57,058 nucleotides of DNA, from the NCBI GenBank assembly GCA_016872175.1, contig VHBA01000009.1:1-57058 (forward strand), in the 5' to 3' direction. Origin of the DNA: Sphingomonadales bacterium (GTDB lineage: Bacteria; Bacteroidota; Bacteroidia; NS11-12g; UBA955). The translations under genes and the position numbers were made by a program. This document shows, piece by piece, positions 1 to 57,058 of this stretch (its first letter is position 1; each line of letters starts with the position of its first letter). The notes beneath the pieces are model-generated. The model did not search any database and was not told the origin of the DNA. It saw only the letters and a program-made list of their open reading frames with translations.

Positions 1-75
1 TATTCGCCCCGGCTGGTTTTGGCTGGTTTGATAAATGAGAGGGTATGTTTTTCCCAGTGCAGTTGCATGCCGCAA
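1..75. other. Left window edge, no gene seen
   Basis: These bases lie downstream of the minus-strand DAHP synthase gene and run to the window edge. I see no convincing reading frame, hairpin or promoter here. It may be the 3' end of a transcription unit or part of a gene that lies mostly outside the window. Confidence 0.4.
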
Positions 76-945
76 TCAGGTGGTTGTCTTGGCTTCAGGG
101 AGCCTGGGCTTTTGGAAATCGAAGTGCTTGTTGCGCAGGGCGCCCTGCTGTGCTAAAGGCTGCATCATGGCTGCAAACTGGTCGAAATAAAGGCTTTGTT
201 CGCCATCACTCAGCGCTTTTTCGGGCTGGTTGTGTACTTCAATGATAAGGCCATCTGCTCCAGCTGCAATGGCTGCCATAGAAAGTGGCGCCACCAGGTT
301 GCGGTTTCCGGTACCCTGGCTTGGGTCTACAATTACCGGCAAGTGGCTGAGTTGCTTTACCAGCGCCACTGCGCCTAGATCCAATGTGTTGCGCGTAGCG
401 GTATCAAAGGTGCGGATTCCGCGCTCACAGAGGATGACGCGCTCATTGCCGCCTACCAAAATATATTCTGCTGCCAGCAGCCATTCTTCCATGGTGCTGC
501 TCATGCCACGCTTCAGCAAAACGGGCTTATTTATTTTACCCAATGCACGCAGCAAAGGATAGTTTTGCATGTTGCGGGTGCCTACCTGCAGGATATCGGC
601 ATATTCGCAAAGCTCATCCACCTTGTCGGCACTCATTACTTCACTCACCACGGCCATTCCGTATTTGTCGGCCGCTTTTCTGAGCAGTTGCAATCCTTCG
701 GTTTTCAAACCCTGAAAAGAATAGGGACTGCTGCGGGGTTTGTAGGCACCGCCGCGCAGAAAACGAACCTGTTGTTTGGCCAGAAACTCGGTGATGGTGA
801 ATACCTGTTCCTCATTCTCCACAGCACAGGGGCCTGCAGCCAGCATCAGCTCTTTGCCAATTTCCACGCCATTTACCTTGATAACGGTATCTTCGGGCTT
901 CCACTCGCGGCTTACCAGCTGGTAGGGTTTGCGTTTATCCATCAT
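76..945 (-). CDS. aroF: 3-deoxy-7-phosphoheptulonate (DAHP) synthase, type I-beta-like
   Basis: Condenses phosphoenolpyruvate with erythrose 4-phosphate, the first step of the shikimate pathway; cytosolic. The 289-residue TIM barrel shows the family hallmarks: GPC at residues 38-40, RGGAYKPRSSPYSFQG at 64-79, KRGM at 145-148, CERG at 173-176 and DPSQGTG at 207-213, which include the metal and PEP/phosphate-binding residues. There is no N-terminal chorismate mutase or ACT domain, so feedback control would have to come from another polypeptide. Two ATG codons (945 and 942) are in frame and either could start it. The symbol is given for the family; aroG or aroA would also be used. It is followed 18 bases upstream by the DUF4270 gene on the same strand. 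Confidence 0.93.
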   Translation of the reverse strand: MMDKRKPYQLVSREWKPEDTVIKVNGVEIGKELMLAAGPCAVENEEQVFTITEFLAKQQVRFLRGGAYKPRSSPYSFQGLKTEGLQLLRKAADKYGMAVVSEVMSADKVDELCEYADILQVGTRNMQNYPLLRALGKINKPVLLKRGMSSTMEEWLLAAEYILVGGNERVILCERGIRTFDTATRNTLDLGAVALVKQLSHLPVIVDPSQGTGNRNLVAPLSMAAIAAGADGLIIEVHNQPEKALSDGEQSLYFDQFAAMMQPLAQQGALRNKHFDFQKPRLPEAKTTT

Positions 946-963
946 GCAACTAACAAGTAAGGG

Positions 964-2283
964 TTAATTCAGTTTGGTGTAGGTTATAATCAATTTGGTT
1001 TTGCTGTGGTCTATGGCCACGCGGGCGCCGCTTACCGGCTGATCTGAAGGAATCGCCAGATAAAGCCCAAAATTTAGGTCCTCGTTGTAAAATTTCTTGG
1101 CACTGAGTAGGTTTTGCAGGTGTTTGGTTAGTGTAAATCGGTAGCTGCCGGTAGCTTCGTTGTAGGTGCCGCCGTAGCTGTCAGAAACACCGTCTTCCAC
1201 AAAGGTATTGCGGTCGCTGGTTTTGCCTGCAGGCTGGAACAGGTTTAGTCGTCCAGGCGCAGGGTGCAAGGCAGTAGCGGTGCCGGGAGCTACAAATAGC
1301 TGTAATTCTGCTTTATTGATGGCAATATTGCCAAGTTGGCCAAGATTAAGCAAATTAGGGATGCGAATATGGGTTTTCAGACCGTTGGGCGCCTGGGCGT
1401 AGGTTATGGTATAGGATTGGGCCGGATTGTTGAGTTGCTGCGCCACTGCTGCTTTGTACACGCCGGGCATACCTTTGTTGATGGTGTTTTTTGAACCGGT
1501 AAAGGTAAAAACCTGTGTAGCTGTATCACGGTAGTAAAGTAGGATTTTTGCCCTGTAGGCAAAACTGATGACATTGTTAAAGTCATATACACCAAAACCA
1601 CCTTTACCTTCGCTAAGATCCCGTTTTTCTGGTAAAACTGCAATGCCCGGAAAGTTTTCAATAAGCTTTTCTTGGCTGGTGTATGCGTCTTTGGGCAGCT
1701 GCATGAGTCGGCGCGCCATGCCGGCAGAAAGTCTCACCCTGATTCCTGGAGTAATCGCCGATTTGCCTTTTTTATAACGAATCGAATCTGTTTTGTAGTT
1801 GTAAACCGGACCATAGTAGCGGCTTTCCAGGGTTGGGTCGGTTTCCAGCACATCGCCCTGATAGTAAGCGTTGGTTCCTGTGATTCCGGTTTTCAGCGGC
1901 GTGATAGTAAAGCCTTGATAGGTTTGTTTGTCTCCGTAAAAATTTAATCCATTGATAAAAGGGATGAACAAAACAGCGGAATCCGGTTCTTCTGTGTTGG
2001 GAAAATCAGAGTTGGGCTCCAGCAGGCCGCATTGGGCGTAAGCACCGGAAGATATAGTTCCGAGCAGGGGATCATTCATACTGCCAAATAACACATAACG
2101 CAGGTTGTTTCCGGGAAGAGAATCTTCACGAACCGTGGTTGCTGTAAGGCTGAGTGTATCGGTGGTAAACAGCTGCATTTGCCCAGTATTTCCCTGCCCA
2201 TCGAGCACGATATTGCCACTCTGTTTTTTACAGGCAAACAGCAGTAATACAACCGGAAATAACCGAACCAGCCTTTTCGTCAC
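964..2283 (-). CDS. DUF4270 family lipoprotein
   Basis: A 439-residue exported protein with a lipoprotein signal (lipobox LLLFAC, lipidated Cys18) followed by KKQSG, so probably anchored in the outer membrane. Its start codon is GTG at 2283. The body is a beta-rich protein typical of the DUF4270 family, which is confined to Bacteroidota and has no established function. The gene order DUF4270, glycogen/starch-synthase-like, divergent panC recurs in the phylum. It lies 19 bases downstream of the glycogen-synthase-like gene and is probably cotranscribed with it. A GAACTTTG motif ends five bases before the GTG and may be a weak internal promoter. Confidence 0.85.
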   Translation of the reverse strand: MTKRLVRLFPVVLLLFACKKQSGNIVLDGQGNTGQMQLFTTDTLSLTATTVREDSLPGNNLRYVLFGSMNDPLLGTISSGAYAQCGLLEPNSDFPNTEEPDSAVLFIPFINGLNFYGDKQTYQGFTITPLKTGITGTNAYYQGDVLETDPTLESRYYGPVYNYKTDSIRYKKGKSAITPGIRVRLSAGMARRLMQLPKDAYTSQEKLIENFPGIAVLPEKRDLSEGKGGFGVYDFNNVISFAYRAKILLYYRDTATQVFTFTGSKNTINKGMPGVYKAAVAQQLNNPAQSYTITYAQAPNGLKTHIRIPNLLNLGQLGNIAINKAELQLFVAPGTATALHPAPGRLNLFQPAGKTSDRNTFVEDGVSDSYGGTYNEATGSYRFTLTKHLQNLLSAKKFYNEDLNFGLYLAIPSDQPVSGARVAIDHSKTKLIITYTKLN

Positions 2284-2302
2284 GGGGGCAAAGTTCGCGG
2301 TT

Positions 2303-3115
2303 TTACAGAGCTTGAGAAATCACTTTTTCATAAAAGCTCACATATTGTTCGCCAATAGGCTCTTCAGTATGTCGCATAACCGGCTTGGAACTGATGTGTT
2401 CAGCCACACAGCGATGGGCTTCATCGCAGGATGTAACCACCGCATCGGCATAGCTAACTGCGCCCTGGTGCAGGCTTTTAATATTGCCATCGGCAAAGCA
2501 CTGCATGGTATCATCCTGGATCTCGTTTAAGGATGCTTTTCTGGAGAAATCGGCACCCAGGCACTCTTCGGTGTCGTTGTATACACTGTATACAACTTTA
2601 GCATCCCTAAATACGGGCTCGTCTTTGTATACGGTTTTCAGGTAAACAGGAATAAGGCTGGTCATCCATCCCTGACAATGGATGATATCGGGTGCCCAGC
2701 CCAATTTTTTTACGGTTTCCATTACCCCTTTGCAGAAGAAAATGGTGCGTTCATCATTGTCATCAAAAAACTGGCCTTTTTCATCCTGGAAGATGGCCTT
2801 GCGGTGAAAATAATCTTCATTATCAAGAAAATAAACCTGCATTTTGGTCTGGGGAATGCTGGCAACCTTGATAATCAAGGGGTTGTCATTGTCATCTATC
2901 GAAATGTTGATTCCGGAAAGACGAACCACCTCGTGCAGGCGGTTTCTTCTTTCATTGATTACGCCGAAGCGGGGAACCAAGATGCGGATTTCATTGTCGC
3001 GCTCCTGAAGCGCCTGGGGAAGATTTCTTGCGATGATGGCCTGTGCGCTTTCGGTTTCGAGGAAGGGGGCCATTTCTGAACTGACAAACAGAACGCGTTT
3101 TTTGGTGATGCTCAT
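2303..3115 (-). CDS. Glycogen/starch synthase-like protein, single GT5 N-terminal domain
   Basis: At 270 residues this covers only the N-terminal Rossmann half of a GT5 glycogen synthase (normally about 480 residues); the C-terminal nucleotide-sugar-binding half is missing. The N-terminal landmark that should read K-T-G-G-L after the first strand is replaced by residues around E-S-A-Q (VSSEMAPFLETESAQ), so the ADP-glucose-binding loop is not conserved. Bacteroidota carry this short form widely and databases call it glycogen/starch synthase, but the sequence does not support catalysis. It is upstream of the DUF4270 gene and divergent from panC; a good promoter lies at 3150-3181. The family assignment is firm, the enzymatic name is not. 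Confidence 0.8.
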   Translation of the reverse strand: MSITKKRVLFVSSEMAPFLETESAQAIIARNLPQALQERDNEIRILVPRFGVINERRNRLHEVVRLSGINISIDDNDNPLIIKVASIPQTKMQVYFLDNEDYFHRKAIFQDEKGQFFDDNDERTIFFCKGVMETVKKLGWAPDIIHCQGWMTSLIPVYLKTVYKDEPVFRDAKVVYSVYNDTEECLGADFSRKASLNEIQDDTMQCFADGNIKSLHQGAVSYADAVVTSCDEAHRCVAEHISSKPVMRHTEEPIGEQYVSFYEKVISQAL

Positions 3116-3149
3116 GTATTGGGAACTCTATTGGGGAGATTACGATTTA

Positions 3150-3181
3150 CAAAATTAACACAATTTTTCCTGGAATTCAAA
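3150..3181 (-). promoter_or_regulatory. Promoter of glycogen-synthase-like/DUF4270 operon
   Basis: Read on the minus strand: TTTG (complement of 3178-3181), a 20-base spacer, then TAATTTTG (complement of 3150-3157). This matches the Bacteroidota primary sigma consensus TTTG / TAnnTTTG. It leaves a leader of about 30 bases before the ATG at 3115. Confidence 0.75.
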
Positions 3182-3215
3182 ACTTTTCGTGTTCAAAATC
3201 TTTTATTTGCATGGA

Positions 3216-3223
3216 TATATTTG
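3216..3223 (+). promoter_or_regulatory. -7 element of panC
   Basis: TATATTTG, an exact TAnnTTTG match, ends four bases before TTG 3228. It lies inside the longest possible panC reading frame (GTG at 3189) and therefore argues against that start. I see no good TTTG at the -33 position. Confidence 0.6.
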
Positions 3224-3227
3224 GTTT

Positions 3228-4049
3228 TTGTTGAAGGTTTTCTATTATACCAAAGCGGTTTCCCGCTGGGCTAAATGTCAAAATGACGCTTTTTCATTTG
3301 TGCCAACCATGGGCGCACTTCATGCCGGACACCTTGCGTTGGTGGAAAAGGCCAAGGCCCTTGGAAAGCCTGTATTGGTAAGTATTTTTGTTAATCCGGC
3401 GCAGTTTAACAATGAAGATGACCTGCTGAAATATCCAAGAACAATTTCGCCAGACCTTCGGCTTTTAAACGATGCTGGCGTAGATGCTGTTTTTTTACCG
3501 GTTACATCCGATTTATACCCGACGGACCTTGCTGATATTTATTTGGATTTGGGAGAACTGGATCACGTGTTTGAAGGTCAACACCGTCCAGGTCATTTTA
3601 AAGGTGTAGTCAAAGTGCTGCATCGTTTATTCTCGGTGCTAAACCCCGCTGATGTGTTTTTCGGACAAAAAGACCTGCAGCAATGCCTGGTGGTTGAGAA
3701 GCTGGTAGCGGCGTGTTTTTCGAATATTAGGCAACATAATATACCTACGCAAAGAGACCAAACAACCGGTCTGGCCCTCAGCAGCCGCAACGCAAGACTG
3801 TCAAGCGGCGGGCTAATAAAGGCGGGAAACATACACAAGGCCATGCAAATGGTTGCAAAAGACGACAATGTGGAAGGTGCGCGCACGTTGCTCAAAGAGC
3901 AGGGCATTGAAATTGAATACCTGGAAACGGTTGCTTTGCCAGATATGGTGCAAGCGACGGACACTTCATTAAAAAAAGTGGTGGTTTTTGCGGGCTATTT
4001 GGAGGGTGTTAGGCTAATAGACAACCTGGTTACAGCGGGTGATATTTGA
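3228..4049 (+). CDS. panC: Pantothenate synthetase
   Basis: Ligates pantoate and beta-alanine with ATP in coenzyme A biosynthesis; cytosolic. The protein shows the nucleotidyltransferase signature TMGALHAGH (HxGH), the pantoate-site motif VSIFVNPAQF, FGQKDLQQ, and SSRNARLS, which stands in for the KMSKS loop. About 273 residues, normal for the family. The frame is open from GTG 3189, but the extra N-terminal residues look unnatural and a -7 box (3216-3223) lies within them. TTG 3228, giving an M-L-K-V-F start, aligns better with known PanC proteins and sits exactly four bases after the box. It diverges from the glycogen-synthase-like gene. coaE and coaD, also CoA-pathway genes, are elsewhere in the window. 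Confidence 0.92.
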   Translation: MLKVFYYTKAVSRWAKCQNDAFSFVPTMGALHAGHLALVEKAKALGKPVLVSIFVNPAQFNNEDDLLKYPRTISPDLRLLNDAGVDAVFLPVTSDLYPTDLADIYLDLGELDHVFEGQHRPGHFKGVVKVLHRLFSVLNPADVFFGQKDLQQCLVVEKLVAACFSNIRQHNIPTQRDQTTGLALSSRNARLSSGGLIKAGNIHKAMQMVAKDDNVEGARTLLKEQGIEIEYLETVALPDMVQATDTSLKKVVVFAGYLEGVRLIDNLVTAGDI

Positions 4050-4109
4050 TTTGGAGCCTGACAAAAAACCGCCAGCATTTGTTTTTTATGCCATCCGCCC
4101 CGTTTGTTG

Positions 4110-4117
4110 TATTTTTG
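4110..4117 (+). promoter_or_regulatory. -7 element of nusB
   Basis: TATTTTTG matches TAnnTTTG and ends 12 bases before ATG 4130. No clear -33 TTTG at the right distance. Confidence 0.5.
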
Positions 4118-4129
4118 CAGCAACGTTCT

Positions 4130-5065
4130 ATGATTTCACGGAGGTTGGTAAGAATAAAAGCGCTGCAAGCTTTGTACGCAGCGCAGCAGGGTGGCGATTC
4201 CGCCAAAGCACAGTGCAGACAGGGTTTATTATCCTCGCTTATGGTCACGTATGATGTGTATGTGTTTCTGCTGGAACTTCCCCATTATTTAAATGAATAT
4301 TTACTGAGTGAGCAGGAAATAGAAGTTAAAAAGTTCTATCCTGATAAAGAGAAAATTCGCCGTCTTGGGCTGCTGAATAACAATGCGCTGGCCAAAAGTA
4401 TTTACGACAAAACCCTCAAGCACAAACGCCTTTATTTCATGGCAAACTGGTCGGAATATGGGGATTCTTTTCCCACCATTACCGATTGGCTGTTTCAGCA
4501 GGAATTTACCACCGATTACTGTGTTTTTGACAACCCTGATTCTGCGCAGCAGCAAACGTTTTTGCAGGAGTTTTATCGTTATCTTTTAGGTGAGTGTGAG
4601 CCTTTTTATTTGCTCATGCAGGAAGCTTATGGCGCCTGGGATGATGATGAAAACACCCTGGATCGCGAACTGGAAAAAACCCTTGCTGCAAGCCCTGAAA
4701 ATATCACCCCAGGCATTCCGTATTCAAACGATGATGATGAGGTGAAAATGGCGATGCTGCTTTTTGATCTGGTGATGGCTAACAGCGAAAAATACGAGGA
4801 ATATGTGAGCACAGTCACCGAAAACTGGGATCCCGGACGTATAGCTATTATAGATTTGCTGTGTCTGAAGCTTGCATTGGCAGAATTTACATCGTTCCCC
4901 CATATTCCACTAAAGGTTACCATCAATGAATACCTGGATGTGGTGAGGGAATACAGTACACCTAACAGTGGTCGTTTTTTAAACGGTGTGTTGGATAAAT
5001 TGCGTGTTTCTCTTGCAGAAAGTGGTATTATCGTCAAATCAGGCAGGGGTTTGCGGGATAAATAA
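4130..5065 (+). CDS. nusB: Transcription antitermination factor NusB
   Basis: NusB binds boxA RNA with ribosomal protein S10 during rRNA transcription. The 311-residue protein is much longer than the roughly 140-residue E. coli NusB: the all-helical NusB fold is split into an N-terminal helix (RRLVRIKALQALYA) and a C-terminal core (WDPGRIAIIDLLCLKLALAEF, then KVTINEYLDVVREYSTPNSGRFLNGVLDKL), separated by about 200 extra residues. That long insertion is the usual Bacteroidota form. The start at ATG 4130 (MISRRLVRIK) is chosen over the open frame at 4046, which would overlap panC and lie upstream of the -7 box. The DUF1573 lipoprotein follows after 18 bases with its own promoter. Confidence 0.9.
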   Translation: MISRRLVRIKALQALYAAQQGGDSAKAQCRQGLLSSLMVTYDVYVFLLELPHYLNEYLLSEQEIEVKKFYPDKEKIRRLGLLNNNALAKSIYDKTLKHKRLYFMANWSEYGDSFPTITDWLFQQEFTTDYCVFDNPDSAQQQTFLQEFYRYLLGECEPFYLLMQEAYGAWDDDENTLDRELEKTLAASPENITPGIPYSNDDDEVKMAMLLFDLVMANSEKYEEYVSTVTENWDPGRIAIIDLLCLKLALAEFTSFPHIPLKVTINEYLDVVREYSTPNSGRFLNGVLDKLRVSLAESGIIVKSGRGLRDK

Positions 5066-5079
5066 TCGTAGTATATTTG
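5050..5079 (+). promoter_or_regulatory. Promoter of the DUF1573 lipoprotein, leaderless arrangement
   Basis: TTTG at 5050-5053, an 18-base spacer, then TATATTTG at 5072-5079. The -7 box ends four bases before ATG 5084, so the transcript is predicted to start at or next to the A of the start codon. The -33 box lies inside the end of nusB. Confidence 0.72.
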
Positions 5080-5083
5080 CATA

Positions 5084-5593
5084 ATGCAACACCGCCTTCT
5101 GATTTGCTTTTCGCTTTTGACTGTGGGATTTATGGCTGCCTGCGGCGGCGACAAATCAAACGTATCGGCCGATAAAATTGAAAATGAGGCCACTGTAGAA
5201 AACCCTAAACCTGATAACAACGGTCCAAAAGGGACGCCGTTGTTTACTGATACGGTTTATAATTTCAACAAGGTAACCTCGGGCATGCAGCTAAAACACC
5301 GCTATAAGTTTAAAAATGTAGGCACGGGCGATTTGCTCATTCGCAATTGTCAGGCTGCCTGCGGATGCACCACCCCCGGATGGACCAAAGACGTTATTAA
5401 ACCCGGCGAAGACGGCTATGTGGATGCAACTTTCAACTCTACAGGACGCGGCGCCAAAGAAGGTCTGGAAAACGAAAAGTCCATTACGGTGGAGTTTGAA
5501 AACTCAACCATTGAAACCGTTTTGCTAAAGTTTAAAGCAACTGTGTTTTCTGCCCCTGAAGAGGACGAAGAATACGAACAAAACAATCATTAA
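5084..5593 (+). CDS. DUF1573 domain lipoprotein
   Basis: A 169-residue secreted lipoprotein with signal peptide and lipobox VGFMAAC (Cys20) followed by a Gly-Gly-Asp linker rich in Lys, Glu and Asn. The rest is one DUF1573 domain, an immunoglobulin-like fold common in Bacteroidota, recognised by the segment FNKVTSGMQLKHRYKFKNVGTG, the conserved Cys pair in CQAACGCTTP, and IKPGEDGYVDATFNSTGRG. Function unknown; some members are placed near protein-export genes, as here, where yajC follows after five bases. The C-terminus is strongly acidic (EEDEEYEQ). Confidence 0.88.
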   Translation: MQHRLLICFSLLTVGFMAACGGDKSNVSADKIENEATVENPKPDNNGPKGTPLFTDTVYNFNKVTSGMQLKHRYKFKNVGTGDLLIRNCQAACGCTTPGWTKDVIKPGEDGYVDATFNSTGRGAKEGLENEKSITVEFENSTIETVLLKFKATVFSAPEEDEEYEQNNH

Positions 5594-5598
5594 TTCAT

Positions 5599-5910
5599 AT
5601 GTTTATTCAATTGCTACAAACCGGCAACGCCGGACAATCCTTTGGGATATTACCCATGTTGTTGATCATGGTGGTGTTTTTCTTTTTCATGATTTGGCCA
5701 CAGATGCGGAAGCAGAAAAAAGCCAAAGCCTACCTGGCAGAGCTTAAAAAGGGTGACCACGTGGTAACTACCGGTGGTTTTCATGCCAAAATTTCCCAAA
5801 TCGCCGATACTCATTTTATCCTGGAAATTGAAGAGGGTAAAATAAAGGCTGAAAAAGCAGCGGTGAGCATGGAAATGACCTTGGCTGCCTATCCAAAGCC
5901 CAAGGCATAA
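5599..5910 (+). CDS. yajC: Preprotein translocase subunit YajC
   Basis: Small accessory subunit of the SecDF-YajC complex. The 103 residues contain one N-terminal transmembrane helix (about residues 14-35, ILPMLLIMVVFFFFMIWPQMRKQKK), ending in the family-typical RPQxKRxK-like basic stretch, followed by the cytoplasmic beta domain with LKKGDHVVTTGGFHAKI and LEIEEG. It sits between the DUF1573 lipoprotein and coaE with spacers of 5 and 7 bases, so the three are probably one transcript. Confidence 0.92.
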   Translation: MFIQLLQTGNAGQSFGILPMLLIMVVFFFFMIWPQMRKQKKAKAYLAELKKGDHVVTTGGFHAKISQIADTHFILEIEEGKIKAEKAAVSMEMTLAAYPKPKA

Positions 5911-5917
5911 CACCTTG

Positions 5918-6526
5918 ATGCGCGTTGGTATCACCGGCGGAATAGGAAGTGGCAAATCCACGTTTTGCCGTGTGTTTGAATCACTGGGGGTACCTGTTTA
6001 TTGCGCCGACGCAGAGGCAAAGCGCCTTTATATTGAAAACAACGAACTTAAATCTGCACTGTTTGCGGCTTACGGCCCATCTGTTCTCGAAAATGGTGAA
6101 ATTAATAACGCTTTTTTGAGGACAATTGCCTTTGGAGATGCGGAAGCTTCGCAAAAACTGAATGCCCTTGTGCATCCATTTGTGTTTGAACATTACGAAA
6201 AATGGTGCACTACGCATGAAAATCATGCCTACACGCTTAAAGAAGCGGCCATACTTTTTGAAAGCGGCAGCTACAGACGCATTCACAAAACTGTTGGGGT
6301 GGTGGCGCCCGAAGAATTGCGCATTCAGCGTGTTATGAATCGCGACTACTGCTCAAGGCAAGATGTTTTGTTGCGCATGCAAAAACAGATGCCCCAGGAC
6401 GAACTGTTGTCAAAGTGTCACTACATTGTTCACAACAACGAAACCCTCAGCATCATTGAGCAGGTGAGAAGTTTACATAAAAAACTGATTGCAGATTCAG
6501 TAAATACCTGGCCTTTCATGGCATAA
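5918..6526 (+). CDS. coaE: Dephospho-CoA kinase
   Basis: Phosphorylates the 3'-OH of the ribose of dephospho-CoA, the last step of CoA synthesis. The N-terminal P-loop GGIGSGKST (residues 7-15) is intact, followed by the family motif VPVYCADAEAKRLY, and the LFESGSYR region corresponds to the LID/core segment. About 202 residues, normal length. I use ATG 5918 rather than TTG 5915. Seven bases separate it from yajC. A bidirectional terminator hairpin follows at 6525-6552. Confidence 0.93.
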   Translation: MRVGITGGIGSGKSTFCRVFESLGVPVYCADAEAKRLYIENNELKSALFAAYGPSVLENGEINNAFLRTIAFGDAEASQKLNALVHPFVFEHYEKWCTTHENHAYTLKEAAILFESGSYRRIHKTVGVVAPEELRIQRVMNRDYCSRQDVLLRMQKQMPQDELLSKCHYIVHNNETLSIIEQVRSLHKKLIADSVNTWPFMA

Positions 6527-6552
6527 AAAAACCCGCTTTGAACAGGTTTTTT
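6525..6552. terminator. Bidirectional intrinsic terminator
   Basis: AAAAAACC pairs with GGTTTTTT around an 11-base loop. The A-tract/T-tract arms let it terminate both coaE (plus) and the convergent lipoprotein gene (minus). The GC part of the stem is short, so strength is uncertain. Confidence 0.6.
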
Positions 6553-6568
6553 GTGGATTTCGCTGGTT

Positions 6569-7111
6569 TTAGTCAATAAAATATTTTACGTCTTCAAACT
6601 TTCCGTTGGTCACATTAAAGCCGGCACCGCCGACGTTGGAAACCATGTTGAAGTTGAAGCTGCCTGAGAATTTTCTGGTTACATTATCCCATTTTGTGAT
6701 GGTAAAGCTGTAACTGGTGGTATACATCAGGAAGGCCTGAAACAAAGATGTTTCATCAAATTTGGGCAGGTAAAACATACCCCCTTCGGTGGATGTGGTA
6801 CCGGTGTAGGTTCCAACCTTGCCAGGAGTTAGGGTTATCTGTGCAAGCACCACGGACGTATCTGAAAAATTGGTGGAAATAAAAGTCATGGTGTCACCAG
6901 CCATATACGCTTCGCAACCGGGAAAACTATCCAGGCCTGTATAGGTTTCTGTTTTGCCGCTGGTCCAGGGTTTTCCATTAACGCTGCAGCTGGTAATGCC
7001 AGCATTGGGCGAAGGCGTGGGGGTTGTGTTTTTGTCATCTTCCTTTTTGCAGGAAGTGGTCATCAGGAGTGCAGTGGCACCCAGAAAAAATAGTTTTGTG
7101 ATGTTTTTCAT
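6569..7111 (-). CDS. Small secreted lipoprotein of unknown function
   Basis: 180 residues. A signal peptide ends in the lipobox LLMTTSC (Cys21), followed by a KKEDDKN linker and a Thr/Pro-rich spacer. The mature part is beta-rich, starting ITSCSVNGKPWTSG, an opening often seen in small Bacteroidota lipoproteins (DUF6252-like), with a repeated Thr/Gly-rich strand pattern. No catalytic motif is visible. It lies convergent to coaE and downstream of the enoyl-CoA hydratase gene on the same strand, but 47 bases separate them. I do not assign a function. Confidence 0.7.
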   Translation of the reverse strand: MKNITKLFFLGATALLMTTSCKKEDDKNTTPTPSPNAGITSCSVNGKPWTSGKTETYTGLDSFPGCEAYMAGDTMTFISTNFSDTSVVLAQITLTPGKVGTYTGTTSTEGGMFYLPKFDETSLFQAFLMYTTSYSFTITKWDNVTRKFSGSFNFNMVSNVGGAGFNVTNGKFEDVKYFID

Positions 7112-7158
7112 ATGTTTTTTGTTTGTTTTAATACAGCATTTTTGAGCTTTACCCCCAA

Positions 7159-7950
7159 TTATTTACCGGGGAAATTGGGTTTTCTCTTATTTAGAAAAGC
7201 GTCTGTGCCTTCTTTGAAATCTTCCGAGACAAAAGCTTCGCCGAATTCGTAAATCTCGCGCTGCATGCCATTAACATTGGGGCGGAAGAAATCGTTTACA
7301 CACTTAATTACTTTACCGACCGCCACCGGACTTTTGGTGCTGATTTTAGCTAGAATCTCGCGGCATTTGGGTAATAAATCCTCCAGCGAAACCACATGAT
7401 TTACCAATCCCAGCTGCATTGCGGTTTGCGCATCAATGCTGTCGCCGGTTAGCAATATTTCCACAGCCTTGCCTTTACCCACCAGTTGAATCATGCGCTG
7501 TGTGCCGCCATAGCCGGGAGGAACACCCAAGTTTACTTCAGGCTGCCCAAATTTGGCGTTTTCTGAAGCAATACGCATGTGGCAACACATGGCCAGTTCG
7601 CATCCGCCACCGAGCGCAAAGCCGTTTACCGCGGCTATCACCGGTTTTTCGCTGTTTTCGATGGTGTTCATCACATCGTGGCCATCTGCACTCATGCGGG
7701 TGGCCTGATCTTCCGTGAAATGGGCAAATTCGCTGATGTCTGCCCCTGCAGCAAACGCCTTTGTTCCGGAGCCGGTCAGGATAATTCCCTTTACCATTTC
7801 ATCTGACTGGGCTTCCACAACCGCCATACGAATTTCCTGAAGGGTTTTAAGTGTCAGTGCGTTGAGTTTGCTTTCCCTGTTAAGGGTAATGGTAAGAACC
7901 CCTGCTTCTATTTGGGTAAGGATGTTCTCGTATGTGGCAATCGTGTCCAT
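7159..7950 (-). CDS. Enoyl-CoA hydratase/isomerase family protein
   Basis: Crotonase-fold enzyme of 263 residues that hydrates enoyl-CoA thioesters. Seen: the oxyanion-hole segment FAAGADISEF, the catalytic-Glu segment NGFALGGGCELAMCCHMRIA, and the second Glu in AKFGQPEVNLGVPPGYGGTQR; both acidic residues of the hydratase pair are present, which favours hydratase over isomerase. GVPP replaces the more common GIIP or GLFP. It begins six bases after a stand-alone B12-binding domain gene. That pairing suggests short-chain acyl-CoA or methylmalonyl-CoA metabolism, but substrate specificity cannot be read from sequence. Confidence 0.88.
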   Translation of the reverse strand: MDTIATYENILTQIEAGVLTITLNRESKLNALTLKTLQEIRMAVVEAQSDEMVKGIILTGSGTKAFAAGADISEFAHFTEDQATRMSADGHDVMNTIENSEKPVIAAVNGFALGGGCELAMCCHMRIASENAKFGQPEVNLGVPPGYGGTQRMIQLVGKGKAVEILLTGDSIDAQTAMQLGLVNHVVSLEDLLPKCREILAKISTKSPVAVGKVIKCVNDFFRPNVNGMQREIYEFGEAFVSEDFKEGTDAFLNKRKPNFPGK

Positions 7951-7956
7951 TGAAGG

Positions 7957-8385
7957 TTAAAAAGGTCTGTTTTGTTTTACCCACTGGGTAATATAATAAA
8001 CGATAGCGGCCATTTCGGTTCCTGGTGGAAACAGCTTGGCAACGCCCAGTTGGTTCAGGTCTTCGGCGTCTTTATCCGGGATAATTCCGCCACCGGTAAG
8101 CAATACATCATTCAAACCTGCCTGCTTCATCAGTTCCAGCACTTTTGGAAAAACCGTGTTATGTGCGCCGGAAAGAATGCTAATACCTATGGCATCCACA
8201 TCTTCCTGCAAAGCTGCCTGCACCACCATTTCGGGGGTTTGTCTCAGTCCCGTATAGATTACTTCCATGCCCGCATCCCTAAGTGCAGAGGCTATCACCT
8301 TGGCGCCGCGGTCATGACCGTCCAGGCCTACTTTGGCTACCAGCACCCTGATGGGTCTTTTGGCGGTGTTAGGGTTCATTGACAT
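7957..8385 (-). CDS. Stand-alone cobalamin-binding domain, methylmalonyl-CoA mutase C-terminal type
   Basis: 142 residues forming only the B12-binding domain of an acyl-CoA mutase. The DxHxxG motif appears as DGHDRG, followed by the SxL segment (ISILSGAH) and the GG motif ([11 protein letters not shown]), which together hold the base-off cobalamin. No catalytic TIM-barrel subunit is encoded nearby, so its partner must be elsewhere, as in the split mcmA1/mcmA2-type or isobutyryl-CoA mutase-type enzymes. ATG 8385 or 8379 could start it. It is upstream of the enoyl-CoA hydratase gene in a probable two-gene unit. Confidence 0.87.
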
Positions 8386-8406
8386 GGCAAAGTTCGTTAA
8401 TATATT

Positions 8407-9090
8407 TCAATCCTGAACACGGGTTGAATCAGAAAGAAATTTTGTTAGTTTTTGGGCGGTGTTCCACAAATTCATCAACACCTTCACCGGGTCTTGTTCT
8501 ATGAAAACCTCAGGTTCCATAAGGTGTTGAATATAGAACTGCGTGTTGTAAACTTCCTTTGGCAGGTTTTTTACAGAAGTAAATTCAGCGGGAATTCTTT
8601 TTTGTGTTGAGCCTAAAATCTCGCCAAAGGTGCTTTTAAACGCTTTTTCTGCCTTGATTTTCTCCCAGGTTTCCGGGTTGCCGGCAATATGCCGGCGTAT
8701 CTGCATCAGTTGATCTTTATCGGGCATATAAAAACCAGCGTAGAAAGCACACTGTTCAGGTCCTGCTTCAAAATAAAAGCCGTCCGGGCCAAGGGATTTC
8801 TTCCCCTCCGGCGAGATAACCGCGCTGCGGTTGAGTTTGTAAGGTGTTTTATCTTTGGAAAACCGGATATCACGGTTTATTCTGAATATGCAATCGCCGG
8901 AGCGCACGGTAATTTCTTTTTTCTGATGTCTTGCAAAAGCCCCAAGCAAATCCACAACCAGTATTTCGAAAGGTTTTTTTACATCCTGCTCGTAACGTGT
9001 GCGGTTTTCGTCAAACCAGCCTTTGCGATTATTGGCAGACAGTTCAATAAAAAACTCAAAAAAGTCAGGTTTTAAGCTGTTTTCATGCAT
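8407..9090 (-). CDS. DUF2461 (TIGR02453) family protein
   Basis: 227 residues matching the DUF2461 family, recognised from FFIELSANNRKGWFDENRTRYEQDVKKPF near the N-terminus and the FRINRDIRFSKDKTPYKLNRSAVIS segment, then GPDGFYFEAGPEQCAFYAGFYMPDKDQL. These soluble proteins are widespread in bacteria and fungi; their biochemical role is unknown. The start overlaps the end of comB by eight bases, so the two are translationally linked. Nothing in the sequence ties it functionally to sulfolactate metabolism. Confidence 0.87.
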   Translation of the reverse strand: MHENSLKPDFFEFFIELSANNRKGWFDENRTRYEQDVKKPFEILVVDLLGAFARHQKKEITVRSGDCIFRINRDIRFSKDKTPYKLNRSAVISPEGKKSLGPDGFYFEAGPEQCAFYAGFYMPDKDQLMQIRRHIAGNPETWEKIKAEKAFKSTFGEILGSTQKRIPAEFTSVKNLPKEVYNTQFYIQHLMEPEVFIEQDPVKVLMNLWNTAQKLTKFLSDSTRVQD

Positions 9091-9802
9091 TGTGGCAGTT
9101 TTGAATGGTTCCGTTTTTAAATTCCGGCAACACGTTCAGTGTGTTGGTTTTTAGGCAGGCGTCCAAATCTGATTCTATGTGCAGGCTTTTGAACCGGTTC
9201 ACATGGCTTGCTTTTTGCAAATATCCGGGTAGGTCGGCTTCTGCCTGTTGATACAAATCCATAGCAGCAAGCGTGGCATCATCGGTTATCGAGAATGTTT
9301 CTGCCAGCAAACAAGCAACCGCCCCTGCAAAGACAGTGTCCTCAAGGTTGAATTTGTCTTTCCATCCTGCACAAAACAACAAAACATCGCTGTTATCTGC
9401 TCGCAAGGTATCGCTTAGGGTTTTTATGTTAAGAAAAGAGCCTACCCATACGTGTTTGGCTGCGCTGCTCATTTGCAGTGCACGCGTGCCGTTGGTGGTG
9501 GTAAGCGCAATTTTTTGTCCACCCACCCTTTCTTTGGTATAGTCCTGTGGGGAATTTCCCAGATCAAAGCCATCTACGGTTTCACCCTGTCTTTCTGCTG
9601 CTGCAATCCATCCCATTTGTTGCATGGATGCTGCTTCTTCGGGTTTGGCCACCGGTAAAATTTCTTTTGCGCCATTGGCAAAGGCCACACAAATGGTAGT
9701 GGTGGCCCGCAAAATATCAATAACCACTACGTTTTTCTGTTCCAACCCCTCTTCGTATAGGTGAAAAAATGCAGGGCTAAGTATGGTTTCTATGGAGGGC
9801 AT
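9083..9802 (-). CDS. comB: 2-phosphosulfolactate phosphatase family protein (ComB)
   Basis: ComB removes phosphate from 2-phosphosulfolactate to give sulfolactate. The 239-residue protein has the family core VVVIDILRATTTICVAFANGA near the N-terminus, then GFDLGNSPQDY, TTTNGTRAL, and LFCAGWKDKFNLEDTVFAG, which carry the conserved Asp, Arg and Glu residues. Known for coenzyme M synthesis in methanogens, it is also common in bacteria that make no coenzyme M. In Bacteroidota a plausible use is supply of sulfonate precursors for sulfonolipids, which is inference. Its ATG overlaps the stop of pth (TAATG). Confidence 0.85.
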   Translation of the reverse strand: MPSIETILSPAFFHLYEEGLEQKNVVVIDILRATTTICVAFANGAKEILPVAKPEEAASMQQMGWIAAAERQGETVDGFDLGNSPQDYTKERVGGQKIALTTTNGTRALQMSSAAKHVWVGSFLNIKTLSDTLRADNSDVLLFCAGWKDKFNLEDTVFAGAVACLLAETFSITDDATLAAMDLYQQAEADLPGYLQKASHVNRFKSLHIESDLDACLKTNTLNVLPEFKNGTIQNCHNA

Positions 9803-10368
9803 TATCCGGCGGCGTTTATGCGCGACATGGCGATGTTTTGCGGTTGGGTTGTATACAAAAGTACAGCATCGGCCGCTTTTGTGGTGGCCGCTTTAATGGT
9901 TTCCTGTTCTTCGGGGTACCACTTGCCCAGCACAAACTCCGATTGACGACCTTTTGGAAAGTCACTTCCTATTCCAAAGCGGAGGCGGGCATAGTTGTTG
10001 GTTCCCAGCGTTTCATTGATGCTTTTCAGTCCATTGTGGCCACCATCGCTTCCATTTAATCGCAGACGCAGCTTACCGGAAGGAAGGGCAAGATCGTCAA
10101 GCAAAACCAACAATTGCGATAGGGGGAGTTTTTCGGCTTGCAGCCAGTATGAAACGGCTTTACCGCTGAGGTTCATGTAGGTGTTGGGTTTTAGCAGAAT
10201 TATGGTTCTGCCCCTTGCAGAAGCTTTGGCAACCCATCCATGCCGTTCCTGCGCCCAGGCCGCATTGTGGCGGGTGGCAAATTCATCAAGCACATCAAAA
10301 CCGATGTTGTGGCGGGTGTGTTGATATTCCTCTCCCGGATTACCCAAGCCAACCACCAGAAATTTCAT
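9802..10368 (-). CDS. pth: Peptidyl-tRNA hydrolase
   Basis: Releases peptides from prematurely dropped peptidyl-tRNA. Seen: VVGLGNPGEEYQHTRHNIGFDVLDEF at the N-terminus with the catalytic His in TRHNIGF, LLKPNTYMNLSGKAV with Asn, VLLDDLALPSGKLRLRLNGSDGGHNGLKSI with the Asp and second His, and RLRFGIG. 188 residues from ATG 10368 (MKFLVVGLGNPG). The open frame continues to 10449, but that would overlap the L,D-transpeptidase gene and adds an unrelated N-terminus. The stop is fused to the comB start as TAATG. Confidence 0.95.
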   Translation of the reverse strand: MKFLVVGLGNPGEEYQHTRHNIGFDVLDEFATRHNAAWAQERHGWVAKASARGRTIILLKPNTYMNLSGKAVSYWLQAEKLPLSQLLVLLDDLALPSGKLRLRLNGSDGGHNGLKSINETLGTNNYARLRFGIGSDFPKGRQSEFVLGKWYPEEQETIKAATTKAADAVLLYTTQPQNIAMSRINAAG

Positions 10369-10376
10369 GCGGGATT

Positions 10377-11171
10377 TTAGTGGTTCGGGTCGTTGATGTG
10401 GTAGTTTTGGGGAAACACGATATTGTATTTTCCCTGCTGGTCTACCCAATAACCGGGGGCAATTTTTCGGTCGCGGAAAAACGCATAAGCCTCTTCAAGG
10501 TTTTCCCAAAACTTAATTAATTGGGGTTTGTGACCGTAGGTCGTCTTCAGGCGTGCCCAGTTTTTATTGTTGAAGTTACAGGGGAATATATCAATCGGAA
10601 TTTTGGCTTTGGAGCCCTGATAGTTTTGAGAAAGAATAGTTACCCAATAAATTTCATCGATGAGGCTGTCGGTCATAGGCAAACACCCAACGCTGGCGCA
10701 TCCCCCGTGAATGTAAATCTCGTTTCCGGGATTGCTTTTATCTGCAAAAACTAGATCGCTTTCATTGGGGTAAGCCACTTTCATGCTTAGGCGGTAATTG
10801 CTGTGGGGGTTAAATTTCTCAATATAGTAAAGCCCTTCTGGAACCTGAAGATCGCCAAATCTTCTTTTTGGGCCCAGGTCGCCGCTGCTTTGGCATATCG
10901 AGTAGGTTTTTATTTTTTTATAATTTCTGCTGCTGCTGTCTGTGGCCCATAACTCAAGCTGGTCCTCCATTTTGAAGGCCCTCCAGTAAATATATTTCGG
11001 GGTTTCTGATAGTCCGCTGTCGCGGAACATTTTTCGGATTCTTGCTTCTGTTCTCGCTTTGGCAACCCGAACCCGTTCAAAGTTTAACTGCTGTTCGGCT
11101 ACCGATTGTGCCTGCAGGCTTGCTGAGGCCAAAATTGCCACAAGGCCTGTTACAAAGGTTAATTTGCGCAT
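10377..11171 (-). CDS. L,D-transpeptidase family protein (YkuD fold, YafK-like)
   Basis: 264-residue exported protein with a signal peptide (cleavage near SLQA-QS). The YkuD catalytic signature is clear: IYIHGGCASVGCLPMTD, giving HxxxxxxxGC with the nucleophilic Cys, preceded by FGDLQVPEGLYYIEKFNPHS. The arrangement resembles the E. coli YafK/DpaA group, which cuts Braun lipoprotein from peptidoglycan, more than cross-linking enzymes; which reaction occurs here is not decidable. A TAAATTTG box lies at 11180-11187 (minus strand), eight bases before the ATG and overlapping the end of the permease gene, so it likely has its own promoter. Eight bases separate it from pth. Confidence 0.88.
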   Translation of the reverse strand: MRKLTFVTGLVAILASASLQAQSVAEQQLNFERVRVAKARTEARIRKMFRDSGLSETPKYIYWRAFKMEDQLELWATDSSSRNYKKIKTYSICQSSGDLGPKRRFGDLQVPEGLYYIEKFNPHSNYRLSMKVAYPNESDLVFADKSNPGNEIYIHGGCASVGCLPMTDSLIDEIYWVTILSQNYQGSKAKIPIDIFPCNFNNKNWARLKTTYGHKPQLIKFWENLEEAYAFFRDRKIAPGYWVDQQGKYNIVFPQNYHINDPNH

Positions 11172-11184
11172 GTTGATTGCAAAT

Positions 11185-12378
11185 TTACAGGGATTGCACA
11201 GATTTTAGCGCCGGATATATTGCACTGCTTATCCCCAATAATCCGCAAAGACCTAAAATAAAAACAAAATCTGTGGCTTTTAGCACTACCGGATAAACGG
11301 CGGAAATAGTGCTTTGCGTGGTAATAATTCCGAATTTTTGTTGCGCCAGCACCAAAATTAAACCCAAAAGCAATCCGGCAAATGTGCCAGCCATAGCCAC
11401 CAGGAGGCCTTCTCTGAAAAACACCGCCTGTATGCTTTTAAGACGCATGCCTATATGGCTGAGCAGTTTTATATCGTTCTTTTTTTCCAACACCAACATG
11501 CTTAGTGAGCCCAGCAGGTTAAAGCTGATGAGCAACAGCACAAATGCCATCAATGAAAAAGAAACCCATTTTTCGGTGTTAAACATTTTATACACCGCCC
11601 GGTTTTGTTCATATCGGTTCAAAACTATCATTTCCGAACCTGCAATTTTTTGAATGCCTTTTTTTATTTGACCGGCATCTGCCCCTTGCTTTACTTTAAT
11701 TTCAATGGCGCTGGCAAAACCATCTCGCTCAAAAAGTTCCTGTGCAAATGCTATCGGTACCGCAATGAGTTTGTTGTCTTGTTCTTCCCCTGCCCTGATT
11801 ACAGCAGAAACCCCAATGTTGTCTTCATTCATTTCCATTTGAGCAACCCCCACACTTTCTCTCCGAGGTGCCATAATGGTGATGGCGTTATTGCTGTTGT
11901 TTACTGCCAGTTTATATACCAATCCTTCGGCCAGCCAGGCGAAGGGTGTTCTGTTTTTGTTTTCAAAAACCGGGGTACCCGCAACCAGCAAAGAGTCTGT
12001 TTTAACCACAGATGGCCATGTTTTGTCTACCCCTTTAACCGTTGCCACCACCTGGTTGTCTCCATATTGCAAAATGGCATTTTCCTCCAGTACGAGTGCT
12101 GTTTTTTCAACTCCGGTTATTCCGGCAATGGCCTGCATTTTCTTGTTGTCAATGCTAAAAACCTTACCTGATGCGGGTTGGGCTTTCAGGTCGGGGTAAT
12201 AGTTCTCGTACGTTTTAAAAATAATTCTTTCAAAACCGTTCAGTGCACTCAGTAAAACCAGCAAGGCAAAGGATCCCACGGCATAACCCAACACCGATAT
12301 TCCTGAAATAATATTTACTGCCGAGGTGTTTTTTCCCGAGAAAAAATAGCGGCGCGCTATAAACCGAGAGAGGTTCAC
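11185..12378 (-). CDS. ABC transporter permease, LolC/LolE-like (FtsX family)
   Basis: 397-residue inner-membrane protein with the MacB/FtsX topology: one N-terminal helix (about residues 22-48), a long periplasmic MacB_PCD-type domain (about 50-270), and three C-terminal helices (about 275-295, 325-350, 365-390). The N-terminus MNLSRFIARRYFFSGKNTSAVNIISGIS is the classic LolC/E start, with RYF and NIIS. In Bacteroidota such proteins pair with an unlinked LolD ATPase to release lipoproteins for the outer membrane. It follows rbfA by nine bases, an arrangement common in the phylum. Confidence 0.88.
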   Translation of the reverse strand: MNLSRFIARRYFFSGKNTSAVNIISGISVLGYAVGSFALLVLLSALNGFERIIFKTYENYYPDLKAQPASGKVFSIDNKKMQAIAGITGVEKTALVLEENAILQYGDNQVVATVKGVDKTWPSVVKTDSLLVAGTPVFENKNRTPFAWLAEGLVYKLAVNNSNNAITIMAPRRESVGVAQMEMNEDNIGVSAVIRAGEEQDNKLIAVPIAFAQELFERDGFASAIEIKVKQGADAGQIKKGIQKIAGSEMIVLNRYEQNRAVYKMFNTEKWVSFSLMAFVLLLISFNLLGSLSMLVLEKKNDIKLLSHIGMRLKSIQAVFFREGLLVAMAGTFAGLLLGLILVLAQQKFGIITTQSTISAVYPVVLKATDFVFILGLCGLLGISSAIYPALKSVQSL

Positions 12379-12387
12379 TAAGGTTGT

Positions 12388-12732
12388 TTAGCTTTTTTTA
12401 ATAGAATCCAGCAACTGGTCAATTTTAGCCGCGTATTCCTGGCTTTCATCTTCGTAAAAGTGCAGTTCTGGCACTTTTTTAACCTGGTTTTTTACTTTTT
12501 TGGCGATTTCCATGCGAATCTCGCGGGCATTGAGCTCAATCGCCTCAAGCACTTTGGCTTTTTGGGATGTATTAAAAAGGCTCAGGTACACTTTTGCCGA
12601 AGACAAATCAGGGCTGACGGTGACTCCGGAAATGGTTACAAATTGCCCTGCGACCCAATCTTTATGAAGAAGAAAGATATCGCCCAGGTCTTTCTGGAGT
12701 TGCTTTGAAAATTTTTCCTGTCTGAGTCCCAT
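12388..12732 (-). CDS. rbfA: Ribosome-binding factor A
   Basis: A 114-residue KH-like protein that helps mature the 5' end of 16S rRNA in the 30S subunit. Seen: QEKFSKQLQKDLGDIF at the N-terminus, VTISGVTVSPDLSSAKVYLSLF in the middle and KVPELHFYEDESQEYAAKIDQLLDSI at the C-terminus, the family pattern RxxPxLxFxxDxS...I..LL. Its -7 box (12737-12744) ends exactly four bases before the ATG, so the mRNA is predicted to be leaderless. Confidence 0.93.
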   Translation of the reverse strand: MGLRQEKFSKQLQKDLGDIFLLHKDWVAGQFVTISGVTVSPDLSSAKVYLSLFNTSQKAKVLEAIELNAREIRMEIAKKVKNQVKKVPELHFYEDESQEYAAKIDQLLDSIKKS

Positions 12733-12736
12733 AATG

Positions 12737-12744
12737 CAAAGTTA
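12737..12744 (-). promoter_or_regulatory. -7 element of rbfA, leaderless arrangement
   Basis: TAACTTTG on the minus strand, four bases (CATT) before the ATG at 12732. Confidence 0.65.
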
Positions 12745-12789
12745 CGGACTATAATAAATTACAGGCCCCTAATTATTAGAAAACTATTT

Positions 12790-13218
12790 TCATTGTGTTT
12801 TTACAAAATACCCAATCGCCAGTTCGTAGCTTTTCATACCCAAACCACTGATAACGCCCAGGCATTTGCCCAACAAAAGATCCGTGTGGCGCTCCGGCTC
12901 GCGGGAGAGCGGATTGCTCATGTGTACGGCAATTACGGGAGTAGAAATCGATGCCACCGCATCAGCAATGGCAATGCTGGTGTGGGTGTAGGCTCCGGCG
13001 TTTAAAACGATGCCCAAGCAATTCGTGTCTTTTGCGGCTTTTTGCAGCTCGTTAATAATTTCACCTTCCACGTTGGATTGGTAATATTCAATGTTTGTGG
13101 AGGGAAATTGGGATTGAACAGCAGGGAGCCATGTATCAAAGCTTTCGGTACCATAGATATGGGGCTCACGGGTGCCTGTGAGGTTTAGGTTGGGCCCGTT
13201 TATAACGAAAATCTTCAT
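12790..13218 (-). CDS. aroQ: Type II 3-dehydroquinate dehydratase
   Basis: Converts 3-dehydroquinate to 3-dehydroshikimate in the shikimate pathway. 142 residues. Seen: INGPNLNLTGTREPHIYG with the catalytic Tyr, QSNVEGEIINELQKA, GIVLNAGAYTHTSIAIADAV, and VIAVHMSNPLSREPERH with the catalytic His, all in the canonical order. The protein forms dodecamers in known cases. Together with the DAHP synthase at the left end of the window it serves aromatic amino acid synthesis, but the two genes are not linked in an operon. Promoter at 13223-13230. Confidence 0.95.
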   Translation of the reverse strand: MKIFVINGPNLNLTGTREPHIYGTESFDTWLPAVQSQFPSTNIEYYQSNVEGEIINELQKAAKDTNCLGIVLNAGAYTHTSIAIADAVASISTPVIAVHMSNPLSREPERHTDLLLGKCLGVISGLGMKSYELAIGYFVKTQ

Positions 13219-13222
13219 GCTG

Positions 13223-13230
13223 CAAAGCTA
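13223..13230 (-). promoter_or_regulatory. -7 element of aroQ, leaderless arrangement
   Basis: TAGCTTTG on the minus strand, four bases (CAGC) before the ATG at 13218. Confidence 0.65.
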
Positions 13231-13269
13231 TAACCCACTTAACCAATAAAAAAGGAATGAAATCAATAC

Positions 13270-13277
13270 TACCTTTG
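13270..13277 (+). promoter_or_regulatory. -7 element of the SDR epimerase gene
   Basis: TACCTTTG ends eight bases before ATG 13286. No clear -33 TTTG. Confidence 0.55.
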
Positions 13278-13285
13278 TTTGTTGT

Positions 13286-14305
13286 ATGCAAAACACGCCA
13301 ACACGCGCTTTGGTTACAGGGGCCTCCGGGTTTGTGGGGGCGCACCTGGTGTATGCGCTGCTGGAAAAAGAATGTGTTGTTTCGGCGCTAATACGCAGTA
13401 AAAAAATTTTGTCTGCATTCAATGCGCTATCGGGGTTGTATCCAAATATTGACACATCCCAAATATCCTGGATAGAAGGAGATTTACTAGAGCCTGAAAT
13501 ATGGATGGAGCATCTAAAGGCTGTTGATGTAGTGTTCCATGCGGCGGCTGTGGTGTCTTTCTCGCCGAAAAACAGGCAAACCATGATGGAAACCAATGTG
13601 CAGGGTACCGCAAATGTGGTAAATGCCTGCCTGAAGCATGGTCACAAACCTTTGATTTATGTGTCTTCGGTGGCAGCACTGGGGCGTTCAGAAGACACAG
13701 TGGTGGTAACCGAAAACACCACCTGGAAAGATACAGACCACAACACACACTATGCTATCAGCAAGCACCAGGCAGAACAAGAGGTTTGGCGAGGAATGGA
13801 GGAGGGGTTGCGTGTGGCAATAGTTTGTCCGGGTATTATTATTGGCCCGTGGGCAAATCCAACCGGTTCAGGGCAAATCCCGGCGCTGGTGAAGAAAAAA
13901 CTTCCTTTTTATCCTGTTGGAGAAAATGGTTTTGTAGGGGTGCGCGATGTGGTTGCTATGATGGTTGCGCTGTATGAATCACAACAGTTTGGTAATCGTT
14001 TTCTTTGTGTGGCAGAAAACTCAAGCTATAAAAATGTCCTTACACTTTTTGCTGAGGGTTTTGGCGTCCCAAAGCCGTATATTGCCATTAAAGGATTCTT
14101 GCTGCGTTTTTTAATTGTTGCAGCTCGCTTATTTGAGCTGCTGCGGTTGCCTTTTCCATTTCCTTCGCAAGGTTTAAAAAGCACTGCCTTAATAACCCGC
14201 TATACAACTGCTAACAAGGTTGTTTCGTTTGGGTACGCTCCTTTAAAGAATACAGTAAAAGAAACTTGTGATGCATACAACATCCTGCGAGCCGATTGTG
14301 TCTAA
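13286..14305 (+). CDS. NAD(P)-dependent epimerase/dehydratase (extended SDR)
   Basis: 339 residues. The N-terminal Rossmann motif TGASGFVGAHL (GxxGxxG) binds NAD(P), followed by GDLLEPEIW, DVVFHAAAVVSF, NVQGTANVVNACL, YVSSVAALG and the catalytic pair YAISKHQAE (YxxxK), then CPGIIIGPW. This is the extended-SDR layout seen in 3-beta-hydroxysteroid dehydrogenase, dihydroflavonol reductase and nucleotide-sugar epimerase relatives; the substrate is not evident. Monocistronic between divergent aroQ and the outer-membrane protein gene. Confidence 0.85.
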   Translation: MQNTPTRALVTGASGFVGAHLVYALLEKECVVSALIRSKKILSAFNALSGLYPNIDTSQISWIEGDLLEPEIWMEHLKAVDVVFHAAAVVSFSPKNRQTMMETNVQGTANVVNACLKHGHKPLIYVSSVAALGRSEDTVVVTENTTWKDTDHNTHYAISKHQAEQEVWRGMEEGLRVAIVCPGIIIGPWANPTGSGQIPALVKKKLPFYPVGENGFVGVRDVVAMMVALYESQQFGNRFLCVAENSSYKNVLTLFAEGFGVPKPYIAIKGFLLRFLIVAARLFELLRLPFPFPSQGLKSTALITRYTTANKVVSFGYAPLKNTVKETCDAYNILRADCV

Positions 14306-14324
14306 TTATTAAAACATTAAGGTT

Positions 14325-14353
14325 TTTGATTGTTTTACTTTTTGTTATGTTTG
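14325..14353 (+). promoter_or_regulatory. Promoter of the DUF6089 protein gene
   Basis: TTTG at 14325-14328, a 17-base spacer, and TATGTTTG at 14346-14353. The leader to ATG 14370 would be about 10-16 bases. Confidence 0.55.
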
Positions 14354-14369
14354 TTGTGTTTTTGCTACA

Positions 14370-15257
14370 ATGGGTCGCTATATAATTGTTTTACTGTTGT
14401 TGATGTTGATGGGTGTCTATTTCCCATTAAATGCACAGCGTCCCAAGCTTTATCAGCATTTCAACCTGGGCAATTCTATGTTTTTGGGGGATTTGGGCGG
14501 ACGCCCGACCATTGGCACAAACGGGCCTCAGGATTTGAACCTGCAGACCATGCGTTACAGTATTGGCACCGGTTTGAAACTGGCTTTTAGTCCCGGGGTT
14601 GCTTTAAAAACCAACCTCACATATGCCAGGGTTGCGGGCAATGATAAATTCACACTAAACAGAGAACGGGGTATGCGAAATCTAAATTTCTTTTCTCCTA
14701 TTGTAAACACATCCTTGATGCTGGAGTTATCTCCGGGGGAATCCAAGCGCTTGTATATGTTTGCCGGTGCCGGTTTTTTTTATTACGAACCCAAAACACG
14801 CCTGGGCGGAACAAAATATCGCTTGCGTGATTATGGCACAGAAGGTCAATATTTTATTCCCGGCAAAGAACCATACAGGCCTACTGCGGTTATATTCCCA
14901 TTTGGATTGGGCTATAAAATAAAAGACGGTGGCCGGGGTGGCGCTTCTTTGTCTATTGAATATGTGATGAACAAAAGCACCACAGACTATATCGACGACG
15001 TGAGCACAAACTACGTGGACAAAACCACACTCGCCAATAGAAACGGGGCTGTGGCTGTTCAACTTATGGACCGCAGCGTTTCTAATATTCCGGGGTTTGG
15101 TGGTGTGGGGGCAATACGGGGCGACCCCCGTGATATGGATAACTTCTCTTTTCTGCAGGTTGTGTACTCCGCCCCCTTGGGCAAAGCCCGCGGTTCCGGT
15201 TTTGGTGGAAAAAAATATCGCAGAAGACCCAATACCCGCTGCCCGGATCGTTTTTAA
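14370..15257 (+). CDS. DUF6089-like outer membrane beta-barrel protein
   Basis: 295 residues. The N-terminal signal peptide (MGRYIIVLLLLMLMGVYFPLNAQ, cleavage after NAQ) is followed by alternating amphipathic strands typical of a small outer-membrane barrel: SIGTGLKLAFSPGVALKTNLTYARV, LYMFAGAGFFYYEP, and SLSIEYVMNKSTTDYIDDVSTNYVD. The TDYxDDVS segment is characteristic of the DUF6089/PorT-like proteins of Bacteroidota. The C-terminus is basic (GGKKYRRRPNTRCPDRF), an unusual tail after a barrel. Function unknown. Confidence 0.78.
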   Translation: MGRYIIVLLLLMLMGVYFPLNAQRPKLYQHFNLGNSMFLGDLGGRPTIGTNGPQDLNLQTMRYSIGTGLKLAFSPGVALKTNLTYARVAGNDKFTLNRERGMRNLNFFSPIVNTSLMLELSPGESKRLYMFAGAGFFYYEPKTRLGGTKYRLRDYGTEGQYFIPGKEPYRPTAVIFPFGLGYKIKDGGRGGASLSIEYVMNKSTTDYIDDVSTNYVDKTTLANRNGAVAVQLMDRSVSNIPGFGGVGAIRGDPRDMDNFSFLQVVYSAPLGKARGSGFGGKKYRRRPNTRCPDRF

Positions 15258-15272
15258 AACGTTGGGTTGTTG

Positions 15273-15280
15273 TACCTTTG
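15273..15280 (+). promoter_or_regulatory. -7 element of purQ, leaderless arrangement
   Basis: TACCTTTG ends four bases (TATT) before ATG 15285, and this placement decides the start against the longer frame opening at 15267. Confidence 0.65.
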
Positions 15281-15284
15281 TATT

Positions 15285-15977
15285 ATGAAATGCGGTGTTG
15301 TTGTTTTTCCCGGATCTAACTGCGACCATGACCTTATGGTGGTGCTTAAAACCCTTACAGGCGAAGACCCTGTGAAACTCTGGCACCAAAACACTTCGCT
15401 TGAAGGTTGCACACATATATTTCTTCCCGGTGGATTTTCTTACGGTGACTATTTAAGAAGTGGCGCTATTGCCAAGCTTTCGCCTGTTATGCAAGGGGTT
15501 TCCAACCATGCCGCAAATGGCGGTTTTGTAATGGGAATTTGCAATGGTTTTCAGATTTTGTGTGAAAGCGGTCTTTTACCCGGCGCGTTGCTGAGAAACA
15601 CCAATATGAAGTTTGTTTGTAAAAACGTGCATCTGACACCCGGAAACACCCAAACCACCGTAACATCAACCCTTTCAAGCAATAGTGTTATCACGGTACC
15701 TATAGCCCATGGTGAAGGTTGCTTTTATGCAGATGAAGAAACTTTGGCCGAGATTGAAAAAAACAGGCAGGTTACCTTCCGCTATTGCGACGAGCGAGAA
15801 AATGTTTCTCCGGAAAGCAATCCGAATGGTTCTTTGAACAATATTGCCGGAGTTTGCAATGCTGGTTTTAATGTGTTTGGCATGATGCCTCATCCGGAAC
15901 GCTGCGCTTCGGAAAGCTTGTTTAACACAGACGGAAAAGCCTTGTTTGAGTCAATTCTCTCCCTAGCGACCGCCTAG
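15285..15977 (+). CDS. purQ: Phosphoribosylformylglycinamidine synthase subunit PurQ
   Basis: Glutaminase subunit that supplies ammonia for conversion of FGAR to FGAM in purine synthesis. Seen: VVVFPGSNCDHDL at the N-terminus, LPGGFSYGDYLRSGAIA, the nucleophile elbow MGICNGFQILCESGLLPGAL with catalytic Cys, and the C-terminal MMPHPERC carrying the catalytic His and Glu. 230 residues, standard for the stand-alone small subunit; purL and purS are not in the window. Confidence 0.95.
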   Translation: MKCGVVVFPGSNCDHDLMVVLKTLTGEDPVKLWHQNTSLEGCTHIFLPGGFSYGDYLRSGAIAKLSPVMQGVSNHAANGGFVMGICNGFQILCESGLLPGALLRNTNMKFVCKNVHLTPGNTQTTVTSTLSSNSVITVPIAHGEGCFYADEETLAEIEKNRQVTFRYCDERENVSPESNPNGSLNNIAGVCNAGFNVFGMMPHPERCASESLFNTDGKALFESILSLATA

Positions 15978-16062
15978 TTTTTTGTTTATCTCCGATTTTT
16001 GTCATTTCGTCGTTTTGCAAACAACTTTTTAGGGGTTAGCGGTGTCTTTACTGTACAATAAG

Positions 16063-16084
16063 TTATAACCGATTGCGGTTATAA
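16063..16084. other. Perfect hairpin just upstream of a small ORF
   Basis: TTATAACCG and CGGTTATAA form a perfect 9-bp inverted repeat around the tetraloop ATTG. It is not followed by a T-run on either strand, so it is not a classical terminator. It ends seven bases before the AGGAGG of the small ORF at 16102 and could be a leader structure or an operator. Confidence 0.6.
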
Positions 16085-16090
16085 TAAAAA

Positions 16091-16096
16091 AGGAGG
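16091..16096 (+). promoter_or_regulatory. Shine-Dalgarno sequence, unusual here
   Basis: AGGAGG, five bases before ATG 16102. No other recognised gene in the window has such a complete anti-SD complement; Bacteroidota genes generally lack them. Confidence 0.6.
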
Positions 16097-16101
16097 ACCA
16101 C

Positions 16102-16200
16102 ATGAACACACAAACCCGCACACCCAAGGAATCGCAAACCTTGTTTACGCCCAAACGCCGTTCAGATAAAGGTCCTGTTCAAAAAGCAGCCGGCACCTAA
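16102..16200 (+). CDS. Candidate 32-residue basic peptide with strong Shine-Dalgarno
   Basis: An ATG with AGGAGG five bases upstream opens a 32-codon frame ending TAA. The peptide is basic, Thr/Lys/Arg-rich and without hydrophobic stretches ([11 protein letters not shown]... TPKRRSDKG...), so not a membrane or toxin-like helix; it may be disordered or RNA-binding. The stop overlaps the end of the convergent prfA gene by four bases. A perfect hairpin lies directly upstream (16063-16084). I do not recognise the sequence. Evidence for translation rests on the ribosome site and spacing only; without conservation data it could be chance. Confidence 0.45.
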
Positions 16201-17267
16201 ACGCCGCCTTCTTTCATGCGTTCGGCGTTTTCCGCTACCTGCAATGCATGAATAATTTCTTCCAAATCCCCATTCATAACGGCATTGAGGTTATATACCG
16301 TCAGCCCGATGCGGTGATCTGTTAGCCTGCTTTGGGGAAAATTATATGTTCTGATTTTGGCGCTACGGTCGCCGGTGCTAACCAGTGTTTTTCGGCGTTT
16401 GGTTACCTCTTCCATTCGCTTGTTGTATTCGGCTTCATAAAGCCGCGTTCTGAGCATGTTCATCGCTTTTTCGCGGTTGCCGAGCTGGGTCCTTTCTGTT
16501 TGGCAAATTACCACTGTACCCGTGGGAATATGGGTAAGCATCACCTTGGTTTCCACTTTGTTTACGTTCTGCCCACCCGCTCCGCCACTTCGGGCTGTTT
16601 CCATTTTTACATCTGCTTCGCGCAACTCAAAATCAAATTCTTCCGCTTCCGGCATAACCGCCACCGTAGCGGCGCTTGTGTGCACGCGGCCCTGGCTTTC
16701 GGTGGCGGGAACGCGCTGAACGCGGTGCACACCACTTTCATATTTTAAAATCCCATATGAGTCTTCGGCGTCTACCTCCAAAACAATTTTGTTATAGCCA
16801 CCCATGCTGCCTTCTACCAAATCCACCACGTTCACGGCCCAGTTTTTTTGATCGCAGTAGCGCTGATACATACGGGCCAGGTCGCCTGCAAACAAAGAAG
16901 CTTCGTCTCCGCCGGTACCAGACCGTATTTCAATTACTGCTTTTTTAGCGTCTTCGGGGTCTTGTGGCAGCAACAGCAAGCGTATCGCTTCCTCCAGGCC
17001 GGGTAGTTTGTTTTCTATCTCCTCCACACTTTCCTTGGCAAGGTCACGCAGGTCTTTGTCTTTTTCGTTCTTGAGAATATCGCGGGCCTCCTGAAGTTCC
17101 TTAGTGAGTTTTTTATACAGGTGGTTAGCCACTGATACCGGCTGCAGGGATTTGTACTCTTTGTTTAATTGGGTAAACCGCTTTCTGTTTGAAACCACCT
17201 CTGGGCTGCTCAGCAGTTGCTCAACCTCTATAAAACGGGCGTTCAGGGCTTCGAGTTTATCCAGCAT
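16197..17267 (-). CDS. prfA: Peptide chain release factor 1
   Basis: Terminates translation at UAA and UAG. The 356-residue protein has the PAT anticodon-mimic tripeptide in RVPATES and the GGQ peptidyl-hydrolysis motif in [16 protein letters not shown], plus the [17 protein letters not shown] segment of domain 2. The start is ATG 17267 ([12 protein letters not shown]); an open frame extends to 17468 but covers the upstream gene. That ATG overlaps the stop codon of the preceding gene as TAATG, implying translational coupling in the pheS-lpxH-propeller-prfA operon. Confidence 0.95.
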
Positions 17268-18055
17268 TAGTGAGTGTGCAAAATTAGTCCCGATGTTATT
17301 TCTATCAACAGGTGGCTTCCACGCACCGACAGCAATTTGCCCGGAGTGTTGTTTTTCATTTGTTGTCTGGCCCGGGGCTGTCGCTTGCCCTGTCCTTTGA
17401 AAGATTCTGTCATTGACAACCCGTCTTCGTTCATTAATACCAATCTGTCGTTTACCAAATCCACACAAACACCCTCTTTTGCAGGCAATTCTGCCAGTAT
17501 ATTCAGGTTTATATTTAGAATGAGCGTAGTGTTTTGAGGTGTTGTTATCGCCACCAACCTGCCATTATCCAGAATAGGAGCGGCTTTGCGTGTTTTGTTT
17601 CCCTTGGCACAAAGCACCATGCTTTCTTGGATAACAACACCGCTGCGGTCGGTTTTTTTGAGCGTGCTGCTGTTGTCGTCAAAAAGCCACACCATACCAT
17701 CATTGGATCTGCCAAACCCACCGGGTTTTATATTGTTTTGCGACAATAGCGAAATGGCTGCTGTGGTGTTTAGGTTATTGTCTGTTATCAGCAACATACC
17801 GCTGTTTTGGAAGAATAGCATCGGTTCTACCGGGTTGTCGGCATCTAGTATTGCTCCTTCACCGTACTGTGCCACAGAGTTACAAATACTGGTTTTTTGC
17901 GGGCTTATTTTACAAAATGTGTAAGCCGAATCCACCACATACACATTACCCTTCATGTCTATATCCGCGGCTACCACCCTGCCTGTAACCGGCAATGTGT
18001 CAATTGTTGCAGTCTGTGTCATTGCTGCACAAAAAACATAGATTAAGCCTGTCAT
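17267..18055 (-). CDS. Secreted protein of unknown function, beta-propeller-like
   Basis: 262 residues with a short N-terminal hydrophobic segment ([12 protein letters not shown]) that could be a signal peptide. The rest has repeated units of the type '[17 protein letters not shown]', '[17 protein letters not shown]' and '[17 protein letters not shown]', each a strand pair with a central aromatic or Asp, as in NHL/SMP-30-like propellers, but I could not count blades with confidence. The C-terminal 60 residues contain a basic stretch ([17 protein letters not shown]). Start and stop overlap both neighbours (ATGA with lpxH, TAATG with prfA). Confidence 0.65.
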
Positions 18056-18798
18056 GTTAAATTCTCCCAGCCCTTCAGCTGCATGTTTTCACCGTCAAAA
18101 ACAGCATATCTTTTCTCATGCATCCACTCGCCCAAGTTTATGTAGCGGCTGTTTTCGCCGAGGTTAATGTCCAGCGCAAGGTGACGGTGCCCGAAAACAA
18201 AGAAATCTATGTGCTGTTTTTTTAGGTGTTCTTTGGCGAAACCGGTCAAAAATTCTTTGTCATCACCCAGGTAGGTTTCAAAACGTCCTTTCTGCTGTAT
18301 GCGACTTTTTCTACTCAAAAAATTGGCCAGCGATATGCCAATGTTTGGGTGTAAAAAACCAAACAGCGCCTGACAAACACGGCTTCTGAAAATTTTTCTC
18401 AGTATTTTGTATCCGTGTTCTCCGGGGCCCAAACCGTCACCATGGTGCAGATAAAACGTTTTTTGGTTTCTTTCAATAATTATTTCATCAGAAACGGTTT
18501 TTACCCCACATTCTTTCTCCAGGTATCCGAACATCCACATATCGTGGTTGCCTTTAAAAACCGTGACTGGAATTCCTTTATCTGTAATGTAAGCGATGGT
18601 ACCAAGCAGGCGAACAAATCCCTTGGGAACCGCTTTTTTGTATTCAAACCAAAAATCAAAAATATCTCCCATCAGGTAAATTTCTGTGGCGTCTTTAGCC
18701 GCCATTTCCAGCCAAAGGCATATGCTTTTTTCCCTTTCCAGACTTGATGCCTGATCGGGTACACCCAGGTGAAAATCGCTGCTAAAATATATTTTCAC
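18052..18798 (-). CDS. lpxH: UDP-2,3-diacylglucosamine diphosphatase-type metallophosphoesterase
   Basis: Likely cleaves UDP-2,3-diacylglucosamine to lipid X in lipid A synthesis, at the inner face of the cytoplasmic membrane. The calcineurin-like metal ligands are all present: SDFHLG, MGDIFDFWFE, KGNHDMWMF, LHHGDGLG and FGHRHLAL, in the LpxH/LpxH2 order. 248 residues. The LpxH versus LpxH2 or LpxG distinction cannot be made by eye, so the symbol is provisional. Its stop overlaps the next gene (ATGA) and its start overlaps the pheS stop region, giving a compact operon. Confidence 0.85.
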   Translation of the reverse strand: MKIYFSSDFHLGVPDQASSLEREKSICLWLEMAAKDATEIYLMGDIFDFWFEYKKAVPKGFVRLLGTIAYITDKGIPVTVFKGNHDMWMFGYLEKECGVKTVSDEIIIERNQKTFYLHHGDGLGPGEHGYKILRKIFRSRVCQALFGFLHPNIGISLANFLSRKSRIQQKGRFETYLGDDKEFLTGFAKEHLKKQHIDFFVFGHRHLALDINLGENSRYINLGEWMHEKRYAVFDGENMQLKGWENLT

Positions 18799-19802
18799 AC
18801 GCCGCTGAATTGAGACAAAAGCCGTATGTCGTTGTGAAACAGATCACGAATATCCGAAATACCATATTTAAGCATGGTAATTCTATCTATTCCCATACCA
18901 AATGCATAACCCTGGTAAACTTCCGGGTCTATATTACACGCTTTTAGTACGTTGGGATGAACCATACCACAACCCAGCACCTCAAGCCAGCCGGTTCCTT
19001 TTGTTAATCTTCTTTTTTCTTCTGTGTCGGTACCTGCCCAAATGTCCATTTCAGCGCTGGGCTCTGTAAAAGGAAAATAACTGGACCTAAACCTTACCTG
19101 CGTTCCTTCTCCAAAAAACTGCTGAACGAAATAATACAAGGTTTGCTTAAGGTCGGCAAAAGAAACATCTTTGTCTATGTAAAGCCCTTCAATCTGGTGA
19201 AAAAAGCAATTGCTTCGGGCACTGATAGCTTCATTTCGGTATACACGACCAGGCATAACCAGGCGAATAGGCGGGGTTCTTTTCTCCATCTCTCTGATCT
19301 GCACGCTGCTTGTATGGGTTCTTAACACATGATTACCTATAAAAAACGTATCCTGCATATCGCGCGCCGGGTGGTCTTCCGCAAAATTTAGCGCACCGAA
19401 ATTATGCCTGTCATCTTCTATCTCCGGACCATCTGCAATATCAAAACCCAGTGAATAAAAAATGTCGCAAAGAGCATTCTCAACGATTTTTAAAGGATGA
19501 GAACTTCCAAAATGTGAAGCATTTATGGGTAAGGTAGTATCGAAGGTTTGCGCTGAGCCTGAATCAGCTGAAAATTTTTCTTTAAAAACCCTAAAAACCT
19601 CTTCCAGCCTTGATTTTAAAGCATTAAGCGGTTTACCTACAGCCTTTTTTTCTACGCCTGGCAGGTTTTTGAAAGCATCCATCAATACCTGAATTCTTCC
19701 TTTTGAAGAAAGGTAAGTCAAACGAAACTGCTCCAGTGCGGCGGCATCCGCAAAATCCGGCGATACTGTTTCCTTTTCTATTTTTTCTATTTCTTCAAGC
19801 AT
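18795..19802 (-). CDS. pheS: Phenylalanyl-tRNA synthetase alpha subunit
   Basis: Charges tRNA-Phe as part of the alpha2beta2 enzyme. 335 residues: N-terminal coiled coil (about 1-90), then class II motif 2 (GRVYRNEAISARSNCFFHQIEGLYID), FRSSYFPFTEPSAEMDIW, and motif 3 (GYAFGMGIDRITMLKYGISDIRDLFHNDIR). The substrate-selecting residue region around the GxGxxR motif reads normally (GMGIDR). A CAAAAGTA (minus strand TACTTTTG) lies eight bases before the ATG and is the probable -7 box of the four-gene operon. The beta subunit gene is not in the window. Confidence 0.95.
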   Translation of the reverse strand: MLEEIEKIEKETVSPDFADAAALEQFRLTYLSSKGRIQVLMDAFKNLPGVEKKAVGKPLNALKSRLEEVFRVFKEKFSADSGSAQTFDTTLPINASHFGSSHPLKIVENALCDIFYSLGFDIADGPEIEDDRHNFGALNFAEDHPARDMQDTFFIGNHVLRTHTSSVQIREMEKRTPPIRLVMPGRVYRNEAISARSNCFFHQIEGLYIDKDVSFADLKQTLYYFVQQFFGEGTQVRFRSSYFPFTEPSAEMDIWAGTDTEEKRRLTKGTGWLEVLGCGMVHPNVLKACNIDPEVYQGYAFGMGIDRITMLKYGISDIRDLFHNDIRLLSQFSGV

Positions 19803-20184
19803 TGTGATTACAAAAGTAAAAATAACCTTGGTTTTTTGTTACATCAACTTTTCCCTGTTGTCCCCAACCCAAATAATTAATATAATATAATCATTTTAAA
19901 AAAATAATATTATATATTAAATACAGCTGTGTGGAAATGTGGAATATATAATTTTATTTAGTTAATATATTTTGCTGTTTCGTCTTAAAAATCAATAACA
20001 GTAAACTTTTCAGTGGTTTTTTTATTTTTTAATTTACTTTATTTGCGTAGGGTATTATTAAATAATTGTTTGGGTTTTTCGGTTAAATACCACCTCTTTT
20101 TTACACTGTTTTGCATATTGACATAGTATGTGTTTTAATTTTCACGTGGAACAGAATCTTTGTTCACGCCTTATAATAGACGTT
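19803..20184. other. AT-rich gene-free gap with a parS-like site; candidate origin-proximal region
   Basis: 382 bases between pheS and the Big_5-type lipoprotein gene, with no plausible reading frame. Contents: the pheS -7 box (19811-19818, minus); a stretch from 19871 to 19923 with a single C at 19892 and no G, a possible duplex-unwinding element; a tandem TGTGGAAA/TGTGGAAT at 19930-19945 that resembles degenerate DnaA boxes; T-rich tracts; and a parS-like site at 20138-20153. No exact DnaA box (TTATCCACA) was found. An origin of replication is possible but not shown. Confidence 0.45.
20138..20153. other. parS-like site 1
   Basis: Core CACGTG with a GTGGAACA right arm; 13 of 16 bases match TGTTTCACGTGAAACA. 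It is intergenic, so coding constraint does not explain it. Confidence 0.65.
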
Positions 20185-21636
20185 TCAAGGTTTTTCCGAA
20201 GCTTTTATATCTAAATCAACACCCATATTTTCTTTAATTTTCAAAACAGGTAATTTTTTATAGTATTCCCCGTAACTGGGTTGCACGTCATTTATAACAG
20301 GACCATCCAATATTTTATTTCTATTGGCATCTTTATAATAGAATACATCATGATCGCCTGATAAAACCCAAAGGCGAATTTTTTCATTAGGAAGGATGTA
20401 ACCGGTATGTTTTTCTCCTGTATTCTTGTTTGTTATATGGATATATATTTCAATTGTTTCTTTATTGGTAATATTTAATGATGTATAGACAGGGATGTTT
20501 GTTTTAAAAGTGTCTTTTATTTCCTTTCCATCCGTTGTCATAAAATGAAAAGGTATTCGTATACTTCCTGTTTGGTTATTGCCAAACACTATCTGAATAA
20601 TATTATTTTGTTCGGTTTTGATCTCTGCTTTTAAAAAATTTTTATCTTTTGATAAATAATCTATGGTCTTTTCTGTCGGTGTTAAGATTGATTTGTTTCC
20701 AATCAAATGTATTTCCTGGAATGAATCTTTTAGAAAAGCGGGTTTCTTCCAGTGGTAAGACAATATATCTTTTTTGTTTTCAGGTTTTTTTGAAACGATA
20801 TAATTATTGGTATCCAGTGATAAAATAAAATAAAAGACAGAAGCACTATCTCCAATAAAAGTGTCTTTATAATTGATTATTTCTCTGCCATAAGGTGGAG
20901 GTAGATTACTTCCATAATAACCGAAACGTTCTTTTGAGTATTTTATTAAACCTATTTTTTGTGGTCCGGTATTATATAATAACACAATAGCACTGTCTTG
21001 TGTGCTTGTGTACGAAACCCCTGCAGCCTCACCCTTGTTCCACTGATTATCGCCATTCAAATCATTAAAAGCAACAACCCATAAAGAATCTTGCGGTAAC
21101 CCGGGGATATAAAAACGCATTGATTTATTAAGCAAACCTATATACGGGTTAGGTCCGACGGTTTTTATTTTAACTTTTTGTGTTTTTGGCTCTTCAACAA
21201 ACAAACATTTTCCTTCAACATTAAAAGTATCTAACGTTTTTCCTGTGCTAAAAAGAAAGGGCTTGTAAGTGCCCTGGTTGCCCTCATTCAAATCTTTAAC
21301 ACACTCGTTAAGTTGAACACTGTAGGTAGTGTTTTCTGAAAGGCTATTCTCAGTAAATTCAATTTTTATATAATTGTTTCCTGTTTTGTATGCAGGTTTT
21401 GTTTTGAGAGCGGGAGAAACAATTATCTGTTCTTTGGCATTGCTTACTGTTATGTTTTCATCAAACTTAAACACCACTGTTTTTGGTTTTAAGCCGATGC
21501 TTCTTTCTGTAGGGGTGGTTAAGACGATCTTTGGTGGGGTAATATCTTTACTTCCGCCTGTAGGCGTCACCGGATTGGCACATTGCCAAAGCAGCGCAGC
21601 GCAGGAACAAGCAATTATATATCCGTTTCTAATCAT
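20185..21636 (-). CDS. Ig-like (Big_5) domain lipoprotein
   Basis: 483 residues with a signal peptide and lipobox LLWQC (Cys19), then PVTPTGGSKDITPPKIVLTTP, a start shared by a family of Bacteroidota outer-membrane lipoproteins with an N-terminal Big_5/Ig-like domain (about 30-130: VFKFDENITV, YSVQLNECVKDLNEGN). The middle contains VVAFNDLNGDNQWNKGEAAG and the end contains HDVFYYKDANRNKILDGP, both resembling EF-hand-type calcium loops. Function unknown. Visibly richer in A+T than neighbouring genes. It overlaps mnmG by four bases (ATGA) and is the last gene of the operon. Confidence 0.8.
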   Translation of the reverse strand: MIRNGYIIACSCAALLWQCANPVTPTGGSKDITPPKIVLTTPTERSIGLKPKTVVFKFDENITVSNAKEQIIVSPALKTKPAYKTGNNYIKIEFTENSLSENTTYSVQLNECVKDLNEGNQGTYKPFLFSTGKTLDTFNVEGKCLFVEEPKTQKVKIKTVGPNPYIGLLNKSMRFYIPGLPQDSLWVVAFNDLNGDNQWNKGEAAGVSYTSTQDSAIVLLYNTGPQKIGLIKYSKERFGYYGSNLPPPYGREIINYKDTFIGDSASVFYFILSLDTNNYIVSKKPENKKDILSYHWKKPAFLKDSFQEIHLIGNKSILTPTEKTIDYLSKDKNFLKAEIKTEQNNIIQIVFGNNQTGSIRIPFHFMTTDGKEIKDTFKTNIPVYTSLNITNKETIEIYIHITNKNTGEKHTGYILPNEKIRLWVLSGDHDVFYYKDANRNKILDGPVINDVQPSYGEYYKKLPVLKIKENMGVDLDIKASEKP

Positions 21637-23498
21637 CTTCCAAAATAAACAAGCAACACAGAAATATCAGCAGGGTTTACACCACTTATGCGTGATGCCT
21701 GACCAAGGGTAGCCGGTTTTATCTTGTGCAGTTTTTCTCGTGATTCTTTACTAAGCGTGGTAAGTTTATGGTAATCAAAAGCGTCGGGTATTTTAACATC
21801 TTCCAACCTCTGCAACTTGTCTGCCATCTCTTGTTCTTTCTTGAGGTAGCTTTCATATTTAATATATGTTTCTGCTGCTTGTGCTGCTTCGTTAGAATGT
21901 TGTTCCAGTAAATCTTTTACATTTTCGATGTGCTTTATGTCTTCCAGCAAAACTTCGGGACGTAACATAAAACGTTTGTATCGCTGCTTTTCTGCAATAG
22001 GCGTAGTGCCTTTTTTTTGCAATATATTATTAGCAATATCAGTTTCAATGTTATTGCTTTCAAAATAGCCGAGTATTGCCGCAGACGATTGCTTTTTTTC
22101 TTCCAAAACGGTCATTCTTTCCCGGGATGCCAAACCCAACTCAAACCCTTTAGGAGTAAGGCGTTCGTCGGCATTGTCTTGTCTTAGTGTAATCCGGTAT
22201 TCAGCCCTTGAAGTAAACATTCTATAAGGCTCATCTGTGCCTTTGTTTACCAGGTCATCTATCAATACACCTATGTAGGCTTCGTTTCTTCCTAAAACAA
22301 AAGCATCCTGTTCTGTTACTTTTCTGTGAGCGTTTATGCCCGCCATCAAACCCTGACAAGCAGCTTCTTCGTAACCGGTAGTACCATTTATTTGCCCTGC
22401 AAAAAACAAGTTTTTTATTTGTTTGGTTTCAAGGCTAAGTTTTAATTGTGTAGGAGGGAAATAATCATATTCTATTGCGTATCCGGGTCTAAACACTTTA
22501 GCGTTTTCAAAACCAGGAATTTGTCTCAATGCTTTTAGTTGAACATGATCCGGCAGGCTGGTGGAGAATCCATTCACATACACTTCTATCGTGGTCCATC
22601 CTTCAGGCTCTACAAAAACCTGGTGACGATCTCTTTCCGCAAACCTATTAATCTTATCTTCTATACTGGGGCAATAACGTGGTCCCAACCCTTGAATGCT
22701 GCCATTGTACAGAGGGCTTTCATCGAAACCCTCGCGCAATATATCATGCACCGTATTATTGGTATAGGTTATATAACAGCTTCGTTGTTCTTTCAAGGAA
22801 GATGTTTCACGTGAAAAAGAAAATTTTGCAGGAGCGTCATCCCCTTTTTGTTCTTCCATGGCGGTGTAGTTTAGGCTGCGTCCATCAACACGGGGTGGCG
22901 TACCTGTTTTCATTCTGCCGGACACAAAACCCAAAGACTCCAATTGTCCGGTAATACCCAGAGACGCGCTTTCCCCCAATCTGCCACCGCCAAAATTCTT
23001 TTTCCCTATATGAATTAAACCATTAAGAAAAGTGCCACTGGTAAGAACAACTGTTTTGCCACTAATTTGCGCACCCATACCTGTTATTACACCGGTCGCA
23101 GTTCCGTTTTCTATTATCAGTTCTTTAACGGTATCTTGAAAAAAATCCATGTTTGGGGTGTTTTCAAGGGCAAGGCGCCATTCTTCAGCAAACCGCCAGC
23201 GATCACTTTGGGCCCTAGGGCTCCACATTGCTACACCTTTACTGCGGTTTAGCATGCGAAACTGAATCATAGTTTTATCGGTTATAATGCCCGACAAACC
23301 ACCCAGTGCATCAATTTCTCTGATAATTTGTCCTTTTGCCACACCACCCATAGCGGGGTTGCAGCTCATGCGTGCAATGGTTTCCATGTTCATGGTCACC
23401 AACATTACTTTACTGCCCATTTTAGCTGCAGCATGCGCGGCTTCACATCCGGCGTGTCCGCCACCTACCACAATGATATCGTATTCCCCTAAAAACAA
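21633..23498 (-). CDS. mnmG: tRNA uridine-5-carboxymethylaminomethyl modification enzyme MnmG (GidA)
   Basis: FAD enzyme that, with MnmE, installs the cmnm5 group at U34 of certain tRNAs. Seen: DIIVVGGGHAGCEAAHAAAKMG (FAD-binding GxGxxG), MSCNPAMGGVAKGQIIREIDALGG, KTGTPPRVDGRS, the Cys in GLGPRYCPSIEDK, GYEEAACQGLMAGINA, and the C-terminal helical domain ending ASRISGVNPADIS. The frame opens at TTG 23519, but TTG 23498 (M-F-L-G-E-Y-D) gives the normal 621-residue protein and excludes the parS site at 23502-23517. A second parS-like site is embedded in the coding sequence at 22803-22818. Confidence 0.94.
   Translation of the reverse strand: MFLGEYDIIVVGGGHAGCEAAHAAAKMGSKVMLVTMNMETIARMSCNPAMGGVAKGQIIREIDALGGLSGIITDKTMIQFRMLNRSKGVAMWSPRAQSDRWRFAEEWRLALENTPNMDFFQDTVKELIIENGTATGVITGMGAQISGKTVVLTSGTFLNGLIHIGKKNFGGGRLGESASLGITGQLESLGFVSGRMKTGTPPRVDGRSLNYTAMEEQKGDDAPAKFSFSRETSSLKEQRSCYITYTNNTVHDILREGFDESPLYNGSIQGLGPRYCPSIEDKINRFAERDRHQVFVEPEGWTTIEVYVNGFSTSLPDHVQLKALRQIPGFENAKVFRPGYAIEYDYFPPTQLKLSLETKQIKNLFFAGQINGTTGYEEAACQGLMAGINAHRKVTEQDAFVLGRNEAYIGVLIDDLVNKGTDEPYRMFTSRAEYRITLRQDNADERLTPKGFELGLASRERMTVLEEKKQSSAAILGYFESNNIETDIANNILQKKGTTPIAEKQRYKRFMLRPEVLLEDIKHIENVKDLLEQHSNEAAQAAETYIKYESYLKKEQEMADKLQRLEDVKIPDAFDYHKLTTLSKESREKLHKIKPATLGQASRISGVNPADISVLLVYFGR
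22803..22818. other. parS-like site 2, inside mnmG
   Basis: TGTTTCACGTGAAAAA, 15 of 16 matches to TGTTTCACGTGAAACA. It lies within mnmG codons for F-S-R-E-T. Confidence 0.75.
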
Positions 23499-23501
23499 AA
23501 T

Positions 23502-23517
23502 TGTTTCACGTGAAACC
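23502..23517. other. parS-like site 3, between ybeY and mnmG
   Basis: TGTTTCACGTGAAACC, 15 of 16 matches with only the last base deviating. It occupies most of the 24-base gap between the ybeY stop and the preferred mnmG start. Confidence 0.82.
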
Positions 23518-23522
23518 AAAAA

Positions 23523-23960
23523 TCACGCGTCCTTTTCAAGGTACAAATTTATGCAATATGTTTCGGCTTCGCGCATGGCTTGTTTGTCTTTTGCGGTTTT
23601 ATCCATGTAACCCAGCAAATGCAAAGCCCCGTGAAATAAAACACGCAGAAATTCTTCTTTGTAAGTAACACCAAACGAGATGGCATTTTCCTCTACACGT
23701 TCCAAAGAAATATAAAATTCACCTACAATTCCCTTGTTTTCGCTTAGGTCGAAGGTTATTATATCTGTGTAGGTGTCGTGGTTTAAAAATTGCCGGTTTA
23801 TTTTTAACAATGAAGCATCATCCATAAAAACAAACTGCAACGACTCAAAAAACATCCTTTTTTCTGTAGAAACGGTTTTAATTACAGAAACAAAATGATG
23901 TTTTGTTATTGCCGGGCGGTTTTTTCGTTTGCCAGAAAAATACACTTTTGGACTTCCCAT
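23523..23960 (-). CDS. ybeY: Endoribonuclease YbeY
   Basis: Single-strand RNase needed for 16S rRNA 3' maturation and ribosome quality control. 145 residues from ATG 23960 (GTG 23963 is also in frame). The signature region reads LFHGALHLLGYMDKTAKDK: the first two His ligands (HGxLHL) and GY are present, but the canonical third His of GYDH is replaced, reading GYMDK. The LNHDTYTDIITFDLSE segment is normal. The ATG overlaps the stop of the T9SS cargo gene (TGATG). Confidence 0.9.
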   Translation of the reverse strand: MGSPKVYFSGKRKNRPAITKHHFVSVIKTVSTEKRMFFESLQFVFMDDASLLKINRQFLNHDTYTDIITFDLSENKGIVGEFYISLERVEENAISFGVTYKEEFLRVLFHGALHLLGYMDKTAKDKQAMREAETYCINLYLEKDA

Positions 23961-25696
23961 CACCTAAGCAGCATTAAAGATCCCTGAAACAACTCCCTTT
24001 TTTCTGGTCGGTAAATCTCTATTTTGTATATATAAAAACCCTGAATCACCGGCTGGCCACTTGTCTCACCATTCCAACCATCCAGCGCCTCGCCTTGCCA
24101 GAGTTTACCGCCCCATCGATCATAAATACTCATTGTGGCCTGCCCGCGCTCAATATTTGGATTCACAATACGAAACACCTTGTTGTTGCCTTCAGGAGAA
24201 AACGCATTGGGTATGAGTGTGGTGTCATAAACCCTTAAACATACTTCATTGGAATATGCGGTATCTATGCGGTTTTTGCTTCCGTCTGTTTTGTATGCAA
24301 CCACGCGGTAGCAGAGCGCTTTTGTTGTGTCAACAATAAAGTAAGGAGGGGAAGGCCCACCCACCAGGTTCCACGTGAAACCCTGTTTGTTTCTCTCCTC
24401 TATTTGCTGGTTATTTGGGCTATATGGTTGATAATCAAACCATTGTGCAAAAACACCGGTTCTGGTAAGCAATAGAGAAATATGGTTTTCTGATGTGTCA
24501 TACCCTACACCACAAGGGTTTTGGGCTAAAATCCGGAAAACATAACGCTTTTTTGCTGTTTCCTGGTTTTTAACCAATACTCGCCCGGATCCACTGGGCA
24601 GGTTGCTGTTGATGGTAGTCCAGGTAGAAGAAAAAAATTCACGGTACTGTAAAAGGGCCTTAAACCCTGTGGGTGTAGGGGGGGCCCAGGTGTATGAAAC
24701 CTCAATATTTCCGGGCGAAACAACAGACGCATGGCCAATTTGATTTTTGAGGGGTTTGCTGTAATCTGCAGCAAAAAACAGCGCCACATTAGATGTTGAT
24801 GTTGTGCCCACCCCGGCTGTTTTATTTGCCCGGATGAAATATGTGTAAGTGTAATTAAGTTCCGGCAATGGATGATAAAACTGAAGGGTGTCGCCGGCTA
24901 CAGAACCCGCTTTGCGAAACAAATTGTCCTTGCTCGAAGCGTACCAGATATCATAATGGTCAACCGGCCAGCCAACATAAGCGGTCCAGCGCAGCAAAAC
25001 CTTACGGCTACAGCGATATTGCGTGTTTTCAGCCGGGTTTATAGTGGCGCATACCGGACTATGGGGCGGGCAAATAACACCGCCATTTTTACAAGAGTCA
25101 AATACAGCAATACTAATTTTATGACCCGGGTTTCTTGAATCAAAAGTTGAAGTTAAAAAGCGATAACTTAAACCAGATGTATCTTTCACAAGAACATTGT
25201 TGCCTGTGCCCGGATCTACCTTAAAAACAGAATATCCCATTACATCGGCTTCGGGGGCTTTTTTCCAGCCCGCAACTACCCTTTGCGAAGCCAGATCAAC
25301 ACTAACACTATCCAACAACAGCAGGGCAGGAGGCTGGTCATCCACAAAAACCGTATCCGAATTCAGCGTATCTGTTCCGTTGCACGCAAACCTTGCAGAC
25401 ACAAAAAGTTCCCAGCGTTTTTTATTGGGCAAAGCAGCACTCAAAGAAGTACTACCTACAACCCCACCCTGAAATAACAACTGAAACGGGCTTACAACAT
25501 TGTCCCTACCATACAGGCGATACGAAAAAAAACTGCCACAAGCATCTGTACTAGGCGACATATATAAAGTTACAACACCCGTTGTTGGGTCAAGGCAAGC
25601 CCTGATAGCCTTAGGAGGCTTTACCATGCCCGAAACCACGGAATAAAGCAGGCCCAAAAACAAGGATACGGTTATATTTTTACAAATGACGCGCAA
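23960..25696 (-). CDS. T9SS type B cargo protein with FN3-like repeats (gliding motility-associated C-terminal domain)
   Basis: 578-residue exported protein. A hydrophobic N-terminus (MRVICKNITVSLFLGLLYSVVSG) is followed by several fibronectin-III/Ig-like units with recurrent Trp/Tyr/Pro (RWTAYVGWPVDHYDIWYAS, YTYTYFIRANKTAG), and a C-terminal domain of the gliding-motility/CHU_C type: TLIPNAFSPEGNNKVFRIVNPNIERG, YDRWGGKLWQG, DGWNGETSGQPVIQGFYIYKIEIY. That domain is the type B signal for export by the type IX secretion system. The start codon is TTG 25696, two bases from the stop of the preceding peptidase gene. A parS-like site lies inside it. Confidence 0.87.
   Translation of the reverse strand: MRVICKNITVSLFLGLLYSVVSGMVKPPKAIRACLDPTTGVVTLYMSPSTDACGSFFSYRLYGRDNVVSPFQLLFQGGVVGSTSLSAALPNKKRWELFVSARFACNGTDTLNSDTVFVDDQPPALLLLDSVSVDLASQRVVAGWKKAPEADVMGYSVFKVDPGTGNNVLVKDTSGLSYRFLTSTFDSRNPGHKISIAVFDSCKNGGVICPPHSPVCATINPAENTQYRCSRKVLLRWTAYVGWPVDHYDIWYASSKDNLFRKAGSVAGDTLQFYHPLPELNYTYTYFIRANKTAGVGTTSTSNVALFFAADYSKPLKNQIGHASVVSPGNIEVSYTWAPPTPTGFKALLQYREFFSSTWTTINSNLPSGSGRVLVKNQETAKKRYVFRILAQNPCGVGYDTSENHISLLLTRTGVFAQWFDYQPYSPNNQQIEERNKQGFTWNLVGGPSPPYFIVDTTKALCYRVVAYKTDGSKNRIDTAYSNEVCLRVYDTTLIPNAFSPEGNNKVFRIVNPNIERGQATMSIYDRWGGKLWQGEALDGWNGETSGQPVIQGFYIYKIEIYRPEKRELFQGSLMLLR
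24367..24382. other. parS-like site 4, inside the T9SS cargo gene
   Basis: GGTTCCACGTGAAACC, 13 of 16 matches to TGTTTCACGTGAAACA. It is nearly palindromic: apart from the central C/T difference both arms read GGTTYC. Confidence 0.6.
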
Positions 25697-25698
25697 TA

Positions 25699-26976
25699 CT
25701 ATGAGAGCTTTCCTGCCAGTGCAAGTGTAAACGAATCCGGATGCAAATAATTGTCTGCAAATTCCGATATTTCGTCTGAAGTAATAGACCAGATTCTATC
25801 CATATACGTTGCATAGTAGGATTCAGGAAGATTATTTTGCATCAAAAACTGCCATTTTGCAGGCAAGGAAAATGGGCCGTCAAACCCTGCTCTTAATTGT
25901 CCTGATGCGCAGCGGCGGGCTTTTTCCAGCTCTTCACCCACGGGCGGGTTGCCGGCCAGACCAAGCATAATTTTGCGGGTGGCTTCCGCTGCTTTTTCGG
26001 CGTTTTGGCTGTTCATTTCCCCGCTTATATACCAGGTGAAACCATGCGCAGAGGGGGTTAAACCACTTCCAATTCCATATGTTAGACCGCGTGTTTCACG
26101 TAAATCCTGCATAAGCCGGCTGCCAAAAAAACCACCCAAAAACATATTGACAAATGAAGCAGTCTGCATTTCGTGAATGGTCAATCGTGGCAAGGCTTTT
26201 CCCATATACAAACTCACTTGCTGCGCATGGTCCATGTTGTGCCGTATGTTGCTGTTAAATTCAGGGTTTTGTGGCAGTGCCAAAGCGGGTGGTGTTTCCA
26301 ATGCAGAAGCAGTCCCAACAAGGCGTTCCACAGCTTTCCGCTCATCATCGCCAAAATCACCGGAAGCGAATAGTTTAGCGCCGGAAAAAGGCAGATGTTT
26401 TTCAAACCAGTTCTTTAGGTCTGTGGCTTTTAGGTTTTCTATATCCTTCGGGTTGGCAAATCGCGTATCCGCCGAATCTTTGCCATAAAGAGTCTCAAAA
26501 CACAAGCGGCTGCTCCAATACCTTGGTGTTTGCATGCGCCTCAGCAGCGAAGCAACCTCAACCTGTTTAAAGACCATAAGTTCTTCCTCCGGAAAAACAG
26601 GCTCTGCGCCTTGTTCCATAAGCCATTTGAGCGATTGCTCCAGGTGTTGTTTTTGTATTTGTAGCACCAGGGTTGATGAGAGCAAACCCACATCCAGATT
26701 GGCGGCAGCTCCCCAATATTCAAAACCTTCCTGTATTTCTTCCGCAGAAAGGTTTTTATTGCCGCTCAGGCGCAAGGTTTGCGTAGCCCTTGCCAGCATG
26801 GGTACAGACTGATGGGCGGTGCCATACGGCCAGTAAAACAGCAGTTTTATCACACCTAAATCCCTTTTTGGGCTTGTAAAAAGCGATTGGCCGCCTGACA
26901 GTGTAAATTCTTTGGGCGCAACAAACGACAATTCTTTTATGGTTTTTGCCTCCGGGGCTGTTGATCTGAAGTTCAT
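25699..26976 (-). CDS. M16 family peptidase-like subunit lacking the zinc motif
   Basis: 425 residues of the M16 (pitrilysin/MPP) fold: two homologous halves of about 200 residues, with the second-half signature RLMQDLRETRGLTYGIGSGLTPSA (R...Y pair that binds substrate in the partner). The HxxEH zinc motif is absent near the N-terminus. It therefore resembles the non-catalytic partner of two-subunit M16B peptidases, and the catalytic subunit is encoded directly upstream with a four-base ATGA overlap. A degenerate parS half-site lies at 26092. Confidence 0.9.
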   Translation of the reverse strand: MNFRSTAPEAKTIKELSFVAPKEFTLSGGQSLFTSPKRDLGVIKLLFYWPYGTAHQSVPMLARATQTLRLSGNKNLSAEEIQEGFEYWGAAANLDVGLLSSTLVLQIQKQHLEQSLKWLMEQGAEPVFPEEELMVFKQVEVASLLRRMQTPRYWSSRLCFETLYGKDSADTRFANPKDIENLKATDLKNWFEKHLPFSGAKLFASGDFGDDERKAVERLVGTASALETPPALALPQNPEFNSNIRHNMDHAQQVSLYMGKALPRLTIHEMQTASFVNMFLGGFFGSRLMQDLRETRGLTYGIGSGLTPSAHGFTWYISGEMNSQNAEKAAEATRKIMLGLAGNPPVGEELEKARRCASGQLRAGFDGPFSLPAKWQFLMQNNLPESYYATYMDRIWSITSDEISEFADNYLHPDSFTLALAGKLS

Positions 26977-28223
26977 GATGATTGTTTGGAGTGGTAATAC
27001 AACACAGCAGCCGCACCTGGGTTTATGTTGCCGGCCACTATTTTAAGCATTTCATGCAGTGAAACATACCTGTAAATAGCATCTTCGTCATGAACAGCAT
27101 TAATATCGCCCAGGTTTTCGAAGTAACAGAGTTTTTGTGCCCGGTTAATCAGAGAGGCTTTTTCAAATAAAAGTGCCGAGGTCGCCTTGTTTTTTACCCG
27201 TTCCATGTGTCTTTCTGTAAAAAACTTTCCGGCAACAGCTGCATTAAAGGTTTCAAGCAGACATTTTTCTCCATGTGCGTGGGTTTCACCTTCGTTAAGC
27301 ACACCATACAACACAAGCAAACCCTCGCCATTGCTGCGCAAATAAAACGCGGCTGCATCATTAAAAACAGGGTTTTCTTTTACCCATTTTGTATACAGGG
27401 GGCTAATTTCAGAGCCACCAAACAAATCGGCAAAAAGCTCCAGAGCCGCACTTTCGGGATTTTGAAAAAACGGACCGCGCCAAACCATAAAAACCGCCGG
27501 ATTGGGGCTCAGATCTTCGGTTTCCATGAACCTGCGGGTTTCCGGAAGCGGGTCTGTTGCGTATAAATTGCTGTTAACATCGCCGGTTGGCGCAATATCA
27601 GCATACCACTTTTCGCAAAGTGAACGTGTTTCTTCCTCCGATATTTGACCGGCGACACACAAAACAGCATTGGCCGGATGGTAATGTTTTTTGTAAAACG
27701 CTGAAACATCTTCCAGCACAGCGTTTTCAATATGGGAGACATCTTCGCCAATCGTGGGCCAGCGATAAGGGTTTTTCTGGTATAACAGACCACGCAAATG
27801 ATGCCATAGCATACCAAACGGCGCGTTGTGGCAACGTTGTTTAAACTCTTCAACCACCACACCGCGCTGCACTTCGAGGGTTTGCGGGTTGATGTTTAGC
27901 TGAAACATACGGTCACTTTCCAGCCAAAACGCGGTTTCTGCGTTTTCTGCGGGTACTGTGATGTAATAATTGGTGTATTCGTTATTGGTAAAAGCGTTAT
28001 TGCTGCCCCCGGCATTTTCTACAGCCTTGTCGTAGGAGGCCACATTTTTACTGCCACCAAACATAAGGTGCTCAAACAAATGCGCAAAACCGGTTTTATC
28101 GGAAGATTCGTCCCGGGCACCCACATTGAAAAGGGTGTTTAATACCACCACAGAACTGTCAGGGTCGTAATGGTGAATTACCCGCAGCCCGTTGGGTAAA
28201 ACAAAACGCGAAAAAGAAATCAC
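26973..28223 (-). CDS. M16 family zinc peptidase, catalytic subunit
   Basis: 416 residues. The inverted zinc motif HxxEH is intact in GFAHLFEHLMFGGSKN, with the downstream Glu ligand region in GGSNNAFTNNEYTNYYITVPAE. It should pair with the zinc-less M16 protein that follows to form a heterodimeric cavity peptidase; substrates are unknown, and no signal peptide is evident. The start is GTG 28223, four bases after a TACCTTTG box, so this operon of M16, M16, T9SS cargo, ybeY, mnmG and lipoprotein probably begins as a leaderless mRNA. Confidence 0.92.
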   Translation of the reverse strand: MISFSRFVLPNGLRVIHHYDPDSSVVVLNTLFNVGARDESSDKTGFAHLFEHLMFGGSKNVASYDKAVENAGGSNNAFTNNEYTNYYITVPAENAETAFWLESDRMFQLNINPQTLEVQRGVVVEEFKQRCHNAPFGMLWHHLRGLLYQKNPYRWPTIGEDVSHIENAVLEDVSAFYKKHYHPANAVLCVAGQISEEETRSLCEKWYADIAPTGDVNSNLYATDPLPETRRFMETEDLSPNPAVFMVWRGPFFQNPESAALELFADLFGGSEISPLYTKWVKENPVFNDAAAFYLRSNGEGLLVLYGVLNEGETHAHGEKCLLETFNAAVAGKFFTERHMERVKNKATSALLFEKASLINRAQKLCYFENLGDINAVHDEDAIYRYVSLHEMLKIVAGNINPGAAAVLYYHSKQSS

Positions 28224-28227
28224 ACCA

Positions 28228-28235
28228 CAAAGGTA
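28228..28235 (-). promoter_or_regulatory. -7 element of the M16-mnmG operon, leaderless arrangement
   Basis: TACCTTTG on the minus strand, four bases (TGGT) before the GTG start at 28223. Confidence 0.65.
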
Positions 28236-28270
28236 GCAAAGAGAGGCGTTCTATGCGATGATAAGGCTTG

Positions 28271-28768
28271 TTATTGCCCGGTAGATTTAAGTGCCTCGCG
28301 CCAGGCGTCGGGTTTTTGTGTGCCAATCAGCAATGTTTTGTGTGATCCCCAAAATAATTTTTTGGCTTCCTTGAAGGTAATAAGAACCCCTTGCTTGCCC
28401 GATACATTGTATGCCAGACCGGTTTTTCCCCGACGCAGACCCCACCCACCATATTCTAGGATAGGTTTGTATGTAATTACGTCAACAGAATCTATTTCCT
28501 TAAAAGAAAAAACCTTTGTTTTGTAAACAAACGGAAAAAACCGCACCGAAATATCCTTGGTGGTAAGAGAGGACTCAAGGGTGATGAAAGACATAAACAA
28601 ACCAACCAGGAAGGCCACACCTAACCCCACGAGAGAGGCGGGCTCTTCGCCGGTTTCAACATAGCGCCATACCACCACGGCAGAAACAATTGCGGGCAGA
28701 AAAAGCAGGAGCAACAGCCATTTTGGAAAGCGTTGTTTTTCGTGAATCAGTATGGGGTTGTTTGTCAT
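28271..28768 (-). CDS. Small membrane protein with PH-like domain
   Basis: 165 residues. Two transmembrane helices (about residues 17-37 and 46-66; PKWLLLLLFLPAIVSAVVVWRY and SLVGLGVAFLVGLFMSF) are followed by a C-terminal soluble part with a bacterial PH-like strand pattern (DISVRFFPFVYKTKVFSFKEIDSVDVITYKP...YGGWGLRRGKTGLAYNVSGKQGVLITF). Function unknown. ATG 28768 is chosen because the -7 box lies four bases upstream; the frame upstream of it reads across the promoter. Confidence 0.75.
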   Translation of the reverse strand: MTNNPILIHEKQRFPKWLLLLLFLPAIVSAVVVWRYVETGEEPASLVGLGVAFLVGLFMSFITLESSLTTKDISVRFFPFVYKTKVFSFKEIDSVDVITYKPILEYGGWGLRRGKTGLAYNVSGKQGVLITFKEAKKLFWGSHKTLLIGTQKPDAWREALKSTGQ

Positions 28769-28772
28769 GCCG

Positions 28773-28780
28773 CAAAGGTA
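28773..28780 (-). promoter_or_regulatory. -7 element of the PH-like gene, leaderless arrangement
   Basis: TACCTTTG on the minus strand, four bases (CGGC) before ATG 28768. It lies just downstream of the ssb terminator. Confidence 0.65.
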
Positions 28781-28789
28781 CACCAAATA

Positions 28790-28817
28790 AAAAACCCCGG
28801 AACAAGCCGGGGTTTTT
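28790..28817 (-). terminator. Intrinsic terminator of ssb
   Basis: AAAAACCCCGG (28790-28800) pairs perfectly with CCGGGGTTTTT (28807-28817) around a six-base loop. On the minus strand it ends in a T5 tract and lies 18 bases past the ssb stop codon. Confidence 0.85.
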
Positions 28818-28835
28818 CAATCAACAAAACAACCG

Positions 28836-29207
28836 TCAAAAAGGAAGCTCTTCGTTCAGCACTTCTTTTTTGTTTTTTTGATTCACCAGAAACACACGCT
28901 GAACATCAACAACGGTCTGCTTTTTCTCAGCACCCTTTTTGTCGAGCCAGTTGCGCTCGGTAATTTTTCCCTCTACAAACAGGCGCTGGCCTTTGCCTAC
29001 ATGGTTTTCAACAATACTTGCCTTAGGCCCCCAAAACACCAGCTTGTGCCAGGTTAGGGATTTAGTGTTTTGTCCTTCGTCGCTTTGTTTGCGCTCTCCG
29101 GTGGTGAGGCTGAGGGTGGCGACTTTGCGTCCGTTTTTCAGGATGCGTACAGATGGAGTGGAGCCAACATTGCCCCACAGGGTCACGGAATTAACTAAAG
29201 ATGTCAT
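28836..29207 (-). CDS. ssb: Single-stranded DNA-binding protein
   Basis: 123-residue OB-fold protein. Seen: NSVTLWGNVGSTPSVRILKNGRKVATLSLTTGE, TKSLTWHKLVFWGPKASIVENHVGKGQRLFVEGKITER and a C-terminal tip ending in EELPF, a variant of the acidic DDxxPF tail that recruits repair proteins. It lacks the long disordered linker of the replicative SSB, so it may be one of several paralogues. The start at ATG 29207 (MTSLVNSV) follows family alignment; the frame upstream is not SSB-like. Confidence 0.93.
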   Translation of the reverse strand: MTSLVNSVTLWGNVGSTPSVRILKNGRKVATLSLTTGERKQSDEGQNTKSLTWHKLVFWGPKASIVENHVGKGQRLFVEGKITERNWLDKKGAEKKQTVVDVQRVFLVNQKNKKEVLNEELPF

Positions 29208-29350
29208 AACGTATATAAAATTTAAATTAGGTTTCAACTTTTCTCTCGGTTGGTGATGCAAAGGTGGCATCGCCCCAAAACAGCAGTCGGTTTTTTAATG
29301 TTTATTGGCGTTTGTAAGTGTTTGTGGTCGGATAAAACAACAAAACCGTG

Positions 29351-29358
29351 TATTTTTG
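29351..29358 (+). promoter_or_regulatory. -7 element of the zinc-ribbon protein gene
   Basis: TATTTTTG ends seven bases before ATG 29366. Confidence 0.5.
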
Positions 29359-29365
29359 TCTATGA

Positions 29366-29728
29366 ATGAATTACCAAACCTGCCTGGAGTGCGGCGACAA
29401 AATACTGGGTCGTTCCGATAAGAAATTCTGCGGTGATGCCTGCAGAAACGCGCACAACAATAAACTGAACGCGGACGCTAACAGCCTGGTTAGAAACATC
29501 AACAATGCGCTGCGTAAAAACCGGCGCATCCTTGAAACCCTGCTTGCGGGTCATAGCGAAGGAAAAGCCAGGATTCCACTAAAAAAACTTTCCGCCAAAG
29601 GGTTTAATTTTGATTATATAACCGGCACCTATAGCACAAAAACAGGTTCACAGTACCGCTTTTGTTATGAATACGGATACCTGAAACTGGAAGACGAAAT
29701 GTATATGGTGGTGAAGCGAGACGCCTGA
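29366..29728 (+). CDS. Small zinc-ribbon protein of unknown function
   Basis: 120 residues. The N-terminus carries a Cys4 ribbon: C6-x2-C9 (CLECGDKILGRSDKKF) and C22-x3-C26 (CGDACRN). Such a start is frequent in small Bacteroidota hypothetical proteins. The middle is basic and helical (NINNALRKNRRILETLLAG), and the C-terminus is beta-rich with many Tyr (YITGTYSTKTGSQYRFCYEYGYLKLE). It could bind nucleic acid, but this is inference. It is convergent with the GT2 gene, seven bases apart, with no visible terminator between them. Confidence 0.75.
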   Translation: MNYQTCLECGDKILGRSDKKFCGDACRNAHNNKLNADANSLVRNINNALRKNRRILETLLAGHSEGKARIPLKKLSAKGFNFDYITGTYSTKTGSQYRFCYEYGYLKLEDEMYMVVKRDA

Positions 29729-29735
29729 GTATAAA

Positions 29736-30728
29736 TCAGACAATGCGGGTTCGGTTGCGCAACATGGTTATAGTATGAATTGGGTTTCGGGTCATTAGCC
29801 AAAAAGCGGCCGCCACCAACCCAAATCGAAGGCGAAACAGGCGAAACCACTGAAACAACAAAGCCGCTTTTGTGCCGGTGGATGCACGATTGTCTTTGTT
29901 GAGAAGGTGTTTTTCTGCCAACCCCAACCAGTCTTTCAAAAACGCATAATTTGTGGCTGTAAGGCGTGCGTTACTTCTCAGAAAATCCAGCACTACTGCG
30001 GTTTTGTCTTCTTGCGTAAATGGAAAATATATACTCAGAATACGTGCCCATTTTTGCTGTGTGTTGTATCGCGCCTCTTTTTCTTTTTGCCCATGAGCCC
30101 CCGGCATAAAGTAACTAACCACGGGCGTTTGAATTAAGGCCAAAACCTTCCCACGACCTCTACAACGCAAAAACAGTTCATAATCTTCTGTGTATTCATA
30201 ATCCGAATCAAAGAGCAGGTTTTCGGCAATAAAAAAATTGCGTGCCATAATACCGCTCTGAATAAACGGGTTTCGGAAAGCCATAGAAGTTTGCAGATAA
30301 TCAGGGTTACCCGATATTTTAACCATCCTTCCACCCGGAACCCAACCACCCAAATCCAAACGCCTGAGCTCTGCCCAGCCTCCAAGAACATCTGTTTTAG
30401 GGTGTTGTTGAAAATAACGGTACTGTGCCTGCAGCCTGCCGGGAAGCATGATATCATCAGCATCCAACCAGGCAACAAAAGGCGCTGTTGTTTTGTGCAG
30501 CAGGTAGTTTCGTGCAAACACAATTCCCTTGTTTACATCTCCGTGAAAAACCCGAAGCCGCTCATCGGCAATACCATCCAGCAAGTCGCTTGTTTTATCG
30601 GACGAGCCATCATTATAAACACAGACCTCAAAACCGTCAAAATCCTGGTTCAGGGCACTCCAAACCGCTGCCAAAATGGTTTTCTCGGCATTGTAAGCAG
30701 GAATGAGTACACTGATTTTTGGGTTCAT
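29736..30728 (-). CDS. Glycosyltransferase family 2
   Basis: 330 residues from ATG 30728 (MNPKISVLIPAYN). GT-A fold: ISVLIPAYNAEKTILAAVWSALNQ, CVYNDGSSDKTSD and the metal-binding Asp-rich segment PFVAWLDADDIMLPGRL; EYTEDYELFLRC provides the probable catalytic acidic residue (ED). No C-terminal transmembrane helix except a weak hydrophobic patch near the end. It begins one base from the stop of the next glycosyltransferase gene upstream; together with fucose synthase this is a small glycan-synthesis operon. Confidence 0.9.
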   Translation of the reverse strand: MNPKISVLIPAYNAEKTILAAVWSALNQDFDGFEVCVYNDGSSDKTSDLLDGIADERLRVFHGDVNKGIVFARNYLLHKTTAPFVAWLDADDIMLPGRLQAQYRYFQQHPKTDVLGGWAELRRLDLGGWVPGGRMVKISGNPDYLQTSMAFRNPFIQSGIMARNFFIAENLLFDSDYEYTEDYELFLRCRGRGKVLALIQTPVVSYFMPGAHGQKEKEARYNTQQKWARILSIYFPFTQEDKTAVVLDFLRSNARLTATNYAFLKDWLGLAEKHLLNKDNRASTGTKAALLFQWFRLFRLRFGLVAAAFWLMTRNPIHTITMLRNRTRIV

Positions 30729-30729
30729 G

Positions 30730-31713
30730 TTACTGTTGAATAAAGGAAACGATTTTATCGAGGTATTGGCTTCTTGCGGCGGGCTCAAACGGGCTGTTAT
30801 CAATACAGATTTGTGGCAACCCCGCATTAATCAACCCAACAATCTCTTCCGGGCTATCAGAAATAGTCCCACCCGACAAACGAACCAACTCTTCAAGGCC
30901 CCCGCCGGCACTTGCGATTACCGGTGTTCCGAGTAAAACACTTTCATGGGCAACGCGGTTCCAGCCTTCATTTGTTTTATTAAGAATAACCGTTGCAACA
31001 GATCCTGCCACTTGTTTCAAATATTCTCCATGGTCTTGAAAAGTACTTACCGGCAAATCAGGAGAAAAAACAGGTTCTGCAGAGCTAAAGTAACACACAA
31101 AACCATGCTCTTTAAGTAATTCTAATAAAATAAGATATTTTTTTAAAAATACCTTATCTGAATACATGCCAAAATGAATCAGTTTTGGGTTTTTTCTAGC
31201 AGAATGTGCAATAACCTGAAGGGTTTTTGCATCAAAAAAGTTAGGAAACAGTATAGGTGCAACGCCAAATCGGTCTTTCAAAAAGTCTTGCCAGTATCTT
31301 GCCACCACCACAACACAAGCTTTTTGCGGGTTTTTAGCCGTGTATTTCATGAACGCATTCAGCAATCGGTAATAAAGACGGGGTTTTCCGTCTTTGGGGT
31401 CATAGTTGTGCAGCACAAGAACGATTTTTCCTTTCCCGAAAACCTGTTTCAGTCGAATTGGCCATGCCAGACGGGCAACAGTAACCACAATCGCTTGACG
31501 GTCTGCCGCAAAAAACGCTTTTAACGCCAGTAAGAACCAACGAAACGGGCCTTTAAAATTGCTGCGAAACCGAATTTCTTTGAATTTATCAACGGATCCG
31601 CAGAGCGTTTCGTTCAGTGATGCGGCAAGAAACTTTTCATGCGCATATCCTCCTGTTTCGCGGGCACCGTGCGATATATATTGAATTATGGTAGGAGCGC
31701 CCGCCGTTTTCAC
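30730..31713 (-). CDS. GT-B type glycosyltransferase
   Basis: 327 residues from GTG 31713. The C-terminal half has the GT4-like nucleotide-binding layout: [13 protein letters not shown] near the domain boundary, then [29 protein letters not shown], equivalent to the E-x7-E motif region. The N-terminal half ([50 protein letters not shown]) suits an acceptor-binding Rossmann domain. Sugar donor not predictable. Its GTG overlaps the TGA of the fucose synthase gene (GTGA). Confidence 0.83.
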
Positions 31714-32642
31714 ATGTTGTTTTTTGATAGAAAATCGCGGTAGGCAAGGGCAATTCCTTCGCTTAGCGAAACCGCCGGTTTCCAGCCCAGCGAAAACAGC
31801 CTGCCACTGTCCATCAGCTTGCGGGGCGTGCCATTGGGTTTGCTGGTGTCGAAAACAATAGTACCTTGAAATCCCACAATTTCTTTGATAAGCAAGGCAA
31901 GATCGCCTATACTGATGTCTTCACCGAAGCCCACATTTACAAAGGGTTTTTCGTTGTAGTTTTCCATCAGAAACAACAAGGCGTTTGCCAGATCATCAGC
32001 ATATAAAAATTCCCTTAGCGGGCTTCCGTCGCCCCAAACAACAACAGACGATAAGCCGTGCTCTTTTGCCTCGTGAAACTTGCGAATCAGCGCAGGCAAA
32101 ACATGGGAGTTTTCGGGATGATAATTGTCGTTTGGCCCATACATGTTGGTGGGCATGGCGCTGATAAAATTGCAGCCGTATTGATCACGGTAAGCCTCAC
32201 AGAGTTTAATGCCCGCAATTTTGGCGATGGCATAGGGTTCGTTGGTTTCTTCCAGCAGTCCGCTAAGCAGGTATTCTTCTTTGAGGGGCTGTGGCGCCAT
32301 TTTGGGATATATGCAACTGCTGCCCAAAAACAGCAATTTCTTCACACCGCTTTTACAAGCACTGTGAATGATGTTGGTTTCAATGAGTAGGTTTTCATAC
32401 AAGAAATCAGCTCGATAGGTGTTGTTGGCCATGATTCCCCCTACCTTGGCGGCGGCCAAAAAAACATATTCCGGTTTTTCTCGTTCAAAAAAACCGGCGA
32501 CCGCTTGTTGGTTCAGCAAATCCAGCTCATTGCGTGTTTGGGTGATGATATTGGTAAAACCAGTGCGCTGCAAAGCCCGAACAATAGCACTTCCCACCAT
32601 GCCGCGGTGCCCGGCTACATAAATCTTTGAAGTTAGCTCCAC
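31710..32642 (-). CDS. fcl: GDP-L-fucose synthase
   Basis: Epimerises and reduces GDP-4-keto-6-deoxymannose to GDP-L-fucose. 310 residues; extended SDR with [17 protein letters not shown] (NADP site), [30 protein letters not shown], the catalytic [20 protein letters not shown] (YxxxK), and [23 protein letters not shown], all diagnostic. No GDP-mannose dehydratase (gmd) gene is in the window. The start is GTG 32642 with TAACTTCG exactly four bases upstream. It heads the three-gene glycan operon and is divergent from threonine aldolase. Confidence 0.94.
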
Positions 32643-32646
32643 GACG

Positions 32647-32654
32647 CGAAGTTA
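32647..32654 (-). promoter_or_regulatory. -7 element of fcl, leaderless arrangement
   Basis: TAACTTCG (TAnnTTCG variant) on the minus strand, four bases (CGTC) before GTG 32642. Confidence 0.6.
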
Positions 32655-32689
32655 AGGATAGAAAAAGGGAATGTTGGCGATTATCGTTG

Positions 32690-32697
32690 TAATTTCG
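32690..32697 (+). promoter_or_regulatory. -7 element of threonine aldolase gene
   Basis: TAATTTCG, 21 bases before ATG 32719; a weaker TAnnTTCG form. Confidence 0.45.
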
Positions 32698-32718
32698 ACC
32701 ACCCAAAAAAACACAACC

Positions 32719-33762
32719 ATGAACTGCTCCGTAGAACTCCGCTCCGACACGTTTACCCAACCCACCGAAGCCATGCTAAAAGCCATGTTTAATGCCAAGG
32801 TTGGCGATGATGTATTTGGGGAAGACCCAACTGTGAATGAACTTGAAGCATTCTCCGCTGACATGTTCGGCATGGAGGCTGCGATATTTTGTCCCAGCGG
32901 CACCATGACCAACCAAATTGCCATCAATTTACACACCCGCCCGGGCGAAGAGGCGATTTGTGAGCAGGGATCCCATGTTTATTTTTATGAAGCCGGTGGT
33001 ATTGCCCGGCTTTCGGGCTGTCAGGCACGCACAGTGGCAGGAACCCGTGGGCAAATCTATCCTGAGCAAATCTTGCCGCTGATAAACCCGGAAGACGTTC
33101 ACCGCCCGCGCACCCGACTGGTTTGCCTTGAAAATACATGTAACCGAGGCGGAGGCGCAACCTATTCCATGGAAAATATGCGCAACATCCGAACACTTTG
33201 CGACAAGCAAAACCTGAAACTTCATCTTGACGGTGCCCGCATTTTCAACGCCATCGTAGCCAACAAAGAAAACCCACGCGATTATGGCAAGATATTTCAT
33301 AGTGTATCGGTTTGTTTGAGCAAAGGACTGGGTGCCCCGGTAGGCAGTTTGTTGCTGGGAGATAAAGCCTTTATCCACGAAGCACGCAGGGCCAGAAAAT
33401 CCTTTGGTGGGGGTATGCGGCAGGCAGGGTTTTTGGCCGCAGCCGGTTTGTATGCTTTACAAAACCATGTGGATAGACTAGAGGAAGACCACCAGAAAGC
33501 CCATCGATTGGCAGAAGCGTTGGGCAGTGCTTCCTGGGTAAAATCGGTGATGCCGGTAGAAACCAATATTGTCATCTTTGAAGTGGCAGGCGATAAATCA
33601 TCTTCCTATTGGGTAGAACAATTAGAAACGAACGGCATAAAAACAGTGGCCACATCGCCCACCCACATTAGGATGGTTACCCATCTTGGGGTTTCGGAGG
33701 AAGGCCTAGAAACCACAATAGATATTCTTAGCAGGATTAGCAAAGGTTCACTTACCCCCTAA
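32719..33762 (+). CDS. ltaE: Low-specificity L-threonine aldolase family PLP enzyme
   Basis: Cleaves threonine or allo-threonine to glycine and acetaldehyde. 347 residues from ATG 32719 (MNCSVELRSDTFTQPTEAM). Seen: VGDDVFGEDPTVNELE, the substrate-site segment FCPSGTMTNQIA, ENTCNRGGGATY, the PLP-binding Asp region LHLDGARIFNA, and the Schiff-base lysine in SVCLSKGLGAPVGS. Fold type I. An in-frame upstream ATG at 32671 precedes the -7 box and is discounted. The related L-allo-threonine aldolase or beta-eliminating lyase activities cannot be excluded. Confidence 0.9.
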   Translation: MNCSVELRSDTFTQPTEAMLKAMFNAKVGDDVFGEDPTVNELEAFSADMFGMEAAIFCPSGTMTNQIAINLHTRPGEEAICEQGSHVYFYEAGGIARLSGCQARTVAGTRGQIYPEQILPLINPEDVHRPRTRLVCLENTCNRGGGATYSMENMRNIRTLCDKQNLKLHLDGARIFNAIVANKENPRDYGKIFHSVSVCLSKGLGAPVGSLLLGDKAFIHEARRARKSFGGGMRQAGFLAAAGLYALQNHVDRLEEDHQKAHRLAEALGSASWVKSVMPVETNIVIFEVAGDKSSSYWVEQLETNGIKTVATSPTHIRMVTHLGVSEEGLETTIDILSRISKGSLTP

Positions 33763-33797
33763 TTATCAACAACCCCACAAACCTAAGCCGGGTGCAC

Positions 33798-33805
33798 TAA
33801 CTTTG
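33798..33805 (+). promoter_or_regulatory. -7 element of carB
   Basis: TAACTTTG, 14 bases before ATG 33820. Its last G is the first base of a possible GTG start at 33805, which it therefore rules out. Confidence 0.55.
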
Positions 33806-33819
33806 TGCAATTTTGGACT

Positions 33820-36636
33820 ATGCCCAAAGACCCATCAATCAAACACGTTCTCATCATCGGCTCCGGACCCATCATCATTGGGCAAGCCTGTGAATTTGAC
33901 TATTCCGGCTCACAAGCCGCCAGAAGCTTACGGGAAGAAGGCATCGAGGTGTCGCTCATCAACAGCAACCCGGCTACCATCATGACCGACAAAATGAATG
34001 CCGATCATGTGTTTCTGTGGCCACTTACACCTGAAAGCATCGAAAAAGTCCTGCAGGAGCAAAAAATTGACTGCGTGTTGCCCACCATGGGCGGACAAAC
34101 CGCCCTCAACCTCGCCAAAGAGTGCGATGAGCTGGGTATTTGGGAGAAATACAACTGCAGAATCATCGGGGTAAACATCGAGGCTATTGATAAAATGGAA
34201 GACCGAGATAAGTTCAAAGACCTCATGATTGAACTGGGCGTGGGTGTGGCCGAAAGCCAGATTGCAAATAGCTTTCTTGAAGGCAAGGAAATCGCCCAGC
34301 GCATCGGTTTTCCTTTGGTAATTCGCCCCAGCTACACCCTTGGCGGTACCGGTGGCAGCATTGTTTTCAAAAAAGAAGAATTCGATGCCGCTTTACAGCG
34401 TGGCCTTGAGGCCAGTCCGATGCACGAAGTGTTGGTAGAGCAAGCTGTAATGGGTTGGAAAGAATACGAGCTGGAACTGCTGCGCGACGGCAAAGACGAT
34501 ATCGCGGTGATCTGTACCATCGAAAACTTCGACCCCATGGGCATTCACACCGGCGACAGCATCACTGTAGCGCCCGCCATGACCCTAAGTGATGTGTGTT
34601 TTCAGCGCATGCGCGACATGGCCTTCAAAATGATGCGCAGTATGGGCGTGTTTGCCGGCGGTTGCAACGTGCAGTTTTCGGTGAATCCGGAAGACGAAGA
34701 GATTATCGCTATTGAAATCAACCCGCGTGTGAGCCGCAGCTCGGCACTCGCCAGCAAAGCCACCGGGTATCCCATTGCTAAAATCGCCGCCAAACTGGCC
34801 ATCGGTTATTACCTTGACGAACTCACCAATCCGGTAACCAAAACCACCAGTGCGTTTTTTGAGCCGGCTATTGATTACGTAATCGTGAAAATTCCCCGCT
34901 GGAATTTTGATAAATTCCACGGAGCAGATCGCCGTCTGGGTTTCCAGATGAAAAGCGTGGGCGAGGTAATGGCCATAGGCAGAAGCTTTCAGGAGGCCCT
35001 GCAGAAAGCATGTCAGAGCCTGGAAATAGGCAGGCACGGCTTGGGCGCCGATCGTCCGGCTGAAAGAAACCTGGAGGTTTTGGCCGAAGGCCTGGAAAGA
35101 GCCAGCTGGAACCGCGTGTTTCAGGTGTATGACGCTCTTAGCCTCGGACTTCCCATCAGCACCGTGCAGAAAATGACCAAAATTGACAGATGGTTTTTGG
35201 AGCAGGTGGCCGAACTCGTAAAAACCAGCAACGAAATTAAGCGCTACCAAATCAACAACCTGCCTGAAGAGCTGCTCAGAACCAGCAAGGAAAAAGGTTT
35301 CAGCGACGAACAGATAGCCTGGTTGATGGGCAACTGCAAAGCCGAAGATGTGTATGAAAAACGCAAGGCACTGGGAATCCGCCGTGTGTTTAAGATGGTG
35401 GATACTTGCAGCGCCGAGTTTCCCAGCCCCACCAACTATTTCTACTCAACCTTCGATGGAGAAAATGAAAGCGTTTTCACCGACCGTAAAAAAGTAATTG
35501 TACTTGGCAGCGGACCCAACCGTATTGGGCAGGGTATTGAATTTGACTACAGTTGTGTGCACGGCATTCTGGCGGCCCGAGAAGCCGGATACGAAGCCAT
35601 CATGGTAAACTGCAACCCGGAAACGGTAAGTACAGACTTCGATATGGCCGACAAGCTTTACTTTGAACCGGTTTACTGGGAGCATCTTTGGGAGCTCATT
35701 GAATACGAAAAACCCGATGGTGTGATTGTGCAGCTGGGCGGACAAACCGCTTTGAAGCTGGCTGAAAAACTCCACGAAAAAGGCATCAAAATCATTGGCA
35801 CCAGCTATCCGGACATGGACATTTCCGAAGACCGGGGCAGCTTTAGCGACCTTCTCGCCGAACTGAACATTCCTTATCCAAAATACGGCGTAGCACTGAA
35901 TGCCGAAGAAGCCATTAAAATTGCGAACCAGGTGGGTTATCCCGTGCTGGTGAGGCCGAGTTATGTACTGGGCGGACAAGGGATGGTGATTGTTATCAAC
36001 GATGAAGATTTGGAAAAAGCTGTGGTGAAACTAATGGGAGACCTTCCCGGAAACCGCGTGCTTATTGACCATTTCCTGGACCGTGCCGAAGAAGCGGAAA
36101 GTGATAGTATTTGCGATGGTGATGAAGTGCACATCATTGGCATGATGGAACACATAGAGCCCGCAGGCATTCACAGTGGTGACAGCAGCGCCGTCTTGCC
36201 GCCATTTAGCCTAAGCGACAGTGTAAAACAGCAAATGGAAGAATACACCAAACGCTTGGCACTGAAAATGAATATCCGAGGGCTTTTGAATATTCAGTTC
36301 GCCATCAAAGATGAGAAGGTGTATGTGATTGAAGCCAATCCGCGTGCCAGCCGCACCGTTCCTTTTATCTGCAAGGCCTACGACGTGCCTTATGTTAACA
36401 TGGCCACCAAGGTGATGCTGGGAACCAATAAAATCAAAGATTTTACCATTCCCGCCCGCCCACCAGGATACGCCATCAAGCAGCCTGTGTTTTCGTTCAA
36501 CAAGTTCCTCGGCGTTAGCCGCGAACTGGGACCGGAAATGAAAAGTACAGGCGAAAGCATTCTGTTCATTAAAGACCTGCTGGATCCTACCTTCCGCGAG
36601 CTCTACAAGATGAAGAGCGTGTACCTGAGCCACTAA
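33820..36636 (+). CDS. carB: Carbamoyl-phosphate synthase large subunit
   Basis: Makes carbamoyl phosphate from bicarbonate, ammonia and two ATP, for arginine and pyrimidine synthesis. 938 residues with the duplicated ATP-grasp architecture: first half VLIIGSGPIIIGQACEFDYSGSQA..., RPSYTLGGTGGSIV, IEINPRVSRSSALASKATGYP; second half VLGSGPNRIGQGIEFDYSCVH, RPSYVLGGQGMVIV, IEANPRASRTVPF. The sequence ends shortly after LGPEMKSTGESI, so it lacks the MGS-like allosteric C-terminal domain of the roughly 1070-residue E. coli enzyme; shorter forms of this kind occur in Bacteroidota. The small subunit carA is not adjacent. dtd follows after one base. Confidence 0.95.
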   Translation: MPKDPSIKHVLIIGSGPIIIGQACEFDYSGSQAARSLREEGIEVSLINSNPATIMTDKMNADHVFLWPLTPESIEKVLQEQKIDCVLPTMGGQTALNLAKECDELGIWEKYNCRIIGVNIEAIDKMEDRDKFKDLMIELGVGVAESQIANSFLEGKEIAQRIGFPLVIRPSYTLGGTGGSIVFKKEEFDAALQRGLEASPMHEVLVEQAVMGWKEYELELLRDGKDDIAVICTIENFDPMGIHTGDSITVAPAMTLSDVCFQRMRDMAFKMMRSMGVFAGGCNVQFSVNPEDEEIIAIEINPRVSRSSALASKATGYPIAKIAAKLAIGYYLDELTNPVTKTTSAFFEPAIDYVIVKIPRWNFDKFHGADRRLGFQMKSVGEVMAIGRSFQEALQKACQSLEIGRHGLGADRPAERNLEVLAEGLERASWNRVFQVYDALSLGLPISTVQKMTKIDRWFLEQVAELVKTSNEIKRYQINNLPEELLRTSKEKGFSDEQIAWLMGNCKAEDVYEKRKALGIRRVFKMVDTCSAEFPSPTNYFYSTFDGENESVFTDRKKVIVLGSGPNRIGQGIEFDYSCVHGILAAREAGYEAIMVNCNPETVSTDFDMADKLYFEPVYWEHLWELIEYEKPDGVIVQLGGQTALKLAEKLHEKGIKIIGTSYPDMDISEDRGSFSDLLAELNIPYPKYGVALNAEEAIKIANQVGYPVLVRPSYVLGGQGMVIVINDEDLEKAVVKLMGDLPGNRVLIDHFLDRAEEAESDSICDGDEVHIIGMMEHIEPAGIHSGDSSAVLPPFSLSDSVKQQMEEYTKRLALKMNIRGLLNIQFAIKDEKVYVIEANPRASRTVPFICKAYDVPYVNMATKVMLGTNKIKDFTIPARPPGYAIKQPVFSFNKFLGVSRELGPEMKSTGESILFIKDLLDPTFRELYKMKSVYLSH

Positions 36637-36637
36637 C

Positions 36638-37093
36638 ATGAAAGCCCTTATACAGCGCGTCGCTTCGGCCTCGGTAGTTGTTGAAGTAGATTGCGTGGCA
36701 GAAATCAATACCGGCTTACTGGTTTTGCTTGGCGTTATCGAATCCGACACCCAAAAAGAGGCTTCTTCGCTGGCTTCCAAGGTGCTAAATATGCGCATTT
36801 TTAATGATGCCGAAGGCAAAATGAACCTAAGTTTGCTTGATGTGGGTGGGGAAGCGCTTGTGGTAAGCCAGTTTACCTTGTATGCCGATGCCCGAAAAGG
36901 AAACCGCCCATCCTACATTCAAGCCGCCAGGCCTGAAATCGCTGAACCGCTATATAAAACGTTTGTAGCCGAGATGGAAAAACTAATGGGCAAGAAAGTG
37001 CCTACAGGGATCTTTGGGGCTGATATGAAAGTGCAGCTTGTAAATGACGGGCCTGTTACCATAATATTAGAAACAACAGGAGAAAAACCTTAG
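36638..37093 (+). CDS. dtd: D-aminoacyl-tRNA deacylase
   Basis: Removes D-amino acids (and glycine from tRNA-Ala) mischarged on tRNA. 151 residues. Seen: MKALIQRVASASVVVE at the N-terminus, GLLVLLGV, VSQFTLYADARKGNRPSY with the catalytic Thr (SQFTLY), and the cross-subunit cis-proline motif DGPVTIILET (canonical NGPVT, here D-G-P-V-T). It begins one base after the carB stop codon, so it is cotranscribed with carB. Confidence 0.93.
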   Translation: MKALIQRVASASVVVEVDCVAEINTGLLVLLGVIESDTQKEASSLASKVLNMRIFNDAEGKMNLSLLDVGGEALVVSQFTLYADARKGNRPSYIQAARPEIAEPLYKTFVAEMEKLMGKKVPTGIFGADMKVQLVNDGPVTIILETTGEKP

Positions 37094-37146
37094 GTTACAG
37101 CCGGAACGGGACATGCTTCTGCAGACGCAGCACTACAAGTTTTGAA

Positions 37147-38538
37147 CTAGCGAATGGCTTTACCGCGCAGCGTAGTTGTGCTTGCACTTTCTACCAGCAC
37201 CTTTACCAAATCTCCTTTTTGATAATTTTCTTTTGGGAAAACCGTCACCACATTCTGGTCGTTTCTGCCCATCCACTCTTCGCTGCTGCGTTTACTTTCA
37301 GCCTCTACCAACACTTCTACAACTTTACCGATATATTCCTGATTTTTGGCTTTGGAAACTTCATTTTGCAGGGCAATAATTTCCTGTAAACGGCGTCCTT
37401 TCACTTCCTCAGGCACGTCGTCGGCAAGCTTTTTGGCAGCAGGTGTTCCGGGTCTTTCACTGTATTTATACATATAGCTGAAATCAAAACGCGACCATTC
37501 CATCAGGCTAAGGGTGTCCTTGTGCTCTTCTTCGGTTTCGGTACAAAACCCGGCAATAATATCGCAGCTAATGCCACAATCGGGAAGAATATTACGGATC
37601 ATGCGCACCTTGTCCATATACCACTCACGGGTATAGTTGCGGCTCATTACCTCCAATACACGTGAGTTTCCGCTCTGGGCGGGCAAATGAATGTAGTTGC
37701 ATACATTTTTATGCCTTGCCATGGCATGGACCACTTTTTCGGTAATATCACGCGGGTGGCTGGTGCTATAGCGTATGCGCAGTTCGGGTACCGCCAGGGC
37801 TGTAATTTCCAGCAAATCGGCAAAATCAACCGAACTCGCTTTTTCCTCTTCGGTAAGGTTTTTGAATTCTTTTTTTGGACCGCCACCAAACCACAGGTAG
37901 CTGTCTACATTCTGCCCCAGCAGGGTGATTTCCTTGTAACCGGCAGCAGCCAGCTCGCGGGCTTCGCGCAGTATGCTTTCCGGATCACGGCTTCTTTCAC
38001 GGCCACGGGTAAAAGGCACCACGCAAAAACTGCACATATTGTCGCAGCCACGCATGATGCTGATAAACGCCGTTACTCCGTTGCTGTTCAGCCTAACGGG
38101 ATTTAAATCGCCATAGGTTTCTTCGCGGCTAAGTAAAACGTTGATGGCACGTCCGCCTTCATCTACCTCTGCCACCAGTTTTGGTAATTCGCGGTAACTG
38201 TCTGGCCCTGCCACCACATCCACCAACTTTTCTTCCTCAAGCAGCTTGTCTTTCAGGCGCTCAGCCATGCAGCCAAGAACCCCAATAATTAAGTCACGGT
38301 TTTGTTTCTTATTGGACCGCAGGTGCTTTAGTCTTTCCCTTATGCGCTGCTCGGCATTGTCACGAATGGCACAGGTGTTCAAAAAAATCACATCGGCATC
38401 AAACTCATCCTTTGTGGTGGCAAAACCATGCTCTCCCATAATGGAGGCAATGATTTCGCTGTCGCTGAAATTCATGGCACAGCCATAGCTTTCAATGTAT
38501 AGTTTTCTTCCGGCAGTTTGAACAGCTGTTTCGGTCAC
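37147..38538 (-). CDS. miaB: tRNA-2-methylthio-N6-dimethylallyladenosine synthase
   Basis: Radical-SAM methylthiotransferase that modifies A37 of tRNAs reading UNN codons. 463 residues: N-terminal UPF0004 domain with three cluster cysteines ([38 protein letters not shown]), radical SAM motif in [26 protein letters not shown] (CxxxCxxC), and a C-terminal TRAM domain ([23 protein letters not shown]...). The start is GTG 38538; a TAAATTTG box ends seven bases before it (38546-38553). Confidence 0.95.
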
Positions 38539-38545
38539 GGTGTTG

Positions 38546-38553
38546 CAAATTTA
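38546..38553 (-). promoter_or_regulatory. -7 element of miaB
   Basis: TAAATTTG on the minus strand, ending seven bases before the GTG start at 38538. Confidence 0.5.
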
Positions 38554-38624
38554 GTGAATAGTGTGGTAGCTTGCTTGGTAACATGCGCCGATATTCCAAC
38601 GATTTGTGTTAAACTTGCAGTGCT

Positions 38625-40295
38625 TTGAAACGAGTATTCTACGGTTTGCTTGCTTTTGTTCCTTCTCTGATATGGGCACAAGGCAATGACGATAAAGGAC
38701 AATTCAGCGGTAATCTTTTGCTGAATTATCAAAAATACCTGCGCGACGACAACATTGGCGCCAGCACCAAGGTGTATCAGGAAAACAGCGCCAGCGTGGA
38801 TGCCTGGCTATTCCTAAACTACCGCATAAAGGGCTACAACTTCACGGTGCGTTATGATGCGCTTAATAATTCACCCCTCCTGAATCCGCAAGGTTCATAT
38901 ACCAACCACGGTATTGGATTTTGGCAGGCAAGCAAGCAAATTGACAAACTAACCATCACAGCGGGCTCGTTTTATGACCAGCTGGGATCCGGAATACTGT
39001 TTCGTGCTTATGAACAGAGACAAATAGGCATAGATTATGCCTTGCAGGGCGTGAAGCTGGAATACGTATTCAATGAAAACTGGAAGCTAAAAGGTTTTGG
39101 GGGCAATCAGAAAGGCTATCTAGATAACCGATTTGGATACAGCAAACAGGTTGTTGCAGGCGCAAACCTGGAAGGAAATATCAGCCTGGGTGCAGATGGG
39201 AAATACGGAACGCTGCAGGTGGGCAGTAGCGCCCTGAACAGGACGCTGGACAGAGGCACCATCGACGGGCTGGTGGCTGAAATTAACACCTATGAGCTGG
39301 ATAAAAGATTCATTCCAAAATATAATGTGTATGGGTTTAATGGTTATCTTTCTTATAATCTTGGAAACCTCAACTGGAATGCAGAGATAAACTACAAAAC
39401 CCCTGAAGCCATACGCGATATGGGTAACAAACTGTTTTTATCGTCCGGTAAGGTTTATTATACATCACTGAGCTGGGGTAAAAGCGGCATGAAATGGGGT
39501 AAGCAAAAAGCCAGCATCGGATTAAACCTACAGGCACGCCACGTAGACAAATTCCCGCTGAGGATTACACCCAACGAGCAATTGCTGAATGGAATAATGT
39601 CTTATCTGCCTTCCATGACAAGGCAAAATACTTACCGTTTGCTTGCCCGCTACAATGCACCGGCGCAGGAATTAGGCGAAAACGGGGTACAAGGCGAGCT
39701 GGATATCAAACCCCGCAAAGGCACACAAATTACACTGAACGGCAGTTATGTGAAATCGCTTAAAAGCAATGGTAAAAACAACCAGGAGTTGGTGCTGTTC
39801 AGGGAATATTACGGAGAAATTATTCAGACACTGAGCAATAAGGCCAAACTTAAGTTGGGCATGCAAAGTGTTCGGTATAACCAGGCACGCTATGAACAGG
39901 AAAACGGCTATGATGATGTATTCACGCTCACTCCATTTGGCGAACTGACGCTTAAACTACCCAAACACCGGAGCCTGCGATTAGAATCACAGTATTTGCA
40001 TACCAAAAAAGACCAGGGTTCTTTCGCCAATCTGGTGGCTGAGTTTTACCTGAGTCCAATATGGTATGTAGGCGCCGGTGACATGGTAAACATTGATCCG
40101 CACCGCTACGACAATATGGTTATCGCCGACAAGGTGCTTCACTATCCCATGATTTATATGGGGTACACAAAAGGCAACAGTGTTTATACCATTGGCTATC
40201 TCAAACAACAACAGGGCGTGAACTGTTCAGGTGGAATATGCCGCCTGGAACCCGCTTTCAGTGGGGTTCGGTTTACGGTAAGCTCAAATTTCTAA
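38625..40295 (+). CDS. DUF6029 family outer-membrane protein
   Basis: 556 residues starting at TTG 38625. Signal peptide MKRVFYGLLAFVPSLIWAQ, then a beta-strand-rich body with the barrel-like alternation of aromatic and polar residues (FTVRYDALNNSPLL, KLEYVFNENWKLKGFGGNQKGY, YHTKKDQGSF) and the family-typical GIGFWQASKQIDKLTITAGSFYDQLGSGILFRAYEQRQIGIDYALQG. The C-terminus (FSGVRFTVSSNF) ends in Phe, as outer-membrane barrels do. Function unknown; DUF6029 proteins are found in Bacteroidota. Convergent with the PspC gene at a one-base gap. Confidence 0.82.
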   Translation: MKRVFYGLLAFVPSLIWAQGNDDKGQFSGNLLLNYQKYLRDDNIGASTKVYQENSASVDAWLFLNYRIKGYNFTVRYDALNNSPLLNPQGSYTNHGIGFWQASKQIDKLTITAGSFYDQLGSGILFRAYEQRQIGIDYALQGVKLEYVFNENWKLKGFGGNQKGYLDNRFGYSKQVVAGANLEGNISLGADGKYGTLQVGSSALNRTLDRGTIDGLVAEINTYELDKRFIPKYNVYGFNGYLSYNLGNLNWNAEINYKTPEAIRDMGNKLFLSSGKVYYTSLSWGKSGMKWGKQKASIGLNLQARHVDKFPLRITPNEQLLNGIMSYLPSMTRQNTYRLLARYNAPAQELGENGVQGELDIKPRKGTQITLNGSYVKSLKSNGKNNQELVLFREYYGEIIQTLSNKAKLKLGMQSVRYNQARYEQENGYDDVFTLTPFGELTLKLPKHRSLRLESQYLHTKKDQGSFANLVAEFYLSPIWYVGAGDMVNIDPHRYDNMVIADKVLHYPMIYMGYTKGNSVYTIGYLKQQQGVNCSGGICRLEPAFSGVRFTVSSNF

Positions 40296-40296
40296 A

Positions 40297-40515
40297 TTAA
40301 ATATCCCATACACTGGAACGACCTTCCTGCTGATATCGGCGTATATTGAGCCAGAAAGCGGCAATCAGATAGAATATTACCGGCGAACCGAGGGTTAGGC
40401 ATGAGGTATAAATAAAATACAGGCGGATTCTTCCGGTAGATATACCGAGTTTTTTACCCACGGTCTCACACACGCCAAAAGCACTTTTTTCTATGGCATA
40501 TTTTAACCAGATCAT
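40297..40515 (-). CDS. PspC domain protein
   Basis: 72 residues matching the PspC fold: a short amphipathic start (AIEKSAFGVCETVGKKLGISTGRIRLYFI) containing the GVxxxLAxxxxxxxxxxR-type signature, then one membrane helix (about residues 36-56, YTSCLTLGSPVIFYLIAAFW) and a basic end. PspC proteins sense envelope stress in proteobacteria; the role in Bacteroidota is not established. Its -7 box (40520-40527) ends four bases before the ATG. Confidence 0.8.
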   Translation of the reverse strand: MIWLKYAIEKSAFGVCETVGKKLGISTGRIRLYFIYTSCLTLGSPVIFYLIAAFWLNIRRYQQEGRSSVWDI

Positions 40516-40519
40516 TCTA

Positions 40520-40527
40520 CAAAAATA
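40520..40527 (-). promoter_or_regulatory. -7 element of the PspC gene, leaderless arrangement
   Basis: TATTTTTG on the minus strand, four bases (TAGA) before ATG 40515. Confidence 0.62.
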
Positions 40528-40646
40528 GGGGTTATTTATTTAATAGTTTATTGCTATGACTGAAAGGTTGGTCATGCTTCGACGCACAAAGGGTGACATG
40601 TGCCAACAAACAAACGTTACACGATCAACAGCGTATTGTTAACTTG

Positions 40647-43600
40647 TCAAAATGTTTTATTCACGCCCAGCACCCACCTGAATTTCAGGTGTTCATCTCC
40701 CTGCGAAACCGCATTCACAAACAAGGGGAAATCCACACGAATATTGAGTGGTGCCGAAGCCCTGAACCATGGGTTCTTCCTAGGACTCAACTTCTGCCAG
40801 TTTTTGATAGTCCAAACGGTTCCGATGCCCGCATCGGCCAGCAGACCCGAGTATACAGATTTGCCGTTCAGTGGCATGCCTATTATACCGGCATCGCCAA
40901 ACAAATAAATATTCCCTGAAAGCATGCTGATTTTAGGCAAAAATGAAAACAGTTTACTAAAATCCAGTTCTGCATTTACCGAAGCGCCCCGGTTGCCCCT
41001 GAACATCGCTACTAGCGTATCCTGGGTTGCCGTAGGCAATAAATAACCCTGCATGCCGCGTATATTGAGACCACCACCCATTCCAATGGCCGTTCCGATG
41101 TTAGACATATTCATGTTCGGATCCGACAAGGGAATGCTGCCCAGATCGCGGGTGAATTTGTTGTCTTGTAATTCCTCGGGAGAGGCACCCCATGCACAAA
41201 TAGCCGATTCGGCCGGGAACAAGCTTCCTTTAGCTATAGCGGCATACACACGGGTGCGCAAATCCAGTTTATTACCGCGAATGTCGTTCAGCCAAACCAC
41301 TTTCGCCATTCCAAATTGTGCGTCGCCCCAGGGCAAACTGTTGCGCAGTGAAACATCGATGCTCCCGTTCCCTTTGTACGTTCTGTATGTCTGTTTTCTG
41401 CCAATGGTAAGTGTGTTGTTGATACCGCTACTCCAGAATCCTGCCTGCGGAATAAATCCGGCTCTTAGGTTCACGTTGCCATAGGGATATAAATATTCAA
41501 ACCGCTGCCGTTGCATGTATTTCCAGTCTGCATACCAGGTTCCTTTGTGCCCGTCGATACTCCAACCGGCTTTGTGCATTTCCATACCGGCCAGGTAGCG
41601 GCTGTGCAGCGTTACTGTGCCTTTGCCCCTTAAATCATGCGAATAGTTGAAAAGGTAAGAAAGTTTATCTTCAGGCGAATTGCCTTCACCCAGCTGATAA
41701 ACACCAACGCCTGTGCCATACCAGGCGCCCAGTTCGGCCACATGCCTTCGCATGGCATATTGTCCATTCCACAAAAAGCCCACCTTGATACCATCTTCGG
41801 TATTGTACCACACATCAGGCCTCCACTGCATTTTGTAACCACCGAGAAAACTGTTGTCTTTGCCGTTATCCTTGTCAAACTCCCACACATTCTTTCGTGG
41901 CCAAAAGTTGTTCATGCGGTTGATGTCGGCCAGGCGCAGAGATGGATCTATGTGCGCCGAACTTACTTTCCCGGGGGGCTTTATCTCAAATGTATAGGTA
42001 GGACGCAGCTTGCCCCAGCCAATCCAGGGTTTTAGGTTGGTAGTGCCCGGCTTTTGATACTGGCTCACCGGAATGGTGTAGTTAAGCAGGTAGACATCTT
42101 TATTGGCATCTTGTCCCATGATTGTTACATCCACAGGCATCACCATGTCGCCCTTGCGCTTAATGGCAATGGAATACACATCCTTTTTCTTTTTAACCTT
42201 CAGGGCATAATCGGCGGCTTTGCGGGTTTCAAACCACTGATCAAAAAACCAGTTGAGGTCTGTTTTGGCACTCATGGTAATGCTGTTTCGGAAGTCCTCC
42301 ACATATGGATGGCAGATTTTCCATTGCTTCACATAATCCTTCATGGCTTTCAAAAACACTTGATCTCCAAGCACATACTGCAAGTTATACAGCATGGTTG
42401 CCGTTTTATAGTATACATGCCTGTAGCCTCCACCATGACCAATGGCGTTTTCAAAATCATCGCTGTGCGTGTTCAAAATAGCGTCTTCGCCATCGAGCGC
42501 ATCAAACATATAGCCGGCGTAAACAGTGCCATAGTCCACACCAATCCCTTTGCGACTGCTGAGCTGTTTCATGCTCCATGAGGTGAGAAACTGGGTGAAT
42601 CCTTCATCCAGGCTGGCGCGGTAGGTTTCGTTGTTGCCCAGCATGCCAAAAAACCAGTTGTGGCCCACTTCGTGCGCAATCAGTCCCTGATGGCTGGGAT
42701 ACATACCACCATCAAGGGTAAGCATGGGATATTCCATACCATCGGCGGCATCGGCGGCCACCATTTTGGGGTATTCATACATGCCAAAATCTTTGCTGTA
42801 AACAGCAATAACATCGGCAGTAAACTGCGCACTCTGCTGCCATCCTGCAGCATTGTTTTCCTGGGCCAGCGCAATGCACTGCACACCGTTCCAGGTTGCT
42901 TCGCCAATGCGGTAGGTGGGGTCGGCGGTCCAGGCAAAATCGTGCACATTTCTGGCGTGATAGCGCCATGCTTTTTTAGTTCCATCCGGCGCCACAACCA
43001 CAGAAGGCTGAGATCCTACAGGCTTGGCAGCAAAGTTCTTAATATCCAGTTTCTGCCTCAAATCGCCGGGATAGACTGTTTCGGGGTTTTGCAGGGTGCC
43101 TGTAGCTTCATTGATATAGTGGTTTGGGAGGGTTAGTTCCACATCATAAGCACCGAAATCACCGTAAAATTCGTGTTCCATGTGTTGTGCGGTTTCCCAC
43201 GTGAATTTACGGTCGTACACGCAAATGCGGGGATACCAGTGCACTCCATTAAAGTGTTTATAGCCATGGTGGTCATATACTTTCATGCGGCGGCGGATGC
43301 TGCCACGGTCGAAATAGGTTTTGAAACGAATGGCAAACACACAGCTGTCTCCGGCGGCCAAAGGTTTATCCAGCGCGGTTTTGCAAACAGTGTAATCAAT
43401 ATTGAAGTCTACTGTTTTTCCGTTTACCTGCAAAGCCAGTATCTCGGTTCCTTTTTTCTCTTTTTCATATGGACCAAATGTGTGGGGCGTTTTGTTTTTG
43501 TTGTACAGTTCATCTACCAGGCTTCTGGGCTGCACGGCATTTTGGTACAAATGAAAATATGCCTCGTTGAGCGTATGCGGTGAATTGTTGTAATACACCA

Positions 43601-43820
43601 GCCGCAGTTCACCCATCACTGTTTCTTCTGCATCATTCAAATCGGCCTTGATTTGGTAATACACATCCTGCTGCCAGTAACCTTCATAAGGCATTTTGTT
43701 CTTCCAATACATGGGGTTGTCAGCACTACGGTAGGTGTTGCCTTTGGCCCAGGGAAGCAGCTGCGCCGAAAGCGAATTCAATAACAGCATCAATAAGGCC
43801 GCGAAGATGGTTTTACGCAT
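40647..43820 (-). CDS. M1 family zinc metallopeptidase with barrel-like C-terminal half
   Basis: 1057 residues from ATG 43820; signal peptide [19 protein letters not shown]. The N-terminal half is an M1 aminopeptidase: the exopeptidase-type segment [10 protein letters not shown], the zinc motif [31 protein letters not shown] (HExxH...E), and a later Tyr ([13 protein letters not shown]) in place of the catalytic tyrosine. From about residue 640 the protein changes to amphipathic strands with outer-membrane character ([52 protein letters not shown]) and ends [10 protein letters not shown], like a surface-antigen barrel. It may thus be outer-membrane anchored. Its -7 box is at 43842-43849. Confidence 0.88.
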   Translation of the reverse strand: [1057 protein letters not shown]

Positions 43821-43841
43821 AATCAAATGAAAATATTGTAG

Positions 43842-43849
43842 CAAAAATA
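43842..43849 (-). promoter_or_regulatory. -7 element of the M1 peptidase gene
   Basis: TATTTTTG on the minus strand, 21 bases before ATG 43820; it also rules out the longer frame opening at 43844. Confidence 0.5.
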
Positions 43850-43866
43850 GGTTTCAAACAGAAGGA

Positions 43867-44592
43867 ATGCTGAAATTTGCTGTGATGCAATTGCGCTGGG
43901 AATTCAGGAAAGATGAAAACACGGCTGTTCAGCGGTTTCGGTATCAGGAGTCCGGACTGAGGCACGATGTGGCATTCAACGCCGAAGGCGAACCGGTATT
44001 GCACCTGATTTCGGAAACACGGACAGCAGCCGATAGCGATTTTAATGGCTATGAAATGAGCACCGAAATTGCCTACGCTATTTTGCCCGAAGTTTTTCAG
44101 TGGGCGGAGCATCCTACCTTAAAAGAACCACTCAGCAGGATAGTGCTGGAAGGCGGTTATGTGGTGGCTTTCCCTGAGGGTCAGATTGTTCCTTCGGCTT
44201 TGCCGCTCTATACCATTGCCTTTGAGCACGCCAAAACAAAAAACCATTTTGTGCTGATTCATGTGGTGGGTAAAAAGGTTACGGTGGCTGCATTTTCTGA
44301 ACAAAAACCCCTGCTCATCAATATATTTCCGGCCGGCAATGAAGCCGAAGCTTTGTATTTTGCCCTGGGGCCATTTAAACGGGCAGGTATAGCAGTAAAC
44401 GAGGTGGAAGTAGAGGTTTTGTGTGATTCAGCAATTCAGACGTCTCTGCTACAGTTATTTGGTCGTTTTCTGGTCAATGTGAAGCCCTGTCCGGTTTCTC
44501 TGCCCTATGAAGTTGGACAATACCCGCCCCATGCCGACATTTCGCTGTTGTTGTTTACCTTGCCCCAATGCGGATTACCGGCGGTACATTAA
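43867..44592 (+). CDS. DUF3822 family protein
   Basis: 241 residues resembling DUF3822, a Bacteroidota family usually encoded next to rsmD, as here. Landmarks are GGYVVAFPEGQIVPSALP and FVLIHVVGKKVTVAAF; the strand pattern suggests an actin/ASKHA-like fold without obvious catalytic residues. Function unknown. It overlaps the rsmD start by 25 bases, so the two are translationally coupled. Divergent from the M1 peptidase gene; ATG 43867 is used, with ATG 43885 also possible. Confidence 0.8.
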   Translation: MLKFAVMQLRWEFRKDENTAVQRFRYQESGLRHDVAFNAEGEPVLHLISETRTAADSDFNGYEMSTEIAYAILPEVFQWAEHPTLKEPLSRIVLEGGYVVAFPEGQIVPSALPLYTIAFEHAKTKNHFVLIHVVGKKVTVAAFSEQKPLLINIFPAGNEAEALYFALGPFKRAGIAVNEVEVEVLCDSAIQTSLLQLFGRFLVNVKPCPVSLPYEVGQYPPHADISLLLFTLPQCGLPAVH

Positions 44593-45089
44593 AAGGGCAG
44601 TTGCTGAAGGGTGGCTTTGCCTCTCATGTGCGGCCCACCACCGATTTTGTGCGCGAAGCACTGATGAATTACCTCTCCCACCGCTATGAAATTGACGGTG
44701 CTGACGTGCTGGATTTGTTTTCCGGCTCCGGAATTTTGGCCCTGGAGTTTCTGAGCCGTGGAGCAGCAGCTGTTTTGTCGGTAGATAAAGACACGAAAAA
44801 TATCCGGTATCAGCAAGAAATTCGGAAAGAAAAAAACCTAACCGGCTGGCAGATTAGCAAAGGAGATGCTTTAAAAGCCCTTGAGGGTGAAGCGCCTCTG
44901 TATGACATCGTTTTTGCCGATCCGCCCTACGATTTGCCTGCTTTGGTACAGTTGCCGGAATTGGCTATGAAACGGCTAAAACCGGGTGGTGTTTTTGTGC
45001 TCGAACACAGACCGGGCATGGTCTTTACTACAGCACCGGCTGAAATCCGAAAATACGGAAGTTCTGCAATTGGCATTTTTATCCCTTAA
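44568..45089 (+). CDS. rsmD: 16S rRNA (guanine(966)-N2)-methyltransferase RsmD
   Basis: SAM-dependent enzyme that methylates G966 of 16S rRNA. 173 residues. Seen: MRITGGTLKGQLL, RPTTDFVREALMNYLSHR, the SAM-binding VLDLFSGSGILALEFLSRGAAAVLSVDKD, and the catalytic VFADPPYDLPAL (DPPY). All family positions are in place. It overlaps the DUF3822 gene by 25 bases and its stop codon is overlapped by the coaD -7 box. Confidence 0.93.
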   Translation: MRITGGTLKGQLLKGGFASHVRPTTDFVREALMNYLSHRYEIDGADVLDLFSGSGILALEFLSRGAAAVLSVDKDTKNIRYQQEIRKEKNLTGWQISKGDALKALEGEAPLYDIVFADPPYDLPALVQLPELAMKRLKPGGVFVLEHRPGMVFTTAPAEIRKYGSSAIGIFIP

Positions 45090-45094
45090 CTTTG
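45087..45094 (+). promoter_or_regulatory. -7 element of coaD, leaderless arrangement
   Basis: TAACTTTG, four bases (TTTC) before ATG 45099. It includes the rsmD stop codon. Confidence 0.62.
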
Positions 45095-45098
45095 TTTC

Positions 45099-45560
45099 AT
45101 GGAAACCCGCATTGCGGTCTTTGCCGGCACCTTCGATCCCATTACCAACGGACATGTGGATGTTATAAAAAGAAGCTTGCCGCTATTTGATAAAATTGTA
45201 ATCGCCATAGGCGAAAACACCAAAAAACAGACCTTATTTGATACAGAAAAACGTCTTTTCTGGATACGGGAAATTTTTTCGGGTGAACCCAAAATTGCTG
45301 CGGCATCCTACAGCGGCTTGACGGTTGATTTTTGCAAAGAAATCGGCGCACAATACATTCTGAGAGGCTTGCGCAATGGCAGCGATTATGATTATGAAGC
45401 CCATATCGCGCAGCTCAACAAAGAACTTAATCCAATGATTGAAACAGTGTTTGTAATTACTTCACCGGAAGTGAGCTACATCTCCAGCAGCCTTGTAAGG
45501 GATTTGATTATTTACAAGGGCGATTACACCCGTTTTGTGCCTGCTCAGGTTCGTGCCTGA
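45099..45560 (+). CDS. coaD: Phosphopantetheine adenylyltransferase
   Basis: Transfers AMP from ATP to 4'-phosphopantetheine, the fourth step of CoA synthesis. 153 residues. Seen: AVFAGTFDPITNGHVDVIKRSL (the TxxH-type TNGH nucleotidyltransferase motif), the EIFSGEP region, LRGLRNGSDYDYEAHIAQLNKEL, and SPEVSYISSSLVRDLI (ISSSLVR, equivalent to the KMSKS-like loop). It complements panC and coaE elsewhere in the window. Convergent with the NUDIX gene, two bases apart. Confidence 0.95.
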   Translation: METRIAVFAGTFDPITNGHVDVIKRSLPLFDKIVIAIGENTKKQTLFDTEKRLFWIREIFSGEPKIAAASYSGLTVDFCKEIGAQYILRGLRNGSDYDYEAHIAQLNKELNPMIETVFVITSPEVSYISSSLVRDLIIYKGDYTRFVPAQVRA

Positions 45561-45562
45561 GG

Positions 45563-46210
45563 TTATTCTTCGGTAACCGTTGCTTCGTGCAACAGCAGTT
45601 TGGCAATAATGTCTTTTACACTGTGGTAGGTGTCGAATTCCGGACCTTTAAACCATTCCAGATCTGCCCACTTTACCTCTGAAATCCCTTCCTCTTCCTG
45701 GGGCTTCAGTTTGCCTTTGCCGCTGCTGTTCATTTTATACCAATGGGTTTCCTTCAGCAACACAATATCATCTTCAAAATAGGCATGGTAGGTTTCCCCG
45801 ATTTTGTCAGAGATATTGAGCATGTTCAGGCCGGTTTCTTCCATTACCTCCCTCAATGCCGCAGCGCGCTGGTCTTCGTGGCGCTCAATTTTTCCTTTCG
45901 GCAAATCCCACATGCCATTGCGCTTGATGGTAAGCAACAGATTTTCTTTATTTAATACAAGACCACCTGCCGCCTGAATCACCGTGTAATTATCCAGAAA
46001 ATCACGGAAAATTTGCTCGGGATCGGGGTTGATAAGGCCATAGTTCAAAGCTTTGCCAGTGCTTACGGATGAAGTGAGAATGTTGAAACTCTTGTGAATT
46101 TCATCATCGTCTATGTAAAACAAATTAGGCAAACCCTTGAACGCAGCCGGAGAATCGGCAATCACAATTGCCCCATCGTTGAAGTATATTTTATAGCTTT
46201 GCAGGCCCAT
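45563..46210 (-). CDS. NUDIX hydrolase domain protein
   Basis: 215 residues. The N-terminal third (YKIYFNDGAIVIADSP...) is a Bacteroidota-specific extension of unknown role; the C-terminal part is a NUDIX domain with an intact box: GKIERHEDQRAAALREVMEETGL (Gx5Ex7REUxEExGU). The substrate cannot be inferred; MutT, Ap4A or ADP-sugar hydrolysis are all possible. The only in-frame ATG (46210) shares the tetranucleotide CATG with the pyrE start on the opposite strand. Its -7 box lies inside pyrE. Confidence 0.87.
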   Translation of the reverse strand: MGLQSYKIYFNDGAIVIADSPAAFKGLPNLFYIDDDEIHKSFNILTSSVSTGKALNYGLINPDPEQIFRDFLDNYTVIQAAGGLVLNKENLLLTIKRNGMWDLPKGKIERHEDQRAAALREVMEETGLNMLNISDKIGETYHAYFEDDIVLLKETHWYKMNSSGKGKLKPQEEEGISEVKWADLEWFKGPEFDTYHSVKDIIAKLLLHEATVTEE

Positions 46211-46232
46211 GGACCAAAGAGCTGCAAAGTTA
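46194..46232. promoter_or_regulatory. Face-to-face -7 elements of pyrE and the NUDIX gene
   Basis: TAGCTTTG on the plus strand (46194-46201) lies seven bases before ATG of pyrE; TAACTTTG on the minus strand (46225-46232) lies 14 bases before ATG of the NUDIX gene. The boxes face each other with 23 bases between them, and the two start codons overlap as CATG (46208-46211). No clear TTTG was found at either -33 position. Confidence 0.6.
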
Positions 46233-46841
46233 GCAAAATTTCTGTTGGAAATTCACGCTGTTAAACTCAATCCCGACCAACCTTTTACCTGGACGTCAGG
46301 AATTCAATCACCTATTTACTGTGATAACCGCATGGTATTGTCATTTCCCGAGGTGCGCAACCTGGTAAAAAACGAACTGGCGGCGATGACGAAATCGCAC
46401 TTTCCCGAAGCAGATTTGCTGGCCGGTATTGCCACCGCCGGTATTGCCCACGGTGCGCTGGCCGCCGATGTGTTGAACATGCCGTATTGCTATGTGCGCC
46501 CTGAGCCTAAAAAGCACGGACTGAAAAACCAGATAGAAGGCAGAATGCAGCCCGGCGATAAAGTGGTTTTGATAGAAGACCTTATCAGTACCGGAAAAAG
46601 CAGCCTGCAGGCCGCTGGTGCCGTTCGGGAAACCGGTGGCGAAGTGGTGGGTTTACTGGCGTTGTTTACCTATGGCTTTTCCGATGCTGAGCAACGGTTT
46701 AAGGATGCCGGAATTCCGTTTTATACCATCAGTAATTTTGCCACATTGTGTGAGGTAGCCGTAAATGAAGGTTTTCTCCCTGCGGAAAAATTGCAGCCCG
46801 TGCTTGAATTTGCAAAAAACCCACAGGGCTGGAGGGGTTGA
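46209..46841 (+). CDS. pyrE: Orotate phosphoribosyltransferase
   Basis: Makes OMP from orotate and PRPP in pyrimidine synthesis. 210 residues. Seen: AVKLNPDQPFTWTSGIQSPIYCDNRMVLSFPEVR, ADLLAGIATAGIAHGALAAD, YVRPEPKKHGLKNQIEG (the flexible catalytic loop with Lys/His) and the PRPP motif VVLIEDLISTGKSSLQAAGAV. With carB in the same window it serves the pyrimidine pathway, but the two are not linked. It diverges from the NUDIX gene with overlapping start codons. Confidence 0.95.
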   Translation: MDQRAAKLAKFLLEIHAVKLNPDQPFTWTSGIQSPIYCDNRMVLSFPEVRNLVKNELAAMTKSHFPEADLLAGIATAGIAHGALAADVLNMPYCYVRPEPKKHGLKNQIEGRMQPGDKVVLIEDLISTGKSSLQAAGAVRETGGEVVGLLALFTYGFSDAEQRFKDAGIPFYTISNFATLCEVAVNEGFLPAEKLQPVLEFAKNPQGWRG

Positions 46842-46892
46842 TTTAGTCAATTGGTTTAATCTGGGTTTGGGCTTCCGTGACCTTTCATAGCC

Positions 46893-47372
46893 CTAACGAT
46901 ACCGCTCGTCAATCTCCTTCTTCTCCGCCGCGTGGTCTTTCCAAAGCTCCTTAAGCTTAACGGTACCGCTGTCCAGCGCGCCCTTGGCTTTTTTCAGCAG
47001 GGGCTCGTCCAGCGTGCTTAAGTCATTCATAAACTGATCCCAGGCTGCTTCTTGTCCTTGTTCGCGCAGGCAGCGGTCAATATCCGGACGTATGGCATGA
47101 ATGCTTTTTTGCAGAGCATACGCTGAACGGGCCCTGTCTTCCTGTATTTCGGCGTATTCCTTTTCGTTGAAACGGTTTTTCATATCCATCTCGGCACTGC
47201 GCACAATGCAATCGCAGATGGCACTTTCACGGGGTGCATCTTTTTTACCGCAGTATTTATCGGTTAAATATTCAATGCCGGCCACGTTTTGTTTGAATGG
47301 CCAAATTTTAAAGTAATACAAGGCAAATATGCATGCCGCAATCAGCACAAGGTTCCAGAAAAGACGAATCAT
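46893..47372 (-). CDS. Single-pass membrane or exported protein of unknown function
   Basis: 159 residues. One N-terminal hydrophobic segment (about 5-22, FWNLVLIAACIFALYYFKI), followed by a Lys/Glu-rich helical region. The two cysteines in AICDCIVRSAEM and one in DIDRCLREQG could form a disulfide outside the membrane. The C-terminal third (LLKKAKGALDSGTVKLKELWKDHAAEKKEIDERYR) is likely coiled coil. I recognise no family. The -7 box (47377-47384) ends four bases before the ATG. Confidence 0.7.
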   Translation of the reverse strand: MIRLFWNLVLIAACIFALYYFKIWPFKQNVAGIEYLTDKYCGKKDAPRESAICDCIVRSAEMDMKNRFNEKEYAEIQEDRARSAYALQKSIHAIRPDIDRCLREQGQEAAWDQFMNDLSTLDEPLLKKAKGALDSGTVKLKELWKDHAAEKKEIDERYR

Positions 47373-47376
47373 GAAG

Positions 47377-47384
47377 CGAAGATA
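47377..47384 (-). promoter_or_regulatory. -7 element of the 159-residue protein gene, leaderless arrangement
   Basis: TATCTTCG (TAnnTTCG variant) on the minus strand, four bases (CTTC) before ATG 47372. Confidence 0.58.
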
Positions 47385-47479
47385 AGAAGAGCACCGCCAA
47401 TTTATAACAACAAAAAGGGCGTAAATATGGAATTTATATCATGCATGCTTTACTTTGCAGTGTTAATTCACAACCAACT

Positions 47480-48445
47480 ATGTCAACAATCCAGTGGCTT
47501 GATTTTGAAAAGGATATTGCCGAGCTGCACGAGCAGCTGGCCAAGGCAAAGGATACCCACGAAAAGGGCAAACTGAACATGACCGATATGATTCAGACCC
47601 TGGAATCCAAGATCATGGAAGCGCAAAAAGCCATTTACAGTGGCCTTAGTGGCTGGCAAAAAGTGCAAATCAGCCGCCACCCCGAACGACCGTACACCCT
47701 TGATTATATTGAGCATATTGCCACCAACTTTATTGAACTGCATGGCGACCGCCAGGTGAAGGATGACAAGGCCATTGTGGGCGGTTTTGGGCAGATTGAC
47801 GGCGAAACCTACATGATTATTGGTCAGCAGAAGGGCCGAAACACCAAGCAGCGGCAGTACCGTAATTTTGGCATGCCCAACCCCGAGGGTTACCGCAAGG
47901 CGCTGCGCCTGATGAAGCTGGCGGAGAAATTCAACAAGCCCGTTATCACTTTTATTGACACCCCCGGTGCCAGTCCCGGGCTGGAAGCCGAAGAGCGCGG
48001 GCAGGGCGAAGCAATTGCCAAAAACCTGTTTGAAATGGCTACGTTGAGTGTTCCTATTGTTTGCATCGTCATCGGCGAAGGTGCCAGCGGCGGTGCGTTG
48101 GGAATTGGTGCGGGTGATAAAGTGCTGATGATGCAGTACACTTGGTATAGTGTAATTTCACCTGAGAGCTGCTCCAGCATTTTGTGGCGCACCTGGGACA
48201 AGAAAGAACAGGCTGCCGACGCGCTGAAACTGAGCGCGGAGGATATGCTGAAAAACAAATTAATAGACGGCATTATTCAGGAGCCGTTGGGTGGCGCCCA
48301 CCACGATCCGGAAATGGCCTATAAAAACGTGAAAGCTGCCATCGTAAGAGAAATGAAAGCCCTTAAAGCCCTCAAAACCGACGAACTCGTAAAACAGCGC
48401 ATTGAGAAATTCAGCGCCATGGGTGTGGTGGAGGAGGAAGAATAA
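47480..48445 (+). CDS. accA: Acetyl-CoA carboxylase carboxyltransferase subunit alpha
   Basis: Alpha subunit of the carboxyltransferase that makes malonyl-CoA. 321 residues from ATG 47480 ([20 protein letters not shown]). Seen: [81 protein letters not shown], and [18 protein letters not shown], the crotonase-fold oxyanion loop. An upstream ATG (47441) is in frame but adds an unrelated N-terminus. It is monocistronic, accD being elsewhere. It is the last housekeeping gene before the polysaccharide locus. Confidence 0.95.
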
Positions 48446-48495
48446 CGATAGTTGACAGTTAACAGTTGATAGTCTATAGTTGGGGTTTTTTCCTG

Positions 48496-48547
48496 CCGGT
48501 TGGTCTTTACGCAGCGCAGCAGAGTGAGACCGACCGGACTTGCTGCT
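48496..48547. repeat. Imperfect inverted repeat, 11-bp arms
   Basis: Arms CCGGTTGGTCT and AGACCGACCGG pair with one G-T mismatch around a 30-base loop containing CGCAGCGCAGCAGAGTG. Possible transposon remnant or rho-independent structure for accA; no T-tract follows. Confidence 0.5.
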
Positions 48548-48602
48548 CCATCCTCGTTAACGAATCTCCTGTAAGCAGGGCAATGGTAGGGAAACGCAAT
48601 TT

Positions 48603-48627
48603 TCATGCTGAGCCTGTCGAAGCATGA
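48603..48627. repeat. REP-like short inverted repeat
   Basis: TCATGCT and AGCATGA flank GAGCCTGTCGA. The TCGACAGGCTCAGCATGA-type sequence recurs as an interspersed element in many bacterial genomes; copy number here cannot be determined from one window. Confidence 0.5.
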
Positions 48628-48702
48628 CTAGCCCATTAAACCATTCACCAATAAACAATTAAACCAACCCTTAAGAAACAACCCCCAAATTCTTCACAAT
48701 TG

Positions 48703-48733
48703 TTTGCAAATCCGATTTCTTTCCCTAGTTTCG
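48703..48733 (+). promoter_or_regulatory. Promoter of the polysaccharide-locus regulator
   Basis: TTTG (48703-48706), a 19-base spacer, and TAGTTTCG (48726-48733): both elements and the spacing fit the Bacteroidota consensus. The expected transcription start, near 48738, falls inside the palindrome at 48733-48765. Confidence 0.7.
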
Positions 48734-48765
48734 CATTATTGAGTAATAAAACTACTCAATAATGC
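48733..48765. promoter_or_regulatory. 13-bp perfect palindromic operator over the promoter
   Basis: GCATTATTGAGTA (48733-48745) and TACTCAATAATGC (48753-48765) are perfect inverted repeats around a seven-base centre. The element begins on the last base of the -7 box, covers the expected transcription start and ends three bases before the ATG of the winged-helix gene. It is best read as the binding site of that regulator (autoregulation); as RNA it would also fold into a hairpin before the start codon. Confidence 0.72.
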
Positions 48766-48768
48766 TCC

Positions 48769-49308
48769 ATGATCGAAACCCTGATTTCATCCAAAACCCG
48801 GGTAAAACTGCTGTTGAAGTTCTTTCTGAACGCCAACGCCACTGCGTATTTGCGCAACCTGGAGGAAGAGTTCGGGGAAAGCACGAATGCTATTAGGCTG
48901 GAGCTGAACAAGTTTGAGGAAGCGCAGATGCTTACCTCTGAGCCCGTGGGCAAGAAGAAAATTTTCAAGGTCAATACATCGCATCCACTCTTCCGTGATT
49001 TGCACAACATTGTGCTGAAATATGTGGGGTTGGACCAGATTGTGGAGCACGTGATTCGCCGTTTGGGTAACCTGGAAAAGGTTTACCTCACGGGGCATTT
49101 TGCCCGTGGCATGGACAGCGAGATTATTGACTTGGTATTTGTGGGACAGATAGACAAAACCTACCTGGCCCAATTGGTGGAAAAAGCGGAGGGAATGATA
49201 GGAAGGCATATTCGCTATATTGCGTTTACACCCGAGGCATTCTCGACGGAAAAAATAAGTGAAAACGGAACCCATCCCTTATTGCTGTGGAGCAGCGATA
49301 AGAACTAG
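48769..49308 (+). CDS. Winged-helix transcriptional regulator with degenerate nucleotidyltransferase-like domain
   Basis: 179 residues. Residues 1-80 form an ArsR-like winged helix (MIETLISSKTRVKLLLKFFLNANATAYLRNLEEEFGESTNAIRLELNKFEEAQMLTSE). Residues 95-175 look like a minimal nucleotidyltransferase fold: LEKVYLTGHFARGMDSEIIDLVFVGQIDKTYLAQLVEKAEGMIGRHIRYIAFTPEAF. The GS motif reads GH and only one acidic residue of the DxD pair is left, so it is probably inactive, perhaps a ligand sensor. Proteins of this build often open Bacteroidota surface-polysaccharide loci. It likely binds the palindrome just upstream. Confidence 0.78.
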   Translation: MIETLISSKTRVKLLLKFFLNANATAYLRNLEEEFGESTNAIRLELNKFEEAQMLTSEPVGKKKIFKVNTSHPLFRDLHNIVLKYVGLDQIVEHVIRRLGNLEKVYLTGHFARGMDSEIIDLVFVGQIDKTYLAQLVEKAEGMIGRHIRYIAFTPEAFSTEKISENGTHPLLLWSSDKN

Positions 49309-49384
49309 CAGGGACAACGTTTTCAAACAAACCCCGTAGGCCACGCTATGTGACTGAAGGGGCGGAGCCGTATATACATGTAGT

Positions 49385-50500
49385 TTGAATAGCACAAAGG
49401 ACTTTCGGTTTGCCAATCTAGATGGATTGAGATTTATAGCAGCAATGTTTGTGGTTATAAATCATACTGAACAGATTAGTGGGATACTTGGATTAGATAA
49501 TTATTTTTCTTGGAGAGGAATAGAACAAATAGGCAAGTTTGGTGTAATGTTGTTTTTTTCCTTAAGCGGTTTTCTAATTACTTTTCTTCTTATTAAAGAA
49601 AAAGAAAAAACAGGAACTATAAATATTAGAGCATTCTATATTAGAAGAATTTTGCGTATTTGGCCACTATATATTGTAATAGTTTTGTTGGCATTGTTTT
49701 TCTTTCATTACTTCAGTATATTTGATTTGAAAAATGGAGACAAAACAGTTTTTTATGATAATTTAGGGTTTAAAATGTTGTTATATTTATTAATGCTTCC
49801 CAATCTTGTTTTATTGGTTTTTGGTTCCATTCCGTTTGCAAGCCAAACCTGGTCCATTGGATCTGAGGAGCAATTTTATATTATATGGCCATTGATTTTA
49901 AAACGATTTAAAGTTACCATTTTAAGTTTGTTGGGGGTTATACTTTTTTATCATCTTTTCATTTATTGTTTTCAGAATTTTGTACGCTCCAATATATACA
50001 GAGAATATTGCGTGGCTCTTATGCATACAGTGCCATTGGATTTGATGGGTTTGGGAGGTATCGTAGCCGTAATTGTTTATGAAAAAGACAAATTATATCA
50101 GTTATTCGATAAAATATTCGGTGCAATTTGGGTTCAATGTGTTTTAATAACGACTTTATTAGCACTGCTTTTTTCGGGATATCAGTTTCCTTATTATAAC
50201 TATTTGTTCTATGGAATTTTTATGGCTTCTCTAATTTTTATACTTGTAAGAGGTAAAAACTTCAAATTATTGGAATCGAAATTATTTTCTTTTGGTGGAA
50301 AAATATCTTACGGAATCTACATGTGGCATGCACCTGTAGTAACAATGGTGCTTAAACTATTGGTTTTGGTTGGTTTTTATAACAAGCTTTTTGCTTATCC
50401 TTTTATTATAGTTTTAACCCTATTCGTAGCTTGGATTAGTTTTAGATTTTTAGAAACTCCATTTTTGAGATTAAAACAGAAGTACAGCATTGTATCTTGA
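49385..50500 (+). CDS. Membrane acyltransferase (acyltransferase 3 / OafA family)
   Basis: 371 residues from TTG 49385. Integral membrane O-acyltransferase with about ten helices. The N-terminal signature NLDGLRFIAAMFVVINHTE (R-x-x-D-GLR...H) and FFSLSGFLITFLLIKE...YIRRILRIWPLY, plus a late SYGIYMWHAP, are diagnostic. It would acetylate or otherwise acylate a glycan at the membrane. Much richer in A+T than flanking genes (about a quarter G+C in the stretch 49621-49680), which suggests recent transfer. It lies 76 bases after the regulator and six before the UpxY-like gene. Confidence 0.88.
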   Translation: MNSTKDFRFANLDGLRFIAAMFVVINHTEQISGILGLDNYFSWRGIEQIGKFGVMLFFSLSGFLITFLLIKEKEKTGTINIRAFYIRRILRIWPLYIVIVLLALFFFHYFSIFDLKNGDKTVFYDNLGFKMLLYLLMLPNLVLLVFGSIPFASQTWSIGSEEQFYIIWPLILKRFKVTILSLLGVILFYHLFIYCFQNFVRSNIYREYCVALMHTVPLDLMGLGGIVAVIVYEKDKLYQLFDKIFGAIWVQCVLITTLLALLFSGYQFPYYNYLFYGIFMASLIFILVRGKNFKLLESKLFSFGGKISYGIYMWHAPVVTMVLKLLVLVGFYNKLFAYPFIIVLTLFVAWISFRFLETPFLRLKQKYSIVS

Positions 50501-50506
50501 AACTTC

Positions 50507-51004
50507 GTGCATTGGAATGTAGTATACACGGCAAGCCGGCAGGAGAAAAAAGTGGCTGTGATGCTGGAACGGCATCATATACAGCACTACCTGCCGTTGG
50601 TAAAAAAATTACGTTTATGGAGCGACCGCAAAAAGTGGGTGGAAATGCCCCTCTTTAACGGATACATATTCGTGCAGCCCAAACCCGCGGAGCGAGACCA
50701 GGTGCTGCAAATCCCGGGGGTGGTAAAATACCTCAAATACAACGGTGCGGATGCAAAGGTGTCATCCCCTGAAATAGAACTGATTCACAGCCTGATAGAA
50801 AAGGGCTACCACCTGGAATCCGGCGCTTCCGGCAGTTTGCGTAAGGGCGATAAAGTGAAGATTGAGCAGGGTCCACTTAAAGGCATAGAAGCCGAAGTGC
50901 TGAAAGATACCGATGGCAGCGAAACAGTCTGGATTGCGTTTGAAACGATATCGCAGGTGGTGAAGGTGGTAGTTCCGAAAGACATACTGAATGCCCATGG
51001 ATAA
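50507..51004 (+). CDS. UpxY-type NusG-like transcription antiterminator
   Basis: 165 residues from GTG 50507. NusG N-terminal domain (NVVYTASRQEKKVAVMLERHHIQHYLPLVKKLRLWSDRKKWVEMPLFNGYIFV) and a C-terminal KOW-type domain (LRKGDKVKIEQGPLKGIEAEVLKDTDGSETVWIAF). It is not housekeeping NusG but a paralogue; such UpxY proteins in Bacteroides keep RNA polymerase going through long capsule operons. Here it is the second gene of the run, not the first. It overlaps the next gene by eight bases, favouring local action on this operon. Confidence 0.88.
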   Translation: MHWNVVYTASRQEKKVAVMLERHHIQHYLPLVKKLRLWSDRKKWVEMPLFNGYIFVQPKPAERDQVLQIPGVVKYLKYNGADAKVSSPEIELIHSLIEKGYHLESGASGSLRKGDKVKIEQGPLKGIEAEVLKDTDGSETVWIAFETISQVVKVVVPKDILNAHG

Positions 51005-52520
51005 GAAAAAGGTATTTTTTTGGCTGCTGCTTTGCATTTCCATTGTTGCCAAGATATTCTTGCTAGGTAAAGGTTATCTGTCATTTCCCGATGAGGTAAG
51101 ATATGTTGCAGCCCAAAATTTTATTGAGGAGCTAAAACAGGGCAATTTAAACTCGGGTATAGGTCAAATTTTCGAGGTACAAGGCAGACCGGGCTTGGTA
51201 ATTGCTTCCATACTGCCTGCCGGGGTGCAGATTGTGTTGTCCAATTATTTGATGATTCCCTATAATTCTGCCACCTCAGCGTGGGTGATTTACATTTTTA
51301 ATTTGGTTGTTTATTTGCTCATCCTCTCGAATATTTACCATTTAGCATTGAAGCTGGGTTTAAATGTATATCAGGCGCTATTGGTTTTGATTTTATATTC
51401 CGTTTCTCTTAATGGTTATATATACCTCAGACACACCTTTCCGTATGATACCTCTTTACTATTGGGGCTGCTTGCATTTAATTTTCTGCTGGGAAAAAAC
51501 CCGAAAACACTGCGTTCGTTGGTATTTCAGGGCCTATCCATTTCTGCCTGTTTTTTGGTCTATCCCGGCTATTATCCGCTGGTTTTGGCTTTTGGGTTAT
51601 ATTGGTTTTATCAAAACAGAGAGTCCTTCAAAAGCACAATTTGGATCAAACAGGGTTTGATTTTTTCCACTGCATTTGTATTGCCTTTCCTAATCATTGA
51701 AGGGTTGGCCGGTATGTGTGGAAAATCATATTTTTTTGATGCCCGCCAACTCAGCCAAACCATTATTGAAGGGAGTTTTGAAGAGGGTTTTTCTTTTTTG
51801 TTTAAATACTTATGGCAGGTAGAAAATGGTGTGGGCCTGATTTATATTATGGGTCTGGCAGCCCTATTGTTCCTGGTACTCAAAAGGTCCTTAAAAACCA
51901 AAACCGATCCCGGACATGCGGAGTTTCTTTTCATATCTATGTTAATTGGATTTGTTATTTATGCAGGCCTGGTATTTTTTATGCATAAAATGGTTTTTTA
52001 CGGAAGAATTATCCATCAGTTTATGCCCTTTATGGCATTATTTACGGTCTATGGGTTATTTGAAATTATTCAAAGTGAAAAATTTAGAAAACAAATCACT
52101 TGGGCCTTGCCAATAGCCCTTTTAGGGCTATCCACTCCTGCCTACAGCCAATATTCAGGCATGGAATATCCACGGGATTTCTTTAACCGAGTTAACCGCA
52201 ATGGAAACCTAAAAGCAAGAGAAATTGAATACCGTTGTCAATGGCTGAAGAGTTTGCCCAGGAATGAAAAGTTTGCTGATAGCAGCAACATCAAATATCC
52301 TAAAATCATACTGGTTAACTGGTGCCACCCAGCAGGCGACTCCTCTGTGAATGGTAAAATTTGGAATACTTTTGATCTGGCTCCAGGGCAAAAAGTAATT
52401 GCCAAAGCCCCCCATTATATGTCTTATATCGGTTATCAATTTGAAGGTGCCAATATCCAGCAAAGACAAAATACTGCATCAAATCCACCGATGCTGGAGA
52501 TATATGCTGAATTAAAATAA
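50997..52520 (+). CDS. Multi-pass membrane protein, GT39/ArnT-like glycosyltransferase candidate
   Basis: 507 residues from ATG 50997 (ATG 50991 also in frame). About ten to twelve transmembrane helices, then a C-terminal soluble part from about residue 390. The first periplasmic loop carries FPDEVRYVAA, similar to the Asp/Glu-containing motif (xDExxY) of GT-C enzymes such as ArnT and protein O-mannosyltransferases. That fits transfer of a lipid-linked sugar on the periplasmic side, but the donor is unknown and membership in GT39 is inferred from one motif. Overlaps upxY by eight bases. Confidence 0.68.
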   Translation: MDKKKVFFWLLLCISIVAKIFLLGKGYLSFPDEVRYVAAQNFIEELKQGNLNSGIGQIFEVQGRPGLVIASILPAGVQIVLSNYLMIPYNSATSAWVIYIFNLVVYLLILSNIYHLALKLGLNVYQALLVLILYSVSLNGYIYLRHTFPYDTSLLLGLLAFNFLLGKNPKTLRSLVFQGLSISACFLVYPGYYPLVLAFGLYWFYQNRESFKSTIWIKQGLIFSTAFVLPFLIIEGLAGMCGKSYFFDARQLSQTIIEGSFEEGFSFLFKYLWQVENGVGLIYIMGLAALLFLVLKRSLKTKTDPGHAEFLFISMLIGFVIYAGLVFFMHKMVFYGRIIHQFMPFMALFTVYGLFEIIQSEKFRKQITWALPIALLGLSTPAYSQYSGMEYPRDFFNRVNRNGNLKAREIEYRCQWLKSLPRNEKFADSSNIKYPKIILVNWCHPAGDSSVNGKIWNTFDLAPGQKVIAKAPHYMSYIGYQFEGANIQQRQNTASNPPMLEIYAELK

Positions 52521-52528
52521 ATTATTTC

Positions 52529-53218
52529 ATGAACTACACCGACCTCATCATCCAGAAAATACGCCAAAACCGCATCAGTACCACGGAGGTGGCGGACTGT
52601 TTGGATAAAACCGGCTTGCTTTCCGGCAAGCTTTACGCCTTGAACCCACGCCATTTTCGGGTGGGCAGGGTTAAATGGACTTATGCCATCAATGAAAGCA
52701 ATTGGGAACATCACCGACAGATTGCCGATATTGATTCCGGTTTGATTATCATTACAGAGCCGTTCAATTGCGGTGAGCGCGCCATTTTTGGGGATTTGGT
52801 AACCAAATACCTGATGCTGTACCGCCAGTCTGAGGCCCTGGTGGTACTGGGCAAGTTGCGCGATATTCCCCGGCTGATTAAGGAAAATTACCCGATATGG
52901 CTGGAAGGAGCATCTCCCATCGGTTGTTTCAATACAAAAAACGAAAACGACCTGGATGACGCCACCACCGCAGCCCGCAGAGAATTGTATGACGACAGCA
53001 TCGCCGTGTGTGATGACAGCGGCGTGGTGATTGTTCCCAAAAGCATGCACAACGAAGCCTTCCTGAAAAAGCTCGACTGGATTGAGGAGCAGGAAGACAT
53101 CTGGTTTGACTGCATAGACCGCCGCAAATGGAGCACCTACGATACCGTTTGCCTGAAAAAACACCTCGACGAGCCCGAAAGCAACCGATTCAACCCGGAA
53201 CAAAACCCACTCGTATAA
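52529..53218 (+). CDS. RraA/HMG-aldolase-fold protein
   Basis: 229 residues. Landmarks of the RraA-like fold: FNCGERAIFGDLVTKYLMLYRQSEALVVLGKLRDIPRL (the G-D-L ... G-x-x-R-D substrate/metal segment), PIWLEGASPIGCFN (PV-FxxGxxP) and DDSIAVCDDSGVVIVPK (GDxVVADDxGVVVIP). In family members the R-D pair helps bind Mg and a 2-keto acid for aldol cleavage or decarboxylation; others are RNase E inhibitors. In a polysaccharide locus a role in making or breaking a keto-acid substituent is plausible, but not proven. Eight bases from the previous gene, two from the next. Confidence 0.78.
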   Translation: MNYTDLIIQKIRQNRISTTEVADCLDKTGLLSGKLYALNPRHFRVGRVKWTYAINESNWEHHRQIADIDSGLIIITEPFNCGERAIFGDLVTKYLMLYRQSEALVVLGKLRDIPRLIKENYPIWLEGASPIGCFNTKNENDLDDATTAARRELYDDSIAVCDDSGVVIVPKSMHNEAFLKKLDWIEEQEDIWFDCIDRRKWSTYDTVCLKKHLDEPESNRFNPEQNPLV

Positions 53219-53220
53219 CC

Positions 53221-54015
53221 ATGGAAAGCAATCAGATAAGCCGTATTGTGAATAAAATGAACCAGAACGGCTATGCCATTGGGAAAAACATGATCAACAC
53301 GGAGATTTTGGCAACCATTGCAGAAAGAATCGATGGATATTATGAAAAAGACCATGCGCGTTTTGGTCGCGATTTTCTGATGGAGATCAATGAACTGGAG
53401 CAGGTTCGCAATGTGATTGAATACGATGATATTTTTGTGAAACTACTGGAAGAGCACATGGAAATGGATGCTGTACTGGAGGCTTTGCTCCACGAGCATC
53501 ATATCATTCATAACTACAACCTGATTCGCTTGTTCCCGGATGTTAAGACCAACATGCTGGGTCATCAGTGGCACCGCGATGTGTATTATTTCGGTCCGGG
53601 AATCCGCACGGCGGTAAACATCATGATTCCGCTTCAGAAAACCACCATCGCCAACGGTGCTACGGAGTTGATTCCCAAATCGCACCTACACAAAGATTTG
53701 CCCGATGCGGATTACATAGAAAAAAACAAAATAGCAGCCGAACTGGAACCCGGGGATGTGCTGTTTTGCGATGCCGCCACCTTCCACGCTGCCGGAAAAA
53801 ACACAACAGATAAACCCCGCACCATCATTGTGCTAAAACATACCTTATCGTTTTTTACCCAGCAATACGACATATGCCGGGCATTGCCGGATATAGAGAA
53901 GTACAGCGACCATATCAAAGGGAGGCTGGGCTACTTCGTGCGGGTGGCAGAAAATATGGAGCAGTTTCGGGTTATACCGGAAAACCGCAGGTATAAATGG
54001 CCCATCAGATACTAA
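53221..54015 (+). CDS. Phytanoyl-CoA dioxygenase (PhyH) family protein
   Basis: 264 residues from ATG 53221. Fe(II)/2-oxoglutarate dioxygenase with the HxD part of the facial triad in GHQWHRDVYYF and the distal His in FCDAATFHAAGKNTTDKPRTII, the Arg being the 2-oxoglutarate anchor; GATELIPKSHLH and LEPGDVLFCD match PhyH. Oxygenases of this group hydroxylate small molecules, including nucleotide-linked or CoA-linked substrates. The longer reading frame (from 53128) overlaps the RraA-like gene and is not used. Two bases from the previous gene, four from the next. Confidence 0.87.
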   Translation: MESNQISRIVNKMNQNGYAIGKNMINTEILATIAERIDGYYEKDHARFGRDFLMEINELEQVRNVIEYDDIFVKLLEEHMEMDAVLEALLHEHHIIHNYNLIRLFPDVKTNMLGHQWHRDVYYFGPGIRTAVNIMIPLQKTTIANGATELIPKSHLHKDLPDADYIEKNKIAAELEPGDVLFCDAATFHAAGKNTTDKPRTIIVLKHTLSFFTQQYDICRALPDIEKYSDHIKGRLGYFVRVAENMEQFRVIPENRRYKWPIRY

Positions 54016-54019
54016 AACC

Positions 54020-54940
54020 ATGAAAGTAAGCATCATAAGCCCGGTTTATAAGGCAGAAAAGATATTGCCTGCACTGGTTCAGCGCCTGGATGCGGTTATA
54101 AAAAGCCAGCAGTGGGATGCAGAAATCATATTGGTAGATGATAGGAGCCCCGACGGTTCTTGGGAAGTTTTACAATCACTGGCAGCACAATATCCTGCTG
54201 TCAGGGCATTTCGGCTATCCAAAAATTTCGGGCAGCATTATGCCATTACCGCGGGCATCAGTGTGGCAACTGGCTCTGTTATGGTTATCATGGACTGTGA
54301 CCTGCAAGACAGGCCCGAAAACATTCCGCTGATGCTGGAAAAATACCATGAAGGTTATGATGTGGTTTGTACCCTAAAGGCCCAAAAGAAGTATGGTTTT
54401 TACCGAAAAATAACCAGCGACCTTTTTTTCTTTGTGGTAAACAACCTGTCCGATGTGAAACTGGAAAAGAATCTGGGAACCATGACCCTTATTAGCCGCA
54501 AGGTTGCAGGAGCATTTACAGGTATTCGCGATTATCACCGCCATTCATCCATGATCATTGCCTGGCTGGGTTTTCGCCGCGGTTTTGTGCAGGTAACACA
54601 GGATGAGCGTTTCGAGGGGAAATCATCCTATACCCTGAGAAGGTTATTCAGACATGCTGTAAACGGGGTAATTTCACAATCCGACAAACTCCTGCGGTTG
54701 TCCATTGGTTTTGGTCTGGTTTCCTTCTTGGCTTCCCTGCTGGGAGTAGCTTATATCATAATAAAAAGCTTTTTTGTACAATTTGAAATGGGCTGGCCGT
54801 CTATCGTGGTGCTCATTTTATTCACCACAGGTATTATTCTGCTGATGCTGGGCATTGCCGGTCTGTATATCGGAAAAACCTTTGAGCAGGTAAAAAACAG
54901 GCCTTTGTTTATCATCGCAGAGCAAACAGAAGAAGCATAG
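54020..54940 (+). CDS. Polyprenyl-phosphate glycosyltransferase-like GT2 with two C-terminal membrane helices
   Basis: 306 residues. GT-A domain (VSIISPVYKAEKILPALVQRLDAVI, ILVDDRSPDGSWEVLQSLA, RLSKNFGQHYAITAGISVATGSVMVIMDCDLQDRPENIPLML) with the DCDLQD acidic motif, then two helices (about 233-257 and 264-290). This is the GtrB/DPM1/ArnC architecture: transfer of a sugar from a nucleotide donor to a polyprenyl phosphate at the inner membrane. Its product could feed the GT-C-like protein two genes earlier. The stop TAG is fused to the GTG of the next gene (TAGTG). Confidence 0.9.
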   Translation: MKVSIISPVYKAEKILPALVQRLDAVIKSQQWDAEIILVDDRSPDGSWEVLQSLAAQYPAVRAFRLSKNFGQHYAITAGISVATGSVMVIMDCDLQDRPENIPLMLEKYHEGYDVVCTLKAQKKYGFYRKITSDLFFFVVNNLSDVKLEKNLGTMTLISRKVAGAFTGIRDYHRHSSMIIAWLGFRRGFVQVTQDERFEGKSSYTLRRLFRHAVNGVISQSDKLLRLSIGFGLVSFLASLLGVAYIIIKSFFVQFEMGWPSIVVLILFTTGIILLMLGIAGLYIGKTFEQVKNRPLFIIAEQTEEA

Positions 54941-55896
54941 TGAGCTGGGTAAAAACAGGACAGATATTGCAGCCCCGCCCCGAAATAGGGTGGATGTCTT
55001 CGGGAGCCGGCAACTGCTGGGCCGAACTGCTGCCTGATGGTCGCCTGCGTGTTTTGGTTTCCGGCAGGGCCACTGAAAACCGAAGCAGAATAGGCGAGGT
55101 GTTTTTTGATGCCAATACTTTTGAAGTGCTTGAAATTGCTCACAACCCGCTGATAACACTGGGTGAGCGCGGGGTATTTGATTTCAACGGAACATCCTAT
55201 CCCTGGGTGGTACGTGAAAACGATATCGAATATCTTTACTATACCGGCTGGACCATCGGTGCTCACACCCCGTTCATCAACGATCCGGGTTTGGCAATAA
55301 GAACAGCGGGTCAACCGGCATTTCAGAAAGTTTCCAGGGCCGGCATCTTCCCCAGAACCGATGAAGAACCCTTTGGCACGGGCTCAATGTGTGTGCTGAA
55401 GGAAGCAGACGGCTGGAAAATGTATTATACCACCTTTACCCACTGGGGTAAGGATGAAAACGACCATCCCCACTACTACCATATCCGCTATGCAAGTTCA
55501 AATGACGGCTTAAACTGGGACAGAACCGGTAAAGTATGCATTGATTACGATACCGGCAGCGGCGAATACGTGACGGCAAGGCCCTGTGTTTTACTGTACA
55601 AAGGCTTGTATCTCATGTGGTATAGCTACCGCGGAGACTACTACCGTATCGGTTTTGCCGCATCCACAGATGGTATTAACTGGAACAGACACACCCATGC
55701 TTTGGGGCTGGATGTTTCGCCCGCAGGCTGGGACAGCGAAATGGTAAGCTACGGTTTTGTATACCCACGTGATGCACAATTGTACATGTTGTATTCCGGA
55801 AATGGTTTTGGCAGAAGCGGGCTGGGTGCGGCAGTTATGAAAACGGAGGATTTGGATTCGGAATTGACAGCCCTAGGATACCATCTTACAGCATGA
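54940..55896 (+). CDS. Five-bladed beta-propeller glycosidase-like protein
   Basis: 318 residues from GTG 54940. Repeated blades of the GH32/GH43/GH130-like type: SSGAGNCWAELLPDGRLRVLVSGRATENRSRIGEVFFD, LYYTGWTIGAHTPFINDPGLAIRTAG, WKMYYTTFTHWGKDENDHPHYYHIRYASSNDGLNW, PCVLLYKGLYLMWYSYRGDYYRIGFAASTDGINW, GWDSEMVSYGFVYPRDAQLYMLYSGNGFGRSG. Proteins of this build recur in O-antigen and capsule loci and have no settled function. No signal peptide, so it would act in the cytoplasm on precursors rather than on the finished glycan. Overlaps the ATP-grasp gene by four bases (ATGA). Confidence 0.72.
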   Translation: MSWVKTGQILQPRPEIGWMSSGAGNCWAELLPDGRLRVLVSGRATENRSRIGEVFFDANTFEVLEIAHNPLITLGERGVFDFNGTSYPWVVRENDIEYLYYTGWTIGAHTPFINDPGLAIRTAGQPAFQKVSRAGIFPRTDEEPFGTGSMCVLKEADGWKMYYTTFTHWGKDENDHPHYYHIRYASSNDGLNWDRTGKVCIDYDTGSGEYVTARPCVLLYKGLYLMWYSYRGDYYRIGFAASTDGINWNRHTHALGLDVSPAGWDSEMVSYGFVYPRDAQLYMLYSGNGFGRSGLGAAVMKTEDLDSELTALGYHLTA

Positions 55897-57058
55897 ACAC
55901 ATCCCACAGCCATATACTTTTCATTTGCGGCGGAAAATGGCAGTTGCCTTGGATGCAATATTTGAAAAACAAAGGACACCGGATAGTGCTCGTCGATCCC
56001 AATGAAAACCCGCCTAGTGCTGCCATTGCAGACATGCATATACAGTGCGACGCCCGTGATGTGGAAGGAATTTACAGGGAGGTGCAAAACCGCAGATTGA
56101 AAATTGATTTCGTCACCAGCGAACAAACCGATGTGAGCACCCAAACGGTGGCAGCCCTTTCGGCTAAGTTCGGAACCCGCAGCAACACCATTGAATCGGT
56201 GGAACGGTTTGCCAACAAAGCCGTTAACCGTGCCTTTGTAGCCGAAATTGATGCAAGCCGCATGCCCGCATTTCGCAAGGTGTACAATGTGGAAGATGCG
56301 ATGCAGTTTTTACGCGATTTTCCGGGTGACGCCATGCTGAAACCGGCAGATGCCCAAAGCAGCAGGGGAATATCCCGCATCGCTGCGGACTGTGATGAAG
56401 CCACACTGAATAAAGCCATCGGTGAGGCATTTGCACAAACGCCGCAAGATTATGTGCTGATAGAACAATTTATTACTGGATCTGAAATTACGGTGGAAGG
56501 CCTTATGACCCCGAAAGGGCATTATACCCTCGCCATCAGTGCCAAAAAACACTTCAGAACCGGTATTGCCAGCGACCTTCAGTATCCTGCACCGCTGGAT
56601 TCCTCGTTGGAAGAGGCGCTGATTGCATTTCACAACAACCTTATCGCCAAAACCGGATTGCAGTTTGGAGCTACCCATGCCGAATACATGATAAACCCGC
56701 AGGGATTTTTTTTGGTGGAAATGGCTTGTCGGGGCGGCGGTACGCTCATACCGTCAGACATTGTACCCCATGTGAGTGGTGTTCCGGTGTATGATGTGCT
56801 GTATGCCTTGCAAACAGAAAACAAGGTATCTGTAAATCCCCTGTCAGCATCTCGCCACGCGCTGTTGCATTTTTTTGAATTTACTGCAGGTCAGGTGCAG
56901 GCCATTCATGGTTTGGAAGAGGCTCTTAACCTCCCCGGTGTGCATGCCCTGGAATTGGAATTTGCATCAGGGGATGTTTTAAAACCCGCCGGAGATGACC
57001 GCGGCCGCCAGGGATACACGATTTTGCTGACAGAAACAGCCAACCAACTAAATGAAAC
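55893..57058 (+). CDS. ATP-grasp ligase family protein, truncated at the window edge
   Basis: At least 388 codons from ATG 55893, open to the right edge. N-terminal Rossmann-like domain (HILFICGGKWQLPWMQYLKNKGHRIVLVDPNENPP) with a biotin-carboxylase-like pre-ATP-grasp fold, then the ATP-grasp core: MLKPADAQSSRGISRI, YVLIEQFITGSEITVEGLM, HAEYMINPQGFFLVEMACRGGGTL, giving the Glu-x-Asn-like metal site in slightly altered form (E-M-A-C-R-G-G-G). Such enzymes make amide, thioester or carboxylated products, for example joining amino acids to sugars. Substrate unknown. Confidence 0.82.
   Translation, partial: MNTSHSHILFICGGKWQLPWMQYLKNKGHRIVLVDPNENPPSAAIADMHIQCDARDVEGIYREVQNRRLKIDFVTSEQTDVSTQTVAALSAKFGTRSNTIESVERFANKAVNRAFVAEIDASRMPAFRKVYNVEDAMQFLRDFPGDAMLKPADAQSSRGISRIAADCDEATLNKAIGEAFAQTPQDYVLIEQFITGSEITVEGLMTPKGHYTLAISAKKHFRTGIASDLQYPAPLDSSLEEALIAFHNNLIAKTGLQFGATHAEYMINPQGFFLVEMACRGGGTLIPSDIVPHVSGVPVYDVLYALQTENKVSVNPLSASRHALLHFFEFTAGQVQAIHGLEEALNLPGVHALELEFASGDVLKPAGDDRGRQGYTILLTETANQLNE

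Follow-up and report, generated by a model that had tools for sequence, protein, structure and literature searches.

The window, by which we mean the whole stretch of 57,058 nucleotides that was analysed, contains a gene for a 179-residue regulator that is preceded by a perfect palindrome and followed by genes of a polysaccharide-type cluster. The features of the locus are the following.

48703 to 48706, + strand: -33-like box TTTG of the regulator's promoter, 23 nt ahead of the TA of the -7 box
48726 to 48733, + strand: -7-like box TAGTTTCG, read from the sequence, with one mismatch to the consensus TAnnTTTG
48733 to 48765, no strand assigned: putative operator, a perfect palindrome with 13-bp arms and a 7-nt spacer (inverted-repeat search and conservation upstream of homologues)
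48738 to 48745, no strand assigned: left conserved half-site ATTGAGTA (column conservation), with the near-invariant GAGTA at 48741-48745
48753 to 48760, no strand assigned: right conserved half-site TACTCAAT (column conservation), with the near-invariant TACTC at 48753-48757
48769 to 49308, + strand: 179-aa regulator with an ArsR-like winged helix (residues ~1-70) and a degenerate MNT-type nucleotidyltransferase domain (residues ~100-175), from AlphaFold2, Foldseek and a profile match
49350 to 49372, + strand: conserved leader element GTGACTGAAGGGGCGGAGCCGTA, with the ops-like 12-mer GGCGGAGCCGTA at 49361-49372; sole exact match in the genome
49385 to 50500, + strand: acyltransferase (PF01757, Pfam), the first structural gene past the leader element
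50507 to 51004, + strand: UpxY-family transcription antiterminator (NF033644, 128.7 bits, cut-off 100)
52529 to 54940, + strand: part of a polysaccharide-type cluster (RraA-like, PhyH, glycosyltransferase family 2)

The first-pass annotation had described two arms pairing without mismatch, and the sequence bears this out: the left arm GCATTATTGAGTA (48733-48745) and the right arm TACTCAATAATGC (48753-48765) enclose the spacer ATAAAAC. No other inverted repeat with perfect arms of at least 13 bp and a loop of 3 to 20 nt was present in the 57-kb window, and none was found in ten first-order Markov windows. In the 2.26-Mb genome the full palindrome is unique, even when up to 3 mismatches are allowed, and exact TGAGTA-N7-TACTCA occurs once. 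A chance origin of the repeat was rejected on account of the Markov windows and of the fixed site upstream of homologues described below. No known RNA family was found in the window. Just 3' of accA (48452-48490), we observed a short self-similar stretch, TTGACAGTTAACAGTTGATAG, with a good sigma-70-like match, the use of which is not expected in this phylum.

A phylum-wide sample of 296 genomes had regulator homologues in 42. For the comparison, homologues were drawn from related genomes, of which 66 of 197 had one, and from named Bacteroidota MAGs; the regions upstream of 129 distinct homologues were compared. As these 129 homologues are related, the counts of sites are not independent. Exact GAGTA-N7-TACTC was found upstream of 109 homologues, as against two occurrences after the stop codon, and at least nine of the ten core bases were found in 121 of the 129 loci, the figure for shuffled sequences being 17 of 2580. 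With spacings of 3 to 12 considered, a spacing other than 7 was seen once. In a second phylum-wide sample, drawn later and including one duplicate, 23 of 26 carried the site. Thus, the search before homologous regulators, on which the first-pass annotation had made its operator depend, came out in favour of the site, whose consensus is ATTGAGTA-N7-TACTCAAT. It is the extent of the palindrome that did not hold: the 13-bp arms are present in the window, but the core kept in the phylum is GAGTA-N7-TACTC. Bases beyond the consensus half-sites vary, the nearest species have 11-bp arms, and the outer arm bases of the window are, by this comparison, lineage-specific. The best site lies 40-213 nt from the start codon in about 20 homologues.

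Some loci were unusual. In the same genus, locus L065 (G004:C8, ~19570-20460) has decayed regulator and UpxY genes, with in-frame stops, and an intact operator core. L062, L064, L066 and L069 encode divergent paralogues with an altered recognition helix (SSNTVRxELN); upstream of these genes the layout differs, with TTG coming after TACTCAA, and L069 has a perfect TACTCAA-N2-TTGAGTA. A contig labelled Candidatus Saccharibacteria (L150) has a regulator and an operator typical of Bacteroidota; a binning error in a public MAG is the probable cause.

Consensus promoter boxes are known from B. fragilis, B. thetaiotaomicron and flavobacteria (PMC7366714, PMC9723704), with the -7 box placed at -12 to -5 (PMC9723704). 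Assigning the box of the window to these positions puts the predicted transcription start at about 48738. At the aligned -7 position, relatives read TATATTTG (L006, L007, L008) or TAATTTCG (L003). The -7 box ends on the outermost G of the left arm. From there the palindrome runs across the predicted start and over most of the 31-nt leader, in agreement with the overlap proposed from the sequence. In about 73 of 121 loci the box TAnnTTTG lies within the palindrome, which then reads GAG[TAnnTTTG]YTACTC. In these loci transcription is predicted to start within the right arm, which gives a median leader of 12 nt; TTG is found 21-24 nt upstream of the TA of the box, the expected -33 spacing, in 53 of the 73, and the offset of 23 nt is the commonest one for TTTG (22 of 73). 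The clade of the window (7 loci, support 99/87) has a spacer devoid of TTTG and a -7-like box 18 bp further upstream. Thus, the palindrome overlaps the predicted promoters with the -7 box either inside it or just upstream and, as read from the alignment, in the window's clade the promoter is shifted by 18 bp upstream with the operator core unmoved. A strand bias of the loop was considered as a sign of an RNA loop and rejected, because the embedded -7 box explains it.

The sampled relatives have about one exact copy of the 12-base site each, nearly always adjoining the regulator gene. Most genomes devoid of the regulator gene are also devoid of the site, the exceptions being G022, G072 and G083. 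In G072 and G083 (L159, L160), which have no regulator, TGAGTAATTTTCGTACTCA adjoins a tRNA gene; these are probably chance occurrences or a terminator, and the G022 site looks like chance too. A regulon of many sites was rejected, since mismatched copies are not enriched: with up to 2 mismatches, the window genome has 34 sites, versus 75 for the reversed control. By these counts, the putative operator is single-copy and not a member of a regulon.

The regulator had no match in Pfam and scored 13 bits with the NCBIfam ArsR/SmtB model NF033788, below its cut-off of 55. An AlphaFold2 model built with 27 homologues had a pLDDT of 89 and a pTM of 0.81. In Foldseek searches its N-terminal half matched ArsR-type winged helices (SqrR, TMt 0.69; BigR, 0.65; SmtB, 0.60), as well as AF1382, and its C-terminal domain matched MntA antitoxins and 2rff (prob 1.00, TMt ~0.55). 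A family profile search also retrieved 2rff (3e-5), in an alignment that places Ile opposite the leading Asp of its catalytic motif SDID. The catalytic GS...DxD motif of MNT proteins is absent from the regulator family: Asp is never found at position 119, which is occupied by Ile, Val, Glu or Gln in 27 of 27 aligned homologues, and the GS motif is mostly lost (Ser at 110 in 3 of 27), while Gly109, Gly114 and Asp121 are invariant in all 27. Because of the loss of the catalytic Asp in every aligned homologue, the domain is probably a sensor rather than an enzyme. The window regulator contains no cysteine, the residue expected of a Cys-based metal or thiol sensor. We found no description of this regulator or of its operator in the literature searched.

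Since the same site precedes the regulator gene across the phylum, it is very probable that the palindrome is the regulator's docking site, and we consider it likely that it acts as the regulator's own DNA operator in a steric autorepression of the operon. A winged-helix dimer would bind ATTGAGTA-N7-TACTCAAT and, overlapping the -7 box or the start, would block housekeeping RNA polymerase. Such a direct block of initiation, already suggested by the first-pass annotation, is supported by the way the palindrome overlaps the -7 box or the start, and the accompanying suggestion of negative autoregulation by the single site per genome. Since the proposed transcription unit begins with the regulator gene, repression would extend from the regulator to the downstream UpxY antiterminator and polysaccharide genes. 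The degenerate nucleotidyltransferase domain would probably sense a ligand, perhaps a nucleotide, leading to release of the repressor.

The same sequence in RNA had been proposed to hide the region before the AUG, that is, to act as a leader hairpin covering the start codon and controlling translation. With a start at 48738, the leader of the window can indeed form a stem of 8 bp whose end lies 8 nt ahead of the AUG (48738-48800, -8.3 kcal/mol), and the core changes are polarised in a manner that suits RNA: TACTC became TGCTC in 14 cases, which preserves a G-U pair, versus one change in GAGTA, which would give C-A. However, in the ~73 loci whose loop contains the box, initiation is predicted in the right arm, so that the left arm would not be transcribed in most homologues, and this disfavours the hairpin. 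The spacing is also held at 7, and outside the core there are no clear compensatory changes, the arm bases pairing little beyond what column composition predicts; such sparse covariation is expected if a protein reads the sequence. The displacement of the promoter relative to a fixed operator likewise favours reading of the DNA by a protein, and we regard the RNA hairpin as quite unlikely. The embedded promoter accounts for the polarity of the spacer; it does not account for the A-to-G bias.

If a protein reads the palindrome, it could in principle do so as an activator or a two-way switch of the MerR type, with repression not its main role, as binding over promoter boxes can remodel DNA and the AT-rich spacer holds the -7 box in most homologues. 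Activation of this sort depends on geometry and would hardly tolerate a position of the operator relative to the promoter that differs by 18 bp between clades; moreover, the spacing from -33 to -7 is ordinary (~19 bp), which makes this reading unlikely. That the palindrome serves another conserved protein, such as a global regulator or a nucleoid protein, with only incidental adjacency to the regulator gene, is highly improbable: a global regulator would need many sites, whereas the exact 12-base site is found about once per genome, nearly always beside the regulator gene, and is mostly missing where the gene is.

Steric autorepression by the regulator would concern more than its own gene. The UpxY gene lies 1.2 kb past the regulator, behind the acyltransferase gene, and a UpxY-family antiterminator is encoded within 1.5 kb downstream in 73 of the 93 homologous loci with enough sequence. 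No intrinsic terminator-like site was found in 48400-51100. Because UpxY and polysaccharide genes follow and no such terminator-like site intervenes, the entire polysaccharide unit, of which the regulator would be the first gene, is most likely under the control of the operator.

A second conserved element lies between the regulator and the downstream genes. Its form is GTGACTGA-n-GGC-GNA-GC-YNTR, and in a few loci it stands between the operator and the regulator instead. It was found beside 58 homologues, with GGC-NNN-GC conserved, T at position 11 of the 12-mer in 56 of 58, and GAA or GGA as the loop in 53 of 58. In L023, L030-L032, L034, L041 and L046 the GNA loop is replaced (AGC, TTT, GGT) and the GGC...GC stem is kept; these replacements could correspond to different UpxY specificities. 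The element also occurs in some polysaccharide leaders devoid of the regulator, where it precedes genes whose predicted products look, by eye from the sequence, like a Wza-type export protein, a sugar transferase and a dehydrogenase of nucleotide sugars; further copies precede genes of different types. The 12-mer GGCGAAGCTGTG is similar to E. coli ops, GGCGGTAGCGTG, and d(GCGNAGC) is an unusually stable DNA mini-hairpin. The RNA fold of the element is ordinary (z 0.51), and for this reason we assessed the element by conservation rather than by folding energy; pairing in the stem that precedes it is only modestly above that of shuffled sequences (5.2 versus 4.0 pairs). In E. coli the ops hairpin has a loop from G4 to A7 and the pair C3:G8 (PMC5995543), and in B. 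fragilis UpxY exerts its action on 5' leaders that precede its gene (PMC7819879). No candidate element for the choice of operon by UpxY was named in the literature searched. By analogy, the leader element is a possible UpxY loading site, which we offer as a lead only.

With the ArsR/SmtB autorepressors SmtB, SqrR and BigR, the regulator shares the winged-helix fold, the small repressor-like size and a palindrome over its own promoter; unlike them, it lacks cysteine, fails the family model, carries a fused nucleotidyltransferase-like domain and has a polysaccharide target. Its C-terminal domain relates it to MntA antitoxins and 2rff. AbiE type IV systems combine winged-helix and nucleotidyltransferase functions, but here the two are fused in one protein. 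The regulator family also differs from MntA and AbiE in having lost the first catalytic Asp of SDxD and, in most homologues, the GS motif, and no toxin-like partner was found among the regulator neighbours examined. Like the capsular loci of B. fragilis, the locus has a UpxY antiterminator gene within a polysaccharide locus; unlike in those, control at the promoter appears to lie with a protein operator. A search of 48300-49300 revealed no inverted repeats of an invertible promoter; the 13-bp palindrome is the only repeat there. With RfaH/ops, the leader element has in common a 12-nt G-G-C-G...T-R motif, with a putative tiny stem-loop, and its occurrence in polysaccharide leaders, but it has a GNA triloop rather than a four-base loop, is preceded by the conserved GTGACTGA and has UpxY, instead of RfaH, as its neighbour.

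Taken together, the two elements may form gates in series, with a repressor made of a winged helix and a dead nucleotidyltransferase reading a nucleotide-type signal at the promoter, and a GNA-triloop ops-like site for the loading of UpxY behind it, in a module controlling surface polysaccharides across the Bacteroidota; we put this forward tentatively. As an autorepressor site the putative operator is of an ordinary kind; the regulator family is undescribed and the constancy of the site across the phylum is unusual. In Bacteroidota other than gut Bacteroides, the control of initiation at polysaccharide loci has been little described. The near-invariant half-sites and their fixed spacing make the regulator easy to test and the regulated loci predictable from sequence alone, and the leader element is a concrete candidate, open to test, for the signal by which UpxY antiterminators pick their operon.
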